NCBI RefSeq assembly: GCF_000242595.2
Contig: NC_017098.1
Coordinates: 186,001-250,000 of the forward strand
Direction: 5' to 3'
From: Spirochaeta africana DSM 8902
GTDB taxonomy: Bacteria > Spirochaetota > Spirochaetia > DSM-27196 > DSM-8902
DNA length: 64,000 bases
A model generated the notes under the pieces. The model was not told where the DNA came from. It saw only the letters and a list, made by a program, of their open reading frames with translations, and ran no database searches. This document shows positions 1 to 64,000 of the stretch, piece by piece. Position numbers and translations under genes: made by a program. Position 1 is the stretch's first letter. Each line of letters begins with the position of its first letter.

Positions 1-553
1 TCGGCACATACTTTCCCACCTTGACGCCGAATGTATAGGGCTCCAGGTTATAGCTGCCGTAGGCGCCGTACTCCAGAAAGCTCTGCAGCACGCTGGAGCT
101 GCGCCCCTCGTAGGTGGTATCCATCTCGAATCCCTCGGACAGAAACCCGAACAGCCCCTTGGGCACCCCGACCTCGAAAAAGGTTTCGCTATCCATGTAC
201 ACCCCGGCACCAAAGTCGAGAACATGTACGGTGAAATGAGACTCGCCCCCGAAGTTTGCACCGAACTTGAATCCGCCGTCTCCAATGCGCTGGTACATAT
301 CGTCGAAGTCGATTACCAGGGTCGGATTAAAGATACGTCCGGTGGTCCAGTAGCTGTTCTGAAAGCCGCTGGTCATGGAAAACCCGGACTCGAAATACTC
401 CCGGTTCCCGGTGCTCAGCAGCGCCGGGTTGTAGCGATGGTTCCATGGCAGGGTGGGGTAGGCAGCTGCCGTTCCGGCGGTTATCAGCAGCAGCCCGAGC
501 GCCAGCAACGCAGCCCGCAGTCTGGTGGTTATCGAAGCAGTGGTATGGTTCAT
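1..553 (-). CDS. Exported, probably outer-membrane protein (3' end outside window)
   Basis: The first 184 codons of a gene that runs off the left edge. The start is ATG at 553, with GGAGGAG inside the last codons of the upstream lipoprotein gene as ribosome binding site. Residues 1-31 form a clear signal peptide (LRAALLALGLLLITAG, then AAA before Tyr32). The mature part is rich in Gly, Phe, Tyr and alternating patterns (FESGFSMTSGF, FKFGANFGGES, VHVLDFGAGVYMD), as expected of beta-barrel strands. It lies 3 bases after the lipoprotein stop and is surely co-transcribed with it. The family is not recognised. The outer-membrane call is inferred from signal peptide and strand pattern only. Confidence 0.7.
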   Translation of the reverse strand, partial: MNHTTASITTRLRAALLALGLLLITAGTAAAYPTLPWNHRYNPALLSTGNREYFESGFSMTSGFQNSYWTTGRIFNPTLVIDFDDMYQRIGDGGFKFGANFGGESHFTVHVLDFGAGVYMDSETFFEVGVPKGLFGFLSEGFEMDTTYEGRSSSVLQSFLEYGAYGSYNLEPYTFGVKVGKYVP

Positions 554-556
554 TTT

Positions 557-2020
557 TTACTCCTCCCCGCCCAGCGGGAACTTCAGGTCGATCTCGCTGC
601 GCACCTCGAGCCATATCCCGACCGACAGCTCCCCGGTTGTGTCCAGCGACAGGGTGCCTTGCGGGATGATCAGGTTTACCACCGGCAGAAAGAAATTCTC
701 CCGGAAGTGGTCAAAGTCGGCCTCGGTCAGCTCGACCTGCTGCGGCGCAGTTACACTAAAATCCACCGTGGTTGCGAACGACGACCCGCCGTCATCGCTC
801 AGCTCGAGCAGAGGATTCAGCCCGGTCTGGTTGACCACTGCAAAGTTCATCGAGGCATAGCGGATCGAGTCAAAGATGTCCTGCATGAAATCGTCATCTA
901 CCTCGTCGCGGCCAAAGGCATCGTCCTCGGCCCGGAAAAAGGGATTACCGTCATCATCCTCGAAGACATAATCATCGGGGCCGATCTCCAGGGTCAGGTC
1001 GGTAATCGCCAGCTCGACATCCATACCCAGGCTGGCGACCCCGGCTTCAAAGGCGATCGTGGCGTTGGTGCCGGTAATCTCCCAGTTCCAGTCTATTTCG
1101 AGACTGCTGCCATCGAACGGAAGCCCGTCCAGCGGCAGGCGCAGCTCCGGGCTGGGGCCGGTGTCACTGGCGGTTTCACTGAAACTGCCGCCATCGCTGA
1201 TGGTCGCCTCCAGGAATATCTCGATCCCGCTCCAGTTGTCCGGGGTGTTCACCAGCAGTACCATCTCGCCCTCGACTATCGTGGCCGATTCAATAAAATC
1301 CGGGGTGTCCAGCTCAATGCCTTCGTAGGTAGCGTCGCCGTCGATGGCCGGGAAATCCACCCCGCTGATGCGGGCGATCTCTGCCCCGGTAATCCCGGGA
1401 CTGACCGACAGGTCGTAGCCGTGTCCCGCATCTCCATCGGTAAATTCCAGCCGCAGCTCCAGGCGAAAGCTGTTCGGCAGCACAGCTCCGGCCAGATCAA
1501 TGCTGAATGCGGCGGTATCGTTGCCGGTCACCGTGATGCTGTCCTCGTCGGCGTTTGCGATCACCGCGCCCCCGCTGGTTACCAGGCGCACATTGGAGAT
1601 TATCGCCTCCGCCCCCGCCGAAAGGGTGTCAAACTCAAGCGGCAGGTTCAGGGTGCCGTTTTCGAACTCGATTTCGCTATAGGTCCCCAGGGCGCTGATG
1701 GTAAACAGCCCCTCCTGTCCGGATGGGGGCAGGTTTACGGTTGCACTGCCATCTGGTTCAACCAGCCCTACGGTGAAGCCATCCAGGGAAAAATCATCAA
1801 ACACATCTGACTGGTCGATATCGACCACAAAGCTCTCTTCGATATCAACCCCGAAGGCGTCATCTATTCCCAGCAGCTCGTTCAGATTGATACTCAGCCG
1901 TCCGGCCGGCAGCTGATAGTCCGGAGAGCCCTTTACTTGCACCTCGGTGGGCAGCTCGCAGCCCAGGGCGATCAGCCCCAGTGCCAGCCCCGCCGACAGC
2001 AATCGTATTACCTGTCTCAT
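557..2020 (-). CDS. Acidic exported lipoprotein, unknown function
   Basis: 487 residues. The start is ATG at 2020, with AAGGAG 6 bases upstream. An in-frame extension further upstream lacks a signal peptide and is rejected. The N-terminus is a lipoprotein signal (SAGLALGLIALGC) with lipid-carrying Cys21. The mature protein is beta-rich and very acidic, for example EDDDGNPFFRAEDD and DEVDDDFMQD, and could bind divalent cations or reflect life in salt. No known domain is recognised. It lies between the alpha-amylase lipoprotein gene (107-base gap) and the exported barrel-like protein (3-base gap), so a surface or periplasmic role linked to that group is plausible but unproven. Confidence 0.75.
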   Translation of the reverse strand: MRQVIRLLSAGLALGLIALGCELPTEVQVKGSPDYQLPAGRLSINLNELLGIDDAFGVDIEESFVVDIDQSDVFDDFSLDGFTVGLVEPDGSATVNLPPSGQEGLFTISALGTYSEIEFENGTLNLPLEFDTLSAGAEAIISNVRLVTSGGAVIANADEDSITVTGNDTAAFSIDLAGAVLPNSFRLELRLEFTDGDAGHGYDLSVSPGITGAEIARISGVDFPAIDGDATYEGIELDTPDFIESATIVEGEMVLLVNTPDNWSGIEIFLEATISDGGSFSETASDTGPSPELRLPLDGLPFDGSSLEIDWNWEITGTNATIAFEAGVASLGMDVELAITDLTLEIGPDDYVFEDDDGNPFFRAEDDAFGRDEVDDDFMQDIFDSIRYASMNFAVVNQTGLNPLLELSDDGGSSFATTVDFSVTAPQQVELTEADFDHFRENFFLPVVNLIIPQGTLSLDTTGELSVGIWLEVRSEIDLKFPLGGEE

Positions 2021-2032
2021 GGCATGCTCCTT

Positions 2033-2070
2033 GTGCGGGCATCCCCGCACGCTTGTATCGTACAATACAA
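2033..2070 (-). promoter_or_regulatory. Hairpin and palindrome in leader of lipoprotein gene
   Basis: Two symmetric elements sit in the 107-base gap before the lipoprotein gene. At 2033-2050 a perfect 7-bp stem (GTGCGGG/CCCGCAC, 4-base loop) ends just upstream of the AAGGAG ribosome binding site. At 2053-2070 is a palindrome, TTGTAT-N6-ATACAA, of operator type. The hairpin could act as processing site or attenuator between the amylase and lipoprotein genes; the palindrome could bind a repressor. Both roles are inferred. Confidence 0.4.
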
Positions 2071-2127
2071 TGATAGCGCAGCAGCCCCGGGGTTTCCAGC
2101 CTCCGGGCTCGCGGCCGCGCGCAACCA

Positions 2128-3858
2128 TCAATTTCCGGTCTGCGGCAGGATGATCAGGGATTCCAGCGGGCCGATCTCGAGCTGCCTCGCCGGCTCGGCG
2201 GCGCTCGCCGGGATCTCGCGGCCGGTCCACAGCTCCAGCCCGCCGTCCGGGAGCCACGCCCCCGGATCAAGCTGGTGCCAGGTCTCCCCACGGTTTATTA
2301 CCACGAGCACGCGGTTGCCCTGGTACTCCCGGGAGTAGACCCAGACATCCCCGTCGCGCGCATCGGTCTTGTGTGGCACAAACTGTCCGTAGCGCAGGGC
2401 CGGGTGCTCGCGGCGAATTTCGGCCAGGCGGGCAATCTCCTGGAACAGTCGTCCATCTATCCGGTAGCCCGAGTCCCACAGATCCTGGCGATTGTTGCCG
2501 CGGGTGCGGCCGTTAAAGGCAACCTCCGGCTGGTGAAATCCCTGCTCGGTGCCGTAGTACAGCTGCGGGATCCCCGGCAAGGTATACAGGGCCGTCAGGG
2601 CCAGCATAAGCCGGTCCTCGTCGCGGTCCAGCTTGGAACGGTGCAGAAATCGCGGCATGTCGTGGTTGTCCAGAAAGGTTACCCGCTGCATCCGGCTCTC
2701 CGGGCTGTACAGCTGCATCACCTCGTCCGAGAATCGCTCATTCAGCAGTTCGAACGAGCCGTAGTTCGGGGCACGATGCACCGATCCGGCCAGGTTCTTG
2801 CCGGCAAAGACCGAGGTCATGGCCCCGGTTACCGAAAAATCCAGCATCGAGTTGAACAGCGGCTGCTCCTCGCTGCCGGTATAGCGCCCGATCGAACGGT
2901 CGGCCTCGGTCAGCCGTAGATTCACCACATCATCGTACTCGTAGGCCTCGCCAAACACCAGAAAGTTCTCCTTGCCCAGCTCAGCGGCGTATTCGCGGAT
3001 GGCCGGTACAAACTCCTCCCAGAATCGCATCGGCAGGTACTTTACGGTGTCGATCCGGTAGCCGTCGATGTCGGTTTCCCGGATCCAGTACTTGAAGATC
3101 TCGATCAGCTGCCCGGTTACATAGGGATTGTCGGTGTTCAGGGCATTCAGCAGTCCGGCAAACCCGACGCTGTAGATGTCCTCGCCGGAAAAATGGAAAT
3201 ACTCACTGGCATTTTCGCGTCCGTCGAACGGGGCGGCAGGGGTGTCGGGGATGCCGTCCTGGTACAGATCCTCGCCGTCCTCGCTGTAGTAGTCCCCCAT
3301 GTGGTTCGGCACAATGTCCTGGATTACATACATCCCGCGCCGGTGTGCCTCGCGGACGAATACCCGGTACTCATGCATGCTGCCAAAGTGGGGGTCGACC
3401 GCGAAAAAATCGTGGGCCCAGTACCCGTGGTAGCCGGCAAACCGCTGCCCGTTGTAGTCCGGCGACAGCCACTGGTTCTGTATCTGCGGGGTATGCCAGA
3501 TCGCCCCGACCCCCAGCGCCTCCAGATAGTTCAGGCGCTCGGTCATCCCGCGGATATCTCCCCCATGAAAATACTCGATATTATCGGGATCATACTCGCC
3601 GAAGCCCAGATCGTTGTTGCTGCTGTCACCGTCGGCAAACCGGTCGATCAGCAGAAAGTAGATAACATGATCGCGCCAGTCATCCGGCGACGGGGTATAC
3701 TCGGTGATCTCCCAGTCGCTCCAGTCAACCTCCTCGGGCGGGAGGGTGGTGGCGCAGCCCGATAGCGTGGCGGCGACAACGAGCACGACTGCGGCGGCAA
3801 AGAACGACGCCAGCAGCTGCAGCCGGCGCCTCGGGTACTGCTGATTTTCTGTGTGCAT
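2128..3858 (-). CDS. Alpha-amylase family (GH13) lipoprotein
   Basis: 576 residues. A lipoprotein signal ends in LSGC (Cys35), so the enzyme is probably anchored in the envelope facing the periplasm or exterior. The GH13 barrel follows from about residue 62. Region I is DIVPNH (181-186), region II is DGYRIDTVK with nucleophile Asp270, the acid/base is Glu304 in VFGEAY, and region IV is FLDNHD with Asp400. All catalytic residues are present, so activity on alpha-glucans or maltodextrins is expected; exact substrate and product cannot be read. A small beta domain closes the C-terminus. The start ATG at 3858 has GAGG upstream. It heads a minus-strand group with a lipoprotein and an exported barrel-like protein. 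Confidence 0.9.
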   Translation of the reverse strand: MHTENQQYPRRRLQLLASFFAAAVVLVVAATLSGCATTLPPEEVDWSDWEITEYTPSPDDWRDHVIYFLLIDRFADGDSSNNDLGFGEYDPDNIEYFHGGDIRGMTERLNYLEALGVGAIWHTPQIQNQWLSPDYNGQRFAGYHGYWAHDFFAVDPHFGSMHEYRVFVREAHRRGMYVIQDIVPNHMGDYYSEDGEDLYQDGIPDTPAAPFDGRENASEYFHFSGEDIYSVGFAGLLNALNTDNPYVTGQLIEIFKYWIRETDIDGYRIDTVKYLPMRFWEEFVPAIREYAAELGKENFLVFGEAYEYDDVVNLRLTEADRSIGRYTGSEEQPLFNSMLDFSVTGAMTSVFAGKNLAGSVHRAPNYGSFELLNERFSDEVMQLYSPESRMQRVTFLDNHDMPRFLHRSKLDRDEDRLMLALTALYTLPGIPQLYYGTEQGFHQPEVAFNGRTRGNNRQDLWDSGYRIDGRLFQEIARLAEIRREHPALRYGQFVPHKTDARDGDVWVYSREYQGNRVLVVINRGETWHQLDPGAWLPDGGLELWTGREIPASAAEPARQLEIGPLESLIILPQTGN

Positions 3859-3882
3859 ACAAACCTCGCTTTCGAAGCCATC

Positions 3883-6339
3883 CTACCGCGACGCCAGCAG
3901 TTCCGCAATCTGCTGCGACAGCGCCTCGGCATTCAGGGGTTTGGTCTGGATTGCATCCATACCGGCCGCCAGAAAGCGCTCCTGTTCCTCTGGCTGGACA
4001 TGGGCGGTAACCGCAATAATCGGGATCCCCCGGTTGTGCTCGCCGGCTGCCCCGGTGCGGATCATCCGGGCTGCATCGGTGCCGTCAAGCACCGGCATCT
4101 GTACATCCATCAGTACCAGCGCAAACTCCCCTGCCGACAGGAGATCAATCGCCTCCTGCCCGGTGGCCGCCATCTCCGTCCGATACCCGAGCCGCTCGAC
4201 CAGATGGGCGATAACCCGTTGATTGATCATGTCGTCCTCGGCAATCAGGATCGCCGGTTTCGGGGTACCGACTTCGTCGGGAGTCAGGCTATGTCGGTCG
4301 ACTGCCGGGGAGCTCGCTTCGCACTCCCCGTCGGTACCATCGGCATCCTGCAGCGGTAATCGCACGGTGAATCGCGCCCCCTTGCCCGGGCTGGACTCGG
4401 CGCCCACCGAGCCCCGCATCAAGTCAACCAGCTCCTGCACAATCGCCAGTCCCAGGCCGGTGCCGGCAAACCGGCGCGTCAGCGAGCCATCACCCTGCCG
4501 GAAGGGCTGAAACAGGCGCTCTGCCGTGTCGCTGTCAAACCCGATGCCGGTGTCGCGTACCTCTATCACCAGGGTGTCGCTGCCCTCCTCGCCGGGGGTG
4601 CAGGAGGCGGTCAGCTGGATGCGGCCCTGGTCGGTAAACTTGACGGCGTTGTTCAGCAGGTTGCCGACTATCTGCCCCACACGGTCGGCATCCCCCAGGA
4701 CCTGCTCCGGCAGCCGGGGGTTGATCTGCAGGTCAAGCTCCACCCCCTTCTGCCGGGCCAGGAGCCGGTAGGGTTCGGCCAGGCTGCGCAGGGTTTCTCC
4801 CGGGTTGTAGCTGCGCTTATGCAGTGCAACCGCCCCGTTGGTAATCCGGGAAAAGTCCAGCAGGTCGTCGACTACTGCCGTCAGGCGCTGGATGCTCTGC
4901 TGGGTCAGCAGCAGATACTCCTGCTGATCCGGACTCAGCTCGGTCTCCAGCATCAGCTGGTTCATCCCCATAATTCCGTTCAGCGGGGTGCGGACCTCGT
5001 GGCTCACATTGGCGATCAGATAGTCCTTGGCGCGGCTGGCCTCGTCGGCAGCCTGTTTGGCCTGCCGCAGGGCCTCCTCGTAGGACTTGCGATCGGTGAT
5101 ATCGGTCAGGTAGCCGCTCCAGACGATGCTGCCGTCCAGCTTGCGGGTGGGGTGGGCCAGACCATGCAGCCAGCGCTCACCTTTTTGGGGGTGCTGCACG
5201 CGAAAGTCGTGATCCCAGTCGCTCATACCCGCCGCAGACTCCTGTATCGCCTCCAGCATGGGATCGCGGTCGGCGGGAATCACCCGGTCAATCAGCTCAT
5301 CGGCAGTAATCTCGCGGTCTGCCGTCGGCAGGCCGAACAGCTCGGCCAGCTGCGATGTGGCAAAGGGCACACTGAAGCTGCCGTCCGGGTGCTGCTGAAA
5401 GCGGTAGATCCCCCCGGGCACCTGGTTCGAGAAGGTAACCAGTTCGCGCAGGGTGTTGTCGTCGCTCTCATCCTGCGGGACACGGGTTGCCAGCAGTCCG
5501 ACCTCGCGGATAAAGATCCCGGCCATGCTGTGACTGGAGAAATGCTGTCCCGGGGGCATAACCAGGGTAAAATGTCCCACATAGCGCTCGCCGGAGCGTA
5601 TCAGGGCGATCAGCTTCTGCCCGGTAAGGGTTTTCTCCTCGAGACGCTGCAGCAGCGGACGGTAGGGATGTCGGGACGAGAGGTGTCCGGCCAGGGACGC
5701 CACCTCGATTATCTCGTGGTCGCCGAACAGACGCAGCAGCCGCTCCAGCTGAACCTGATTTCGCAGCATCGGGGTGCCGATCAGGGTAGCCAGTCCCTCC
5801 TGCAGATCGGGATCGGCAGCGACCGCAACCGTGGTGCTGGGGTACTCGCTGTCGCAGTGCAGATGAAAGGCTGCTGCCTGGGCGCCGGTCAGGCGCCGAA
5901 AGCGCTCGGCGATCTCGGGGTAATCGAGCTCCGAGGTGCGGGTCTGGAAATAGTCTTCCATCAGCTCGGCAGCGGTATGCTGATGGGAGATGTCCTCCAG
6001 AAACAGGGCGAAGCGGTCTGTATCGAGGACGCGTATCGAGATGCGCACCCAGCGACCGAGTTCCGGCAGCAGTCGCTCAAAATCCCGGTCGCATTCGCTG
6101 CTCAGCTTCGGCTCCTGCCAGCCCGGCAGCTGGCTCAGCTCGGTACACAGCCCGGGCAGCAGCTGGCGGGCAGGTGTCTTCAGGATCGTACTGGTGGTGC
6201 TGCCGGTCAGTCGGCAGAATGACTGGTTGACTTCATCAAAGTAGATCTCGGGCATGCCGCTGCCAACCGGGCGCACCGTACGGCAGCGGGCAATCGCATT
6301 GGGGGAGATATGGAACAGTGGTTCGCTGTGGCTCGTCAT
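3883..6339 (-). CDS. Hybrid sensor histidine kinase with receiver domain
   Basis: 818 residues, apparently cytoplasmic (no membrane segment seen). Start ATG at 6339 is chosen because GAGGTAAA lies directly upstream. Order: PAS-like region (about 15-125), a GAF-like sensory region (140-290), a PAS domain ending in the PAC motif YLTDITDRK (about 305-430), HisKA with phospho-acceptor His447 in NVSHEVRTPLNG, HATPase with N box NLLNNAVKF, G1 DTGIGF and G2 GTGLGLAI, then a receiver with Asp745 in LVLMDVQMP. It can phosphorylate its own receiver. No separate response regulator with an output domain is adjacent, so the target is unknown. The chemotaxis receptor gene lies 57 bases upstream on the same strand. 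Confidence 0.92.
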   Translation of the reverse strand: MTSHSEPLFHISPNAIARCRTVRPVGSGMPEIYFDEVNQSFCRLTGSTTSTILKTPARQLLPGLCTELSQLPGWQEPKLSSECDRDFERLLPELGRWVRISIRVLDTDRFALFLEDISHQHTAAELMEDYFQTRTSELDYPEIAERFRRLTGAQAAAFHLHCDSEYPSTTVAVAADPDLQEGLATLIGTPMLRNQVQLERLLRLFGDHEIIEVASLAGHLSSRHPYRPLLQRLEEKTLTGQKLIALIRSGERYVGHFTLVMPPGQHFSSHSMAGIFIREVGLLATRVPQDESDDNTLRELVTFSNQVPGGIYRFQQHPDGSFSVPFATSQLAELFGLPTADREITADELIDRVIPADRDPMLEAIQESAAGMSDWDHDFRVQHPQKGERWLHGLAHPTRKLDGSIVWSGYLTDITDRKSYEEALRQAKQAADEASRAKDYLIANVSHEVRTPLNGIMGMNQLMLETELSPDQQEYLLLTQQSIQRLTAVVDDLLDFSRITNGAVALHKRSYNPGETLRSLAEPYRLLARQKGVELDLQINPRLPEQVLGDADRVGQIVGNLLNNAVKFTDQGRIQLTASCTPGEEGSDTLVIEVRDTGIGFDSDTAERLFQPFRQGDGSLTRRFAGTGLGLAIVQELVDLMRGSVGAESSPGKGARFTVRLPLQDADGTDGECEASSPAVDRHSLTPDEVGTPKPAILIAEDDMINQRVIAHLVERLGYRTEMAATGQEAIDLLSAGEFALVLMDVQMPVLDGTDAARMIRTGAAGEHNRGIPIIAVTAHVQPEEQERFLAAGMDAIQTKPLNAEALSQQIAELLASR

Positions 6340-6396
6340 TTTACCTCGCAACTGTAAGTGTACCTACAGCGGCGGCAAAAGAAAAGCCCGCAGCTA

Positions 6397-8469
6397 TCAG
6401 TCGGTGGCCTCGAACTGCAGGGAGTAGCGTTCCAGTACCGAGCGCAGTCGGCCGACGACGTCCTCGTTTTCGGCAGCAATCTTCTGCATATACTCCACCG
6501 ACGAGGCAATCTCGGTGTTATCCTGGGCCTGTCGGTTAGTGGCGGTCTGGATCTCGCTGAAGGCCTGGATCAGCTCGGTTACCGACTGTTTCATGGCCTC
6601 GCTGCGCTGGCGCTGGGTACCGACCACCTCGCTGATGGTCTGTGTTGACTCCACCAGTGAGGTTATGCTCTGCAGAATCTCGGTGGTGCCGGCATTCTGT
6701 TCCTTCGTAGCCAGTGAAATTTCGGCAACCAGGGAGTTTGTCTGTTCGATGTCCTGTGAAATCCGGTCCAGCGAAACACCGGCATTCTCGGACAAGGCTA
6801 CCCCGTTCTCGATGCGCTCCAGCATGCTCTTGATCTGCGAGGTTATCCCCTTGGCGCTCTTCGAGCTGTTCTCGGCCAGGTTGCGGACCTCCTCGGCAAC
6901 CACCGCGAACCCGCGCCCGGCATCCCCGGCATGGGCGGCCTCGATGGCGGCATTCATGGCCAGCATGTTGGTCTGGGCGGCAATCTTGGAGATAACCGTG
7001 ACGATCTCGTTAATCTGCTGTGAGCTTCCCTCGATCTCGCGAATTGCCTCGATGGCGCGCTTGACGGCGTCACTGCCTTCGTGGGCGACCCTGGTCAGTT
7101 CCTCGCTGACGGTGTTGGTCTTCTGGGCAGCCTGGGTTACCGAGTCGATCGAGGCGGCCATCTCGTTGACCGAGCTTGAGGTCTGCTCGACAAAGCTGGC
7201 CTGGGTGGTGACCTGGTTCGAGATGGTCTCCAGTGACGACAGGATCCCGCGGATATCATCCCCGGTCGACTGTACCGATTTCATCTGCTCATCGGCGTTG
7301 CTGGAGACCTGCTCGACCGCTGCCACCATGCGACTGGTGGCGTCACCGGTCTTGTGGATAACCCCCTGCAGGGTGCTGGAGGAATCAGCCGCCTGGCGAC
7401 TGGCCGATACAATGGTCTCCAGCAGCTCGCGCACCTGCCCCATAAACTCATTCAGATAACTGACGATGTCACCGACCTCGTCAAACTCGATGATCTCGAT
7501 CTTGCGGGACAGCTCGGCATCGCCCTGTACCAGCTGCTGAAGTTTTCGGCGGATCAGCAGCAGCTGTCCCAGCATAGCCCGGGAGGCAAGGTAGTGAATC
7601 CCGCCGGCCAGCAGCGACAGCAGCAGGATGTAGCCCACCAGAATAAGGGTGAACCGGTCGGCCTGGGGGCGGTACTCGATGATGTTGAAATCACCTCGTG
7701 CTACCTCGAAGCCGGGAATCCGTGACAGGCTCTGGTAGTACATATCCTCGGCCTGTTGCAGGCTGATCTCGCCGGTTGCGGTCCGGGTCATCAGGTTCCG
7801 GAACCGGTGTTCGATACTGTAGATCTGCAGAAAACCGAAGGCCATGGTCATGACCAGAAAGGCCGCAATAATCCGCATCTGCTGCACCGACCTGGTGGTG
7901 ATGCTCATGCCGCGTACATCGCGTCTGGTGTCGATGGAGTAGATTCGCAGCAGGGCGCGCGGCCGGGCAATCAGCATCAATATTATGCTGTGCTGCAGCA
8001 TCGCTGCGAGTGCAGCAATAGAGAGAACGAACAGCAGCTGCAGCACCCCATGTACATTCAGCACCGAGGTAAGGTCAAAGATGACCCCGACAATCCAGGC
8101 CAGGAAATACCCGGCGAGGTTGGCAAAAAAGACATTTCTCCACAGTGAGGCCACCGAACGCCGTGCCGCAAAGTAGGCCGATTCATCGAGATCTTTGCCG
8201 GCGGTCAGGGCTGCTACCGCGGCATGCAGCGGCTGCAGGGTTCTGGTTACGATGAACGCCAGCACCGCGATCACCGGCACCGCCACCGCCATCAGGGTTA
8301 CCAGCATGTTCAGGAACACCGCGGAAAAATTGGGCAGATCCATCATGGCAAAGGGCGGGTACAGCAGCAGGGTGTTCTGAAATACCAGCGTGGCCAGCAC
8401 CACCAGGATAACGGTCAGTGCGACCCGGAAGCGAAAGTCCTTGTACAGGTTCAGATGTTTTTTTGCCAT
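6397..8469 (-). CDS. Methyl-accepting chemotaxis protein with multi-pass N-terminus
   Basis: 690 residues. Start ATG at 8469 has GAAGGA upstream. The N-terminal half has about six hydrophobic segments (for example VALTVILVVLATLVF, FLVMTMAFGFLQIYS, LILVGYILLLSLLAGG), with only a short extracytoplasmic loop before the last. This differs from the usual two-helix receptor with a large periplasmic sensor. A HAMP-like linker follows, then the signalling coiled coil with the conserved hairpin tip (IAAQTNMLAMNAAIEAAHAG, then RGFAVVAEEVRNLAE). It should signal to CheA/CheW and bias flagellar rotation. The ligand is unknown; a membrane or redox cue is possible given the multi-pass sensor. Confidence 0.93.
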   Translation of the reverse strand: MAKKHLNLYKDFRFRVALTVILVVLATLVFQNTLLLYPPFAMMDLPNFSAVFLNMLVTLMAVAVPVIAVLAFIVTRTLQPLHAAVAALTAGKDLDESAYFAARRSVASLWRNVFFANLAGYFLAWIVGVIFDLTSVLNVHGVLQLLFVLSIAALAAMLQHSIILMLIARPRALLRIYSIDTRRDVRGMSITTRSVQQMRIIAAFLVMTMAFGFLQIYSIEHRFRNLMTRTATGEISLQQAEDMYYQSLSRIPGFEVARGDFNIIEYRPQADRFTLILVGYILLLSLLAGGIHYLASRAMLGQLLLIRRKLQQLVQGDAELSRKIEIIEFDEVGDIVSYLNEFMGQVRELLETIVSASRQAADSSSTLQGVIHKTGDATSRMVAAVEQVSSNADEQMKSVQSTGDDIRGILSSLETISNQVTTQASFVEQTSSSVNEMAASIDSVTQAAQKTNTVSEELTRVAHEGSDAVKRAIEAIREIEGSSQQINEIVTVISKIAAQTNMLAMNAAIEAAHAGDAGRGFAVVAEEVRNLAENSSKSAKGITSQIKSMLERIENGVALSENAGVSLDRISQDIEQTNSLVAEISLATKEQNAGTTEILQSITSLVESTQTISEVVGTQRQRSEAMKQSVTELIQAFSEIQTATNRQAQDNTEIASSVEYMQKIAAENEDVVGRLRSVLERYSLQFEATD

Positions 8470-8507
8470 AGTTCCTTCAAGATAGAGTGAAATCACCGGA
8501 TATGCAA

Positions 8508-9389
8508 TCAGATAGTGGTGTCTTCCGATGCATCTTCTTCCGGTACGTGAATCCGCTCGGCGGCAGATTTTACCGCGGAGCTGTAGGAGAACTTCGGCAC
8601 CATGGTCGGTGGTTTGGCCGGGATCAGCAGATCCTCGCCGGTAGCCGGGTTGCGCCCCATGTAGGGTTTGCGGGCAGCCTGCTGCTGCAGAAAAGCCCGG
8701 CCCAGGCTGCCTACCGGTACCCGTTCACCCATCAGCATGCCGGCGCGGACCATAGCGACGTAGTCGTTGATGATCTCACGGGTCTGAGCCTGGGTGAGCC
8801 CGCGCCGCTTGGCGATAAACTGCACCATGTTCTGGGTGGTGAAGTGGTCCAGCTCGCTGCTCACCTGGGTCAGGGCCCGGTTCAGTTTGGCAAAGCCGTT
8901 GGTCAGAAACAGTACGGCCTCCCGCAGGCGGCGGTTCTGCTCGCTGGCGGCCAGGTCGGGTGGAAAGCTGGCAATATGCAGGATCTCCGAACTGCGACTG
9001 ATCGGGGCGCCGGAGAAAACCGCCACCTGGTCCACCGTAAGGTTCCCGTCGATTTCGACCCCGGCAGCGGTAGTCAGGCCGGGTACGTCATGGCGGAGCT
9101 TTATGCTGGCATACTCGAAGCCGCGACCCCCGTCGGCATCCGGGGTCTCCAGGCTGATCAGGGAGCCTGACCAGGTGAGCAGCAGCACGGCACGTGGGTC
9201 GTTGGCCGCTACCTCCGGCAGTTCGATCATGTCCAGCGACGCGATCTGGGCAGAAAACAGCTGACGTTTCTCGATCCAGTTGCGGGTCAGCAGCTGGAGT
9301 GAGTCCTCTCCCGGCGGCAGGCCGGAACTCTCGGTAATGCCGCGCAGATGTTTCTGAATCCGTGGCGGCAGATCGGTGAATTGTTCCAT
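8508..9389 (-). CDS. Protein with C-terminal HU/IHF-type DNA-binding domain
   Basis: 293 residues. Residues 1 to about 175 are not recognised. Residues about 178-268 match the HU fold in order: a helical part (IAKRRGLTQAQTREII, then VAMVRAGMLMGERVPVGSLG) and the DNA-binding arm signature GRNPATGEDLLIPAKP followed by VPKF and a helix. HU proteins are normally about 90 residues alone, so this is a fusion or long variant. An acidic tail (PEEDASED) follows. The start ATG at 9389 has no Shine-Dalgarno but has TATACT ending 6 bases upstream, which suggests a leaderless mRNA. It lies 38 bases upstream of the chemotaxis receptor gene and is divergent from the MFS gene. DNA binding is expected; its role is not known. 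Confidence 0.7.
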   Translation of the reverse strand: MEQFTDLPPRIQKHLRGITESSGLPPGEDSLQLLTRNWIEKRQLFSAQIASLDMIELPEVAANDPRAVLLLTWSGSLISLETPDADGGRGFEYASIKLRHDVPGLTTAAGVEIDGNLTVDQVAVFSGAPISRSSEILHIASFPPDLAASEQNRRLREAVLFLTNGFAKLNRALTQVSSELDHFTTQNMVQFIAKRRGLTQAQTREIINDYVAMVRAGMLMGERVPVGSLGRAFLQQQAARKPYMGRNPATGEDLLIPAKPPTMVPKFSYSSAVKSAAERIHVPEEDASEDTTI

Positions 9390-9395
9390 ACTATC

Positions 9396-9401
9396 AGTAT
9401 A
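9396..9401 (-). promoter_or_regulatory. -10 element of leaderless type for the HU-domain gene
   Basis: TATACT (minus strand) ends exactly 6 bases before the ATG at 9389. No clear -35 is present at 16-18 bases, and no ribosome binding site. The position predicts that transcription starts at or next to the start codon. Confidence 0.5.
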
Positions 9402-9467
9402 CTACAGGAAGGCCGGTACTGCAGACGAAGTTTGTATAACGCGGTAATATGCGACCAGGAGTTATCA

Positions 9468-10643
9468 ATGCAGAAACAGCATGCAATCCCGATTACCCTT
9501 TTCTTTCTGGCCGGGGCAATGTTTGCCGGGGTAAGCGGTAACGAAAGCTTCAACCTGCTGCCGAAACACTTCGCCCTGCAGGGGATCCATCCGGCGGTGA
9601 CCGGCTTTATCATGAGTTTTACCGGTATCGGCGGTATCGTGGTGCTGCCGTTTCTGGCCTTCTTTGTGGACCATTTCCGGGCGAAGGACATCCTGACCGT
9701 GGCGGTACTGCTGAATATCCTGGTGCCGCTGATCTATTTCCTGCCGGTCCCGGCCGCCGAACTGTATGCCGTGCCGCGCGCTCTGCAGGGCAGCCTGTTC
9801 GGTATTATGATGGTGGGGTTCAATGCTGCTTTGGGCCACTCCCTGCCGCCGGGGAACCGCTCACGGGGGTTCGCCCTGTTCGGGCTGATGGGGCAGGCGG
9901 GCGGACTCACGGCGATTGCGGTCGGTGAACTGATATTCGATGCCGGCGGGTTGTCGCGGCTGTACCTGTTCTCATTCCTTCTGTTCAGCTGCTCACTGCT
10001 GCTGGTACGCCTGTTCCCCGAGGAGAAGCACCAGCAGCACGCAACCGACCCGCGACTGCGGGATTTCGTAGAGGTGCTGGGGCGACGCTCGATGCTGCCG
10101 CCGCTGTTCTGGATATTTATCCTTGGCAGCGGGTTCGGTACCATGCTGGCATTTCTGCCCGACCTGGTGCTGGAACGCAACCTGGCAATGGTGCGGCCCT
10201 TTTACATCGCCTACCCGATAACGGTTGCGGCAATACGGATCTCCCTCAGTCAGTACTTCGACCGGTTTCCCCTCTACCGGGTGCTGCTGCTGCCGGTAGC
10301 CATGATTCCGCTGAGTATGCTGGCGGTAAATGCCGCGCAGAGTATCGTGCTGCTGGCGGTTGCCGGGATATGCTACGGTATTGCGCACGGGGTTATGTTC
10401 CCGACCCTGATGGGGCACCTGATGGATCGCTCTCCGGTGCATTTTCGCGGCCGCATGTCGCTGGTATTTAACCTGATGTTCAGCTTCGGACTGTTTGTCG
10501 CCGGGAATATCGGCCGCCTGTTTATCGACGAATCGGTGCAGGGTGCATTTACCGGTATGGCAGTCATCAGTTCGCTCGGTCTGCTGCTGCTGCTGGGCGT
10601 GTGGCTCCGTGCTGCTTGCACAGAAACCGGTGACAGGGTATGA
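9468..10643 (+). CDS. Major facilitator superfamily transporter
   Basis: 391 residues with about 12 hydrophobic segments, a proton- or solute-coupled inner-membrane carrier. Start ATG at 9468 is supported by AGGAG 8 bases upstream; an earlier in-frame ATG at 9348 would overlap the divergent gene. The first loop carries the family-like pattern FLAFFVDHFRAKD between helices 2 and 3. Substrate cannot be assigned; the pattern resembles sugar or drug efflux MFS proteins. The HAD phosphatase gene follows after 7 bases, so the two are probably co-transcribed. Confidence 0.85.
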   Translation: MQKQHAIPITLFFLAGAMFAGVSGNESFNLLPKHFALQGIHPAVTGFIMSFTGIGGIVVLPFLAFFVDHFRAKDILTVAVLLNILVPLIYFLPVPAAELYAVPRALQGSLFGIMMVGFNAALGHSLPPGNRSRGFALFGLMGQAGGLTAIAVGELIFDAGGLSRLYLFSFLLFSCSLLLVRLFPEEKHQQHATDPRLRDFVEVLGRRSMLPPLFWIFILGSGFGTMLAFLPDLVLERNLAMVRPFYIAYPITVAAIRISLSQYFDRFPLYRVLLLPVAMIPLSMLAVNAAQSIVLLAVAGICYGIAHGVMFPTLMGHLMDRSPVHFRGRMSLVFNLMFSFGLFVAGNIGRLFIDESVQGAFTGMAVISSLGLLLLLGVWLRAACTETGDRV

Positions 10644-10650
10644 ATAGCCC

Positions 10651-11457
10651 GTGAATATACGAATGATCGCACTGGACCTGGATGATACCCTGCTCGACCA
10701 CGATCAGCTGATATCGGTAGAGAACCACGATGCCCTGGTGGCAGCCGAGCAGCGGGGGATCCGGATTGTACTGGCCTCCGGGCGCAGCCCCTTCGGGATG
10801 CAGCCCTACCTTGCGCAGCTTGAGCTGCATCAGCGCGAGGGCTATGCCGTGTCGTTTAACGGGGCTATCGTGATGCGCAGCGACACCGGGCAGCAGCTGC
10901 TGTACGAGGGGCTGCCTCCCGATGTTGCCCACGATGTCATGGACTGGGCCCAGCAGCGCGGCGCGATCATCCAGACATACCATAACGATACCATCTACAT
11001 CACCGGAGAGAATGCCCACACCCATATCGATTCCAGCCTGACCGGGATGAAGCAGGTGGTTGCCGAACCCGGCAAACTGCTGGATCTGCAGCCGATAAAG
11101 TATGTGTTTCCGGGTGAGCCAGAGCTGCTGCAACAGTACCAGAACGAGCTGCGGGCTTACCTGGGCGAGCGTGCCGGGGTGTTTGTGAGCAAGCCGTATT
11201 TTCTCGAGGTCATGGCACCCGGTGCTGACAAGGGGCACGGACTGGCTTTCCTGGCGGAACGCCTCGGGATAGACCGGGAGCAGGTGATGGCGGTTGGCGA
11301 CGCGGCCAATGATCTGGGGATGCTGCGATGGGCCGGCACGGCGGTCGCTATGTCCAATGCGGTCCCGGAGGTGCTGGAGACAGCGGATTATGTCACCGAA
11401 CGCGACAATCACCACGCCGGGGTGGCGCATATCCTGCAGCAGCTGGTGCTGATCTGA
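10651..11457 (+). CDS. HAD-superfamily hydrolase, Cof type
   Basis: 268 residues, the usual size of Cof/YidA-type phosphatases. Motif I is ALDLDDTLLD (nucleophile and acid Asp), motif II is ASGRS, and motif IV is GDAANDLGML, with the C2-type cap between. It likely dephosphorylates small sugar phosphates or cofactors in the cytoplasm; the substrate cannot be predicted. The start is GTG at 10651, 7 bases after the MFS stop; ATG at 10663 is an alternative that would just keep motif I. Translational coupling to the transporter is likely. Confidence 0.9.
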   Translation: MNIRMIALDLDDTLLDHDQLISVENHDALVAAEQRGIRIVLASGRSPFGMQPYLAQLELHQREGYAVSFNGAIVMRSDTGQQLLYEGLPPDVAHDVMDWAQQRGAIIQTYHNDTIYITGENAHTHIDSSLTGMKQVVAEPGKLLDLQPIKYVFPGEPELLQQYQNELRAYLGERAGVFVSKPYFLEVMAPGADKGHGLAFLAERLGIDREQVMAVGDAANDLGMLRWAGTAVAMSNAVPEVLETADYVTERDNHHAGVAHILQQLVLI

Positions 11458-11505
11458 ACCTGCATTTTTTTCTTCATCACAGCCTGTTCTGGCCGCTTCT
11501 CTCTG

Positions 11506-12081
11506 TCAGGAGCGGCTGTTGCGCTCGTCCTCGATCTCCTGCATCGCACGCATAGCATCGAACATATTGGGTACGCGGTTTCCGAAGGGGGTAGGCGGGC
11601 GCTTGGGCTGCGCGGGGGTCCGGTTGCGGTTTATACTCATCTCCTCGGGCTCCTGAATGCGAACCTCGCGATATCGCTGCGGTGGTGCCGGCGGGCTGGG
11701 AACGCCGCGCAGGGTGGTCAGCACGTCATAGACCTCCTCGAGGTCCGCGGCTATTTCGCATACGGTGTACCGATAATAACTGTCGCCGCTTTCCAGCAGT
11801 TCCTGCATGTCACGATTCTGCAGTTCACTGCCGTCGGACTCCAGTCGCAGTACATTCCGCAGGCCGCCATACCATGCCCGCCCCATTTTCAGCATTCGCG
11901 GGATGCGGGAGTTCTCCAGGTAGTACAGTTCCCAGATGCCCGGCAGCGAGGGTACGCGCGAGTTGATGGTGTGGCGTGATACCGGTTCCAGTACCGACCA
12001 CTGGATATGATAAAAGGCCCGTTCCCGATGCACCTGCTTGGTTATGTGCGGCGGGGCAGGGACGCTGTTTGCGTGAAACAT
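11506..12081 (-). CDS. Hypothetical protein downstream of ParA-like ATPase
   Basis: 191 residues, no family recognised. Start ATG at 12081 has GGAGG 6 bases upstream. The first two thirds are mixed alpha/beta with conserved-looking aromatic residues (WELYYLENSRIPRML, then RAWYGGLRNVL). The last 60 residues are Pro-, Arg- and Glu-rich and probably unstructured. No signal peptide or membrane segment, so cytoplasmic. It follows the ParA-like ATPase by 33 bases on the same strand, so it may be a partner or effector of that ATPase. Function unknown. Confidence 0.7.
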   Translation of the reverse strand: MFHANSVPAPPHITKQVHRERAFYHIQWSVLEPVSRHTINSRVPSLPGIWELYYLENSRIPRMLKMGRAWYGGLRNVLRLESDGSELQNRDMQELLESGDSYYRYTVCEIAADLEEVYDVLTTLRGVPSPPAPPQRYREVRIQEPEEMSINRNRTPAQPKRPPTPFGNRVPNMFDAMRAMQEIEDERNSRS

Positions 12082-12114
12082 GAAAACCTCCGGCGGGCCG
12101 ATCAAGCTGATTGG

Positions 12115-13257
12115 TCAGAACCGCTGGCGAATAGAGAGCCTGCGTACCGTGTTCTGCAGATCGCGGATCTGCTTCTTCTGAGCCGTCAGGATCTCGATAA
12201 ACTCCTCGGCATTGGCCTGTGAGTTCTGACTGCCCTGACCTTGCTCCTGCTGCAGCTGGGCCAGATCGGTTGCCGACTCTATCTGCATCAGTTCGTAGGA
12301 GTCTTTGTACATATCCTTTTCCAGCGGCAAGGTCGGAAATTCCGGTGACTGGACGATCTTCTGGGCAATCCGGTCGACCTCGTAGGCCAGCAGACAGTCA
12401 GGGATAGCTGCGGTGATCGGGGCATGGGCGCGATGGGATCCTGCCAGGTGATCATCATGGATCATGAAGCCCAGGGCCGTCAGATCCACGCTGAGGTTTT
12501 TGTCGACAAGATCCCGCAGGCTTTCGGCGATATTCAGGTCGTCGCCGCTGCGCACCAGGTTGAGTACCAGCGATGGCTGCATCAGGCGGACATAGCGACC
12601 GGCTTTCTGGGCCTGTTTGAGGTCAAGCTGCTCCATGCCCTCGATTACCGAGGCAATAGTAACCGGATTTCCAGGGCGCCGCTCCTTGATGGATTTTCGC
12701 AGAAAACGCTCTACCTCGGATTCCCCGGAGAATGCACGCATCAGGAAACGGAACACCGTGTTCTTCATGAAGCTGTAAGCGTTCAGTACCGCCCCGACAT
12801 GGGGTGAGGTTACGATAATTCCGGAGTTAGAGATCAGGAAGAAGTCGACCACATTATTGTTGGCACCAGAGCCAAGGTCGAGCAGGATGTAGTCGGCATC
12901 CAGTTTCTCGATGTTGGCTATCAGGCTCTTTTTCTGGGCAAATCCGATGTTCGGGGTATTGGCGACCAGGACATCCCCGGGAATAAACCGCAGGTTGGCA
13001 TACGGAGTAGGGCTGACCAGATCCTCGAAATTCAGACGCCGGTCTGACAGGAAGTTACCGACTCCTGAGTGCCGGTTCTTGATCCCCAGTGCGGAATGCA
13101 GATTGGAGCCGCCAAGGTCCAGGTCGATAATAATGGTGTCATGACCCAGCTGTCCCAGGCGTACCCCGAGGTTGGCACAGAGCTCGGTCTTCCCGACACC
13201 GCCTTTGCCGCCTGCAATCGGAATTATCTTGTTTCTTCGCCGTTGTGTTATAACCAT
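12115..13257 (-). CDS. ParA/MinD-like ATPase
   Basis: 380 residues. Start ATG at 13257 has GGTGGAG upstream; the open frame extends far upstream but that part is antisense to the neighbour. The deviant Walker A GGKGGVGKT is at 16-24, followed by the switch IIDLDLGGSN and Walker B LLDLGSG. The size and the long C-terminal part ending in a likely coiled coil (ILTAQKKQIRDLQNTVRRL) set it apart from short plasmid ParA proteins and recall FlhG/MinD proteins, but the gene is not beside flagellar or min genes. It probably positions a cell structure by ATP-dependent dimerisation on membrane or DNA. Divergent from a LysM-like membrane protein and close to the cytoskeletal gene cfpA. Confidence 0.85.
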   Translation of the reverse strand: MVITQRRRNKIIPIAGGKGGVGKTELCANLGVRLGQLGHDTIIIDLDLGGSNLHSALGIKNRHSGVGNFLSDRRLNFEDLVSPTPYANLRFIPGDVLVANTPNIGFAQKKSLIANIEKLDADYILLDLGSGANNNVVDFFLISNSGIIVTSPHVGAVLNAYSFMKNTVFRFLMRAFSGESEVERFLRKSIKERRPGNPVTIASVIEGMEQLDLKQAQKAGRYVRLMQPSLVLNLVRSGDDLNIAESLRDLVDKNLSVDLTALGFMIHDDHLAGSHRAHAPITAAIPDCLLAYEVDRIAQKIVQSPEFPTLPLEKDMYKDSYELMQIESATDLAQLQQEQGQGSQNSQANAEEFIEILTAQKKQIRDLQNTVRRLSIRQRF

Positions 13258-13324
13258 TTCTCCACCTGTACGCACTATACTACCCGAATTTTGGGGAAAA
13301 CACCAGCATTCGTCAATATTGTTG

Positions 13325-13353
13325 CTGACAGTGGATATTTGTTGAACTATAGT
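13325..13353 (+). promoter_or_regulatory. Promoter of LysM-like membrane protein gene
   Basis: CTGACA (13325-13330), 17-base spacer, TATAGT (13348-13353), then 6 bases to the GTG at 13360. This is a good sigma-70-type pair, and it puts the transcript start at or beside the start codon. Confidence 0.5.
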
Positions 13354-13359
13354 AGAGGG

Positions 13360-15666
13360 GTGGATGAGGAGAAAAACGAGCGTGCCAGGAACAAAAACCG
13401 CGTATATGTGATTGATCGCGAGTGCTATGTCATTTATATGGGCAAGGCTGATCGCAAGTACCGGCCGTTTCTGCGCATCGGAACCAGTGCATTTATCCCT
13501 CGCGATATCCGGCGGCACATCGGTTCGGTTGTACTGACCGACCGTATGACCGGGAATTATTTTCTCGAGGCCGACTGTCTGGAAAAACCGGTGTCTCATC
13601 ACATGCACTATGTCGGTTCTCCGGATCTGGTGGATGCTGTACGTCACTTTATCCGGAACGAACAGATCGCCGACCAGCCGCTGGGGCCCCCGACCGATGT
13701 GGAAAAGGAAGAGGGTGGTCGGGTGGTGTTTTATGGTGACGGCAATCTGCGGGCCTTCCTGGACGGTCACCGTCTGTTTGATCTGTTTGAAAGTGAAAAA
13801 CGGGATCGACACTCGTTGTATCAGCTGCAGCGGGTGCACGACATTGTGAACGGGCTTCGCGGTGCCTATCGAGCCCAGGACCTGGCCGGCACCGGTTTTG
13901 TGCTGCTCCCAAACGGAGCACCGCTGTTGTTCGATAACGGTGTGCTGCAGAGTGTATATCTTGATGAGGCAACCGTAGAGCACACCGCCTACGCCATGCT
14001 GCCCCTGGGGCTGCTGCAGCGCTTTAGCGGCAGCGGCCGGCGCGATGCCGTGCTCAATGTCTGCAAGTGGCACAAGACCCGCACCGAGGCGCTTGAGTTC
14101 GTGCTGGCTGATAATGCCGGGAGTGCCGATCCGGACAGTCCGGTCGGCCAGGCCGACGCCTTGCTGCATCTGATGGAGCAGGCCGGTGTCGCCTGTCGCA
14201 ATGTTGCCGGGGTAGTGCTGCGGCCGGATATACCGGGTCTGTCCTGTATACCGCAGGAGCTCGGGTTGCAGATGCACGACCGGCTGGCGCCGCCGGCGGA
14301 ATGTGTACTGCAGCCGCCTGAGGGGTGCGACTGGCGCGGAGCGGTTCATCCGCCCCTGCTGCAGGAGGTTCTGTATCGCCTGGGCACCACCGCAACCGCC
14401 AAGTCGCTTCAGACCGCGCAAACCGCGCTGCAGCGGATCATGGGCAAAGAGGCCCGGGATCAGCTCAAAAACTATGCAGAGCTTTCCGAAGAGGAGCGAC
14501 GCCAGCAGATACGAAAGATCAGCGAGGATGCTGATCACATCGTTCAGCTCACCGTTCGCTTGTGGGCCTGGAATCAGCGTGAACTCGGGCAAGAGGTCGC
14601 TGATGCCGCCATGCTGGCCGGTGAGATCGAGACTGCTCACCGTCTGGTAAGGATGCCGCTCAAGGCAGCGGCGCGGCGGCAGGGGCAGGGCATCGGGATT
14701 GTATTCATGCCGCCGGACGGGATGTCCCGCGGGGTTATCGATGCCTGTGCCAAAGGGCGCGAAAAAATTGCTGCTGCCCTGGAAATTCCGGATAGACAGA
14801 GTTACTTTGAGTCAGAGAGGGCGCGGCTGAGTGCCACCCTGCAGGATCTGCTGGCATCCCGTCATGTTGCCCCGGTTGCGGCTCCGGTCGCGCCGGAGGG
14901 CGCCGCTGGCCGGGCGGCCGGGAGTGAAGCCTCAGGCGATCAGCGGGCTGCCGGGGAAGGCCGATCGGGGGACTCCCGTCCGGAAGGTGCCCGACCGGTA
15001 GCCGGTAGTGTGTGGGATGCGCCCTCGACGGGTCCGGTGCGCCGGAAGCGTGAGCGGAAAAGCCGCAGATTCCTGCTGGTTGCCGTGCTGCTGGCGCTGC
15101 TGGGGGCAGTACTGCTGGCTGGTATTCGTCTGGGCTGGCTGGACAGCATCGCTCAGCGTGGCGTCGCTATTCTTGCCCCGGCCGACCCGGCCGAGCAGCC
15201 TGCAGCAGCTTCCAGACACCCGGTCGAGGATGCCGACCTTCCGGACACAGTCGCGGATACGGCCGCTGACCGGGAGGCCGATGCTGACCGGGATGCCATA
15301 GTTGACCGGGAGGCCGAAACTGCCGATGAAACCGGTTTGCCCGGCGACGCGGAAGCAGCCGGGCCGCGGTGGACAATCCAGGAGGTCCTCAGGGTTACCA
15401 ACTGGATTGCGTATAATAACGGGTACGCCCTGATAGGACAGGACGCACTGCAGAGTCGGGATCCGGACTGGATTTACCCCGACAACGAGTTCACGCTGCC
15501 GGACGGCAGCAGGCATCGGGTGCGTCAGGGCGAGAGTATGTGGCGCATTGCCACCGGTTTTTTGGCTGATATGTATGCCTCTTCCCGTATGGAACGGGAA
15601 GAATTCCGTGCATTTATAAAAAACCTGGACTATACTCAAACTGTCCGGCAATGGAACGAGCAATAA
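13360..15666 (+). CDS. Single-pass membrane protein with C-terminal LysM-like motif
   Basis: 768 residues if the GTG at 13360 is used; no in-frame start with a spaced ribosome binding site exists, and the -10 hexamer 6 bases upstream supports this codon. Residues 1 to about 500 form a large soluble region of unknown family. A Pro/Ala/Gly linker follows, then a basic stretch (RRKRERKSRR) and one membrane helix (about 568-592). After it comes an acidic DREADADRDAIVDREAE-type segment and a LysM-like end (WIYPDNEFTLPDGSRHRVRQ, then GESMWRIA). By the positive-inside rule the N-terminal bulk is cytoplasmic and the LysM-like part faces peptidoglycan. It may link wall to cytoplasmic structures; cfpA follows after 108 bases. 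Confidence 0.75.
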   Translation: MDEEKNERARNKNRVYVIDRECYVIYMGKADRKYRPFLRIGTSAFIPRDIRRHIGSVVLTDRMTGNYFLEADCLEKPVSHHMHYVGSPDLVDAVRHFIRNEQIADQPLGPPTDVEKEEGGRVVFYGDGNLRAFLDGHRLFDLFESEKRDRHSLYQLQRVHDIVNGLRGAYRAQDLAGTGFVLLPNGAPLLFDNGVLQSVYLDEATVEHTAYAMLPLGLLQRFSGSGRRDAVLNVCKWHKTRTEALEFVLADNAGSADPDSPVGQADALLHLMEQAGVACRNVAGVVLRPDIPGLSCIPQELGLQMHDRLAPPAECVLQPPEGCDWRGAVHPPLLQEVLYRLGTTATAKSLQTAQTALQRIMGKEARDQLKNYAELSEEERRQQIRKISEDADHIVQLTVRLWAWNQRELGQEVADAAMLAGEIETAHRLVRMPLKAAARRQGQGIGIVFMPPDGMSRGVIDACAKGREKIAAALEIPDRQSYFESERARLSATLQDLLASRHVAPVAAPVAPEGAAGRAAGSEASGDQRAAGEGRSGDSRPEGARPVAGSVWDAPSTGPVRRKRERKSRRFLLVAVLLALLGAVLLAGIRLGWLDSIAQRGVAILAPADPAEQPAAASRHPVEDADLPDTVADTAADREADADRDAIVDREAETADETGLPGDAEAAGPRWTIQEVLRVTNWIAYNNGYALIGQDALQSRDPDWIYPDNEFTLPDGSRHRVRQGESMWRIATGFLADMYASSRMEREEFRAFIKNLDYTQTVRQWNEQ

Positions 15667-15715
15667 TTACCGCCGATCCGGACTGCTGTGCCGGGTTGCG
15701 GTAGAGAATTATTGG

Positions 15716-15732
15716 GAAGGCGGTTCGCCTTC
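15716..15732 (+). other. Hairpin in cfpA leader
   Basis: GAAGGCG-GTT-CGCCTTC, a 7-bp perfect stem with a 3-base loop, lies 42 bases upstream of the cfpA start and has no T-run after it. It could stabilise the 5' end of the cfpA mRNA or mark a processing site. Confidence 0.35.
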
Positions 15733-15774
15733 GACATGAGTACGAGGATGATCGATTCTTGAGGAGGAACAATT

Positions 15775-17751
15775 ATGTCCGATCTTACCCACAGTCCAAA
15801 TATTTTCCATCCGACCAAACCGTCTGCCGTTGGTTCACGAAACAGTTTGGCCCAGGAGGGGCGTGACCAGAAGCGGGAGTATGACAATCTGGTACAGGAA
15901 GAAACCGACCGGATTATGGAGACAATCCACTCCAAGCTGCCCCCGGAGGTGCTGGAGAAGCTGGATGTCACCGGCGGTCTGAAGGAAAAGCTGTACAACT
16001 ACTTCAACCAGAACTATCAGAACATGTTCAACCGGTACATCACCACTACCGAAGACGAGATGGTGAAAAAGATCCGGAACTTTATCGACAAGGAAGAGAA
16101 CAAGTCCCTTGCCCGATATACCCCGAAAGAGATCGCGTCGATGCTTGACGAGATCGCCGGATCTGACAAGTTCAATACCGGTGAGATCGAGAAGTCGATC
16201 GTGAACATGTACGGTCACCTGCAGGGTCATATCCAGCGGGGTATGAACGACCTGGAGAATGAGACCAACTCGCTGCTGCGACAGAAGACCGATGTTGGCG
16301 CCTTTATCCGTGGTGAGAATGCCTACTCGGTAGTCAAGTGTGCCTTCAAGGACAGCTCGCACAAGCCCAAGACTGTTTCCGACGTCAAACTGTCGGTGAA
16401 TATCCTGGACTCCGAACTCATCAGTCCGATCTTCCAGTATCAGGCCACGGTTGAATTCCTGATCAAGGATCAGATCAGCCGCACCATTACCAACCTGATC
16501 GATCAGGAGATCGAGCGGTATCAGGACCAGCTGATTGACGAGGGACGTGAGGAGCTGACCGACTCGGAGATCATCTTCGAAAAGATGAAGCGTGTACCTG
16601 AGTTCACCGATGACGATGCTGACGATGAAACCTCCAAGCGCTACACCTTCCTGGCCAAGGACTTGATGGACAAGATCGAGGGGCTGCGCGCCGAAATAGA
16701 CCCCAACCAGTTCGACCCGATCAACATCCGTGAAAACCTGAAAAAGATCATCGACATGGAGAATATCCGGAACCGCGGTTTTAACACCGTAATCAACTCT
16801 ATCACCTCGATCCTGGATACCAGTAAAATGGGCTATCAGTACGTAGAGAACCTCAAGAATGCCCGCGAACTGATTATCCGCGAGTATGAGGATACCGATG
16901 CCTATCAGCTGCCGGACGAGCGCTATCAGATCCGTCTGAAGTACTACGATTCCGAGCAGCTGTTGAAGGAGCGGGATGCCTACGATCAGCAGCTTGAGTC
17001 CTTCCGCCGTGAGATTCAGCGCCTGTATGATGTTGTTGAGCAGACCTATCTGGATAGCCGATCCCGATTCAGCGTAACCGATTACGAGGATCTCTCTCGC
17101 CGACTCTCCAAGAAGATCAGGAAGCGACGGGAAGGGGTTTCCTTCGAGGAATCCGGGGATCCCCTGGTGCAGGAGATGCGCAAGGTCTGGAACGAGATTG
17201 CCCGCATGAAGGTCGATGAGACCGATACCGAACGCCTGAATCGCACCTACCTGTACGAAAAGGATCTGTTCAAGAAGATGCTGGGGCATCTCTCCAAGCG
17301 GATCGAGGTTCTGTACGGCTATCGCAACCCGAAAGAGCGGGTTATCCTGGATCAGCGGGTGGAGTTCCTGCGCAAGCAGTTCGACGATTTTGATTACCTG
17401 ATCAACCCGTACCACATCCAGTCGGGCCTGGTGCTGGATGTAGATATCACCAGCATCAAACGCAAGAAGTATACCCTGAACAGCATGGCCAACGTGCTGA
17501 ACGAGTTCCTGCATGGCATCTCGAAGGGGTTCCAGGATGCTGCCTTCGCGGCATTCAAGCGACGCCGCTCTACCGTGCGCGATGACATCACCATGAGCTT
17601 CGGTGCTGACTACGAGGACGTCGGCGAGGATTCGGTTCCGACCGTTTCGGCCGAGCCCCAGAAGGGTGGTTCAGGCTCGTCAGTAAAAGGACAGGCAGAC
17701 GTATCCCCTGGCAAGGGTGATATCTCGGGCGACGACCTTCAGGAACTCTGA
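15775..17751 (+). CDS. cfpA: Cytoplasmic filament protein A
   Basis: 658 residues, close to the length I recall for Treponema CfpA. The N-terminus ([47 protein letters not shown]) and later blocks ([40 protein letters not shown]) match what I remember of that protein closely. CfpA forms the ribbon of filaments beneath the inner membrane along the cell, and loss affects division and cell shape in Treponema. The sequence is nearly all helical with many charged heptad-like stretches. The start ATG has GAGGAGGAAC upstream, a strong ribosome binding site suited to an abundant structural protein. The following gene begins 3 bases after the stop. Confidence 0.96.
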
Positions 17752-17754
17752 TCT

Positions 17755-18675
17755 ATGATTGGAAATCTGGATATTCTATCCCGCAGGGCCGGTTTTAACA
17801 CCGCCCTGCGTCATTTCAAGGCAGTATCCGGTTTTCTGAAGCCGGTCAGCAGTGGCGCCAATCTGGCTGATCTGCTGGCCGATGCTTTGGAGAATGGGGT
17901 TCTTTCCGAAGAACAGGTTCCGCTGGTGGTGAGTGCACTGCTGGCGGACAAGTTTTCCTATGCGGCCGTCTCGCGCAATGCAGAGGTCATCATTGAGGAT
18001 GTTGATGCGGTAATCGAGAAGCTGTGCGGCTGGTCGGCCCTGCAGATAGTGGTTGTGTATGAACACCCCGAGGCGGGATCGTTCGCTATTAATCCCTGTC
18101 GCAAGGAGTCCTGGAAACAGGCCCTCCCGATACTTCGTGATGAGCTGGTGGTGGTGTATGTCGGCCCTGCGTCTGGCGAACTTCCAGCGGAGGTGCTGCA
18201 GGCAGCCGCCTACGATGTACACGAAATACTGGCCGGGCGAGAACCTGCCGGGCGACCTGAGTACACTGCTACAACCGCGCGACGACCAGCACCACCTCCC
18301 AAACCCAAGGTAGCCAAGCAGCCGGCAGCGGCGAGAAAGGGTGACTACCGGATAACGCCGCGCTACTCGGTGGTAGTGACCAACGAGCTGTTCCACAACG
18401 GGAATGTTGAGGCCTGGAAGCGTATCGTGGGCAGCTATCGCGCTACCTATCCTGAGCTTGATGTGCTGATCTATTACGATAACGAGCGCATCAAGGACAT
18501 CAACTCGCTGTTCAAGTGGGGCAAGGTTAAACATGGCACCCCGATCCTTATCAGCGTTGCTGGAGATCAGATTCGTGATGTCTCCAAGCTGCAGCGATAT
18601 CTGTTTGAGGGAGCGAGTCCGCGGTTCGAGATGTTCCTGAAGGGCAGTATCGATCAGCCGCTGGAACTCTTCTAA
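17755..18675 (+). CDS. Hypothetical protein encoded directly after cfpA
   Basis: 306 residues. ATG lies 3 bases after the cfpA stop, so the two are translationally linked. Two globular parts (about 1-160 and 195-306) are joined by a Pro/Lys/Ala linker (RRPAPPPKPKVAKQ). No signal peptide, membrane segment or known motif. The second part has an alternating alpha/beta pattern (YSVVVTNELFHNGNVEAWKR, LDVLIYYDNERI). In T. pallidum a hypothetical gene occupies the same place between cfpA and the PPDK gene, as far as I recall, so a filament-linked role is a reasonable but untested idea. Confidence 0.8.
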   Translation: MIGNLDILSRRAGFNTALRHFKAVSGFLKPVSSGANLADLLADALENGVLSEEQVPLVVSALLADKFSYAAVSRNAEVIIEDVDAVIEKLCGWSALQIVVVYEHPEAGSFAINPCRKESWKQALPILRDELVVVYVGPASGELPAEVLQAAAYDVHEILAGREPAGRPEYTATTARRPAPPPKPKVAKQPAAARKGDYRITPRYSVVVTNELFHNGNVEAWKRIVGSYRATYPELDVLIYYDNERIKDINSLFKWGKVKHGTPILISVAGDQIRDVSKLQRYLFEGASPRFEMFLKGSIDQPLELF

Positions 18676-18691
18676 CTGACAGGAGCTATAC

Positions 18692-21295
18692 ATGAGTATG
18701 TTTATTTCATTCGGGACCGGCCGGTCCACCGTAAAGGGGGATCAGGCGATTGGCAGTCGGGGTGAGCGGGCAGTATCGCTTGCCGAGCTGGACATGCCGA
18801 TCTGTCCCGGGTTTGTGATACCGAACGAGGGGGTCAAGCTGTGTGCCGCTGATCCCCGCAAGGCTGCCCAGCAACTTCGTCATTCTGTGGGCGAGGTTGA
18901 GCAGGTTATGCGCAAAGACTTTGGCGGCGAGGCCCCGCTGCTGCTCAAGGTAGTCGAAAGCCCGATGCTGAATGTCCAGAGTTCGCTGCCGTCGGTACAT
19001 CATATCGGGCTCACCGAAACAACGGTTGCGGCAGTTGCCGAGATGACCGGGGAAAAATTCGCCTACGGTGAGTATGCATTCCTGTTGCGCAGTATTCTGC
19101 AAGCAGCCCTGGTGGGTGGTACAGATGGCGAACGCGCCAGGGAGCTGCACGCCTACCTGGAGGCTCTGAAAAAGGCGAAAACCAAGAACACAATACTCAA
19201 GGCTATCGAGGGGCATCGCGATGTGCTGCCGGTCGAGCTGTACACCGATCCCTATTTCCAGCTGCTGTATGTGGTGCAGTTGTTTAATGCTGCCTTCACC
19301 CAAAGCCCAACCACCGAGGATTCGGCGGTGCAGGTGCAGGCGATGGTATACGGAAACCTCGACAAGCGCAGCAGTGCCGGGTATCTGTACACGCATCATA
19401 TCGTTACCGGCGCCGACGAGCTGCAGGGGGAGTTTTTTCCCATCTCGTTCGACGAAACGGCGAGTAACGGCAAACCGATCAATCAGATTGAGCCCAATCA
19501 TCGCAAGGCGCTGGGGGCTATGGCCCGCAAGCTGGAGGATCACTTCCGGGAGATCCGGTGGATACGCTTTGTAATCGAGGCGGACACTCTCTGGCTGGTT
19601 GATCAGGCATCGGTGCCCAACAAGTCGGCCCAGGCCGAGATTCGCACCCTGCTGGATCTGCAGAAGCGTGATGTGGTTACCAAAGATTATCTTATCGAGA
19701 AGATCAAGCCGGGTCGGCTGTCCGAGATTCTGCATCCTACCCTGGATGCGACCTCGGTTAAAACCCTGCCAACCATCAGCGGCGGGATAGCCGGTGCTGT
19801 AGGTGCCGCAATCGGGCGAGTGTTTTTTACGGCAGAAAGCCTGATTACTGCGTACCGACAGGCCCAGCAGGCCGGCGAGGACACCAGTATGATACTGGCC
19901 ATGCCGTCTACATTTGCCGGTGATGTCAAGGCGATCGAGATTGCACAGGGTGTTCTTTCTTCCGAGGGCGGGTATGCATCGCATGCCCCGGTAGTGGCGC
20001 GCAGTCTTGGAAAGGTTGCGATGGTACGCCCCGATGCGGTGTTTCGCAAGAAAACCCTGGTGCTGGACGGCCATGAGGTGCAGGAAGGTGACTACATTAC
20101 CATGAATGTACCGTACTATGACGACCCGGTGATCTACATCGGGCAGGGCAGTCTTACCAAGCCCTCGCTGGAGGACAGTGGCCTGCTTGAATTTATGGAT
20201 ATAATCCAGGAGCGAATCGGCGACATCGATGTGCATGCCAACGCCGACCAGCCGCGAGATGCCAGTCTGGCGAGAAAGTTCAATGCCATGGGCATTGGCT
20301 TGTGCCGCACCGAGCACATGTTCTTTGCCGAGTCTCGTATAAACCGCTTTCGCTACATGATCCTGGCGGATGACACCGAGATGCGAACCCGCATCCTGGA
20401 TGATCTGCACAAGGATCAGACCGAGGATTTTTACGAGCTGCTCAAGATTATGGATGGCCTGCCGGTAACCATTCGACTGCTGGATGCACCCCTGCATGAG
20501 TTCCTGCCCCACGATGAGGATGGCATGAAGGACTTTATTGCGCAGGCAAAAAAGGATGGGGTCGGTCTTACCAGGGCCGCCATCCTGGAACGCAGCCAGC
20601 TGATGCGTGAGTTCAATCCCATGCTGGGGCATCGCGGTATCCGGGTAGCGATCTCGTATCCGGAGATCTATCGCATGCAGACCCGGGCCATTTTTGAGGC
20701 CGGATACAAACTCAAGCTTGAAGGCAAGGATCCCAAGCCCGAGATCATGATTCCCCTGGTGATGAACCCGAATGAGCTGAAGGTTGTGCGCAACGGCAAG
20801 AAGATCGAGGGGAAACATATACTGGGGATCCGGGATATCGAGGAGCAGGTCAGGGCCAAGTTTGCGTGTGATCCGATCAAATACTCGGTAGGTACCATGA
20901 TCGAGCTCCCGGCTGCAGCGCTTAATTCTTCATCGATTGCCCGGTATGCGGATTTCTTTTCTTTCGGGACCAACGACCTGACCCAGACGACCTATGGTAT
21001 ATCCCGGGATGACTTTAATACCTTCTTTTCGGACTATACCGAGCTCGACCTGCTGCCCAACAATCCGTTCAAGGTTCTGCAGCCGCAGGTCAAGGAGCTG
21101 GTGAAAACTGCAGCCCTGCGGGGGCGGATGGTGCGGCCTGATCTTACCCTGGGGCTGTGCGGCGAACACGGTGCCGAACCCCAGAATATCGACTTTATCC
21201 GGGAGGCCGGGCTGAACTATGTATCGGTGTCTCCGTACGGGATACCGATTGCCAAACTGGCAATCGCGCAGATGAATCTGAAGAGCGGCGAGTAG
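18692..21295 (+). CDS. Pyruvate phosphate dikinase homologue with altered ATP-binding half
   Basis: 867 residues, near the usual 870-880. The central phospho-carrier domain keeps the catalytic histidine (His431 in GGYASHAPVVAR). The C-terminal PEP/pyruvate barrel keeps IRLLDAPLHEFLP, GLCRTEHMFF, SFGTNDLTQTTYGISRDD and the proton donor Cys in LCGEHGAEP (about 823). The N-terminal ATP-grasp half is aberrant: the GGKG loop reads GSRGER, the expected VRSGAR motif reads LKVVESPML, and the QGEDV motif after GEF is absent. ATP/phosphate use is therefore doubtful, while PEP chemistry looks possible. It is co-directional with cfpA and starts 16 bases after the hypothetical gene, with AGGAG upstream. 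Confidence 0.85.
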   Translation: MSMFISFGTGRSTVKGDQAIGSRGERAVSLAELDMPICPGFVIPNEGVKLCAADPRKAAQQLRHSVGEVEQVMRKDFGGEAPLLLKVVESPMLNVQSSLPSVHHIGLTETTVAAVAEMTGEKFAYGEYAFLLRSILQAALVGGTDGERARELHAYLEALKKAKTKNTILKAIEGHRDVLPVELYTDPYFQLLYVVQLFNAAFTQSPTTEDSAVQVQAMVYGNLDKRSSAGYLYTHHIVTGADELQGEFFPISFDETASNGKPINQIEPNHRKALGAMARKLEDHFREIRWIRFVIEADTLWLVDQASVPNKSAQAEIRTLLDLQKRDVVTKDYLIEKIKPGRLSEILHPTLDATSVKTLPTISGGIAGAVGAAIGRVFFTAESLITAYRQAQQAGEDTSMILAMPSTFAGDVKAIEIAQGVLSSEGGYASHAPVVARSLGKVAMVRPDAVFRKKTLVLDGHEVQEGDYITMNVPYYDDPVIYIGQGSLTKPSLEDSGLLEFMDIIQERIGDIDVHANADQPRDASLARKFNAMGIGLCRTEHMFFAESRINRFRYMILADDTEMRTRILDDLHKDQTEDFYELLKIMDGLPVTIRLLDAPLHEFLPHDEDGMKDFIAQAKKDGVGLTRAAILERSQLMREFNPMLGHRGIRVAISYPEIYRMQTRAIFEAGYKLKLEGKDPKPEIMIPLVMNPNELKVVRNGKKIEGKHILGIRDIEEQVRAKFACDPIKYSVGTMIELPAAALNSSSIARYADFFSFGTNDLTQTTYGISRDDFNTFFSDYTELDLLPNNPFKVLQPQVKELVKTAALRGRMVRPDLTLGLCGEHGAEPQNIDFIREAGLNYVSVSPYGIPIAKLAIAQMNLKSGE

Positions 21296-21302
21296 GCTGC
21301 TG

Positions 21303-21346
21303 AAAAAATACCGGAGCAGGGCGGCTATTGCTGCTGTCCCTGCTCC
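21303..21346 (-). terminator. Rho-independent terminator of the J-domain gene
   Basis: On the minus strand, GGAGCAGGG pairs with CCCTGCTCC (21338-21346 with 21313-21321), then TATTTTTT follows. The hairpin includes the stop codon region of the J-domain gene. On the plus strand there is no T-run, so the PPDK transcript would not use it as a standard terminator. Confidence 0.75.
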
Positions 21347-22125
21347 AGGTGTTCACACAGCGCCGAGAGTGCTCGCAGCAGGTACAGCTTGATCATGGTA
21401 AGCGGTACGTGCGAGCTCTTGGCAAATCCCGCCAGAATCAGCATGAAACTCTTCTCGGCTTGATGGCGTGCCCCCGGGCAAATCAGGCCGCGCTCTGTCC
21501 TAAGCTCCAGCACTCCGTGGCGGATGGCCTCGTCCAGAGCACGGGAGCCCTGGTGGTACAGGCGTTGTGCCTTGCGCTCGTCCCCTGCCGGCACAGCGTG
21601 ATCCAGGGGCTTGATCAGCATGTTTTCATAGAATGCACCGGCAAACCCGTGGATAGCACGGGCCTGCTGGTGCTGCAGCGCACTGCCAGGCCATTCCAGG
21701 GTTTCCTTCAGGTCGTCAATCGTGGCAGCCAGGCGTCGCATGGTGGCGCGATAGCGGTAGCGCAGGGTTCCCTCCTGTCGCAGGTACACATTATCCATGC
21801 CCATGGTGTAGTAGCTGTGCAGCACATCCAGGACGATGTCATAGAGTTTGGCGATGCGGGTCTGCATAACCAGGCTGTAGCCGGAATCCGGTTCGCTCGC
21901 CGGTTTTTGTTGTGTCCGGGCCTGTCTGGCTGTATCCTGTAGGTAGGCAGTAACGGCGTCATAGGCTTCCGTAAGCCGAACGGTCATCTTGTGGGACCAT
22001 TCGCTACGCTCGATGTTCCTGTCGGGGTGATATTCCTTGAGCAAGCGGCGGTAAGAAGCGCCCGCGTCCTCAAGGGATGCCCCCTGGGGGAGTTGCAGAA
22101 ACTGGAAAGCTGTGGCGACGTTCAT
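21325..22125 (-). CDS. Orphan J-domain (DnaJ-like) co-chaperone
   Basis: 266 residues. The N-terminal J domain (about 4-65) has the HPD tripeptide at 33-35 (LLKEYHPDRN), which stimulates DnaK ATPase. Gly/Phe-rich and zinc-finger regions of true DnaJ are absent; the remaining 200 residues are mostly helical and unrecognised. It is thus a specialised J protein, recruiting DnaK to one client or place. Start ATG at 22125 is preferred over 22137 because TATGAT, a near-consensus -10, lies 7 bases upstream and covers the other ATG; no ribosome binding site is present. Divergent from the small hypothetical gene at 22201. Confidence 0.85.
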   Translation of the reverse strand: MNVATAFQFLQLPQGASLEDAGASYRRLLKEYHPDRNIERSEWSHKMTVRLTEAYDAVTAYLQDTARQARTQQKPASEPDSGYSLVMQTRIAKLYDIVLDVLHSYYTMGMDNVYLRQEGTLRYRYRATMRRLAATIDDLKETLEWPGSALQHQQARAIHGFAGAFYENMLIKPLDHAVPAGDERKAQRLYHQGSRALDEAIRHGVLELRTERGLICPGARHQAEKSFMLILAGFAKSSHVPLTMIKLYLLRALSALCEHLEQGQQQ

Positions 22126-22132
22126 TACACTT

Positions 22133-22161
22133 ATCATACGGCAGCATGCGCAGGAATACAA
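22133..22161 (-). promoter_or_regulatory. Promoter of J-domain gene, leaderless type
   Basis: Minus strand: TTGTAT (22156-22161), 17-base spacer, TATGAT (22133-22138), 7 bases to ATG 22125. Position predicts a transcript beginning at the start codon. Confidence 0.5.
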
Positions 22162-22200
22162 TTCCCATCATGCGGAAAACACCGAAAATGGAGGACTGAG

Positions 22201-22758
22201 ATGGAAAAATTGCTGGATACCTTTACCGCGTACCAGAATGGAAAACTGCCGGACCAGAACGGCTATATCCTGAGTGTATTTTATCATGAATCATCGGCCT
22301 ACACCCGTTACGAACTGGTGTCGTTTGGCAACGTCAAGGACATCTTTGCCAATGAGGACGGACTGGTTTTTCAGGCTGAGGGGCGCAAGCTGTATGTACT
22401 TGTGGAACCTGCCGGCTGGCCAACCAGTCATATCGAGCCGGCATACCGAACCGATGCCGAACGGGTGCCTTACCGCTTTAAAGAGATGATCGACTTTACT
22501 ACCGGGCGCAGGGATCATGTATACATCGGTAGCAATCCGGTGGTTACCTATACCTCGTTTACCGTGGTCAAACCGGTCGGGCAGAATGTTTCCTATGTAT
22601 TCTACCCTGCCGACAACGTGAAGGATGTTATCCTGGAGTTCTTCCGGTTGTCCTTGTGGAAACAGGCGCGCGTACCGCAGAGCGATGCCCGTCGGGTGCT
22701 GACCCCCATCGGGGAGGTGTTCGACAAAATGGTGGTGGGAGAAGGCGGCTTTCATTAA
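22201..22758 (+). CDS. Small cytoplasmic hypothetical protein
   Basis: 185 residues, no recognised family. Start ATG at 22201 follows GGAGG by 6 bases. Mixed alpha/beta composition without signal peptide or membrane helix; segments such as YILSVFYHESSAYTRYELVS and VSYVFYPADNVKDVILEFFR suggest a compact domain. It is monocistronic, with a hairpin-type terminator after it, and divergent from the J-domain gene. It may share control with that gene through the 75-base gap, but no function can be inferred. Confidence 0.75.
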   Translation: MEKLLDTFTAYQNGKLPDQNGYILSVFYHESSAYTRYELVSFGNVKDIFANEDGLVFQAEGRKLYVLVEPAGWPTSHIEPAYRTDAERVPYRFKEMIDFTTGRRDHVYIGSNPVVTYTSFTVVKPVGQNVSYVFYPADNVKDVILEFFRLSLWKQARVPQSDARRVLTPIGEVFDKMVVGEGGFH

Positions 22759-22821
22759 GCCTGTAGGTACTGGTGATCAGACGCCAGCCATACCGGCAGC
22801 GCTTCGCAGCCGCATCGGCGT

Positions 22822-22860
22822 ACACCCTGCATCCCGGCTGGCGGGAGGCAGGGTGTTTGT
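22822..22860 (+). terminator. Probable terminator after the 22201 gene
   Basis: ACACCCTGC (22822-22830) pairs with GCAGGGTGT (22848-22856), with an inner CCC/GGG pairing, and TTTGTCT follows. The T-run is short, so efficiency is uncertain. Confidence 0.6.
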
Positions 22861-22875
22861 CTGCAGGGTGTCAGC

Positions 22876-24117
22876 TTAAAACCGGTACCGCACACCGGCG
22901 CCGGCCGCCATGCCCTGTGGTCTGTCCGGATGATACAGGGCGTCTTCTGCTCCGGCCTGTAGCGAGGCATAGCCCAGCAAGGTGAACCCCTGAAAAAGAT
23001 TCCAGCTCGCTCCTACGGTAAAATCGGCCGACAGGTCCAGTGGTGAGACAACTGCACGTGCCAGGGTGGTAACCGTTCTGCCTGGTGCCCAGGTGAGCTC
23101 CGGATACAGCAGCAGCCCGTAATCGGCGTGGGGATACGGTTGCTTCTCCCAGCTCCCGCCGGGCAGCAGCAGCGCCTCCAGTCTGGAGGTTATGGTATGA
23201 TCGTAACCGGCTGTATAGCTGCGAAAGATACCAAGCGACATACGGGAAAAATCCCGGAGCAGCTCGCTGGCTGGCGGGGGCGAATTGACCGGGATATCAA
23301 GCCCGGCGGCGGCATACAGGTCGGCATCCAGGGCGGTTCCCTGCAGCGACAGTGCAAAGCGGTTGTGGTTGCTGCGGCCGTCGTACAGGTACGCCGGTTC
23401 TATGCTCAGGGAGCCGGCGGTCAGGTGCAGCCGCAACCCGCCGCGAATATCCGAAATGGTGGTGCCATCGCCCAGGTTGCCTGGTAGCGGTGGGCCGGTG
23501 CTGCTGTCATCTGCTGGTGTTGAATCCTGGTTGCCGGTAACGGGTGGCATATTCTCCGCCAAACCGGCAAGATCAAAACCCGGCAGTCCCGGCAGCAGTA
23601 CCGTCTCGAGGTAGCCGAGGTCACCTGCCGGGAAGTAGCCGGCGAGCAGCCAGGCGGTCTCATCACGAACCTCATCGGTGGCAATCATGTCGGCGGTGCT
23701 GCGGCCATCGCTGCCAAACAGCAGATCCCCGGCATTGAACAGACTGCCGATCCCCCAGCTCAGACGGTCGCGCCCGGTGGTAAAGCGAACCGTGTAGTCA
23801 TCGGTAACCGGAAACCGGAACCGGACATAGGCACGCGGAACCTCCGGAATCGTCAGCGGGGCTCCGGCAATATCCAGCAGGGTAAGTCGCAGCTGCAGGC
23901 GCGACTGCACCATCTGGTGCGGTGCCGATCGAAAGTCGACGGTCCCCCGGGCGGTGCCCATCACCGCGAGCTCGCTGCCGGTCCACCAGGCGGCCGCGAT
24001 GCTTTCTATCTCGGTCTGCACCCGGGTTTCGGCTGCAGCCCCGAGCGGTGATGCTATGGACGCAATCAGCAGGATGGTACAGACCAGCCATGCACGACAG
24101 GTTCTCGGCACTACCAT
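22876..24117 (-). CDS. Outer-membrane beta-barrel protein of ABC export cassette A
   Basis: 413 residues. A signal peptide (VCTILLIASIASPLGAAA, cut before Glu) is followed by alternating strand-like segments and a C-terminal RYRF, the aromatic end expected of outer-membrane barrels. The start ATG at 24117 overlaps the end of the LolA-like gene by 7 bases, so they are co-translated. Family not recognised by name. Motifs include VRFTTGRDRLSWGIGSLFNA, resembling porin-like proteins in which the strand carries GR-x-x-LSWG. The matching protein of cassette B (40463-41674) has LQAGRFSLPWGVGVAFHPGD, which looks like the same family. It is the last gene of the operon that starts at 29605. Confidence 0.8.
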   Translation of the reverse strand: MVVPRTCRAWLVCTILLIASIASPLGAAAETRVQTEIESIAAAWWTGSELAVMGTARGTVDFRSAPHQMVQSRLQLRLTLLDIAGAPLTIPEVPRAYVRFRFPVTDDYTVRFTTGRDRLSWGIGSLFNAGDLLFGSDGRSTADMIATDEVRDETAWLLAGYFPAGDLGYLETVLLPGLPGFDLAGLAENMPPVTGNQDSTPADDSSTGPPLPGNLGDGTTISDIRGGLRLHLTAGSLSIEPAYLYDGRSNHNRFALSLQGTALDADLYAAAGLDIPVNSPPPASELLRDFSRMSLGIFRSYTAGYDHTITSRLEALLLPGGSWEKQPYPHADYGLLLYPELTWAPGRTVTTLARAVVSPLDLSADFTVGASWNLFQGFTLLGYASLQAGAEDALYHPDRPQGMAAGAGVRYRF

Positions 24118-24845
24118 GTCAGTTCCTCCAGCGAGAAGATATTGTCCGGCAATTCAATCCCGAGTTCAGCGGATTCTATGATCATTTCGGTTCCGCTCGA
24201 GCGGCGGGTCTCGTCAACAATACGGATGCGGGAGGGGAAGAGATAGCCGGCTTCAGCCATGACTTCCAGCACAGTGGTTGTCTTGAGCAGCCTGCCGCTG
24301 CGGGCATACTGCTCGCTTTTGCGCAGGACAAAGTCTTCGCGGTCAACCCAGAAGATCTGTTTCGGGTAGGCCACATTGGTGCTGCGGGCGGTCAGTTCGA
24401 TCTTGTAGGTCGCATGGTCATTCACCGTCTCCTGGCCCAGCAGGGAAAAGCGGTAGTCAGCTGCCAGTCCACGCCCCCCGGTCATGTCTTCGTACGAGAT
24501 GTCCGAACCCAGCAGCGAATCTCGCAGTGCGGCGCCTTGCAGCCTGATTACCTCGCGGGCATCCGGATAGTACAGATAGAGGCTGTCATCACGACGCAGT
24601 ACCCGCTGCCCCTCCTCGTTGCGACTGGTGAACTCCACCAGAAAGCGCTCTGAACCCTGGGAATGAGCGATGTAGGTGCTGGTCCGGTCGCCGAAGCGGT
24701 CACTGATTACCATTCTGCCTTCCAGGCGGCTGGTGCTGTGGGTCTGGTTTTCCTCCATACGGGAGATTATCTGGTCGGCCGTCAGGCCAAAAGCCGGGGC
24801 GCCAGCTGCAGTGAGCAGCAGCGCACATATTAGTAATTTTTTCAT
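24111..24845 (-). CDS. LolA-like outer-membrane lipoprotein-sorting protein (cassette A)
   Basis: 244 residues. Start ATG at 24845 has AAGGAGG upstream and gives a perfect signal peptide (MKKLLICALLLTAAGAPAFG); the frame extends upstream but only antisense to the permease gene. The mature part follows the LolA-like pattern: ISRMEENQ helix, RLEGRMVISD, FLVEFTSRNEEGQRVLRRDD, LYLYYPDAREVIRLQG, ending in LPDNIFSLEEL. Such half-barrels carry lipids or lipoproteins through the periplasm. It lies between the permease (46 bases) and the barrel gene (overlap), the expected middle step of an inner-to-outer membrane path. Confidence 0.88.
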   Translation of the reverse strand: MKKLLICALLLTAAGAPAFGLTADQIISRMEENQTHSTSRLEGRMVISDRFGDRTSTYIAHSQGSERFLVEFTSRNEEGQRVLRRDDSLYLYYPDAREVIRLQGAALRDSLLGSDISYEDMTGGRGLAADYRFSLLGQETVNDHATYKIELTARSTNVAYPKQIFWVDREDFVLRKSEQYARSGRLLKTTTVLEVMAEAGYLFPSRIRIVDETRRSSGTEMIIESAELGIELPDNIFSLEELTW

Positions 24846-24891
24846 ACGACGCCTCCTTGGGGCACTAAGTATTGATTCTTCTCTGCTGGCG

Positions 24892-26121
24892 CTAATCAGC
24901 GCGCAGCGCCTCGACCGGTCGCAGTTTGGCTGCTCTTCTGGTAGACGGGAAGGTTGCTGCCATAGTAACCACCCACGAGAACACAAACACCCCGATGGTG
25001 GAACTCCAGTGCAGCTGCGGATAGAGCATGGATGACATATCCATGTCGACCCCGTCCATCGCAGCACCAAAATCTATCCCGATGGTGCCCAGGGGTATCA
25101 CGATGGCGATCCCGATAAGCACACCAAGTGCGGCACCGAATGCCCCCAGATAGGCAGCCTCGGTAAAGAACAACCGTACCAGCTGCTTGTCATGCATGCC
25201 CAGGGCGGCCAGGGTGCCGACCTCTCTGGTTCGCTCATGGATCACCATCATGGTGGTGCTGATCACTACGGTTGCTGCCAGCAGGAAAAACACGGCGGCA
25301 ATTATCCGGTAAACCACATTGGCCATACGGATGTATTCATACCCGCCGCTTACCTCGGTCCAGTGTACGGCACCCAGTTCATCCCGCCCGAGGTTACCCA
25401 GCAGGGTGTCTATTCGCCCGGCAATATCGTTCTGAGCGGACGGCTCGGCCTTTACAAGCACCTCGCTGGCAGCGTCATGCATACGCATGTAGCGTGCGGC
25501 ACTATCGAGCGGCACGACCAGCACCCGCTGGTTCAGGCCGCCGACCGGAAAGTTGGCCAGCCCGACAACATCTACCGTGTAGGCATTGGTGCCGCGCTGT
25601 CTGGTCTGGGTCAGGAAGGTGACGATGTCACCGATGCCGACCCCGAGCTCCTCGGCCAGCCGATAGCCGATGATAGCCTCGTTGCTCCCGGGCTGCGGCA
25701 GCCGGCCGGCAGCCACAATGCTGTCCAGGTCCTGGAACTCCGGTTCCAGGGTCATGTCCAGTCCGAGGCCCATAGCGGCAATCTGGCGCTCGCCGCGGAA
25801 ATGCACGCTGGGAACCCTGATTCGCGGGCTGACCGCAGCGATGCCCGGGTAATCGCGCAGCTCGGTGATCAACTGCTGATAGTCTTCGACTACATAGTGC
25901 ACCGGGTTCAGGTATTCATAGCGGTCGTATTCGGTGTGACGGATGCGCACCTGCCCGGTTTCGTAGTTCCAGGCGTTGGTGCGGATATCCGCCGAGATAC
26001 CCTCGAACAGGGAAAACAGAAAGGTTATTGCCATGGCGGCCACGGCGATTGCGATTACCGATAACAGACTGCGTCTGCCGTTGCGGAAGATATTGCGAAA
26101 TGCAATTGCTGATATTCTCAT
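24892..26121 (-). CDS. FtsX/LolC-type ABC transporter permease (cassette A, second)
   Basis: 409 residues. One N-terminal membrane helix (LLSVIAIAVAAMAITFLF), a large extracytoplasmic domain, then three C-terminal helices (IIAAVFFLLAATVVISTTMM, AFGAALGVLIGIAIVIPLG, GVFVFSWVVTMAATF). This is the MacB/LolCE layout. The cytoplasmic coupling element REVGTLAALGMHDKQL precedes the second helix pair. It should pair with the other permease and the ATPase of the operon to extract a lipid or lipoprotein from the inner membrane or pull on a periplasmic partner. Confidence 0.9.
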   Translation of the reverse strand: MRISAIAFRNIFRNGRRSLLSVIAIAVAAMAITFLFSLFEGISADIRTNAWNYETGQVRIRHTEYDRYEYLNPVHYVVEDYQQLITELRDYPGIAAVSPRIRVPSVHFRGERQIAAMGLGLDMTLEPEFQDLDSIVAAGRLPQPGSNEAIIGYRLAEELGVGIGDIVTFLTQTRQRGTNAYTVDVVGLANFPVGGLNQRVLVVPLDSAARYMRMHDAASEVLVKAEPSAQNDIAGRIDTLLGNLGRDELGAVHWTEVSGGYEYIRMANVVYRIIAAVFFLLAATVVISTTMMVIHERTREVGTLAALGMHDKQLVRLFFTEAAYLGAFGAALGVLIGIAIVIPLGTIGIDFGAAMDGVDMDMSSMLYPQLHWSSTIGVFVFSWVVTMAATFPSTRRAAKLRPVEALRAD

Positions 26122-26140
26122 GATTCTGCTCCTTTATTCG

Positions 26141-27403
26141 CTACTGCCGCAAGCATTCGGTGATGGACTTGCGCAGTACGCGCCGGGTGGGCAGGGCGGC
26201 GACGATGCCGGAGGTCACGATGGCGAACAGACTGACGGTCAGCATGGAACCGACATCCCAGACCCCGTACAGCACCCCTTCAAAGCGGTAGGCTGATAGA
26301 TCTACATCCTCCAGCAGTACCCCGTAGTCGATACCGTAGCTGGTAAGCAGCCACACAAAGACTGCACCGAGCAGCAGCCCGAAAGCAGCACCGATAGTGC
26401 CGATACCGGCGGCCTCGTACATAAAGATGCGCCTGATCTCGCGGTTGCGAAATCCCAGTGATCGCATCATGCCGATCTCTTTCTGTCGTTCCAGTACCGA
26501 CATCAGCATGGTGTTGGAGATACCCACAATCGCGATGGTAGCCAGCAGAAACATGATGATCCCGGTGGCGGCGTCTTTCATTTCCTCAATCTCCAGAAAA
26601 TCTGCAGTCATATCCAGGAAACCGAGGAGTTCCAGCCGTTGCTGGAGGCCGGTGTCGGCCAGGGCAGTTCGGGCCGGCTCCAGGTCGGCGGTGCCGGGCA
26701 GGTGTTCCGGCAGCGCAAGATACACCCCGGTCACGGCGCCTCGCATCTCGAGGTACTCATCAGCCAGCCCCAGCGGTACGAATACGGTGTGCCGATCGGT
26801 TTGCGGGTTGGCGGAGTTGTATATCCCGACTATCTCCAGATCCAGCAGCTGTCGATAGCCGTCACGGGTTCGGGTGGTTACACTTACCGGGAATCCGACC
26901 TCTGCGCCCAGTCGGTCGGCCAGCCAGCGACCGATGATTATCTCCTCGCCGCTTTCCGGGAACCGTCCCTCCTGCATGGTGTCGGCCAGGCGGAATACCT
27001 CGGCATCCCGCGCCGGATCTATGGCAATAAAGCTCATCGGAACAGAGCCATCCTCGGGGAACGGATCGTAGTGGACAATCAGCTCCCCGCGAAAGGCGAT
27101 GCGCGGTGCTGCCGGTATGCCCCGGCGATCCATTTCCTGCATGATCGCTTCCGGTTCCTCTATCAGGAGATCCAGGGGGTATTGCTCACGCTCGTCCCAG
27201 TATCCCTCTGCAAAGATACCAGCGCTGCCCATCTCGAACTCCTGCAGATTCATATCGGCCATGCCGGTAAAACCCGCCATAACTGAATCAATGGCGATGT
27301 AAATCGATACCCCGGCGGCAAGGGCTACGGCTGTGATTATGGTGCGTCTGCGGTGGCGCAGCAGATTGCGTGCGGCCATCCTGAACAGTTGCGGTTTCAT
27401 CAT
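26141..27403 (-). CDS. FtsX/LolE-type ABC transporter permease (cassette A, first)
   Basis: 420 residues with the same layout as its neighbour: N-terminal helix (TIITAVALAAGVSIYIAIDS), large periplasmic domain, and three C-terminal helices, with coupling motif KEIGMMRSLGFRNREIRRIF. The ATG at 27403 overlaps the ATPase stop by 4 bases; a second ATG follows at 27400. The periplasmic domain differs from the other permease, so the transporter is probably a heterodimer as in LolCE. Confidence 0.9.
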   Translation of the reverse strand: MMKPQLFRMAARNLLRHRRRTIITAVALAAGVSIYIAIDSVMAGFTGMADMNLQEFEMGSAGIFAEGYWDEREQYPLDLLIEEPEAIMQEMDRRGIPAAPRIAFRGELIVHYDPFPEDGSVPMSFIAIDPARDAEVFRLADTMQEGRFPESGEEIIIGRWLADRLGAEVGFPVSVTTRTRDGYRQLLDLEIVGIYNSANPQTDRHTVFVPLGLADEYLEMRGAVTGVYLALPEHLPGTADLEPARTALADTGLQQRLELLGFLDMTADFLEIEEMKDAATGIIMFLLATIAIVGISNTMLMSVLERQKEIGMMRSLGFRNREIRRIFMYEAAGIGTIGAAFGLLLGAVFVWLLTSYGIDYGVLLEDVDLSAYRFEGVLYGVWDVGSMLTVSLFAIVTSGIVAALPTRRVLRKSITECLRQ

Positions 27404-28098
27404 GCACCTCCCACAGCTGCTTCCACCCGTTCATCGCGCTCTACCTTGCCGTCATGCAGCTGGCAGAGTCGATCGGCATAATGCATCACCATCGGATCAT
27501 GGGTAGAGAAGATGAATGTGGTCCCATGGGTTTCGTTGATCCGTTTCATCAGCTGAAGAATGGCCTCGCCGGTCTCGGAATCCAGATTGGCAGTCGGTTC
27601 ATCGGCCAGCACGATGAGTGGATCCTTCACCAGCGCCCGAGCCACAGCTACCCGCTGTTGCTGACCCCCGGACAGCTTGGCCGGACGGCGATGCTCCATG
27701 CCCTCCAGGCCAACCTCCTGCAGAATTGTCATGGTACGACGATGCACCTCGTCGCGGGAAAGATTCAGCAGCGACAGGGCAATTGCTACGTTCTCGTAAG
27801 CTGACAGGACCGGTATAAGATTGAAGCTCTGGAATATGTAGCCGATGCTGCTGCGGCGCAGCTCGGTCAACTGTGATTTGTTCAGCAGGCTGACCGCATG
27901 CTCCTGAATCCGGATTTCACCGGCATCGAGCTCGTCTATACACCCGATCAGATTCAGCAGGGTTGTTTTACCCGAGCCGGAGGGGCCGGCAATCGACATA
28001 AACTCTCCGGCGGCAATGTCCAGTGATACACCACGCAGGGCGCGCACCTCGGTATCGCCATCGATATAGGTCTTGTACACATTCTGGATCTTTATCAT
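27400..28098 (-). CDS. LolD/MacB-type ABC transporter ATPase (cassette A)
   Basis: 232 residues. Walker A GPSGSGKTT, Q-loop FQSFNLIPVLS, signature LSGGQQQR, Walker B LIVLADEPT, D-loop NLDSE and switch His in STHD are all intact. The FNLIP motif after the Q-loop is typical of the MacB/LolD family, which works with FtsX-type permeases. The start ATG at 28098 overlaps the SPFH gene by 4 bases, and the stop overlaps the next permease, so expression is tightly coupled. Confidence 0.93.
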   Translation of the reverse strand: MIKIQNVYKTYIDGDTEVRALRGVSLDIAAGEFMSIAGPSGSGKTTLLNLIGCIDELDAGEIRIQEHAVSLLNKSQLTELRRSSIGYIFQSFNLIPVLSAYENVAIALSLLNLSRDEVHRRTMTILQEVGLEGMEHRRPAKLSGGQQQRVAVARALVKDPLIVLADEPTANLDSETGEAILQLMKRINETHGTTFIFSTHDPMVMHYADRLCQLHDGKVERDERVEAAVGGA

Positions 28099-29204
28099 TT
28101 CGTTTCTCCTTGGTTGCCAGTGGCATCCTGGTTCGGTGCAAGATGGCGCTGCAGGGCAGTGATGCCCAGCGGCTGCTGCAGCTGCTCCGCTGCATTGGTC
28201 GGTACCAGCACCATCGAGCCTTTGCTTTGTCGCAGACCGTCATACATCATACTCATCGAACGCAGCTGAAATGCTTCGGGGTTATCGCGGTAGCGGGCCG
28301 CGGCCTCGGACATCCGGTCGGCAAGCTGCACCTCGGTCTCGCCAAGGATCAGGCGGGCCTTATGCTCCCGGTCTGCCTGGGCGTGTTTGCTCATGGCATC
28401 TTCCAGTTCCTTGGGGATAATGATGTCGGTAAACTCGACCGACAGCACGGTTATCCCCCATGGGTCTGTCTTGGCGTCCAGGATGCGCTGCAAATCGCGG
28501 CCGATCTGTTCGCGCTCTGACAGCAGGGTTGAAAGATCGTTGGTGCCGATTGCATCGCGCAAGGCTGTCTGTGCGGACAGGGTAACCGCATCCATAAAAT
28601 CCTGCACCTCGAGAATCGCCTTACGGGCATCCCAGATCATCCAGAAGCAGATTGCATCAATGTGTACCGGTATATTGTCACGGCTCAGGGTCCGTTCAGC
28701 GCTGAAATCGGTTACCCGGATGCGGGTATCTACCCGAGCTGCGATACGATCGGCAAAGGGGATCAGCAGCGAGAGTCCGGCACCGCGCACCCGATGAAAG
28801 CGCCCGACTCGCAGGATTATCCCTTTGTCCCAGTGCTGCAGCAGCTGCAGCATGGCAGCCGGCAGCAAAGCAAGTGTCGGGATTCCGTAGATGATCGGAT
28901 CGTAGCTTTCGGTGAGGTAAAACTGGGTGAGCCAGGCGGCAAGAATGGCGATTACCAGCATTCCCCAGGTCGGCAGCAGTACCAGCAGCAGTGAAGCAAC
29001 CAGCAGTGCTGCTGCAGTACCCTGAAGCTCGATATCGCTGGCGGGCATGCCGGCGATCTGCAGCGAGGCAAAGGCCGCGCCGGTAATTACCGCCAGCACC
29101 AGGAACGAGAAGGTGGAAAACCGGAAATCGGTGGGCAGGGTGCGTCGCGGCAGATTCTTGATTCGCTGGTTGGGGGTGCCAAACAGCAAGTTTTTTATGG
29201 TCAT
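28095..29204 (-). CDS. SPFH/band 7 (stomatin-like) membrane protein
   Basis: 369 residues. Three hydrophobic stretches in the first 130 residues (for example FLVLAVITGAAFASLQIAG, LPTWGMLVIAILAAW) anchor it. The SPFH domain follows with the stomatin pattern: KGIILRVGRFHRVRGAGLSL, DFSAERTLSRDNIPVHIDA, VTLSAQTALRDAIG, then the coiled-coil part KELEDAMSKHAQADREHKAR. Stomatins form membrane microdomains and scaffolds. It sits between the GntR-type regulator and the ABC ATPase, overlapping the latter, so it is probably a scaffold or quality-control partner of this exporter. The cassette B operon has no SPFH gene. Confidence 0.9.
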   Translation of the reverse strand: MTIKNLLFGTPNQRIKNLPRRTLPTDFRFSTFSFLVLAVITGAAFASLQIAGMPASDIELQGTAAALLVASLLLVLLPTWGMLVIAILAAWLTQFYLTESYDPIIYGIPTLALLPAAMLQLLQHWDKGIILRVGRFHRVRGAGLSLLIPFADRIAARVDTRIRVTDFSAERTLSRDNIPVHIDAICFWMIWDARKAILEVQDFMDAVTLSAQTALRDAIGTNDLSTLLSEREQIGRDLQRILDAKTDPWGITVLSVEFTDIIIPKELEDAMSKHAQADREHKARLILGETEVQLADRMSEAAARYRDNPEAFQLRSMSMMYDGLRQSKGSMVLVPTNAAEQLQQPLGITALQRHLAPNQDATGNQGETK

Positions 29205-29218
29205 GGTACCTCCTGGTT

Positions 29219-29605
29219 TCAGGCCCGTGCGGCCAGTTCATGCAGTTGCTCGATCAGGTCATCGGCTCCAAAGCCGTATGCTCCTGCCTGGGTAAGGGCG
29301 GCCTGACATATGTCTGCCAGTACGCGCTCCCGTTCCACATCGGTAAGGGTTACCTCCCGGTCGGAAATAAAGGTGCCGGTTCCCTGCTGTGTGTTGACGA
29401 TGCCTCGCAGCTCCAGTTGACTGTATGCCTTGGCTACCGTGTTCGGGTTCACCTGCAGCTCAACCGCCAGGCTGCGCACTGTTGGCAGCTGATCCCCGGT
29501 GGTGAGTCTTCCGTCGGCTATCGCCAGTTCTATCTGCAGAATAATCTGCTTGTAGTACGGCACGCCGCTATTGTGATCGATCGAAAAGGGAATTGCCTGT
29601 CCCAT
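29219..29605 (-). CDS. GntR-family transcriptional regulator, YtrA type
   Basis: 128 residues. The N-terminal winged helix has VPYYKQIILQIELAI, the recognition part LRTL-like TVRSLAVELQVNPNTVAKAY and the wing GIVNTQQGTGTFI. Only a short helical tail follows, the mark of the YtrA subfamily, which typically represses ABC transporter operons. It is the first gene of the operon, 14 bases before the SPFH gene. A perfect 15-bp inverted repeat begins 15 bases upstream of its ATG, so autorepression together with the export cassette is the likely logic. Effector unknown; in other bacteria such regulators respond to cell-envelope stress. Confidence 0.92.
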   Translation of the reverse strand: MGQAIPFSIDHNSGVPYYKQIILQIELAIADGRLTTGDQLPTVRSLAVELQVNPNTVAKAYSQLELRGIVNTQQGTGTFISDREVTLTDVERERVLADICQAALTQAGAYGFGADDLIEQLHELAARA

Positions 29606-29620
29606 CGGTCCACCCCTTTA

Positions 29621-29658
29621 TTGTTCTATTGTACTGTGGTTGTAGTACAATAGAACAA
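29621..29658 (-). promoter_or_regulatory. Perfect palindromic operator for the GntR/YtrA regulator
   Basis: TTGTTCTATTGTACT (29621-29635) and its exact reverse complement AGTACAATAGAACAA (29644-29658) flank 8 bases. Inside it are promoter-like TACAAT and TTGTAC elements reading toward the regulator. An extra half-site-like AATAGTACA follows at 29657-29665. Dimer or tetramer binding here would block transcription of the whole seven-gene operon. Confidence 0.75.
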
Positions 29659-29754
29659 TAGTACACCTGTGCGTGTTTGGCAAGTAAAAAATGAAGAAAT
29701 TCAGCGAAAATCGACTTGCACGCTGTTTGGCATGATCGGGTGTCGGCCAAGGGG

Positions 29755-31506
29755 TCAGATCTGGTATTTTTCCCTGATGTGCAGATACAGTGAGGGATGT
29801 GCGATTCGCTCGAAGATGGCCAGCTTGTCCCGAATCTCCTGGTTGATTCGCTGTTCCTGGTTCAGCAGGCTGGCAACCTCAGGGTGTCCGTTCCATTGGG
29901 CCAGCAGGAGCAGTATCTGGACCGCTGAGTGCAGTCCCTGCAGCACAGACTGTCCCCGAAACGCCCCGTCCTGAAGTATATCGTTCGGATGGTTCAGGCT
30001 GCTCTGCGCACTGTGCCCGGACAGTACCTCCATTACCTGGCGAGCAGTGCTCATAACGAGTGAAAATGCGGCGTCGGTCAGATAGCCCGCCTCGGCCTCA
30101 TTGGAGGCCGCGCGAACCCTGTTGTGCTTGATGTCGTGATACCGGGCGGTCGGGAGATGGGGCAGCAGGAAGCACAGCTTGGTAAGCTTGTCGAGTATCA
30201 ATTGAAATCGATCCAGTTCCTTGGAGAAACAGTCCTGGGTAAACAGGGGGCGACGACCTGCCTGCTGCAGTTTTTGGGGCTGCGTGAGCAGCGGGACGAT
30301 GTCTTGCTGTACGAAAAGGATGGTCCGCGGCACAAACTGCATGATGTCTTTCTCATCGTGGCTGTAGGAAACCGGCTTTGGCGGATCCCCGGCAAGTGAG
30401 TGTGACTCGTACCAGCCGCTGAGGGTATTGTACTGGTCGTCCTGGTTCTGTTCGCGCGGAAGAAAGGTGCGCAACCGTTCGGCCTTGTTGCGTTCATGTA
30501 CCAATGGGCCAAGGCTGCGTTCAACCTTTTGCAGATAGGCGCGAATCTCCTGGCGAATCTCGGCACTGCAGTCGAATTCCTGGTGGCTGATCAGGCTGCG
30601 AGCCTCTGGTGCGATCAGGTCGCCAATCTCCAGACTTTTCCTGCTCCGCAGGATGTTCGTGCTCAGCAGTATGTCGGGAAGGGTTGGTCCAGCCGGGTCG
30701 GCATGCAGCAGTTTTCGGGTATAGTACAGCAGTAGCTTGCGCTGTTCACCATCCTGGGCTGAGTCCGGTGCGTGCTGGTACTCCTGCAGGCTGGCATACA
30801 GGCGTACCAGGTGTTCGGATTCCTTGTAGAGCGAGAGAAACAGGCGTTCTACGGGCATCAAACGATGCAGAAGTTCCTCGGCCGAGATTCTCTCGGGGAG
30901 GGAGCCAAGGCCTTCCAGTCGGCTGCAAAGCTGGTGCAGGGTTGCGCAGAGATTGTAGTCATGCTTGAGCATATACCGCCAGGCGGTGTTCAACAGTGGG
31001 GTGCTCAGGCGGACAATCTCGGCCGCGGTTGGCTTGATGGTGTCCTCCATGCGCTGCTGCAGCGAGCTGTCCAGTTTCAGGCTAAACGGCAGCAGCCCGC
31101 GGGAAAGCACCTTGCTCTGCTGACTCTGGCGACGGATGCGGGGCAGATCAAACAGAATGAAGCTCCAGAACCGATTGGGGAGTATCAGCTGTTTCACCCG
31201 GGCCTGATTGCGGCGGACAGCACGCAGGGATTGCTGTTCGACCTCATCTGTCTGGTAGACTGCTGCATCGCCTGGCGATTCGCTGGTGGGCACAGTATCG
31301 GCACTGCTGTACTCGGCTGATTCCGGCTTTTTGTCCAGGGCCTCGATGCGCAGTATCTTCTCCTCAACCGTGATCGGTTCCTGCAGGATTGTCTCGACAT
31401 GGCTGCGGCGCTTCGAGCTGCGCGGCTTTTGCAGCAGATTGCCCAGGGTGCGATGAGGGTCCGGAGCAACAGGTTCCCGGCTTGTGCTGTCGGTCTGATT
31501 GTTCAT
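29755..31506 (-). CDS. Hypothetical cytoplasmic protein, 583 residues
   Basis: No recognised domain. The first 100 residues are polar and probably unstructured, with a TLGNLLQKPRSSKRRS segment; the rest is largely helical, with many Leu, Gln and His residues and without signal peptide or membrane helix. The start ATG at 31506 has AGGAG 12 bases upstream, a little far. Its promoter-like pair is at 31530-31559. It stands alone between the end of the ectoine operon and the GntR operator. It may be a spirochaete-specific family, but I cannot place it. Confidence 0.75.
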   Translation of the reverse strand: MNNQTDSTSREPVAPDPHRTLGNLLQKPRSSKRRSHVETILQEPITVEEKILRIEALDKKPESAEYSSADTVPTSESPGDAAVYQTDEVEQQSLRAVRRNQARVKQLILPNRFWSFILFDLPRIRRQSQQSKVLSRGLLPFSLKLDSSLQQRMEDTIKPTAAEIVRLSTPLLNTAWRYMLKHDYNLCATLHQLCSRLEGLGSLPERISAEELLHRLMPVERLFLSLYKESEHLVRLYASLQEYQHAPDSAQDGEQRKLLLYYTRKLLHADPAGPTLPDILLSTNILRSRKSLEIGDLIAPEARSLISHQEFDCSAEIRQEIRAYLQKVERSLGPLVHERNKAERLRTFLPREQNQDDQYNTLSGWYESHSLAGDPPKPVSYSHDEKDIMQFVPRTILFVQQDIVPLLTQPQKLQQAGRRPLFTQDCFSKELDRFQLILDKLTKLCFLLPHLPTARYHDIKHNRVRAASNEAEAGYLTDAAFSLVMSTARQVMEVLSGHSAQSSLNHPNDILQDGAFRGQSVLQGLHSAVQILLLLAQWNGHPEVASLLNQEQRINQEIRDKLAIFERIAHPSLYLHIREKYQI

Positions 31507-31529
31507 GCGCTGGCCTGCTCCTTTCTTTC

Positions 31530-31559
31530 AGTATACATAGCAATAGCCGATTCGCGCAA
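31530..31559 (-). promoter_or_regulatory. Promoter of the 583-residue hypothetical gene
   Basis: Minus strand: TTGCGC (31554-31559), 18-base spacer, TATACT (31530-31535). The predicted start near 31523 leaves a short leader that contains AGGAG. Confidence 0.45.
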
Positions 31560-31570
31560 ATTTACCAGTA

Positions 31571-32926
31571 TTAATCCGAGAGCCAGACCTGACAGGTATT
31601 TACGAATTCCCGGATTCCGTGTGGTCCCAGTTCGCGACCCAGTCCGGATTTACGTATGCCGCCGCTTGGCAGCCGGGGGTCGGTCTTGACGATTCCGTTC
31701 AGTACAACCTGGCCGGCTTCCAGCCGCCTTACCAGTTCCGGACCTGCTGATGAGGTTGTCCAGAGAGAGGCTGCAAGACCGTATTCGGTGTCGTTGGCAA
31801 TTCGGATGGCTTGCTCCGGGGAGTCGGCGCGCAGAACCACCGCAACCGGGCCGAAGGTTTCCTCCTTGCAGACGGTCATGTCATTGGTGGCCTCGGTCAG
31901 CAGGGTTGCTGGGTAGTGAAACCCGGGGCCTGCAGGGATACTGCCGCCAAGCAGGCAGCGGGCTCCCTCGGCAATGCTGTCGGTGACCTGACGATGGAGG
32001 TTTTCCCGCAGATCGGCTCTGGCCAGCGGGCCTATATCGGTGCTGCGGTGGTGCGGGTCTCCGGTTTGCAGGGAGGACAGGCGGGCGTGCAGCAGCTGCA
32101 CGAAGTGATCATACACCGGGTTCTCCACAATTATCCGCTTGGCGGCTATGCAGGACTGACCCGCGTTGATGATGCGGGACAGGGAAATAGCGGCCGCTGC
32201 GCGTTCGAGATCGGCGTCCGCCAGCACGATAGCGGGGTCCGATCCTCCCAGCTCAAGAACAGAGGGTTTGAGTTGGCTGGCCGCTGCGGCGGCAACCCGG
32301 GATCCGGCGGCGCTGCTGCCGGTAAATGACACCCCGTGTACGGCGGGGTGGGTGATGGCAGAGGCTGCCTGGGTGTTATCGACCGGCAGGTTCACTACGA
32401 TCCCCTCCGGTGCGTCGCTGAACAGATTGGCAATCGCAGCGGCACACCCGGGGACATGCGGGTCGTGTTTCATGATGCAGGTGTTGCCGGCCATAAGGGT
32501 GGGGGCCAGAAACCTGAATGCCAGCCAGAATGGTGCATTCCAGGGAAGGATGCCTAGTATCGGCCCGAGGGGGCGATACTCCACCCGGCTCTCCTTGGCG
32601 TCAGAGGCTATCTGCTCGGCCGCCAGATAAGCCGGGGCGTGCTCGGCATAATGCTCGGCGCACCAGGCAGATTTTTCAATCTCTCCGTAGGCCTCTTTGA
32701 TCGGCTTGCCCATCTCCTCGGTCATGTATGAGGCCAGGGTGTCGATAGTGCTGCGCATCTGGCCGGCAACCCTCCGCAGTACCTCAGCGCGCTGCGAATA
32801 ATCGCGGTCGCGCCAGGCGGGAAAGGCTCTGGCGGCGGCGGTGATACGCTGTTCCATCTCCTGGTTGCTAAGGGGAGAAAACTCGCGAACGGTTTTGCCG
32901 GTATGTGGATTGATCGCAATCAGCAT
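31571..32926 (-). CDS. doeC: Aldehyde dehydrogenase, probable aspartate-semialdehyde dehydrogenase of ectoine catabolism
   Basis: 451 residues, an NAD(P)-dependent aldehyde dehydrogenase. Substrate and cofactor motifs are present: ILPWNAPFW, SFTGSSAAGSRVA, catalytic Glu in VLELGGSDPAIV, catalytic Cys in NAGQSCIAAKR, and EETFGPVAVVL. By sequence alone it looks like a succinate-semialdehyde dehydrogenase. The position as third gene after doeD and doeA, sharing one base with the doeA stop, makes oxidation of aspartate semialdehyde to aspartate the likely task, the last step of ectoine breakdown. Cytoplasmic. Confidence 0.8.
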   Translation of the reverse strand: MLIAINPHTGKTVREFSPLSNQEMEQRITAAARAFPAWRDRDYSQRAEVLRRVAGQMRSTIDTLASYMTEEMGKPIKEAYGEIEKSAWCAEHYAEHAPAYLAAEQIASDAKESRVEYRPLGPILGILPWNAPFWLAFRFLAPTLMAGNTCIMKHDPHVPGCAAAIANLFSDAPEGIVVNLPVDNTQAASAITHPAVHGVSFTGSSAAGSRVAAAAASQLKPSVLELGGSDPAIVLADADLERAAAAISLSRIINAGQSCIAAKRIIVENPVYDHFVQLLHARLSSLQTGDPHHRSTDIGPLARADLRENLHRQVTDSIAEGARCLLGGSIPAGPGFHYPATLLTEATNDMTVCKEETFGPVAVVLRADSPEQAIRIANDTEYGLAASLWTTSSAGPELVRRLEAGQVVLNGIVKTDPRLPSGGIRKSGLGRELGPHGIREFVNTCQVWLSD

Positions 32927-34311
32927 CAGGCCCCCTTGCCGGCTTTTGTCTGCAGCTCGGTGGCAGGCTTGGCAATACTGGCAGCAGCTGGTTCAGCGGT
33001 GGTATCCACGCTGTCTCCTGTAGTGGAGGCCGGTTCGGGTGATCCGGTTTTGGCCGCCGGTTTGCGGCCCGGCTTATGGGCGGGTTTGTCAGTCGGCTTG
33101 TCCTCCGGGCTGCCGGTTACTGTACCGGTACGGCGTTTCCCGTCGCTGCCAGGTTTGACCACAAAGTCCTCATCCAGGGTAAAGAAGGATTCACAGCCGT
33201 CCTCGGTAACCATCAGGGTGTCGGATATGCCCATAGTCTGGCTTCCGCCGACGGCCCACAGCCATGGGATGATGTGGAAGGTCATGCCCGGCAGCAGAAT
33301 CCGGGAGTCGCCTTGCATCAGGCTCAGAATGTAGCCTTCGTCCCAGCTGGGGGGGAAGGCGATGCCGATAGAGTACCCGCTGCGGGTCACCAGCTTCCCG
33401 TTGTCATCGGTGGTTTTCAGGATATTGCGCACCAGATTGTCCACGTCCGACACGGTAATCCCGGGGCGTATTGCCTTTTTTACCTCTCTCAGCGCGAGTT
33501 TCATCCGTTCCTGGGCCTGGTACTGCCGTTTGTTCAGTTCACCAAAGACCACGGTACGCATCATGGCGGTATGATAACGGCGATAGCAGCCGCCTACCTC
33601 CAGGAAGACATGCTCGTTCTCCTCGACGCTTCGGCCCTCCCAGGTGGCATGGCCGATCATCGACCGCGGCCCGGCGGTAACGTAGGGCAGCACTGCCGGT
33701 GGCTCGCCGCCTGCCTTGAACATTGCGGCGCAGATTGCCGCGCCAATCTCATTCTCGGTTGCGCCGACCGTAGCGGCGTCGTAACCGGCGAGCATGCCAG
33801 CCTCGGTAGCTGCGGCTGCCTTGCGCATTACCTCGATCTCGACCGGCGATTTACAGACGCGACCATGTTCAACGATTCCAAAGCAGTCCAGCAGGCGGCC
33901 ATCCGAGAAGGTGGTGTGGATGGCATCCTGGTGATACGCGGGAAAAAAGTAACTGTTTCGTTCGTAGCCGATGTCCTTTTTGGAAAGGCCGAATTCACGC
34001 AGTGCCTCGACCAGCATCTGGATTGCGTCCCCGGTGTCAGGGTAGGGACGGGTGATCTCCACCCAGGTGCGTGCATGGATGTTGGATTCCTCCAGGTAGC
34101 GCGTGACCATAAATGGCTCGGACTCCATCGGAACTACCAGAGCCTGAAAGAATGAGTAGCCGGTTGTCTGGTAGTCGGTGAGGTACATCAGGTTTTCAGG
34201 ATCGGAGATGATTACTGCATCCAGGCGGCGGATTTCCATCTGGCGTCGCAGTTCGGTAATCCGTCGCACATACTCCTCGAACGGAAAGGTCATGTCGTCG
34301 CGCTGTCTCAT
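32926..34311 (-). CDS. doeA: Ectoine hydrolase (M24 peptidase fold) with unusual C-terminal tail
   Basis: 461 residues. The creatinase/prolidase-like N-domain (RLDAVIISDPENLMYLTDYQ) precedes an M24 pita-bread domain (GRVCKSPVEIEVMRKAA, PPAVLPYVTAGPRSMIGHAT, SGYSIGIAFPPSWDEGYILS, PGMTFHIIPWLWAVG). This pattern and the neighbours fit DoeA, which opens the ectoine ring to N-acetyl-diaminobutyrate. The last 75 residues are a Lys/Pro/Ala/Thr-rich tail (KPTDKPAHKPGRKPAAKTG) absent from the roughly 400-residue family members I know. The ATG at 34311 overlaps the doeD stop by 4 bases; the stop overlaps doeC by 1. Confidence 0.87.
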   Translation of the reverse strand: MRQRDDMTFPFEEYVRRITELRRQMEIRRLDAVIISDPENLMYLTDYQTTGYSFFQALVVPMESEPFMVTRYLEESNIHARTWVEITRPYPDTGDAIQMLVEALREFGLSKKDIGYERNSYFFPAYHQDAIHTTFSDGRLLDCFGIVEHGRVCKSPVEIEVMRKAAAATEAGMLAGYDAATVGATENEIGAAICAAMFKAGGEPPAVLPYVTAGPRSMIGHATWEGRSVEENEHVFLEVGGCYRRYHTAMMRTVVFGELNKRQYQAQERMKLALREVKKAIRPGITVSDVDNLVRNILKTTDDNGKLVTRSGYSIGIAFPPSWDEGYILSLMQGDSRILLPGMTFHIIPWLWAVGGSQTMGISDTLMVTEDGCESFFTLDEDFVVKPGSDGKRRTGTVTGSPEDKPTDKPAHKPGRKPAAKTGSPEPASTTGDSVDTTAEPAAASIAKPATELQTKAGKGA

Positions 34312-35585
34312 GCTGCCTCCAGTCGGCTGATTGCCGCGTCAGTAAAAATTGCCAGGCCCTGGGCCAGGTCTTCATCGGGGATGGTGAGTGGGGGAATCAG
34401 TTTTATTACCCTGCCGCCGCTGCCGCAGGGACCAACCAGCAGGCCGGCAGCAAAACAATCGGCGGTGATCTGCTTTGCCAGTGACCCATCGCCAAGGTCC
34501 AGGGCTTGCATCATGCCTTTGCCGCGCACCTGCAAACCACGCTTTGGAAAGCGATCAGCAACAGATTGCAGTGCATCGCGCATCAGGATTCCGTTGGCTC
34601 GGGTGAGCTTCATAAGGTTGTCATCCTCGAAATAGCGCAGTGCCTCGGTGCCGGCGATAAAGGAGATATCCTGGCCGCGAAAGGTGCCAGTATGCTCTCC
34701 CGGCTCCCAGTGAGCATCGTGCTCGGGTTTGACCAGGTTCATCGCCAGCGGGGTGCCGATCCCGCCGATGCCCTTGGCCAGGGTGATAATATCAGGGCTC
34801 AGCCCCATACCGTCAAAACTGAAGTAGTTGCCGGTGCGGCCACAGCCGGCCTGGATATCATCAATAATAAACAGTGCTCCCAGGTCGTGGGCCAGCTGCT
34901 GTACCTCGCGCAGCCAGGCTGCCGATGCTACATGTACTCCGCCCTCGGCCTGGATCGCCTCCAGGATAAATGCGGCTGGTCTGGGCAGGCCGCTCGAGGG
35001 TTCCTCGAACTGTGCGCGCAGCTGATGCAGTGAGTCCAGCCCACAGCCCTGGGTGCAGCCCTGGCAGACCGGTTCGCAGCCGAACGGTGCCCGGATTACA
35101 TGCGGCAGCGGCACCCCTGCGGCATCCCGGAAGTAGCTGTTCGCGGTACAGGCAAGTGACCCCAGGGTCATGCCATGAAACCCATGCGAAAAGGCGACCA
35201 CATCCTGTCGGCCGGTAACCTTGCGGGCAAGCTTCAGCGCAGCCTCGACGGCATTGGAGCCGGTAGGTCCCATGAACTGCAGCTTGTAATCCATGGAGCG
35301 TGGCGTGAGGATGGTATCCACAAAGCTGCTGATAAAGCTGCGCTTGGCGGTGGTGTACATGTCCAGGCTGTGCAGTACCCCGTCATTCTCCAGATATTCG
35401 ATAACGGCCTTTTTCATGGCCGGGTTGTTGTGTCCGAAGTTAAGTACCCCGGCGCCGGCAAAAAAATCGATGTAGCTCTTGCCGTTCTCATCGGTTTGCC
35501 GGGCATTGCTGGCGGTAGAAAACACCGTGGGATAGGTGCGGCAGTACCCGCGGATCCCTGATTCGTGCTGCTCGAATATCTGCAT
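34308..35585 (-). CDS. doeD: Diaminobutyrate-2-oxoglutarate aminotransferase, ectoine catabolism
   Basis: 425 residues, class III PLP aminotransferase of the EctB/DoeD group: YCRTYPTVFSTA, YIDFFAGAGVLNFGHNNPAM, MGPTGSNAVEAALKLARKV, GFHGMTLGSLA, and the PLP lysine in ITLAKGIGGIG. It would convert diaminobutyrate to aspartate semialdehyde with 2-oxoglutarate. EctB runs the reverse reaction in synthesis, but no ectA or ectC is nearby and doeA, doeC and a deacetylase are, so degradation is the better call. An odd Cys-rich insert (FGCEPVCQGCTQGCGLD) is present. Start ATG at 35585 has AAGGAGG upstream. Confidence 0.87.
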   Translation of the reverse strand: MQIFEQHESGIRGYCRTYPTVFSTASNARQTDENGKSYIDFFAGAGVLNFGHNNPAMKKAVIEYLENDGVLHSLDMYTTAKRSFISSFVDTILTPRSMDYKLQFMGPTGSNAVEAALKLARKVTGRQDVVAFSHGFHGMTLGSLACTANSYFRDAAGVPLPHVIRAPFGCEPVCQGCTQGCGLDSLHQLRAQFEEPSSGLPRPAAFILEAIQAEGGVHVASAAWLREVQQLAHDLGALFIIDDIQAGCGRTGNYFSFDGMGLSPDIITLAKGIGGIGTPLAMNLVKPEHDAHWEPGEHTGTFRGQDISFIAGTEALRYFEDDNLMKLTRANGILMRDALQSVADRFPKRGLQVRGKGMMQALDLGDGSLAKQITADCFAAGLLVGPCGSGGRVIKLIPPLTIPDEDLAQGLAIFTDAAISRLEAA

Positions 35586-35608
35586 GGCGACCTCCTTGCG
35601 TAATTCCT

Positions 35609-35650
35609 ACAATAATGTAGCTATATAAATATAAGCTACTATTATGTTGT
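35609..35650 (-). promoter_or_regulatory. AT-rich promoter region with inverted repeat upstream of doeD
   Basis: The left arm ACAATAATGTAGCT (35609-35622) and right arm AGCTACTATTATGTTGT (35634-35650) form an imperfect inverted repeat around a TATA-rich centre, in an otherwise GC-rich genome. It is 24 bases upstream of the doeD start. It probably contains the doeDAC promoter and an operator, suggesting induction separate from the deacetylase gene. No ectoine-type regulator gene (enuR) is in the window. Confidence 0.5.
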
Positions 35651-35723
35651 AAGGCACGGCTGTGTAGTAAACCTACTGCCTTGGGGAGGGGATTGCAAGA
35701 AAATGAAAGAAAATAATGCTGAA

Positions 35724-36926
35724 CTACCTGTCGGTAGGATCAGGGCAGCCTGCCAGCTGCAGCAGGCACCTGGCTGCTGCAGGCAGCAGATCGTCGTTGA
35801 ATTCGTAGCCAGGATTGTGGCAGGCGGTCGCATAGCGACCGCCTACTGCACTGCCGATCAGCATGAAGGCTCCCGGTATCTGTTCCAGGTAGTAGCTGAA
35901 GTCTTCGCTGGCCATCAGTGGGAGCTGGATATCGGTGTGGCTGCAGTCTGCACCCAGTACCTCGGCCAGTACCTGGCGGGCGGGTGCCGCGGCATCGGGA
36001 TGGTTGACGGTGGCGCTGTAACGGGGATGATAGGCTACCACCGCGGTGGTCCCACAGCTGGCAGCGGCAGCGGTGGCTATCTCGTGGATCAGATCTCCTA
36101 TGTGTCCGGTCAGGGTTGAGTCAGCAACCCGAATGCTGCCCTCCAGCCGGGCAGTCTCGCGGATAACGGTAGGAGCGCTGACAGCATCGAAGGAGGTCAC
36201 GCTGACAACTGCCGGGGTCTGCGGGGGCAGGCGTCGGCTGACCAGTTGCTGCAGCGAGGTAACGATCTCACTGCCGGCCAGCACCGGGTCGCGGCACAGC
36301 TCCGGCTGGCTGGAATGTCCGCCAACCCCGTGAATATCTATAGTGAAGGTGGCGTTGGCTGACATAACCGGGCCGTCCGGACAGATAGCCCTGCCGAAGG
36401 GTATGGCTGGCCAGTTATGCCAGCCGAAAATGCGGTCTACATTGTCCAGGGCTCCATCACGGATCATTTCCCGGGCGCCGTGTCCGCCCTCCTCGGCCGG
36501 CTGGAATAGCAAGGTAACCGGGTTAGCCAGCTGCTTAGGGTTTTCGGAGAGCCAGGAGGCACAGAGCATCAGCGCGGCGGTGTGGCCGTCGTGGCCGCAC
36601 GCATGCATGCAGCCATCAATCCGGGAGCGCCACGGCAGATCGCCAGGCTCGGTAATCGGCAAGGCATCGATGTCTGCGCGCAGGGCGATGGTCGGGCGAT
36701 CGGCAGCGTCCGGAAACTCGGTGGAGTCCGGGTGCAGTCGGGCGATGGTGCCGGTGCCGGCACAGCTGCTCCAGGGAATGCCGAGGGCATCAAGTGACTG
36801 TCGGATTGCTGTGGCGGTGTTGTGTTCCTGCCAGGTGAGCTCGGGGTGCTGATGCAGCTGGCGCCGGAATGCTGTTGCGGCCTCTACATGGGTTTCCCAG
36901 CTGCCGTGTACCGGATAGATCGACAT
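35724..36926 (-). CDS. doeB2: M20-family amidohydrolase, probable N-acetyl-diaminobutyrate deacetylase
   Basis: 400 residues, M20D-type metal amidohydrolase with conserved metal ligands: CMHACGHDGHTAALM, the EEGGHGA glutamates, HNWPAIPFG and the C-terminal CHNPGYEFND. It has a dimerisation domain (VGGHSSQPELCRDPV). The family cleaves N-acyl amino acids. Placed before doeD-doeA-doeC on the same strand, it likely removes the acetyl group from N-acetyl-diaminobutyrate, replacing the AstE-like DoeB enzyme; I recall this alternative being named DoeB2. Generic hippurate hydrolase or IAA-amino-acid hydrolase remains possible. Start ATG at 36926 has AGGAGG upstream. It is separated from doeD by 138 bases with their own promoter region. 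Confidence 0.75.
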   Translation of the reverse strand: MSIYPVHGSWETHVEAATAFRRQLHQHPELTWQEHNTATAIRQSLDALGIPWSSCAGTGTIARLHPDSTEFPDAADRPTIALRADIDALPITEPGDLPWRSRIDGCMHACGHDGHTAALMLCASWLSENPKQLANPVTLLFQPAEEGGHGAREMIRDGALDNVDRIFGWHNWPAIPFGRAICPDGPVMSANATFTIDIHGVGGHSSQPELCRDPVLAGSEIVTSLQQLVSRRLPPQTPAVVSVTSFDAVSAPTVIRETARLEGSIRVADSTLTGHIGDLIHEIATAAAASCGTTAVVAYHPRYSATVNHPDAAAPARQVLAEVLGADCSHTDIQLPLMASEDFSYYLEQIPGAFMLIGSAVGGRYATACHNPGYEFNDDLLPAAARCLLQLAGCPDPTDR

Positions 36927-36969
36927 GGTGCCTCCTGCTTTCAGCCTATCGGGAAAGTCCGTGATGGGC

Positions 36970-36975
36970 TACACT
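36970..36975 (+). promoter_or_regulatory. -10 element of leaderless type for radical SAM gene
   Basis: TACACT ends exactly 6 bases before GTG 36982. No convincing -35 at the expected distance. It is the evidence for choosing the GTG over ATG 36964, which lies upstream of the hexamer. Confidence 0.4.
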
Positions 36976-36981
36976 GGCAGG

Positions 36982-38448
36982 GTGAAGATACCTGTATGTG
37001 CCGGGATACCGGCAGCCGGCAATACCACGGATCCGGAAATCCTGCTGGTCAGTGTGAACGCCGGATTTATCCACGCCAGTCTGGGACTGCGCTCGCTGTT
37101 GGCCAACCTCGGCGAGTTTGAGTCTCGCGCCGGTATTCTGGAGGGGACACGGCGTTTGGGTGTGCCAGCGCTGGCTGCAGCAGTGGCGGAACTGTCTCCC
37201 CTGATTGTCGGGGTGTCGGTGAGTATCTGGAATCATGGTGAGAGTCGAGAGCTGTTATCGCTGCTGCGTTCTGCCCTGCCGGAGGTCTGGCTGGTTGTCG
37301 GTGGCCCGGAGGCCGGGTACCTGCCGGCAGATCACGGGCTTTTTCTGCATGCAGATGTGTTGATACGCGGGGAAGGCGAGCTGGCGTTTGCCCGGTTGTG
37401 TGGCGAGCTGTTGGGCAGTGCAGCAGGGGTGGTGCGTCGCTCCGGAAATGCCGGTCTGCGGGAGATCAGCGGGCACATTCCGGATCTGTCAGGCGTGCAA
37501 CTGCCCTACGCCAGGCTGCATGACAGCGATCTCCGGCATCGCCTGATCTATGTCGAAACGAGTCGCGGTTGTCCATTCGGGTGTGAGTTCTGTCTGTCGA
37601 GTGTGCAGGGCAGGGTGCGCTGTTTTCCGCTGGAGCCGGTGCTCGAAGAGATCCGGCAGCTGTACGCCCGCGGCGGTCGCTGGTTTAAAATGATTGATCG
37701 TTCATTCAATATAGATATTCCCAGGGCACGGCGTACCCTGGAATTCTTCCTTGCGCTGTTCCGTTCCGGGCGTAATCCCGATGCCTATGTGCAGTTTGAG
37801 GTGGTGCCGGATCGCCTGCCGTATGAGCTGCGTGATCTGATCAGCCAGTTTCCGCCAGGGACCCTGCGGCTTGAGGTAGGTATTCAGACATTCAACAATG
37901 AGGTTGCTGCCCGCATCAATCGCCGGCAGAACCAGCGGAAAACCCTGGATAACCTGGCGTTTCTGGCGCATGCAAGCCCGGCGGTAATCCATGCTGACCT
38001 GATTATCGGGCTGCCGGGTGAGGATCTTGCCAGTTTTGCTGCGGGTTTTGACCGGTTGTGGCAGCTGCGTCCGGGCGAGATTCAGCTTGGCGTGCTCAAG
38101 GCTCTGCCGGGTACCAGTCTGCACCGTCATGACCATGCATGGGGTATGGTCTGGAACTCCGAGCCGCCGTACGAGATTCTGCAGACCGGTGCCATTGACC
38201 GTGCTGTCATGGATGAGCTCAAGATCCTGGCAAAATACTGGGAGCTGGTGGTCAATCGCGGGCGCTTTCCCGATCTTGTCGAGCGTTTGTTGCCCCTGGA
38301 GTCGGATCACAGCGCATTTGCGAGGTTCCGTACCTTGAGCCGTGCACTGTATGCGCACTTCGGTCGTACCTGGGGTATCGATGCAGCGGAGTTGGGCGAG
38401 GTTGCGTATAACTGCCTGGATGCATCTGTGTACCCGGGCAGGACATGA
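36982..38448 (+). CDS. B12-binding-type radical SAM protein (DUF4080-like)
   Basis: 488 residues with GTG 36982; ATG 36964 would add 6. The N-terminal part resembles a cobalamin-binding domain (LLVSVNAGFIHASLGLRSLL, LIVGVSVSIWNH, WLVVGGPEAGYLP). The radical SAM core has the cluster motif SRGCPFGCEFCLSS and later RLEVGIQTFNNEVAARINRRQ and LIIGLPGED. The C-terminal part (ILAKYWELVVNRGRFPDLV) is typical of the DUF4080 group. The reaction is unknown; these proteins methylate or rearrange unactivated carbons in some families. It is divergent from the deacetylase gene with only 55 bases between starts. Confidence 0.85.
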   Translation: MKIPVCAGIPAAGNTTDPEILLVSVNAGFIHASLGLRSLLANLGEFESRAGILEGTRRLGVPALAAAVAELSPLIVGVSVSIWNHGESRELLSLLRSALPEVWLVVGGPEAGYLPADHGLFLHADVLIRGEGELAFARLCGELLGSAAGVVRRSGNAGLREISGHIPDLSGVQLPYARLHDSDLRHRLIYVETSRGCPFGCEFCLSSVQGRVRCFPLEPVLEEIRQLYARGGRWFKMIDRSFNIDIPRARRTLEFFLALFRSGRNPDAYVQFEVVPDRLPYELRDLISQFPPGTLRLEVGIQTFNNEVAARINRRQNQRKTLDNLAFLAHASPAVIHADLIIGLPGEDLASFAAGFDRLWQLRPGEIQLGVLKALPGTSLHRHDHAWGMVWNSEPPYEILQTGAIDRAVMDELKILAKYWELVVNRGRFPDLVERLLPLESDHSAFARFRTLSRALYAHFGRTWGIDAAELGEVAYNCLDASVYPGRT

Positions 38449-38496
38449 TCGAAACAACCGGATGTGGATAGGGTCAGTTTTTTTTTCTGATGGGGC

Positions 38497-38543
38497 TTGT
38501 TATCGGCTACTTTGTGATGTAAAGTTACTTTGTAACACAAAGT
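38497..38543 (+). promoter_or_regulatory. Promoter and overlapping operator of export cassette B
   Basis: TTGTTA (38497-38502), 17-base spacer, TAAAGT (38520-38525). Overlapping it, ACTTTGTG (38509-38516) and CACAAAGT (38536-38543) form an inverted repeat, and GTTAC-TTT-GTAAC (38524-38536) a second palindrome. The winged-helix regulator in the operon is the likely ligand. Repression by covering the -10 would be the simplest mode. The T-run at 38478-38486 upstream lacks a convincing stem and is not called a terminator. Confidence 0.5.
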
Positions 38544-38590
38544 GCGTGCAGCTGCCATGCGAACGCCATGCGACTGCCAAAGGAGCGACT

Positions 38591-39286
38591 ATGCACCAGG
38601 ATGTAGACAGGTATCTGCAGGATGTGGAGCTTATCAAGGGGATCCTGCGTCAGCGGGAAGAACGCATACTGCTCAGGCCCTGGGCGTTTTACGCCTGGGC
38701 GATGGTTACTGTTGCAGCCACCTGGATCAGTATCTATGCATGGCACGCGGTGGGCTGGTCCGGTTCGAGTATAGCCTGGCGGATCTGGCTGCCGGCACTG
38801 TTTGTTGGCGGAGGACTGGAGTCTCTGGGGTGGCTGCAGTTTCTTCGGCGCGAGGAGCCGGTGGTGCTGACCAGCGAGCACGTAAAGCTGCTGCTGTCGT
38901 TTTGCGGTGTGGTGTTGGCGATGGCCATCGCCGGATTTACCCTGGCAGGGAGGAGTTCTGCAGATCCCGGCGTGCTGCTCATGCTGTTTGCAGTGTGCTT
39001 CTTTACGCTGTCGGTCTTTACCTTTAACGGATTGTTTCTCGAGTCGTATCTGCTGCTTGCTGTCGGGATGGTGCTGATAGTGCTGGAGGCTGGATGGTTG
39101 TGGCCGGGGTGGTCGGGGGTATCGCCGGTTCTCGGGTATGCCGTTGCCGGAAATGCGGCGGCAATAATCTTTGCCGCCGCAGGGGTGCATACCGCTGTGG
39201 TGCTGCGCCGCAATTCGGCGGCTGCTGATGAGGTCGGCAATCCCGGGCAGCGTGAGAGTCAGAAAGCGGGGTTACGGGATGGCTGA
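38591..39286 (+). CDS. Polytopic membrane protein, first gene of export cassette B
   Basis: 231 residues, start ATG at 38591 with AAAGGAG upstream. A polar N-terminus of 35 residues (helical, basic and acidic mixed) is followed by about six membrane segments, for example FYAWAMVTVAATWISIYAW, LLLSFCGVVLAMAIAGF, FNGLFLESYLLLAVGMVL. The polar C-tail overlaps the winged-helix regulator start (ATGGCTGA). Such membrane protein plus small HTH pairs often act as sensor and regulator, so it may hold or inform the regulator. Family not recognised. Confidence 0.8.
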   Translation: MHQDVDRYLQDVELIKGILRQREERILLRPWAFYAWAMVTVAATWISIYAWHAVGWSGSSIAWRIWLPALFVGGGLESLGWLQFLRREEPVVLTSEHVKLLLSFCGVVLAMAIAGFTLAGRSSADPGVLLMLFAVCFFTLSVFTFNGLFLESYLLLAVGMVLIVLEAGWLWPGWSGVSPVLGYAVAGNAAAIIFAAAGVHTAVVLRRNSAAADEVGNPGQRESQKAGLRDG

Positions 39287-39587
39287 GCTGTACACCCGTT
39301 TTGACGGGGTGTTTTTCGAGAAGACCCGTCTGTCGCTGGTGACCCTGTTGTACCGGGAGGAAAAGCTGTCGTTTAACAGCCTTAAGTCCCGGTTGAAACT
39401 CTCTGATGGTTCGCTGTACAGCCATCTGGAAAAGCTGATCCAGGCAGGGTATGCCGAAAAAACCAAGGAGTATGCCGGGCTTTCACTGCAGACGGTATAC
39501 GGCCTGACCGGGTACGGACGGGCGGAGTTTCGTGCCTACCTGGCGTTTGTACAGGAAATACTGCAGATCGAGGAGGTCAGAAAATGA
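39279..39587 (+). CDS. Winged-helix transcriptional regulator (HTH_34/PadR-like)
   Basis: 102 residues, start ATG at 39279 overlapping the membrane protein stop by 8 bases. One winged-helix domain covers the protein: RLSLVTLLYREEKLSFNSLK, then SRLKLSDGSLYSHLEKLIQA as recognition helix, and a wing with YGLTGYGRAEF. This matches the short winged-helix DNA-binding family that acts as a dimer. It likely controls its own operon through the palindromes at 38509-38543. Stop overlaps the LolA-like gene start (ATGA). Confidence 0.88.
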   Translation: MAELYTRFDGVFFEKTRLSLVTLLYREEKLSFNSLKSRLKLSDGSLYSHLEKLIQAGYAEKTKEYAGLSLQTVYGLTGYGRAEFRAYLAFVQEILQIEEVRK

Positions 39588-40456
39588 GAATCTGTACTGA
39601 TGGCAGCAGAGGGCGCCGGAGTTTGAGGGCGGTGTGTCTGGCGACTTGTCGTTGTCGGGGTGGTCTGTTTGTTTTGGCTGGATTTACGGCGAGACGATTG
39701 TCTGTCCTGCTGGTCGCATTGTTGATGGTGCTGCCGGGGGTGGTTCCGGCAGCGGCGGCAGACGAGCCGGATGGTGACGAGATTCTGCAGCGAATGGAGC
39801 TGGTACTTTTTCCGGAAAACTACCGCTCCCGCATGGAGATGGTTACCACCGAGCCCTCTGGTCGGGAGCGGGCAATGGAGCTGTCGGTGCAGTATCAGCG
39901 CGGTGTTGGCGCGTATATGGAGATCGAGGCCCCGGCACGGTCGCGCGGCACCCGTTTTCTGCAGCGTGATGATACCCTGTGGATGTTTATTCCGCGCAGC
40001 GGATCACGTTCTCCGATCCGCCTGGCCGGGAGGGATTCCTTTCAGGGCAGTGTGTTCTCCAACCGGGATATCGGAGAGTCGATGTATACCGAGGATTATC
40101 ATGCCCGGCTGATCGGGCGCACCGAAATGACACATGATGAACTGGGCCAGGTCGAGGTATACGAGGTTGAATTGACACCCCGTCATGACGAGGCTGCCTA
40201 CGGGCGGGTAGTTGCGCAGGTAATGGTGGAGGATTTCATTCCCCTGCAGATGAGCTACTACGTTCGTGCCGGGATGAATACCAAGGAGCTGTTTCTCTCG
40301 GATATGCAGCAGCTGGCCGGCAGGCAGCGACCGAGCCGGATGGAGATGGTGTCCTATGAAGAAGAGGGTAAGGTTACGGTGGTGCGCCTGCTGGAAATGC
40401 AGCAGGATGATCAGCTGCCGGATCGGATTTTTACCCGTCAACATCTGACAAGGTAG
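39584..40456 (+). CDS. LolA-like outer-membrane lipoprotein-sorting protein (cassette B)
   Basis: 290 residues from ATG 39584, which overlaps the regulator stop. The N-terminus is long and odd for a signal (about 36 residues with several Cys and Arg before LSVLLVALLMVLPGVVPAAA); a later start inside it cannot be excluded. The mature part shows the family pattern ILQRMELVLFPENYRSRMEM, YMEIEAPARSRGTRFLQRDD, LWMFIPRSGSRSPIRLAG, SMYTEDYHARLIG and a C-terminal LPDRIFTRQHL. It should act as periplasmic carrier between the ABC transporter and the barrel encoded 6 bases downstream. Confidence 0.87.
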   Translation: MRICTDGSRGRRSLRAVCLATCRCRGGLFVLAGFTARRLSVLLVALLMVLPGVVPAAAADEPDGDEILQRMELVLFPENYRSRMEMVTTEPSGRERAMELSVQYQRGVGAYMEIEAPARSRGTRFLQRDDTLWMFIPRSGSRSPIRLAGRDSFQGSVFSNRDIGESMYTEDYHARLIGRTEMTHDELGQVEVYEVELTPRHDEAAYGRVVAQVMVEDFIPLQMSYYVRAGMNTKELFLSDMQQLAGRQRPSRMEMVSYEEEGKVTVVRLLEMQQDDQLPDRIFTRQHLTR

Positions 40457-40462
40457 GCAGGT

Positions 40463-41674
40463 ATGCGATATCGGAACAGATGGATGCGGGGGTGGCTGCT
40501 CATGGCGGTTGTCCCGATGCTGCCGGTGCCGACGGTTATCGGTCAGGAGTATCAGCTGCAGGGTGATCTGGATATGGGGGTGGTATTGCTGCGCGAGCCG
40601 GTGTCCGGGGATCGCATGCTGGCTGGCCAGGCACAGCTGCAGCTGGAGCATCGCCTGTACTATGACTGGGGCGAGGCCGGGGTGCGGCATTCTGCGACGA
40701 TTCTCGGCAGCCCGGCGGGCGCTGCAGATGCAGCTGCGTTCGGCGGTGGGAATGGTGTGCCGGATGAGGCGGGCGCGTTCGGTCTTCTCCCGGGAACCAG
40801 CGAGCAGCCCCTGCACCGGCTGCATCAGGCCTCGCTGGTGCTGTGGCCCAGCGACTATCTGACCTTGCAGGCTGGCCGGTTTTCGCTTCCCTGGGGGGTA
40901 GGGGTGGCGTTCCATCCCGGGGATGCAATCCACCCGGCGCGTACCCCCGAGGGTGATATGCCCGGGTTCGATGGTGTTGCGGCAGTCTGGACCGTTTCCC
41001 CGGATCTGGTAGCCGCCGGCGCACTGCGTGTCGATACCGCCTATGGAATCACCGGGCAGTGGTACCGGGAGCTGCGCTGGGCCGGACAGATCAGTGGCTA
41101 CTGGCGTGAGCTCGAGGTTGCTGCCGGGGTCGTGTATCAGCCAGGTGTGCTGATGCGCAGCTCCCTGGGGATGTCTCTGCCGACGGGTGGACTGGTGCTG
41201 CATGTCGAGGCAGCGGGAGAGCTGATCGGGCAGGAACAGGTGGGTACTACTGATGACAACGAGCTGCTGGATGGCAGCAGTGCCGGATTCGGGTTCGGCT
41301 TGCCGGATCTGGTGGGGCAGCGGCCGGGATGGGCTGGTGCAGCCGGCGGCAGCTGGTCAGGGTATGCTGGCAGTCATGCGGTTACAGCGGTGACTGAGTA
41401 TCTCTATCTCAGTGCACCCCCGGCCGGTTTCGGGCAGCATGGGCTGTATGGGCAGATCGTGTGGGAGTTTGATCGACGGCTGAGCGCAGAGCAGTCCCTG
41501 CTGGCAGATCTGGAGGGCAGAAATATGCTGCTGCTCAGCACCGTCACCCTTGGTCGGTGGGATGCGCTCGAGCTTCAGATCGGCTCGGTGGCTGCGGTAG
41601 ATTCGCTGCTTCCGGTGGTATCGGACAACTGGCAACTGGAGGCGCTGCGACTCTCGGCGCGGGTGTACTTTTAG
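40463..41674 (+). CDS. Outer-membrane beta-barrel protein of ABC export cassette B
   Basis: 403 residues. Signal peptide of about 27 residues (GWLLMAVVPMLPVPTVIG, cut before Gln). Long run of strand-like segments and a C-terminal LSARVYF ending in Phe, the mark of outer-membrane barrels. The motif LQAGRFSLPWGVGVAFHPGD parallels FTTGRDRLSWGIGSLFNAGD in the cassette A protein, and both follow a LolA-like gene. It is probably the outer-membrane acceptor or exit of this route. Product class is inferred; the family has no name I can give. Confidence 0.78.
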   Translation: MRYRNRWMRGWLLMAVVPMLPVPTVIGQEYQLQGDLDMGVVLLREPVSGDRMLAGQAQLQLEHRLYYDWGEAGVRHSATILGSPAGAADAAAFGGGNGVPDEAGAFGLLPGTSEQPLHRLHQASLVLWPSDYLTLQAGRFSLPWGVGVAFHPGDAIHPARTPEGDMPGFDGVAAVWTVSPDLVAAGALRVDTAYGITGQWYRELRWAGQISGYWRELEVAAGVVYQPGVLMRSSLGMSLPTGGLVLHVEAAGELIGQEQVGTTDDNELLDGSSAGFGFGLPDLVGQRPGWAGAAGGSWSGYAGSHAVTAVTEYLYLSAPPAGFGQHGLYGQIVWEFDRRLSAEQSLLADLEGRNMLLLSTVTLGRWDALELQIGSVAAVDSLLPVVSDNWQLEALRLSARVYF

Positions 41675-41693
41675 GAACACACAGGAGGACAGG

Positions 41694-42377
41694 ATGAGTA
41701 TTGTAGAGGTGCGCGGGGTGAGCAAGGACTACTACCTGGGAAAGACGGTAATCCATGCCTTGCAGGATGTTTCGCTGACAGTTCGTGCCGGTGAATTCCT
41801 CGCGATTATGGGGCCGTCCGGCTGCGGCAAGTCGACCCTGCTGAACACTATCGGCTGCATCGATGCGCCAACCGCCGGACAGGTTTTGCTGGACGGGGAG
41901 GATGTAGCCGGCCTGAACGACAACCAGGAGGCCGAGCGTCGGCTGCACTCGATCGGTTTTATCTTTCAGTCCTTCAACCTGATTCCGGTTCTGAATGTAG
42001 CCGAGAACATCGAGTTTCCGCTGCTGCTGGCGCGGGTGCCGCGGCGCGAGCGGCGCGAGCGGACAGCACGACTGATGGAGATGGTCGGGCTGTCCTCACA
42101 TGCCGACCACAAGCCTGACGAACTTTCCGGCGGGCAGCGACAGCGGGTGGCGATTGCCCGTGCGCTGATCAACAATCCGCGTCTGGTTATCGCCGATGAA
42201 CCTACCGCAAATCTGGACAGCGAGACCGGGCAGGAGATTATCGAGGCAATGCTGCGCCTGAACCGCGAGGAAGGGGTGTCGTTCCTGTTTTCTACCCATA
42301 ATCCTGAGGTAACCCGGTATGCGGGCAGAATAATCAAGCTTCGTGACGGCAGGGTGATCGGCGAGGAGGTGGCGTAA
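41694..42377 (+). CDS. LolD/MacB-type ABC transporter ATPase (cassette B)
   Basis: 227 residues. Walker A GPSGCGKST, FQSFNLIPVLN after the Q-loop, signature LSGGQRQR, Walker B LVIADEPT, NLDSE and STHN. The switch residue is His as usual, followed by Asn rather than the Asp of cassette A. The start ATG has AGGAGG upstream. The stop codon TAATG overlaps the permease start. It energises the two permeases that follow. Confidence 0.93.
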   Translation: MSIVEVRGVSKDYYLGKTVIHALQDVSLTVRAGEFLAIMGPSGCGKSTLLNTIGCIDAPTAGQVLLDGEDVAGLNDNQEAERRLHSIGFIFQSFNLIPVLNVAENIEFPLLLARVPRRERRERTARLMEMVGLSSHADHKPDELSGGQRQRVAIARALINNPRLVIADEPTANLDSETGQEIIEAMLRLNREEGVSFLFSTHNPEVTRYAGRIIKLRDGRVIGEEVA

Positions 42378-43633
42378 TGTTTCTCAAGCTTGCTGTGGTC
42401 AGTCTGGGCAAACATCGCAAGCGCACCCTGCTGATACTGTTTGCGGTGATGATCTCGGTACTGGTGATGGAGGTTGTCGCCGGGGTGTTTCATGGGGTAA
42501 GAGTCAATTTCTTCGAGACTCTGACTCAGGAAGGCGGACACCTGCAGATTACTGCCCGGGGGCGGAGCGAGGCGCTGAACCCGTACTCACTGGAGTACAC
42601 CATTGCGGAGTACGAGCAGGTAATCAGTAAGGTGCATGAGACAGCCCGTGATCAGGGGGTGGCAGTGACTGCTGCCGAGGAGGTGCTGGAGTTCGGCGCG
42701 CTGCTGCAGCATAGCGCTGCCGAAGAGCGGAACCTGACCCTTTCCGGGGTCGGGGTGCGGCCGGATACCGCATACTATAGCCGCGTACGCGAGGCTGTGC
42801 AGGGCGCATTTCCTCCGCCGTCAGGCGGGATTGCAATCTCCGCCTCGATAGCGGAGCTGCTGGCGGTCGAGCAGGGCGATGAGCTGCTGCTGGTGGTCGA
42901 GGACAGCACCGGCAGTCCCTTCTATCTGCAGTTCCTGCTGGCGGGGGTATTTCGCACTGATTCCAGCGAGCTGGATGAAAATACGGTGTTTATCTCCCAT
43001 CAGGATGCCCAGGAGCTGGTGTATCTGGAGGGGGAGACGACCGGGATTCGGGTTCGTCTGCAGAATCATGAGCAGGCCGAGGTTCTGGCCGATGTCCTGC
43101 GTGCACGCTTCCAGCAGGCGGCCGACAGGGGCGAGATTGCCGCAGCGCTGCGGGTGGAAACCTACCGCGATCTGCACGCCGGGCTGATGGGAATGATCGA
43201 TCTGCTGGATTTCTTTATTGTGCTGATGAACCTGTGTGTGATCATTGTCGCTGCCAGTGTAATTACCAATGCCATCCTGATGAATGTTTTCGACCGGATC
43301 CGCGAGTTCGGTACCATGCGGGCGATCGGTCTGAAGCGCCTCGGTGCGGCGCGCATCATCCTGGTCGAGGGGCTGCTGCAAGGGGTCGCCGGCAGCCTGT
43401 TGGGGCTGGCGGTCGGGATACCGATTGTGCTGTATTTCTCGGTACACGGGCTTGACTGGGGCGGTATATCGGAGGCTTTCGGTATGGGATCGGCCCAGTT
43501 CCGATTTGGCTACTCCCCCTATACCAGTATGCTGAACGGGGCCGGCGGGGTGTTGATTGCCCTGGCCGGTTCCTTATATGCAGCGGTTGTGGGGATGCGA
43601 CTGTCGATCATGGAGGCGCTGCGCTATGAATAG
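42377..43633 (+). CDS. FtsX/LolC-type ABC transporter permease (cassette B, first)
   Basis: 418 residues: N-terminal helix (LLILFAVMISVLVMEVVAGV), large periplasmic domain (about 45-260), and three C-terminal helices (FFIVLMNLCVIIVAASVITN, VAGSLLGLAVGIPIVLYF, GGVLIALAGSLYAAVVGM) with coupling motif REFGTMRAIGLKRLGAARII. It overlaps the second permease by 8 bases. Same MacB/LolCE layout as cassette A. Confidence 0.9.
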   Translation: MFLKLAVVSLGKHRKRTLLILFAVMISVLVMEVVAGVFHGVRVNFFETLTQEGGHLQITARGRSEALNPYSLEYTIAEYEQVISKVHETARDQGVAVTAAEEVLEFGALLQHSAAEERNLTLSGVGVRPDTAYYSRVREAVQGAFPPPSGGIAISASIAELLAVEQGDELLLVVEDSTGSPFYLQFLLAGVFRTDSSELDENTVFISHQDAQELVYLEGETTGIRVRLQNHEQAEVLADVLRARFQQAADRGEIAAALRVETYRDLHAGLMGMIDLLDFFIVLMNLCVIIVAASVITNAILMNVFDRIREFGTMRAIGLKRLGAARIILVEGLLQGVAGSLLGLAVGIPIVLYFSVHGLDWGGISEAFGMGSAQFRFGYSPYTSMLNGAGGVLIALAGSLYAAVVGMRLSIMEALRYE

Positions 43634-44951
43634 ACAGAAGTCTGATCCGGGCAAGACCGGACGTGGATTCAATCCCGAGGTGCTGGGGATGGCGGTGCGC
43701 AATATCTGGCGCAATCGCCGGCGCACCGTACTGAATATGATCGCGGTAATGGTCGGGGTTACCATACTTTCGTTCTCGGTTGGCTGGATGCGGGGGTATT
43801 TCACTACCCTGTACGACGGGATGATCACCCTGGATACCGGACATATTCAGATACTGCATCGCGAATACCTCGATGAAGAGCGCCGCTTGCCGCTGGACCT
43901 GATGGTCCCGGAACATCACCAGGTCCGGGATCAGCTGCTGCAGCGGTCGGACATTGTGGCGGCTGCCGGGCGTATCCAGTATGAGCTTGAGCTGGGGAAC
44001 GGGCGGGAATATATGCCGATGCGCGGGCGGGCGATTGATCCCGAACGGGAACCCGGACTGACCGACCTGGCGCAGTTTCTCGAGGATGGCACCTATCTGG
44101 CAGCCCCGGTCAGTGATGCCGCGGCAACGGAGCAGGCGCGTTCCGAGATACTGATCGGTCGCACTGCAGCCGATCTGCTGGATCTGCAGGTTGGTGATAC
44201 CGCGTTTGTACGGGTGCGGGACCGCTATGGCGCACCAAACACCACCGCCTGGACCGTGGGGGGGATCTACCGTACCGGGTATCCGGTGTTTGATCGCTAC
44301 CTGGCTGTTTCTGCCCTGCAGCCGACCGCCGAGCTGCTGCGAACCGGGGATGCGGTGACCCACCTGGTGCTCAGGAGCGATATCCGCTCGGCTCGCAGTC
44401 GCGCCAGTCTGGAGCAGCGGGTCGAGGATCTGCAGCAGGATCTGCCGGAGGGGCTGGTCGGATATCCATGGCAGCGGTTTGCGCGAACCATGATCGCTGC
44501 CGTCGAGGCAGATATCGGGGCCTTCGGGCTGATGCTGGGCATTCTGTTTGTCCTGATCCTGTTGGGAATCCTGAACTCCATGTCGATGGCGGTGCGTGAG
44601 CGAGGTCGCGAGATCGGCACCATGCGGGCGATCGGGCTGACCCGGCGTGAGCTGAAGATGCTGTTGGTTGCCGAGGGTGCGGTCATCGCCCTGCTGGCAT
44701 CGGTTGTCGGTGTGGTGTTCGGGGGCGCCATTGCGGCCTATGTGCAGTTTGTCGGGTTTGATGTCGCCCAGTACATGCCCCCGGATCTGCCGATCCCCTT
44801 TGGGGATCGCTTCTACGGGGATTATCGGCTGGTTGATTTCCTGGGATCCGCGGCATTCGGGGTGCTGGCAGCAGTGGCCGGCAGCCTGTTGCCGGCACGA
44901 CGGGCTGCCAGCCTCAGCATTGCCGACACCATGCGCAGCGGCAGCCTGTAG
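43626..44951 (+). CDS. FtsX/LolE-type ABC transporter permease (cassette B, second)
   Basis: 441 residues, start ATG 43626 inside the last codons of the previous gene. N-terminal helix (NMIAVMVGVTILSFSVGW), periplasmic domain, then GLMLGILFVLILLGILNS, the coupling element REIGTMRAIGLTRRELKML and two more helices. The N-terminal PEVLGMAVRNIWRNRRRT is a typical amphipathic lead-in. It completes the heterodimeric transporter and ends the operon; an independent promoter for the cyclase follows. Confidence 0.9.
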   Translation: MNRQKSDPGKTGRGFNPEVLGMAVRNIWRNRRRTVLNMIAVMVGVTILSFSVGWMRGYFTTLYDGMITLDTGHIQILHREYLDEERRLPLDLMVPEHHQVRDQLLQRSDIVAAAGRIQYELELGNGREYMPMRGRAIDPEREPGLTDLAQFLEDGTYLAAPVSDAAATEQARSEILIGRTAADLLDLQVGDTAFVRVRDRYGAPNTTAWTVGGIYRTGYPVFDRYLAVSALQPTAELLRTGDAVTHLVLRSDIRSARSRASLEQRVEDLQQDLPEGLVGYPWQRFARTMIAAVEADIGAFGLMLGILFVLILLGILNSMSMAVRERGREIGTMRAIGLTRRELKMLLVAEGAVIALLASVVGVVFGGAIAAYVQFVGFDVAQYMPPDLPIPFGDRFYGDYRLVDFLGSAAFGVLAAVAGSLLPARRAASLSIADTMRSGSL

Positions 44952-44994
44952 ATCCGGGTGCGGGGTCAGCTGCACAGCCGGCGGCAGCCTGGAT

Positions 44995-45023
44995 TTGCAC
45001 TGGTGCAGCGTGTCGCCTACACT
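44995..45023 (+). promoter_or_regulatory. Promoter of adenylate cyclase gene
   Basis: TTGCAC (44995-45000), 17-base spacer, TACACT (45018-45023). The predicted start near 45030 leaves a short leader holding AGGAAG before ATG 45040. Confidence 0.55.
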
Positions 45024-45039
45024 TTGGGCAGGAAGTTTG

Positions 45040-46935
45040 ATGGCAGACTGGAAGACCCTGCTTTACCGCACCAACCTCACTCCGCAGGAGATCCGTGAGA
45101 TCCCCGGGGCGGCGTGCGAGAACTACATTGCGGCGCGTAACTACCTGGTGAACACCAAAGGGTATACCGATGCTCAGCTGCTGGATGGGCTTGAGATATC
45201 CCCCGAGGAATTCTCCGTCGGCAAGAACTGGCTGCACAGCCTGGATTCCCGGCAGTTCAATACCAATGTATTCCGGCATGCTCCTGTGCTATATACCCAT
45301 AAGGAGTATTATCAGGCCGGACTGGCCTACCAGTTTGTAGAGAACGATTTATTTCTGATTTTCTTTCGGGCAATCCCGGTAACCACCATCCTGCGTGAGA
45401 TATCCCGTACCGCACGCAAGTTCAACAATCAGTCCGAGATGGACTTGATCGACATCAGCCGGCGCACGGCGATAATCAAATTGACCCCGTATCCATATTT
45501 TCATGCCTGTACCGTGGGTTGTGAGTGCCGCTTTGTCGAGGGTGTGCTTGCGGCCAATTTCGAGGTGCACAAGATCAACAGTTATACAACGCGACATGTC
45601 ATCTGCAGTGCCCGGATCGAGAACCTGTTGCGCTATGCCTATGGGCATCTGGGGCTGGAGTATCGGGAGGACGGGCCTGACATCTACATCAACGAACAGC
45701 GAGCTGGCCGAAGGGTGCGACTGCGGCAGCAGGAGGTGAACGGGCAGCAGGTCTTTTCGGACAGTATAGATGAGGACTCCGTGGACTGGAATGCTATCCG
45801 GATCACCGCGCCTGTCATCGTCCAGGGGAGGGAGTTGTTTTCCCCGGGAGAGATATATAATGCCCCCTGTTGCCTGGTGGAACTCGCCTGGCGCTCTCCC
45901 TCTGTGTTCGACCGTCTGCGCCATTTTGTCGGATCCAGGCGACTGCTGACCGATTCACTGGAAAAGATCGAGGAGCAGATTGAATTTACCAACCTCAAGA
46001 TCTTCAAGCTGCAGGAGGCCCTCAGCAGCTCCATGCGAAAATCGGCTATCTTTCAGGTCTACACCCGCTCGTCCCTGGTGCGTGAGGTGGATGCCGGGAA
46101 AAATCCGCTGACCTACGAGCCTCGGATCGAATTGAAGGCGATTCTGTTTTGCGACATCCGGGATTTCACCTCCCTGGCCGAGATCATGACCCCGATCGAC
46201 ATGGTCCGGTTTTTGAATGGCTACTACGACCGGATGAACAAGGTGATTACCGAGAATGGGGGCGAGATCGATAAACTGATCGGAGATTGTATCATGGCGG
46301 TCTTCGATACGGCTGATCATGCCCTGCAGGCGGGGATCGAGGCCCGGCAGCGGTTGTTCGAGTATAATCGCGAACGGTTTTCGTATGGTTTGCAGAAGAT
46401 CGCGGCCGGGATTGGCATTACCTACGGCCCGGTGGTGATCGGCAATATCGGCAGTCGCAGTAAAATGGATTTCACCTGCATCGGGGATACCGTCAATGTG
46501 GCCTCCAGGATTGAGGCGCTGACAAAGCTGTACGGGGTGGGATTGATTATCTCGGAAGACCTGGTGCGGGCTTTGCTTCAGCAGTATCGGATGCGGCGCA
46601 TAGACAGGGTGATGGTGAAGGGAAAGCAGGAGCCGGTCCAGTTGTACCATGTGTATGAGCCCCTGCCGGCGCATGTACAGCGGAAACTGATTACCGATGA
46701 GGCGACCCTGGACAGGCTGTTCGGGCTGTATGCTGCCGGGCGTTTTTCCGAGGCTACTGAAGGATACCGGGAATGCATGCAGGCAGTCGGTCCGCACAGT
46801 TATGCTGCCGGCAGCTGTGCCGACCCGCTCTTGCCGTTTTATATTCGCCGCTGCACTGATATGGCGGAGCGTACCAGGGCTGGCCTGGTGCAGCTGCAGA
46901 AATGGCACGGAATATACGAGTTCATGGATAAATAA
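45040..46935 (+). CDS. Class III adenylate cyclase with unknown sensory N-terminus
   Basis: 631 residues, cytoplasmic by composition. Start ATG 45040 with AGGAAG upstream. The C-terminal catalytic domain (about 365-560) has both metal aspartates (FCDIRDFTSL near 371, and GDCIMAVF near 415), the purine-recognition lysine and Asp in KMDFTCIGDTVN, and the transition-state Asn/Arg in NVASRIE; this fits ATP rather than GTP. The N-terminal 300 residues are not a standard GAF or PAS; they contain YFHACTVGCECRFVEGV and resemble helical/V4R-like sensor regions only loosely. A short coiled coil (EKIEEQIEFTNLKIFKLQEA) links the halves, as in ligand-regulated cyclases. Confidence 0.88.
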   Translation: MADWKTLLYRTNLTPQEIREIPGAACENYIAARNYLVNTKGYTDAQLLDGLEISPEEFSVGKNWLHSLDSRQFNTNVFRHAPVLYTHKEYYQAGLAYQFVENDLFLIFFRAIPVTTILREISRTARKFNNQSEMDLIDISRRTAIIKLTPYPYFHACTVGCECRFVEGVLAANFEVHKINSYTTRHVICSARIENLLRYAYGHLGLEYREDGPDIYINEQRAGRRVRLRQQEVNGQQVFSDSIDEDSVDWNAIRITAPVIVQGRELFSPGEIYNAPCCLVELAWRSPSVFDRLRHFVGSRRLLTDSLEKIEEQIEFTNLKIFKLQEALSSSMRKSAIFQVYTRSSLVREVDAGKNPLTYEPRIELKAILFCDIRDFTSLAEIMTPIDMVRFLNGYYDRMNKVITENGGEIDKLIGDCIMAVFDTADHALQAGIEARQRLFEYNRERFSYGLQKIAAGIGITYGPVVIGNIGSRSKMDFTCIGDTVNVASRIEALTKLYGVGLIISEDLVRALLQQYRMRRIDRVMVKGKQEPVQLYHVYEPLPAHVQRKLITDEATLDRLFGLYAAGRFSEATEGYRECMQAVGPHSYAAGSCADPLLPFYIRRCTDMAERTRAGLVQLQKWHGIYEFMDK

Positions 46936-46968
46936 ACGGGCACCGACAGCGCAGCTGCCGATGCCCGT
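46930..46968 (-). terminator. Rho-independent terminator of the arg-pgi operon
   Basis: On the minus strand, ACGGGCATCGGCAGC and its partner GCTGTCGGTGCCCGT form a long stem (46936-46968, one mismatch) followed by TTATTTAT. It lies 37 bases after the pgi stop and also covers the end of the convergent cyclase gene. Confidence 0.7.
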
Positions 46969-47005
46969 GTGCCTCCGGGAGAAGCCGGAAATATATACGC
47001 GGGGA

Positions 47006-48658
47006 TTATATCTCCATCAGCTTGGCAAATGCTGCCAGTGCCGGGTGCATATCCGCGCCGCCAAGCACCTGTTTGGTCAGGACTTTGCCCAGCTGGACCC
47101 CTTCCTGGTCAAAGCTGTTCAGGTTCCACACCAGCCCCTGGAACATCACCTTGTTCTCGTAGTGAGCCAGCAGGGCGCCGAGTACCTTCGGGGTAAGCTT
47201 GTCGGCAAACAGCAGGCTGCTGGGGCGCTCCCCGGGAAAGTTCTTGTTGGGATTGCTGTCGCTCTGTCCCAAGGCAAAGGCCGCAATCTGGGCCACCATG
47301 TTGGCGTTCAGTTTGGCCTGGCTGGTTGAGCTCTGGAACTGCAGGTCGGTGGCACCCTGGCAGCCGGTGAAACCGATAAACTGCAGCGGCACGATGTCGG
47401 TTCCCTGATGCAGCAGCTGATAAAAGCTGTGCTGGCCGTTGGTGCCGGGCTCGCCGAAGATCACCGGGCCGGTGGGGTAGGCCACCGGTTCGCCGTCGCG
47501 GTTGACCTGCTTGCCGTTGCTCTCCATGTCCAGCTGCTGCAGATGGGCCGGGAAGCGCGACAGGGCCTGGCTGTAGGGAAGCACAGCGGTAGCCGGCAGC
47601 TCCAGGACATTGCGCTCGTACACCCCGATCAGGGCATCCAGCAGGGCGGCGTTCTTGCGGATGTCCGGTTCAATTGCTGCAGTGTCGGCCTCGGCAGCGC
47701 CGGCCAGAAACTCGGCAAAGATATCCGGACCGAAGGCCAGGCTCAGCAGTGCCCCGCCAACAGCACTGGTAGAGCTGTAGCGACCACCGATAAAGTCATC
47801 GATAAAGAATGAGTCCAGGTATTCGTCGCTGGCGGCCAGGGGACTGGTTTCGCTGGTGACACAGATCATGTGCTTGCGCGGTTTCAGCCCCTGTGCCGGT
47901 GATTTGGCCAGGGCATCGATTACAAAAGCCTCATTGGTCAGGGTTTCCTGGGTGGTGCCGCTCTTGGAAACCAGGATAAACAGGGTGGTCTCGGGGTCAA
48001 TGCGGGACAGTACCGCTACGGCGTCGTCGGGATCGACATTGCTGATAAACTCGGCGCGCATCTTGCGCCCGCCGGTTGTGCCGCTACGGGTGCCGCCGGC
48101 ATATGCCGGGTCGTTCTGCAGCAGGGTGTCCAGGGCCAGGTACATGGCACGCGGGCCCAGATCCGAGCCGCCGATGCCAACCTGTACCACGGTATCGAAG
48201 GGCTTGCCGGTCGATCCGAGTATCGTGCCGGCATGAACCTGTTCGGCAAAGCCGGCGATCCGGCGCTGCTGTTCGGCATAGAAATCCCGCAGATTGCGCT
48301 CATTGTGCAGCACGTCGGCTGCCAGCTGTCCCCGGGTAAGGTGATGCAGCACCTTGCGATTCTCGCCGGGGTTCATGGTCTCGCCGCTGAGGATGTCCCA
48401 GTACTTGGGTATAAGTTCCTGCTGTTCGCTCAGCTGCTGCAGCAGGTCCAGGATATGGTCCGAAACCGGCTTGGCGGCGTAGTTGTACTGCAGGCCGGCG
48501 CTGGTGCCGACCTGGCAGGCGGCTACGCGGTCGGGATTCAGGACGTCCTTCAGGCTGACGCGGGCTGCGTTTTTCAGCTCGGCATAGGCCGGCGCAGCAT
48601 CGAGGTTCTGGTATGTGCGGTCGCCGGTAAGCGCCATCTCTTCTTTGGTAGGTTCCAT
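47006..48658 (-). CDS. pgi: Glucose-6-phosphate isomerase
   Basis: 550 residues, the long bacterial/eukaryotic type. Motifs: VGIGGSDLGPRAMYLAL, LVSKSGTTQET for phosphate binding, ATSAVGG-like SSTSAVGGALLSL, FGEPGTNGQHSFYQLLHQG with the catalytic Glu and His, and the C-terminal WNLNSFDQEGVQLGK. It interconverts glucose-6-phosphate and fructose-6-phosphate in the cytoplasm. Start ATG at 48658 has AGGAGA upstream. It follows argG by 28 bases on the same strand without a terminator between, so it may be read with the arginine operon, an unusual pairing. Confidence 0.96.
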   Translation of the reverse strand: MEPTKEEMALTGDRTYQNLDAAPAYAELKNAARVSLKDVLNPDRVAACQVGTSAGLQYNYAAKPVSDHILDLLQQLSEQQELIPKYWDILSGETMNPGENRKVLHHLTRGQLAADVLHNERNLRDFYAEQQRRIAGFAEQVHAGTILGSTGKPFDTVVQVGIGGSDLGPRAMYLALDTLLQNDPAYAGGTRSGTTGGRKMRAEFISNVDPDDAVAVLSRIDPETTLFILVSKSGTTQETLTNEAFVIDALAKSPAQGLKPRKHMICVTSETSPLAASDEYLDSFFIDDFIGGRYSSTSAVGGALLSLAFGPDIFAEFLAGAAEADTAAIEPDIRKNAALLDALIGVYERNVLELPATAVLPYSQALSRFPAHLQQLDMESNGKQVNRDGEPVAYPTGPVIFGEPGTNGQHSFYQLLHQGTDIVPLQFIGFTGCQGATDLQFQSSTSQAKLNANMVAQIAAFALGQSDSNPNKNFPGERPSSLLFADKLTPKVLGALLAHYENKVMFQGLVWNLNSFDQEGVQLGKVLTKQVLGGADMHPALAAFAKLMEI

Positions 48659-48686
48659 AATGCGTTCTCCTGTCGTGTTCGTGGTC

Positions 48687-49964
48687 TTATTTCTCGTGGA
48701 ATCCGGCCATGGCTCGCATCTCGCGTGCCGGGCCCTTGTTGGGCAGCTTGCGCTCATGCACCATTGCCTGAACCCCGGTTGCCAGACCATACAGATTGAT
48801 AAAGCCGGTGGCATCGGAGTGATCGTATGCGCTTTCGCCAAAGCTGGCAAGATCCTCGAGGTACAACGAGTAGGGGGATTTGCGGCCAACCACGGTTACG
48901 CTGCCCTTGTACAGCACTACCCGTACAGAACCGGTGGCATACTGCATCGAGGTCTCCATGTAGGCATCCATGGATTCGCGAAAATGGGTAAACCATTTGC
49001 CGGCGTAGACCTGCTCGGCGTATTTAAGGGCCAGCTGGTTTTTCATGCCCAGGGTTTCAAAGTCCATGGTGATCATCTCCAGCTCGCGCAGGGCCTTGTG
49101 CAGGATGGTGCCTGCCGGGGTTTCGTAGACGCCGCGGCTTTTCATGCCGACCAGACGGGTTTCTACTATGTCGGCTCGCCCGATACCGTTTTCTCCGCCA
49201 ATCCTGTTCAGGTAATCCAGCATCTTGAGCGGTTCCATCTTTTCACCGTTAATGCCGGTCGGGAAGCCCTTCTCGAAGTCCAGCACCAGCTCGGTTTCCT
49301 GGTCCGGGGCTTCTTTCGGGCTCTTGCTGAGGATGAACATCTCGTCACGCGGGCTTTCCCAGGTATTCTCCAGCTCGCCGCCCTCGTGGCTCATATGCCA
49401 GATGTTCCAGTCGCGGCTGTAGATGTTCTTCTTGGAAATGTTGCCGATCGGGATGTTGTGCTGCTGGGCGTACTCGATGGCCTGTTCACGGCTGGTGATG
49501 TTCCAGGTGCGCCAGGGGGCAATAATCTCCAGGTGGGGGGCCAGTGCTTTGTAGGTAAGCTCGAAGCGGACCTGGTCGTTGCCCTTACCGGTACAGCCGT
49601 GCGCAACCGCATCGGCGCCTTCCTCGAGGGCGATCTCGACCTGCTTGGCGGCCTGCAGCGGACGGGCAATACTGGTGCCAAGCAGGTACTTGCCTTCGTA
49701 GATGGCTCCGGCGCGCAGCATCGGCCAGAGGAAGTCCTCGGCGAATTCCTGGCGTACATCCAGCACATGCAGCTTGCTGGCGCCGCTGGCCAGGGCTTTC
49801 TGCTCCATGGCATCCCAGTCTTCGTCCTGACCGACATTGGTGCAGACACCGATGATCTCGGCGCCATTGTAGCGCTCCTGGAGCCAGGGGATGATGATCG
49901 AGGTATCCAGCCCTCCCGAATAGGCCAGGACTATCTTCTTGATTTCGCGGGTTGATTGACTCAT
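48687..49964 (-). CDS. argG: Argininosuccinate synthase
   Basis: 425 residues. The ATP-pyrophosphatase P-loop VLAYSGGLDTS is at the N-terminus; CTGKGNDQVRFEL and WNIWHMSHEGGELE bind citrulline and aspartate. It joins citrulline and aspartate using ATP. The start ATG at 49964 lies 1 base after the argD stop and has AAAGGAG within the argD end. argH, its partner, is not in the window. Confidence 0.96.
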   Translation of the reverse strand: MSQSTREIKKIVLAYSGGLDTSIIIPWLQERYNGAEIIGVCTNVGQDEDWDAMEQKALASGASKLHVLDVRQEFAEDFLWPMLRAGAIYEGKYLLGTSIARPLQAAKQVEIALEEGADAVAHGCTGKGNDQVRFELTYKALAPHLEIIAPWRTWNITSREQAIEYAQQHNIPIGNISKKNIYSRDWNIWHMSHEGGELENTWESPRDEMFILSKSPKEAPDQETELVLDFEKGFPTGINGEKMEPLKMLDYLNRIGGENGIGRADIVETRLVGMKSRGVYETPAGTILHKALRELEMITMDFETLGMKNQLALKYAEQVYAGKWFTHFRESMDAYMETSMQYATGSVRVVLYKGSVTVVGRKSPYSLYLEDLASFGESAYDHSDATGFINLYGLATGVQAMVHERKLPNKGPAREMRAMAGFHEK

Positions 49965-49965
49965 G

Positions 49966-51228
49966 TTATGAACTCCTTTTGGCGTTATGCAGTTGGGTGA
50001 TCGCCTGGCGCAGTATCTGTACGCCCTGGCGGATTTCTTTTTCAGATATAGTGAGTGGCGGCGCAATCCTGATGATGTTCTCACCGGAGCGCAGAACCAG
50101 CAGCCCGTGCTCACGGCAGATGTCTAGAATTTCCTTGATCGGATTGCTGCGTTCATCCTGCGGCAGGTTGACCGGCACCCCCAGCAGCATGCCCTCGCCG
50201 CGCAGTGTGCCACAGCAGTCAAAGTCTGCGGCCAGTTTGCGCAGCTCGCCCTCCAGTGCCGCAGCCCGGGTGCGTACCCCGGACAGGAATGCCTGGTTAT
50301 TGATAATGGACCAGACCTCCAGTGCTACTGCGGTGGTAACCGGTCCGCCGCCAAAGGTGCTGCCGTGGTCGCCCGGCTGTATCTCGACGTTGATGCGGTC
50401 GGTGATCACGGTCGCTGACAGCGGCAGCCCGCCGGCAAGGGGCTTGCTCAGGCAGATGATGTCCGGTTTCAGGCCGCACGCCGGCGAGGCAAGCAGTCGT
50501 CCGGTTCTGCCCAGTCCGCTCTGTACCTCATCCACAATAATCGGGATGTCGCGTTCAGCTGCTTCCTGCTGGATGGCGCTGATGAACGAGGGAGAAGCCA
50601 TGTTCAGGCCGCCTTCACCCTGCAGCACCTCCAGAATAATCCCGGCAACCTTGCCATCCTCCTGCAGGGCGGCGCGCAATGCCTCGGGCTCGTTGTATGG
50701 CAGGTGTCGTACCCCGGGTATCAGCGGCGCGAACGGGGCGCGATATTTTTCGCTGCTGGTAACCGACAAGGCTCCCATAGTCCGTCCATGGAAACTGTTG
50801 CTGAAGGCAATAAAGCCGGTGTGATCACTGCCCTGGCGGTTGGCCGAGTAACGGCGTGCGTACTTCAGCGCGCCTTCGATGGCCTCGGTGCCGCTGTTGC
50901 CGAAATGTACTGCCTGATACTGCTTCTCCGGTATGACCGCCTGAATGTCCTGGATAATCCGTTGTGCCAGCGAAACCGCCGGCTCGGTGGCGTAGAGATT
51001 CGAGACATGGATCAGGCGCTTCATCTGCCGCGCGGCGATCCGGGCAAGATCCTTGCGGCCGTACCCCAGCGAGTTCACTGCAATGCCCGATCCGAAGTCG
51101 AGATATCGCTTGCCCATGGTGTCGTAGAGATACGATCCTTTGCCGCGATCCAGTAGCAGAAACTCGCTGCCGTAGTTGCGCGGGAATGGTGGTTCATGGA
51201 TAAAGCTGGTCGTATTAAAATGTGCCAA
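49966..51228 (-). CDS. argD: Acetylornithine aminotransferase
   Basis: 420 residues, class III PLP enzyme: YLDFGSGIAVNSLGY, HFGNSGTEAIEGALKYARRY, SNSFHGRTMGALS, EVLQGEGGLN, VDEVQSGLGRTG, and the PLP lysine in CLSKPLAGGLPLSA. The family motif usually reads K-G at this point, so K-P is a small oddity. It transaminates N-acetylglutamate semialdehyde. The start ATG overlaps the argB end by 14 bases. Confidence 0.94.
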   Translation of the reverse strand: MAHFNTTSFIHEPPFPRNYGSEFLLLDRGKGSYLYDTMGKRYLDFGSGIAVNSLGYGRKDLARIAARQMKRLIHVSNLYATEPAVSLAQRIIQDIQAVIPEKQYQAVHFGNSGTEAIEGALKYARRYSANRQGSDHTGFIAFSNSFHGRTMGALSVTSSEKYRAPFAPLIPGVRHLPYNEPEALRAALQEDGKVAGIILEVLQGEGGLNMASPSFISAIQQEAAERDIPIIVDEVQSGLGRTGRLLASPACGLKPDIICLSKPLAGGLPLSATVITDRINVEIQPGDHGSTFGGGPVTTAVALEVWSIINNQAFLSGVRTRAAALEGELRKLAADFDCCGTLRGEGMLLGVPVNLPQDERSNPIKEILDICREHGLLVLRSGENIIRIAPPLTISEKEIRQGVQILRQAITQLHNAKRSS

Positions 51229-52006
51229 TGTGCGTCCCCCTTTGCCCCTTCAAGAGCTCAGCCAGATCTCCGCGTACAGCATAGTCGCCGATGCAGACCG
51301 TGCCAATCCCTTGCTGCAATCCGGCCAGGGCCGCCCTGGTTTTGGCGACCATCCCGCCGACGATCTGCCCATCGTTGATGCCGGCCTCAATCTCGCTTGA
51401 ATTCAGGCGCCGGGATACCGTGCCATACATGCGGATCCCGGGAATGTCGGAGATATACACCAGGGCGGATGCTGCCAGCCCGGCCGCTACGGCTCGGGCC
51501 AGCTCATCGGCATTGATGTTGAGCGGATTGCCGTCCTTGTCCTGGCTGACCGAGGCAATCACCGGAAGCAGGTCGGCCTGCCAGAGGGCATGCAGAACCG
51601 ATGGATCGGTCGAGGCGACGGTGCCGGTGTGTTCTGCTACCGGGGTTCCGATGCACAGTCCCGCATCGCAGCCGGTCAGCCCGACGCTCCGAATGCTGCG
51701 CGAAAACAGCAGGCGCACCAGTTCGGTGTTCATCTCCCCGGCAAGCACCTGGTCGGCAATCAGCATGTCGTCCCGACCGGTCACGCGTACGCCCTCGGTA
51801 AAGCGTGCGGTTACCCCGAGTCGCTCGGATAACAGGGTTACCCTGGCACCGCCGCCATGCACCACGGCTACCCTGATGCCGGCCTGCATCAGCTCTCCCA
51901 GATCGTCGGCGAGCGCGTGCATACAGGCAAGCTCGGTTGTCGGGCGACCGCCAATCTTTACTACAATACAGGGAAACTCCCTGGCAAGTTCTGCTGGTGG
52001 TTGCAT
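51215..52006 (-). CDS. argB: Acetylglutamate kinase
   Basis: 263 residues, amino-acid kinase fold: VVKIGGRPTT, VVHGGGARVTLLSERLG, INADELARAVAAGL, and GGMVAKTRAAL with the catalytic lysine. It phosphorylates N-acetylglutamate. Start ATG at 52006 is 4 bases after the argC stop, with GAGG upstream; an in-frame extension into argC is rejected. The KIGGR loop and HGGGARVT are close to family norm. The arginine-feedback N-terminal helix seen in hexameric enzymes is not evident. Confidence 0.94.
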   Translation of the reverse strand: MQPPAELAREFPCIVVKIGGRPTTELACMHALADDLGELMQAGIRVAVVHGGGARVTLLSERLGVTARFTEGVRVTGRDDMLIADQVLAGEMNTELVRLLFSRSIRSVGLTGCDAGLCIGTPVAEHTGTVASTDPSVLHALWQADLLPVIASVSQDKDGNPLNINADELARAVAAGLAASALVYISDIPGIRMYGTVSRRLNSSEIEAGINDGQIVGGMVAKTRAALAGLQQGIGTVCIGDYAVRGDLAELLKGQRGTHIGTF

Positions 52007-52010
52007 CCGG

Positions 52011-53129
52011 CTATACCTCTCCGGCGACCGGTATCCCCAGATCCTCCGGGAACCCGAACCGTACATTCATGGCCTGAACAGCCTGGGCTGCGGCGCCTTT
52101 GTACAGATTGTCGATAACCGAGAACAGCAACAGATGGTCGCCCTCCAGCTGCAGGCCGATCCGGCAGCGACCGGTGCCGCGAACCGACCGGGTCTGCGGC
52201 AGTTCGCCGGCGGGCAGCACCTCTACCAGCGGGGCATCGCTGTATGCCTCGGCGATGATCTGACGCAGTGCCGACTCGTCACGTGGTGCCTGCGGGCTCA
52301 GCTCGATAGTGGTTGTTGCCAGCATGCCTTGTTTTGCCGGGATCAGGTGCGGGGTAAACAGCAGTTGCGGTGTTGAACTGTTTGCGGTTTCCTCGGCTGC
52401 CTTGTGGGGGTCATGTGAGTCGGATGCGCCGTCCGTGTTTTCCTCGGCTGCCCAGAACCGCTGGATTTCCTGTTCAATCTCGTTCCAGTGACGATGCGAT
52501 CGCCCGGCCAGGTACGGCTCCATGTTCTCGCTGCGTTCGGCGAAAATCAGTCTGGTGGCAGCCTTCTTTCCTGCACCGGTGATGCCGGACATCGCGTTTA
52601 CCACAATTGTGCCCTGGATCATACGGTGACGCAGCAATGGAATCAGCGGGAGCAGCACCGCGGTCGGGTAGCAGCCGGGACAGGCTACCAGTTCGGCCTG
52701 CTGCAGTTCCGGGCGGTACCACTCCACCAGCCCGTAGGCGGCGCGATCCTGCAGGTCGGGCTGCGGTCGCGGCTGTCCGTAGGCAGCCAGGAAACGATCG
52801 TCGCTGCGCAGGCGGAAGTCCGCAGAGAGATCAAACAGGGGGACCTTGCCGATAAGGTCAGCACAGAGATCGGCAGAGACCAGGTGCGGCAGTGCGGAAA
52901 ACACTGCGTCGGGTTGGTAATCCATTATACTGTCGGGTGCGACGAAGCGACCTGCAACGGCGCTCAGTGCGGTGCTTCCGGCTGGCAGGCCCGGATCGTA
53001 CTCCTGGACCCCGGTTCCCGCCAGGCTGCGTGATGCCGGGATTACCTGCTTGATCTCGGGGTGCTGCAGCAGGATGCGCATCAGCACCATGCCGGCATAG
53101 CCGTTTGCTCCTACGATGGCTGCGTGCAT
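52011..53129 (-). CDS. argC: N-acetyl-gamma-glutamyl-phosphate reductase
   Basis: 372 residues. NAD(P)-binding IVGANGYAGMVLMRIL, catalytic Cys in VACPGCYPTAVLLPL, SGITGAGKKA and C-terminal NLYKGAAAQAVQAMNV. It reduces acetylglutamyl phosphate to the semialdehyde. An acidic/polar insert of about 35 residues (AAEENTDGASDSHDPHKAAE) interrupts the substrate domain before FTPHLIPAKQGMLATT and makes the protein a little longer than usual. Starts 2 bases after the argR stop. Confidence 0.94.
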   Translation of the reverse strand: MHAAIVGANGYAGMVLMRILLQHPEIKQVIPASRSLAGTGVQEYDPGLPAGSTALSAVAGRFVAPDSIMDYQPDAVFSALPHLVSADLCADLIGKVPLFDLSADFRLRSDDRFLAAYGQPRPQPDLQDRAAYGLVEWYRPELQQAELVACPGCYPTAVLLPLIPLLRHRMIQGTIVVNAMSGITGAGKKAATRLIFAERSENMEPYLAGRSHRHWNEIEQEIQRFWAAEENTDGASDSHDPHKAAEETANSSTPQLLFTPHLIPAKQGMLATTTIELSPQAPRDESALRQIIAEAYSDAPLVEVLPAGELPQTRSVRGTGRCRIGLQLEGDHLLLFSVIDNLYKGAAAQAVQAMNVRFGFPEDLGIPVAGEV

Positions 53130-53131
53130 GT

Positions 53132-53602
53132 TTACTCCTCGAATTCCGGTATGCGTGTGCGCAGGGTTTCCAGAAACTGCTCGCCGGTAATGTTTTCGGC
53201 CAGCACCACCAGCACGGCGTCGTCGCCGGCAATGGTTCCGATCAACCCCTCAAGATGAAGGCTGTCCAGGGCTATTGCTACGCTGTTGGCATGGCCGGTC
53301 AGAGTGCGGATTACCCCGACCGGGCGCGAGAACTCCAGCGAGATATAGCCGCGCAGGAAGTCCTGGATATGATGCCGTTCGCTCTCGCGGCGGTCATCGT
53401 CGCTGGGCAGGGCATAAAAGTAGCCCTCATCGCCTTCGGAAACCTTGCCAACCTTGAGGTATTTCAGGTCCCGGGAAAGGGTTGCCTGGGTAACCTGGAA
53501 GCCCTCGTTTTGCAGTTGTGTCAGCAGCACTTCCTGGCTGCGGATGCGATGTGCGCGAATCAGTTTCTTGATGGCGCGCAGACGCAGGGTTCGCTCTTTC
53601 AT
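53132..53602 (-). CDS. argR: Arginine repressor
   Basis: 156 residues. The N-terminal winged helix has IRAHRIRSQEVLLTQLQNEG and the signature QATLSRDLKYL; the C-terminal hexamerisation and arginine-binding domain has GTIAGDDAVLVVLAENITGEQ. Start ATG at 53602. It is first in argR-argC-argB-argD-argG and should repress the operon when arginine is plentiful. Two ARG-box-like sites lie right at its start. Only a weak ribosome binding site is visible. Confidence 0.95.
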   Translation of the reverse strand: MKERTLRLRAIKKLIRAHRIRSQEVLLTQLQNEGFQVTQATLSRDLKYLKVGKVSEGDEGYFYALPSDDDRRESERHHIQDFLRGYISLEFSRPVGVIRTLTGHANSVAIALDSLHLEGLIGTIAGDDAVLVVLAENITGEQFLETLRTRIPEFEE

Positions 53603-53636
53603 GCATATATATTCCGATTTTTTGCATAAAATTGCA
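53602..53636 (-). promoter_or_regulatory. Pair of ARG-box-like operators upstream of argR
   Basis: TGCATATATATTCC (53602-53615) matches 12 of 14 positions and TGCATAAAATTGCA (53623-53636) 11 of 14 of the classical box TGAATWWWWATTCA. Their centres are 21 bases apart, the same spacing as paired boxes in Escherichia coli, two helical turns. ArgR bound here would cover the start of its own gene, giving autorepression of the arg operon. Confidence 0.6.
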
Positions 53637-53692
53637 AGCCGATTCGGCGGTGAATTCAGGTCTTCCGGGGTGCAGTTTCTCTTCTGATAGCC

Positions 53693-53698
53693 GATACT
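53693..53698 (+). promoter_or_regulatory. -10 element of leaderless type for the FapA-family gene
   Basis: GATACT ends 7 bases before ATG 53706, and no Shine-Dalgarno is present. No clear -35. Weaker than the other examples. Confidence 0.3.
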
Positions 53699-53705
53699 TA
53701 GAGTA

Positions 53706-55127
53706 ATGTCAGCTGTATCACACAACCCTGCACACGGCGATGCGGTTTTTCTGGTGGAGGTCTCGGAAGATGGACTTACTGCTACGGGTGAGTTTCGCCC
53801 GGCGGTCGGCAGCGGCAATCCCCTGGATATAGAGTACGTTGAGGATGTGCTGTTCCAGCGGGATGTTTCCCATAACATCGACTGGTTTGCAATCCACAAG
53901 GCTATCGACAGCTGCAACACTACGCACTCCATTATCAATGATGTGGTGATTGCCCGGGGAACGCCGCCTGAGCCGCAGATCCCCGAGCGGCTGGTGGTCG
54001 AGCCAAGGTTTCGCCGACGCCAGCCGGTTCCCGGTGCTGTCGACAAGCAGACCGGGGCAATCGATCTGCGTGAGCGTCACTTGCTGGTGGTTGTCCAGCA
54101 GGGTGAGCAGGTTGCTCGTCGCATACCCCCGCAGGAGGGCAAGGAAGGGGTGTCGGTGTCCGGGGTGCCGATCCCGGTTCCGGTCCCCAAGGTTGCCCAG
54201 CCGGAGACGGGCGAGAATGTGGAGGAACACGATGGGGTGGTAACCGCCCTGGTGGGTGGTCGTTTACTGTTCGATGACCGCCTGATCGAGGTGCATGAGA
54301 CCCTGACCCTGTCGGACGGGGTCGGGTACCACACCGGCCATATCCGTTTTCCGGGGCATTGCGTCCTTGGCGGTGCGGTGCGGCCGGGGTTCAGGATCCG
54401 GCTGGGCGGAAGCCTGCATATAAAAGAGACAGTTGATGTAACCGAGATCTATGCCGAGCAGCAGATCGTCTGCGACGGCGGTCTGCTTGGGCATGGCGAG
54501 GGGGTAGTGCGTGCCAAGGGTCGCATCCGGGCCCGCTTTATCGAGAATGTTACCGTCGAGTCACACAAAGCGGTCTATATCAAACAGAGTTGCCTGTACG
54601 GCAAGGTGCGCACACTGGACCGGATTGTTCTGGGCGATAAATCCCGGGTGGTTGCCAGTGAACTGGTTGCAGCCCATGGGGTGTACGCGTTTTCGCTGGG
54701 AAACGAGCAGGGTGCTCGGGTGAATGTATGGGCCGGGATCAACTTTGTAGTGGAGCGCAAGATAGAGAACCTGCGTCGTCAGGTTGAACGCCTGACCCTG
54801 CGCATCACCCGCCTGCGTACCCACCTGGAGGGGCATGAAAATGAACGGGCCCGTCAGCGCTGTCAGGAGCTGGAGGACCAGCGCAGCGAACTGCAGCAGA
54901 AAATCGGGGATCTGCTTGGCTCGCTGGACAGCAGCGAGAAGGCGGTGGTGGCGGTAAAGGACAGGATTTACCCGGGTACGGTTGTCCATATCTGTCGTGC
55001 CCATTTTGTGGTTACCGAACCCCTGAAGGGGGTGGAGTTCCGGCTCAATGCCCGGGCAGGGGTGATCGAGCATGCCCCGCTGGAACGCGGTACCTTTCCC
55101 AAGCTCCAGGAGCTTGAGGGGGACTGA
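53706..55127 (+). CDS. FapA-family (DUF342) protein
   Basis: 473 residues. The DUF342 pattern is present: an N-terminal domain (DWFAIHKAIDSCNTTHSIIN), GVPIPVPVPKVAQPETGENV, the beta-helix-like run (ITYSDGV-type LTLSDGVGYHTGHIRFPG, GGSLHIKETVDVTEIYAEQQ, AKGRIRARFIENVTVES), then a coiled coil (ENLRRQVERLTLRITRLRTH) and a small C-terminal domain. Such proteins occur widely; some polymerise and affect envelope or cell surface processes, but function is not settled. Monocistronic; ends 6 bases before the convergent OpcA-like gene. The start is supported by the -10 hexamer 7 bases upstream. Confidence 0.88.
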   Translation: MSAVSHNPAHGDAVFLVEVSEDGLTATGEFRPAVGSGNPLDIEYVEDVLFQRDVSHNIDWFAIHKAIDSCNTTHSIINDVVIARGTPPEPQIPERLVVEPRFRRRQPVPGAVDKQTGAIDLRERHLLVVVQQGEQVARRIPPQEGKEGVSVSGVPIPVPVPKVAQPETGENVEEHDGVVTALVGGRLLFDDRLIEVHETLTLSDGVGYHTGHIRFPGHCVLGGAVRPGFRIRLGGSLHIKETVDVTEIYAEQQIVCDGGLLGHGEGVVRAKGRIRARFIENVTVESHKAVYIKQSCLYGKVRTLDRIVLGDKSRVVASELVAAHGVYAFSLGNEQGARVNVWAGINFVVERKIENLRRQVERLTLRITRLRTHLEGHENERARQRCQELEDQRSELQQKIGDLLGSLDSSEKAVVAVKDRIYPGTVVHICRAHFVVTEPLKGVEFRLNARAGVIEHAPLERGTFPKLQELEGD

Positions 55128-55133
55128 ACATCC

Positions 55134-56125
55134 TCAATGATGGTCGTAGAGCTTGTTCAGGGCGGCCCGATAGGTCGGATCACCATACAGATAATCGGTT
55201 TCTTCCTGAAGCAGTTGCCCGGATTCCGGGGCATGAAACACCCGCGGCAGGCTGCGAATGCCGGGTATGTCAATCTCGCCGCAGCCTGAGGCGCCTCCGG
55301 ACAGGGATATCTCCTCGCCGTTGCGCAGCTCCAGCCGGATTTCTATGCCGTCTGCAAGGGTGCCGGGGGTATGGTGCTCGGCTGGTATGTTCCGGCCATC
55401 CGGCAGTACGAACCCGCTGCCCTGGAGCTGCCAGTTCAGTCTCTCGGCAAGCCAGAGAAAGTACAGTTGCACCGTTGCACACTGACCGCCTTCTACCCTG
55501 ACGCCAGCAATCTCATCGAGCAGCGGCAGGGTGGCATCGTGATTGAATGCCCAGGCTGTCAGCTTGCGCAGCGGCAGGCCGCGTTTCCAGGAGAGGTCTG
55601 CCAGCAGTACGCCGGACTCGACCACCTGCTCCAGATACACCCGCAGCAGTTCACCGATAGGCTCGCGCCCTCCACACAGGAAGTCGCTGTCAAAGATGAT
55701 CTTGTCGGCATGCTCAACGGCACCGGCGATAATGTCTTCGTTGCCGACGACCCGATCGAGCCAGAGTACAAAGACCGGGATGTCGCGCAGCAGCAGGGGT
55801 ATCCAGGCCCCGGGGGCTGCGCCCAGTTCATCGCGACCGCACTCTATCAGCACCTCCTGAAAACAGATTGACTCGCGGGCTCCGTCCTCCAGGCAGCGTG
55901 CCGAGACCATCACCCGGCTCTGCTCTGCCGAGGTTCGATTGATGTGGATAATCCGGGCGGTGCGTTTGCCGAACATTCCGGAGTAGATGCGCTCGGCCTG
56001 ATGCTGTGAGTCGTCGCGGGTAAACACTACCAGATTGAACAGGGTAGCCCGGGCCCCGTATGGCGAGGCCTCCATCTGCAGGCGATGCAGTTCGGTTTCA
56101 ATTTTCTCGGGTACAAAGAGTTTGC

Positions 56126-56129
<4 letters not shown>
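55134..56129 (-). CDS. opcA: OpcA-like glucose-6-phosphate dehydrogenase assembly protein
   Basis: 331 residues, start ATG overlapping the zwf stop by 4 bases. The order of segments fits the OpcA/assembly family: LVVFTRDDSQHQ, RIIHINRTSAEQSRVMVSAR, ICFQEVLIECGRDELGA, WIPLLLRDIPVFVLWLDRVV, IIFDSDFLC, LADLSWKRGLPLRKLTAWAF. In cyanobacteria and actinobacteria OpcA activates or assembles G6PDH, often as neighbour of zwf. That context here strongly supports the call, though the exact subfamily is not certain. Confidence 0.83.
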
Positions 56130-59428
<3,299 letters not shown>

Positions 59429-59458
59429 ATCTGCTGTCGATGCACCAGTGCAGAAGGG

Positions 59459-59482
59459 CCCCCGGATATCCGGGGGCTTTTT
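59459..59482 (+). terminator. Rho-independent terminator of groEL
   Basis: CCCCCGGATATCCGGGGG is a perfect 9-bp self-complementary stem (59459-59476) followed by C and TTTTT. Clear intrinsic terminator 30 bases after the groEL stop. Confidence 0.9.
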
Positions 59483-59500
59483 CATTTATATCTATCGCGC

Positions 59501-59506
59501 TACACT
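59501..59506 (+). promoter_or_regulatory. -10 element of leaderless type for the 59513 gene
   Basis: TACACT ends 6 bases before ATG 59513. It lies directly after the groEL terminator, where a new promoter is expected. The -35 position reads TTTTTC, weak, and shares the terminator T-run. Confidence 0.45.
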
Positions 59507-59512
59507 GTATGA

Positions 59513-59818
59513 ATGAAACATGGCATGAAACGCGAGGACTTTATTTTTACGATCGGATATTCCGGTATGACCGCGGTGGTTGATGCTGCCGGGCGCAAAC
59601 GGTATGGCAAGCTGACCCCTGATCAGCTGTTGGAGAAGGGGCTGTATCGCAGTGCCTTTGCGGCGGCGGTGTACGACGACGACCAGGAAAGGCTGCAGCG
59701 GTTTGTCGGCGATTTCCGGGAAAAAACCAGCATTCAGGTAGAGTCGGTTGATCAGGTGCGCCGTCTGTTCGGGGTGTACACAGTCCCCCAGGGTATCAGT
59801 CGGGTAATCCTGGTCTGA
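59513..59818 (+). CDS. Small hypothetical protein between groEL and yajC
   Basis: 101 residues, no known family, no signal peptide or membrane helix. Starts with MKHGMKREDFIFTIGYSGMT; a second ATG (59525) is in frame. No Shine-Dalgarno is seen, but a -10 hexamer sits 6 bases upstream of 59513. Mixed alpha/beta sequence (TPDQLLEKGLYRSAFAAAVY, RLFGVYTVPQGISRVIL). Codon use looks like the neighbours. Cytoplasmic; function unknown. Confidence 0.7.
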   Translation: MKHGMKREDFIFTIGYSGMTAVVDAAGRKRYGKLTPDQLLEKGLYRSAFAAAVYDDDQERLQRFVGDFREKTSIQVESVDQVRRLFGVYTVPQGISRVILV

Positions 59819-59869
59819 GGCATGTTGCCCGGCGACACCGGGCTGCTGCGCCTGCTGCAGCGGTTGTTC

Positions 59870-59897
59870 TTGACTGCGGTTTTCATAGTGTGATACT
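59870..59897 (+). promoter_or_regulatory. Promoter of yajC-secDF operon
   Basis: TTGACT (59870-59875), 16-base spacer, GATACT (59892-59897) with an upstream TGT of extended -10 type. The predicted start near 59904 leaves a leader with GGAAGGA. A hairpin GCCCGG-CGACA-CCGGGC at 59827-59843 without T-run lies just before and may end the upstream transcript. Confidence 0.5.
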
Positions 59898-59930
59898 TTG
59901 GCAAGATCTTACGCGGAAGGATGATGAATA

Positions 59931-60281
59931 ATGGGACAGAATCTATTCTCACTCCCGCTCTTTCAGGCTGCTGCACCCGCAGCAGGTGCTCAGGGCGGCG
60001 GACAATTAATGATGACAGTGGTTACCTTCGGGCTGGTTTTTCTGATTTTCTATTTCCTGATCTTGCGCCCTCAGAACAAGCGCCAGAAACAGCAGACCCA
60101 GATGCAGGAGTCACTGAAAAAGGGTGACAAGGTTGTCACTATCGGTGGTATCCGCGGCGTCATTGTAACGGTAAAAGAGGATTCCGTTGTACTGAAGGTA
60201 GACGAGAACGCGAAGATGGAATTCAACCGTTCGGCTATTTCCAGCGTACTGAATTCCAAAGAGAATTCCGAGAACGCATAA
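59931..60281 (+). CDS. yajC: Sec translocase accessory protein YajC
   Basis: 116 residues. One membrane helix near the N-terminus (MMTVVTFGLVFLIFYFLI) followed by LRPQNKRQKQ and the small beta domain with KKGDKVVTIGGIRGVIV. It is part of the SecDF-YajC complex at the inner membrane. The N-terminal 25 residues are Ala/Gly/Gln-rich. The ATG 59931 has GAAGGA a little far upstream. First gene of the operon; secD follows 23 bases later. Confidence 0.96.
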   Translation: MGQNLFSLPLFQAAAPAAGAQGGGQLMMTVVTFGLVFLIFYFLILRPQNKRQKQQTQMQESLKKGDKVVTIGGIRGVIVTVKEDSVVLKVDENAKMEFNRSAISSVLNSKENSENA

Positions 60282-60304
60282 ATCCGGTTTGGAGCTAAAG
60301 ACAT

Positions 60305-62035
60305 ATGAGTAAACGATTCCGCTTTCTGACGATCCTGGTATTCGTTGGTATTGCTGCTGCCTTTCTGTACCCGACAGTTGACTGGTACTTTTTTGTCCCG
60401 GAGGACATGAAGGAGCTGGCAGCAGGTTCGCGAGTGCAGATCCGAGACTATGCCCAGCGACAGGCACGTGAAGAGCTTGAACTGCTGACAACCGCAGCCG
60501 CAGCTGGCAGCCCCGAGGATTACAGCGAAGTATTTCCGCATGTGGTAACCGCAGCGCGCCGCAGCTATCGCGAGCGGGGCATGGAACGCCCATCGGTATG
60601 GACTGCAGAGAACATGGTGCGCGGATTTCGCGCTCAGCAGGACCTCTATGATGTGCTGGAGGCCCATCATCGGGAAACCATCATGAGTCTGAAAGACCGC
60701 AAGAACAGGATTATCGAGCTCGGGCTCGACCTGTCCGGCGGTGTGGCAGTTACCCTGGAGGCCGATCGCGAAAGCCTTGCAGCCCGCCTTGGTCGTGAGC
60801 CAAGCGGCGAGGAGATGTCCCAGGCCATCGATCTGGCGGTAGAGATCCTGACCAACCGGATCGACCAGTTCGGGGTTACCGAACCCCAGATTCGCCGGCA
60901 GGACGACAACCGCATCTCGATCGAGATTCCCGGCGATGACGATGCCGAGCGGGTGAACTCCTTCCTGATGGGGCGCGGCAGCCTGAACTTTCACATAGTA
61001 GATGACGAGGCTACCGAGCAGCTGATGGAGCTGCAGCGCAACAATCCCGGTTGGAACCCGAATATTGACGGTACACCGGATTTTGTCCCGGCCGGTTCCC
61101 GGGTGGTCGAGTTCGTGACCCGTGATGCCTTCGGGATTGATCAGACCGAGCGCTGGATTGTGATCCGCGAGGATCTGCAGGAGTTCGGGCTTGATGGTTC
61201 CCATATCACCGAGGCGCAGGTAAGCCGTAACCCGATCACCAATGAGCCGACGGTCAACTTCGTACTGGACTCCGAGGGGAGCGATATCTTTGCGCGGCTG
61301 ACCCGTGACAACGTGAACTCCTCTATGGCAGTGGTCATGGACAATCGGGTGCGATCCCACGCGGTTATTCGCGAGGAGATCCCGACCGGCAACGTACAGA
61401 TCTCCGGCGGCTTCACCGTGGAAGAAGCCAACGATCTGGCGACCGTGCTGCGAACCGCTGCCTTGCCGGTTGATCTGAACATCATCAATCAGACCTCGGT
61501 TGGCGCCAGTCTGGGGGCCGAGGCAATCCGGATGGGGCTTATGTCGATTGCGGTAGGTTTCAGTCTGGTTATTGCCTTTATGCTGCTGTATTACCGGCGT
61601 GCCGGTCTGGTTGCGGTGCTGGCACTGGTACTGAACCTGTTCTTTATCATGGCACTGCTGTCGGCCTTCAACCTGACCCTGACCCTGACCAGTATTGCAG
61701 GTATCATCCTGACGGTGGGTATGGCGGTTGATGCTAATGTAATCATCTACGAGCGTATCCGCGAGGAATACCGTCTTGGCAAGTCTGCCCAGGCCTCGAT
61801 AGAAACCGGGTACCAGAAGGCCTTCTGGACGGTTATGGATGCCAATATTACGACCTTTATCGCAGCGGTGTTTCTGAGCCAGCTGGGTACCGGGCCGATT
61901 CAGGGGTTCGCAATTACCCTGGCGGTTGGTATTGTCTGCTCGATGTTTACCGCACTGTTTGTATCGCGCCTGGTGTTTGATGTTGGCACCGATGTGTTCA
62001 AGCGCAAGAAGCTGAAGATTGGATGGGGTGTATAA
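60305..62035 (+). CDS. secD: Protein translocase subunit SecD
   Basis: 576 residues. N-terminal helix (FLTILVFVGIAAAFLYPTVD), large periplasmic P1 region with LGLDLSGGVAVTLEAD, EILTNRIDQFGVTEPQIRRQ and IEIPGDD, and five C-terminal helices (from MSIAVGFSLVIAFMLLYY). Family motif DANVIIYERIREE is present. It uses proton motive force to finish export through SecYEG. An N-terminal insert of about 90 residues before the GLDLSGG motif is longer than in E. coli-type proteins. Stop overlaps the secF start (TAATG). Confidence 0.97.
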   Translation: MSKRFRFLTILVFVGIAAAFLYPTVDWYFFVPEDMKELAAGSRVQIRDYAQRQAREELELLTTAAAAGSPEDYSEVFPHVVTAARRSYRERGMERPSVWTAENMVRGFRAQQDLYDVLEAHHRETIMSLKDRKNRIIELGLDLSGGVAVTLEADRESLAARLGREPSGEEMSQAIDLAVEILTNRIDQFGVTEPQIRRQDDNRISIEIPGDDDAERVNSFLMGRGSLNFHIVDDEATEQLMELQRNNPGWNPNIDGTPDFVPAGSRVVEFVTRDAFGIDQTERWIVIREDLQEFGLDGSHITEAQVSRNPITNEPTVNFVLDSEGSDIFARLTRDNVNSSMAVVMDNRVRSHAVIREEIPTGNVQISGGFTVEEANDLATVLRTAALPVDLNIINQTSVGASLGAEAIRMGLMSIAVGFSLVIAFMLLYYRRAGLVAVLALVLNLFFIMALLSAFNLTLTLTSIAGIILTVGMAVDANVIIYERIREEYRLGKSAQASIETGYQKAFWTVMDANITTFIAAVFLSQLGTGPIQGFAITLAVGIVCSMFTALFVSRLVFDVGTDVFKRKKLKIGWGV

Positions 62036-63105
62036 TGAAGCGAGCAATTCCTTTTACTAAATACCGGTTTGCTGCTCTGGTTTTTTCACTGCTGGTGATT
62101 ACTGCCGGGATTGCAATGACGGTTTCGCAGGGTGGGTTCAATCTCGGGATTGATTTTCAGCCGGGTCTGCGCATGCAGGTTCAGCTGGACGGGCAGAATG
62201 TTACCCCGGAAGAGGTAAGCGCGGCGGTACGCAGCCTTACCGATATCCAGGCGGTTCAGGTTGGCGATCCTGCCGATCAGAGCTTTATGGTTCGGGTGCA
62301 GGACGACGGCGATATTGCAGATTTCAGCGTGGTTACTGCCGAGCAGCTGCTGGACCTGCTGAAGGCTGCTTTTGGCGAGGTAGAGGTCCAGGAGACGGCC
62401 TATGTCGGGCCGCGCTTCAGTCAAGACCTGACCGGTAACGCTATCTGGCTGCTGATTGGTGTTTTCGGACTGATCCTGGCCTATATCTGGTTCCGGTTCC
62501 GTCTCACCTATGCTGCCTCGGCAATCGTTACCCTGGTGCACGACGTTATTGTTATGCTGGGGGTGATCGGGGCCTTTCAGCTCGAGGTGACTACCGCGAC
62601 TATTGCGGCTGTACTCACCATTATCGGGTACTCGCTGAATGACACCATCGTTATCTTTGATCGTATCCGCGAAAACGAGACCCTGCTGCGCGAGGCCCCG
62701 CATACCCAGGTAATCGATACATCGATTACCCAGTCGCTGACGCGAACGATTATTACATCGGTTACCACCCTGCTGGCTGTGGGCGCCATCTATGTCTTTG
62801 CTGTCGGCGAGATTCAGCTGTTCGCACTGAACCTGATGGTGGGTATCGTGGTTGGTACCTACTCCTCGATTTTCGTTGCCAGTCCGGCTCTGCTGGTGTT
62901 TACCAAGCAAAAGAAGAAGCGACGGGCTAAAAAGGCGGTGCAGGACGGCGATGCCCCGGCAGCAGCTGCACCGGCCAAAGCCGGCAGTAAAACTGCCAAC
63001 GAGGTCAGCTTTGCCGAGAAGAAGGCCATGATCGAGCAGATGGCGCAGAAACGCAGCGCCAACAAGGCCGGTACCGGCAAGCCGAAAAAGGGCAAAAAGA
63101 AGTAG
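62035..63105 (+). CDS. secF: Protein translocase subunit SecF
   Basis: 356 residues, start ATG overlapping the secD stop. N-terminal helix (FAALVFSLLVITAGIAMTVS), GIDFQPGLRMQVQ in place of the common GIDFxGG, periplasmic domain, TAYVGPRFS motif-like ETAYVGPRFSQDL, then five helices with VTLVHDVIVMLGVIGAF and NDTIVIFDRIREN. A long Lys/Ala-rich cytoplasmic tail (about 65 residues, ending KKGKKK) may contact ribosome, lipid or nucleic acid. Forms the complex with SecD and YajC. Confidence 0.96.
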   Translation: MKRAIPFTKYRFAALVFSLLVITAGIAMTVSQGGFNLGIDFQPGLRMQVQLDGQNVTPEEVSAAVRSLTDIQAVQVGDPADQSFMVRVQDDGDIADFSVVTAEQLLDLLKAAFGEVEVQETAYVGPRFSQDLTGNAIWLLIGVFGLILAYIWFRFRLTYAASAIVTLVHDVIVMLGVIGAFQLEVTTATIAAVLTIIGYSLNDTIVIFDRIRENETLLREAPHTQVIDTSITQSLTRTIITSVTTLLAVGAIYVFAVGEIQLFALNLMVGIVVGTYSSIFVASPALLVFTKQKKKRRAKKAVQDGDAPAAAAPAKAGSKTANEVSFAEKKAMIEQMAQKRSANKAGTGKPKKGKKK

Positions 63106-63165
63106 CGGCAGCTGCTGTAGAATCTGTTCTGTTTTCTGACCGTTTTCTGGTCGGGAAAAGAGAGG

Positions 63166-63195
63166 CCGCCACCTGCACAGGGTGGCGGTTTTTTT
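63166..63195 (+). terminator. Rho-independent terminator of yajC-secD-secF
   Basis: CCGCCACC (63166-63173) pairs with GGTGGCGG (63181-63188) around a 7-base loop, followed by TTTTTTT (63189-63195). Clear intrinsic terminator 60 bases after the secF stop. Confidence 0.92.
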
Positions 63196-63196
63196 A

Positions 63197-63225
63197 TTGA
63201 CTGGGGTGCGTCTACAGCGTACAGT
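63197..63225 (+). promoter_or_regulatory. Promoter of the permease gene, leaderless type
   Basis: TTGACT (63197-63202), 17-base spacer, TACAGT (63220-63225), then exactly 6 bases to ATG 63232 with no ribosome binding site. The strongest full promoter of the leaderless set. Confidence 0.6.
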
Positions 63226-63231
63226 AGCCGC

Positions 63232-64000
63232 ATGAAGCGCTTTGGTACCTTTAGCGGGGTTTTTGTCCCCAGTTTCGAGGCAATCCTCGGGGCCGTGCTG
63301 TTCCTGATCCTGCCATTACTGGTTGGCCAGGTAGGGATGGTGAATATGCTGATCATTGTGGTGCTGGCAAACACCGCTACCCTGGCAACCGGCTTTTCTA
63401 TAGCCGATTCAGCCACCAATCTGGCTGATGTAGGCGGCGGCGGGATGTATGCGGTGTCCAAGCAGTCGCTGGGGCGTGCCTTTGGCGGTTCAATCGGTGT
63501 GCAGATCTATATTGCCCAGGCCGTGTCGATCGGCTTTTACTGCATCGGTTTTGCCGAACCGCTGGAGCCCCTGCTGCGACAGTTCGCGCCGGCCGCAGCA
63601 ATTATCGAGCAGTACGGACTGAGTTCGCTGCAGACGCGGCAGGTTATTGCCACCCTGTTTGCCGTAGTTGGGCTGATTGTTGCCCTGGTGGGTGCCGATT
63701 TCGTTTCCGGACTGCAGATGATCATTCTGGTGGTCCTTTCGGCAGCGGTGCTGGCCATCTTTGTTTCACCACTGATGAACCCGACCTACGAAGGCAGCCG
63801 GCTGTTTGCGGCTGCACCGAATCTGACGGGCTCAGGTGTCAGGATCGGGTTTGCGGCTGCCTTTGCCATTTTCTTTCCTGCGGTTACCGGTATCGATGCC
63901 GGGGTCGGGATGAGCGGCAGCCTCAAGACCCCGCAGCGCAGCCTGGTGATCGGGACATTTGCCGCTATCGGTGTCACCACCGCGGTATACCTGGGTGTTA
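63232..64000 (+). CDS. Amino acid permease, APC/SLC12-like (3' end outside window)
   Basis: First 256 codons. The N-terminus MKRFGTFSGVFVPSFEAILG and following helices (LFLILPLLVGQVG, MLIIVVLANTATLATGFS) resemble APC-superfamily carriers; the stretch GGGGMYAVSKQSLGRAFGGS and the later IGFAAAFAIFFPAVTGIDAG with SGSLKTPQRSLVIGT recall the cation-chloride cotransporter-like (SLC12) branch. About seven membrane helices are visible. Substrate unknown, amino acid or ion-coupled solute. Start ATG chosen from the -10 hexamer 6 bases upstream. Confidence 0.8.
   Translation, partial: MKRFGTFSGVFVPSFEAILGAVLFLILPLLVGQVGMVNMLIIVVLANTATLATGFSIADSATNLADVGGGGMYAVSKQSLGRAFGGSIGVQIYIAQAVSIGFYCIGFAEPLEPLLRQFAPAAAIIEQYGLSSLQTRQVIATLFAVVGLIVALVGADFVSGLQMIILVVLSAAVLAIFVSPLMNPTYEGSRLFAAAPNLTGSGVRIGFAAAFAIFFPAVTGIDAGVGMSGSLKTPQRSLVIGTFAAIGVTTAVYLGV

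Follow-up and report, generated by a model that had tools for sequence, protein, structure and literature searches.

A PPDK-like protein with a degenerate ATP-grasp half, encoded beside the cytoplasmic filament gene of Spirochaeta africana, may feed a PEP-dependent phosphate relay

The window (the whole stretch of 64,000 nucleotides of Spirochaeta africana DNA analysed here) contains an 867-aa open reading frame that, judged by its residues, is confirmed as a paralogue of pyruvate phosphate dikinase (PPDK) whose ATP-grasp half is dead and whose phosphohistidine/PEP half is intact. Because the ATP site appears dead, the phosphate-handling half is kept, and the gene travels with cfpA and with a gene that we call MID, the trio probably passes phosphate from PEP, a product of sugar breakdown, to the filament system. 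Our preference, which is a slight one, is for a PTS-like relay from PEP to the His of the PPDK-like protein and on to the HPr-like His of MID, tied to the cytoplasmic filament. MID, which lies between cfpA and the PPDK-like gene and was overlooked in the preliminary description of this locus, is on the strength of its predicted fold the likely acceptor. The features concerned, all on the forward strand, are as follows.

13069..15666, +, 865-aa protein, probably with a single membrane segment; LysM-like C-terminus (recognised by eye)
15775..17751, +, CfpA, cytoplasmic filament protein (NF040882, 1127 bits against a cut-off of 500)
17755..18675, +, MID, 306 aa, predicted tandem HPr-like fold protein (predicted structure)
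17959..18240, +, first predicted HPr-like domain of MID (residues 69-162), without a conserved active-site His
18355..18633, +, second predicted HPr-like domain of MID (residues 201-293); invariant His H214 (codon 18394-18396) stands where helix 1 begins
18692..21295, +, candidate PPDK-like PEP:protein phosphotransferase, 867 aa (open reading frame, profile matches, residue alignment, structure matches, tree)
18692..19711, +, degenerate ATP-grasp half (residues 1-340; residue alignment, sub-threshold PPDK_N, absence from one orthologue)
19769..20161, +, swivelling phosphohistidine domain (residues 360-490), catalytic His H431 at 19982-19984 (Pfam, residue alignment, structure match)
20162..21292, +, PEP/pyruvate barrel (residues 491-867), with R539, R595, E738, N761, D762 and C823 kept (Pfam, residue alignment, structure match)

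Results

The PPDK-like protein and its two halves

The reading frame begins with an ATG preceded by an AGGAG ribosome-binding-like site. In Pfam it matches PEP-utilizers_C (231 bits) and PEP-utilizers (37 bits) above their cut-offs, and PPDK_N below it (11.3 bits against 27); neither the PPDK equivalog TIGR01828 (622 bits against 843) nor the Enzyme I equivalog-domain TIGR01417 (114 bits against 342) is reached. Alignment with solved PPDKs is strong over the second half and weak over the first. The second, canonical PPDK for which a search had been proposed was not found in the S. africana genome, which has a pyruvate kinase instead. A PPDK_N match at locus L001 was considered as a canonical PPDK and rejected, as it belongs to an 891-aa protein of another kind; an Rfam search of the window gave no match.

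The preliminary description had held that the ATP-grasp part lacks its GGKG, VRSGAR and QGEDV motifs, and all three losses are borne out by a column check in which 57 orthologues were aligned with 19 canonical spirochaete PPDKs (Clostridium symbiosum numbering, carried over through alignment with 1dik/2dik). The Lys of G-x-K22-G is Arg in all 57 orthologues (R23 here, within GSRGER), VRSGAR has become V-V-x-S, with R92 lost (its position is V88 here), and GEDV is gone together with E279 and D280. R135 is lost in most of the 57, R337 is lost as well, and MQD-x-E has become I-R-x-x-[KR], where D321 is variable and E323 is Lys or Arg. Arg95 and Glu324 of plant PPDK have been named as ATP-binding residues (PMC5507339); assuming a shift in numbering, they probably correspond to R92 and E323. 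The alignment with known PPDKs thus shows a loss of the ATP-binding residues, and the idea that they persist at shifted positions was rejected: the single candidate is Q305, a Gln in 56/57 orthologues that may match Q335, and whose placements by MAFFT and HMMER differ by one residue. As this pattern of replacement is conserved across a phylum, with the reading frames intact, it reflects neither chance nor recent decay, and we also rejected a recent pseudogene. For the remaining ATP/Pi and PEP-site residues we take the functional roles to be those of the C. symbiosum enzyme. In some lineages (f17 and f30; L055:5102-7999 and L089:8083-10977) the degenerate half holds about 100 extra residues, for a total of 964-965 aa.

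The other two domains present the opposite picture. Their key motifs had been described as kept, and every residue that we checked (H455, R561, R617, E745, N768, D769 and C831 in C. symbiosum numbering) is invariant in the 57 orthologues. The His domain matches the PPDK phosphoryl-carrier domain 2fm4 (Z 17.0), and modelled residues 363-865 superpose on phosphorylated Enzyme I 2hwg (Z 27.9). At residues ~695-712 the PEP barrel carries a conserved insertion, E-x-K...GKKIEG...GI, which is absent from canonical PPDK and serves as a marker of the group. In one complete Treponema-group genome (G287, L038:5391-8068) a frameshift splits the gene.

In a tree built on the shared phosphohistidine and PEP columns the PPDK-like orthologues form a single clade separate from canonical PPDK (support 100). 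Their N half evolves fastest, with a mean identity of 42%, where the other two domains have 62-64%; in canonical PPDK the mean identity is ~60% in all domains. In one complete genome (G209) the 586-aa orthologue spans only residues ~309-861, lacks the ATP-grasp half and keeps all the catalytic motifs. The start of this gene (L076:7594-9354) overlaps the end of the MID gene, and a search of that genome for the lost half gave matches only within its canonical PPDK. In the same genome cfpA is located elsewhere.

Co-occurrence and gene order with cfpA

In the window cfpA is followed after 3 bases by MID, and MID after 16 bases by the PPDK-like gene. Among 296 Spirochaetota genomes CfpA is found in 109, MID in 105 and the PPDK-like protein in 105; 184 have none of the three, and 101 of the 112 that have any possess the full set (pairwise Fisher p ~1e-66 to 1e-72, uncorrected for phylogeny). 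Ten of the 11 genomes with a partial set are drafts less than 90% complete, and in the remaining one (G122, 93%) MID and the PPDK-like gene are both missing. Three families (f2, f5 and f9) each include genera with all three genes and genera with none. The order cfpA-MID-PPDK recurs, where the contig permits, in almost every one of 80 named loci; in f22 the MID-PPDK pair stays together apart from cfpA, and in f44 the cfpA-MID pair stays together with the PPDK-like gene ~6 kb off. In T. denticola the corresponding genes TDE0842-0844 (cfpA, hypothetical, PPDK) respond together (PMC3914990).

Orthologues of the 865-aa protein occur in 46 loci, usually just upstream of cfpA, and in some they separate MID from the PPDK-like gene; this protein is a possible membrane anchor for the filament.

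The predicted fold of MID

MID has no match in NCBIfam or in Pfam, including PF00381. Its AlphaFold2 model, built with 49 sequences (pLDDT 89), retrieves many HPr structures in Foldseek (best probability 0.99, E no better than 0.03), and HPr chains rank at or near the top for both predicted domains in Foldseek and VIA-align alike. With VIA-align, residues 69-162 superpose on E. coli HPr (1cm2) with Z 8.6 and 1.9 A over 80 residues, and residues 201-293 on T. tengcongensis HPr (3le1_A) with Z 7.7 and 2.7 A, the latter score being only modestly above those of unrelated folds (GlmM, 6.3). Residues 204-286 of the model follow the HPr order b-a-b-b-a-b-a, with H214 just ahead of helix 1; this residue, present in the second domain only, is placed as His15 of HPr and is invariant in 142/142 sequences. 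The regions of helix 1 and helix 2 in HPr form its Enzyme I-binding face, and the most conserved stretches of MID lie around these same helices.

Kinship with HPr is not supported at the level of sequence. Comparison by hhalign gave E 0.013 and a probability of 3%, with 1/200 column shuffles scoring equally high, and unrelated PPDK windows reached 17.2, nearly the 18.0 of the MID-HPr pair. A profile search of the PDB with MID returned weak NusA matches only, the two MID domains gave no profile alignment with each other, and the Arg that follows the His in the HPr signature is absent, the motif being HNGN. Since sequence profiles fail to prove the relationship, we limit our claim to a predicted HPr-like fold and do not claim membership of the HPr family. 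In one complete genome (G200, L051:6032-6960) a frameshift splits MID in the linker between its two predicted domains; it may be an assembly error, a case of frameshifting or a true split. We found no paper on TP0747, the T. pallidum gene in the MID position, among open-licence papers.

Discussion

These results can be read in terms of an Enzyme I-like PEP:protein phosphotransferase that would have evolved from PPDK. Given its intact chemistry and the precedent of PPDK and Enzyme I, PEP would phosphorylate H431 with release of pyruvate, and the His domain would then swivel. The ATP-grasp half would no longer handle ATP, AMP, PPi or Pi, and may serve as a docking or structural domain or be dispensable. 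The predicted fold, the invariant His, the linkage and the co-occurrence suggest that H431 would hand its phosphate to MID, at H214 of the second HPr-like domain. From linkage, the relay may report the PEP/pyruvate state to the CfpA filament, or act on the filament. The same genomes also encode ordinary PTS Enzyme I and HPr (HPr in 15/15 of those tested), so that the proposed relay would be an additional one. Against it count the sequence similarity of MID to HPr, which is not significant, the small margin by which the Z of the second predicted domain exceeds that of unrelated folds, the HNGN motif, and the distance of ~6 kb to the PPDK-like gene in f44.

Each component has a familiar counterpart. 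With PPDK (TIGR01828; 1dik, 1vbg) the protein shares the three-domain layout, the phosphohistidine and PEP domains and ~35% identity (Z 44); unlike PPDK it lacks the residues of the ATP/Pi site, falls below the equivalog cut-off and forms its own clade. The His and PEP domains also superpose on those of PTS Enzyme I (TIGR01417; 2hwg), and the reaction proposed here, from PEP to His to the His of a partner, is the same, but the PPDK-like protein descends from PPDK, as its bit scores to the two families indicate, and an EI-type helical HPr-binding subdomain was not recognised in it. MID resembles HPr/Crh (PF00381) in that both predicted domains superpose and the second has an invariant His before helix 1, and differs from it in being tandem, in the want of a His in its first domain, in having HNGN in place of H-x-R-P, and in sequence. 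The treponeme CfpA locus (TP0748-0746, TDE0842-0844) has the same three genes in the same order; its third gene, however, has been published as a PPDK and its second as hypothetical (PMC8525777, PMC10013896, PMC3914990), and we found no proposal of a relay for it in the open-licence literature.

Three functional options had been put forward for the protein, and the one that fits best is a PEP-only phosphotransferase, combined with a regulatory partnership with the filament. A different phosphate donor is a poor fit, given an intact PEP site and the loss of the ATP/Pi site, and the complete invariance of the catalytic residues argues against a purely structural role.

The principal alternative to MID as acceptor is that the PPDK-like protein takes the phosphate of PEP and hands it to CfpA, ordinary HPr, a small molecule or water, with MID as a structural adaptor. 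The intact PEP/His half and the general presence of ordinary HPr would suit this arrangement, as would T. pallidum, where a PEP-to-pyruvate outlet is wanted because neither a canonical PPDK nor a pyruvate kinase is matched. We nevertheless think it rather unlikely, as the gene that is linked and co-occurs is MID rather than ordinary HPr, and it is in MID that a predicted HPr fold and an invariant His come together. That the protein is an inert scaffold or a metabolite sensor of the filament, merely binding PEP or pyruvate, would agree with its conserved link to a structural protein and with one half being already dead; such a role is improbable, since a pure binder has no need of a swivelling His, the catalytic His and its partners in the PEP site are invariant, and the G209 orthologue dropped the dead half and retained every catalytic motif. 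Finally, a working PPDK (dependent on ATP/Pi or PPi) whose ATP site has been rearranged, the function published for TP0746, which is treated as glycolytic and ATP-forming in PMC10013896 and PMC8525777, would account for the overall fold (Z 44 is to maize PPDK) and the conserved Gln near Q335, but is very hard to reconcile with the phylum-wide loss of the Lys22, Arg92, Glu279/Asp280, Glu323 and Arg337 positions, with a separate canonical PPDK in most genomes, and with an orthologue entirely devoid of the ATP-grasp half.

The question bears directly on Treponema pallidum. A genome of 1,139,633 bp in our set (G056) has a PPDK-like orthologue at 810743-813307, and since the TP0746 variants at 810772 and 811414 (PMC10013896) fall inside it, this genome is very probably that of T. 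pallidum and the orthologue TP0746. According to PMC10013896, TP0746 most likely forms ATP from PEP, AMP and PPi; its residues argue against this. A search of the same genome gave no match to canonical PPDK or pyruvate kinase, so that, if the relay reading is true, the PEP-to-pyruvate step as drawn would be left without an ATP-forming enzyme, and TP0746 could no longer stand annotated as an ATP-forming PPDK.

Loss of the filament in T. denticola leads to chromosome condensation and cell filamentation (PMC3398590). The wider proposal, that a donor derived from PPDK and an acceptor with tandem HPr-like domains form a relay coupling glycolytic state to the filament in much of the Spirochaetota, T. 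pallidum included, seems to us evenly poised. If it is true, the spirochaete cytoplasmic filament would gain a metabolic input of its own, along with two candidate accessory proteins.
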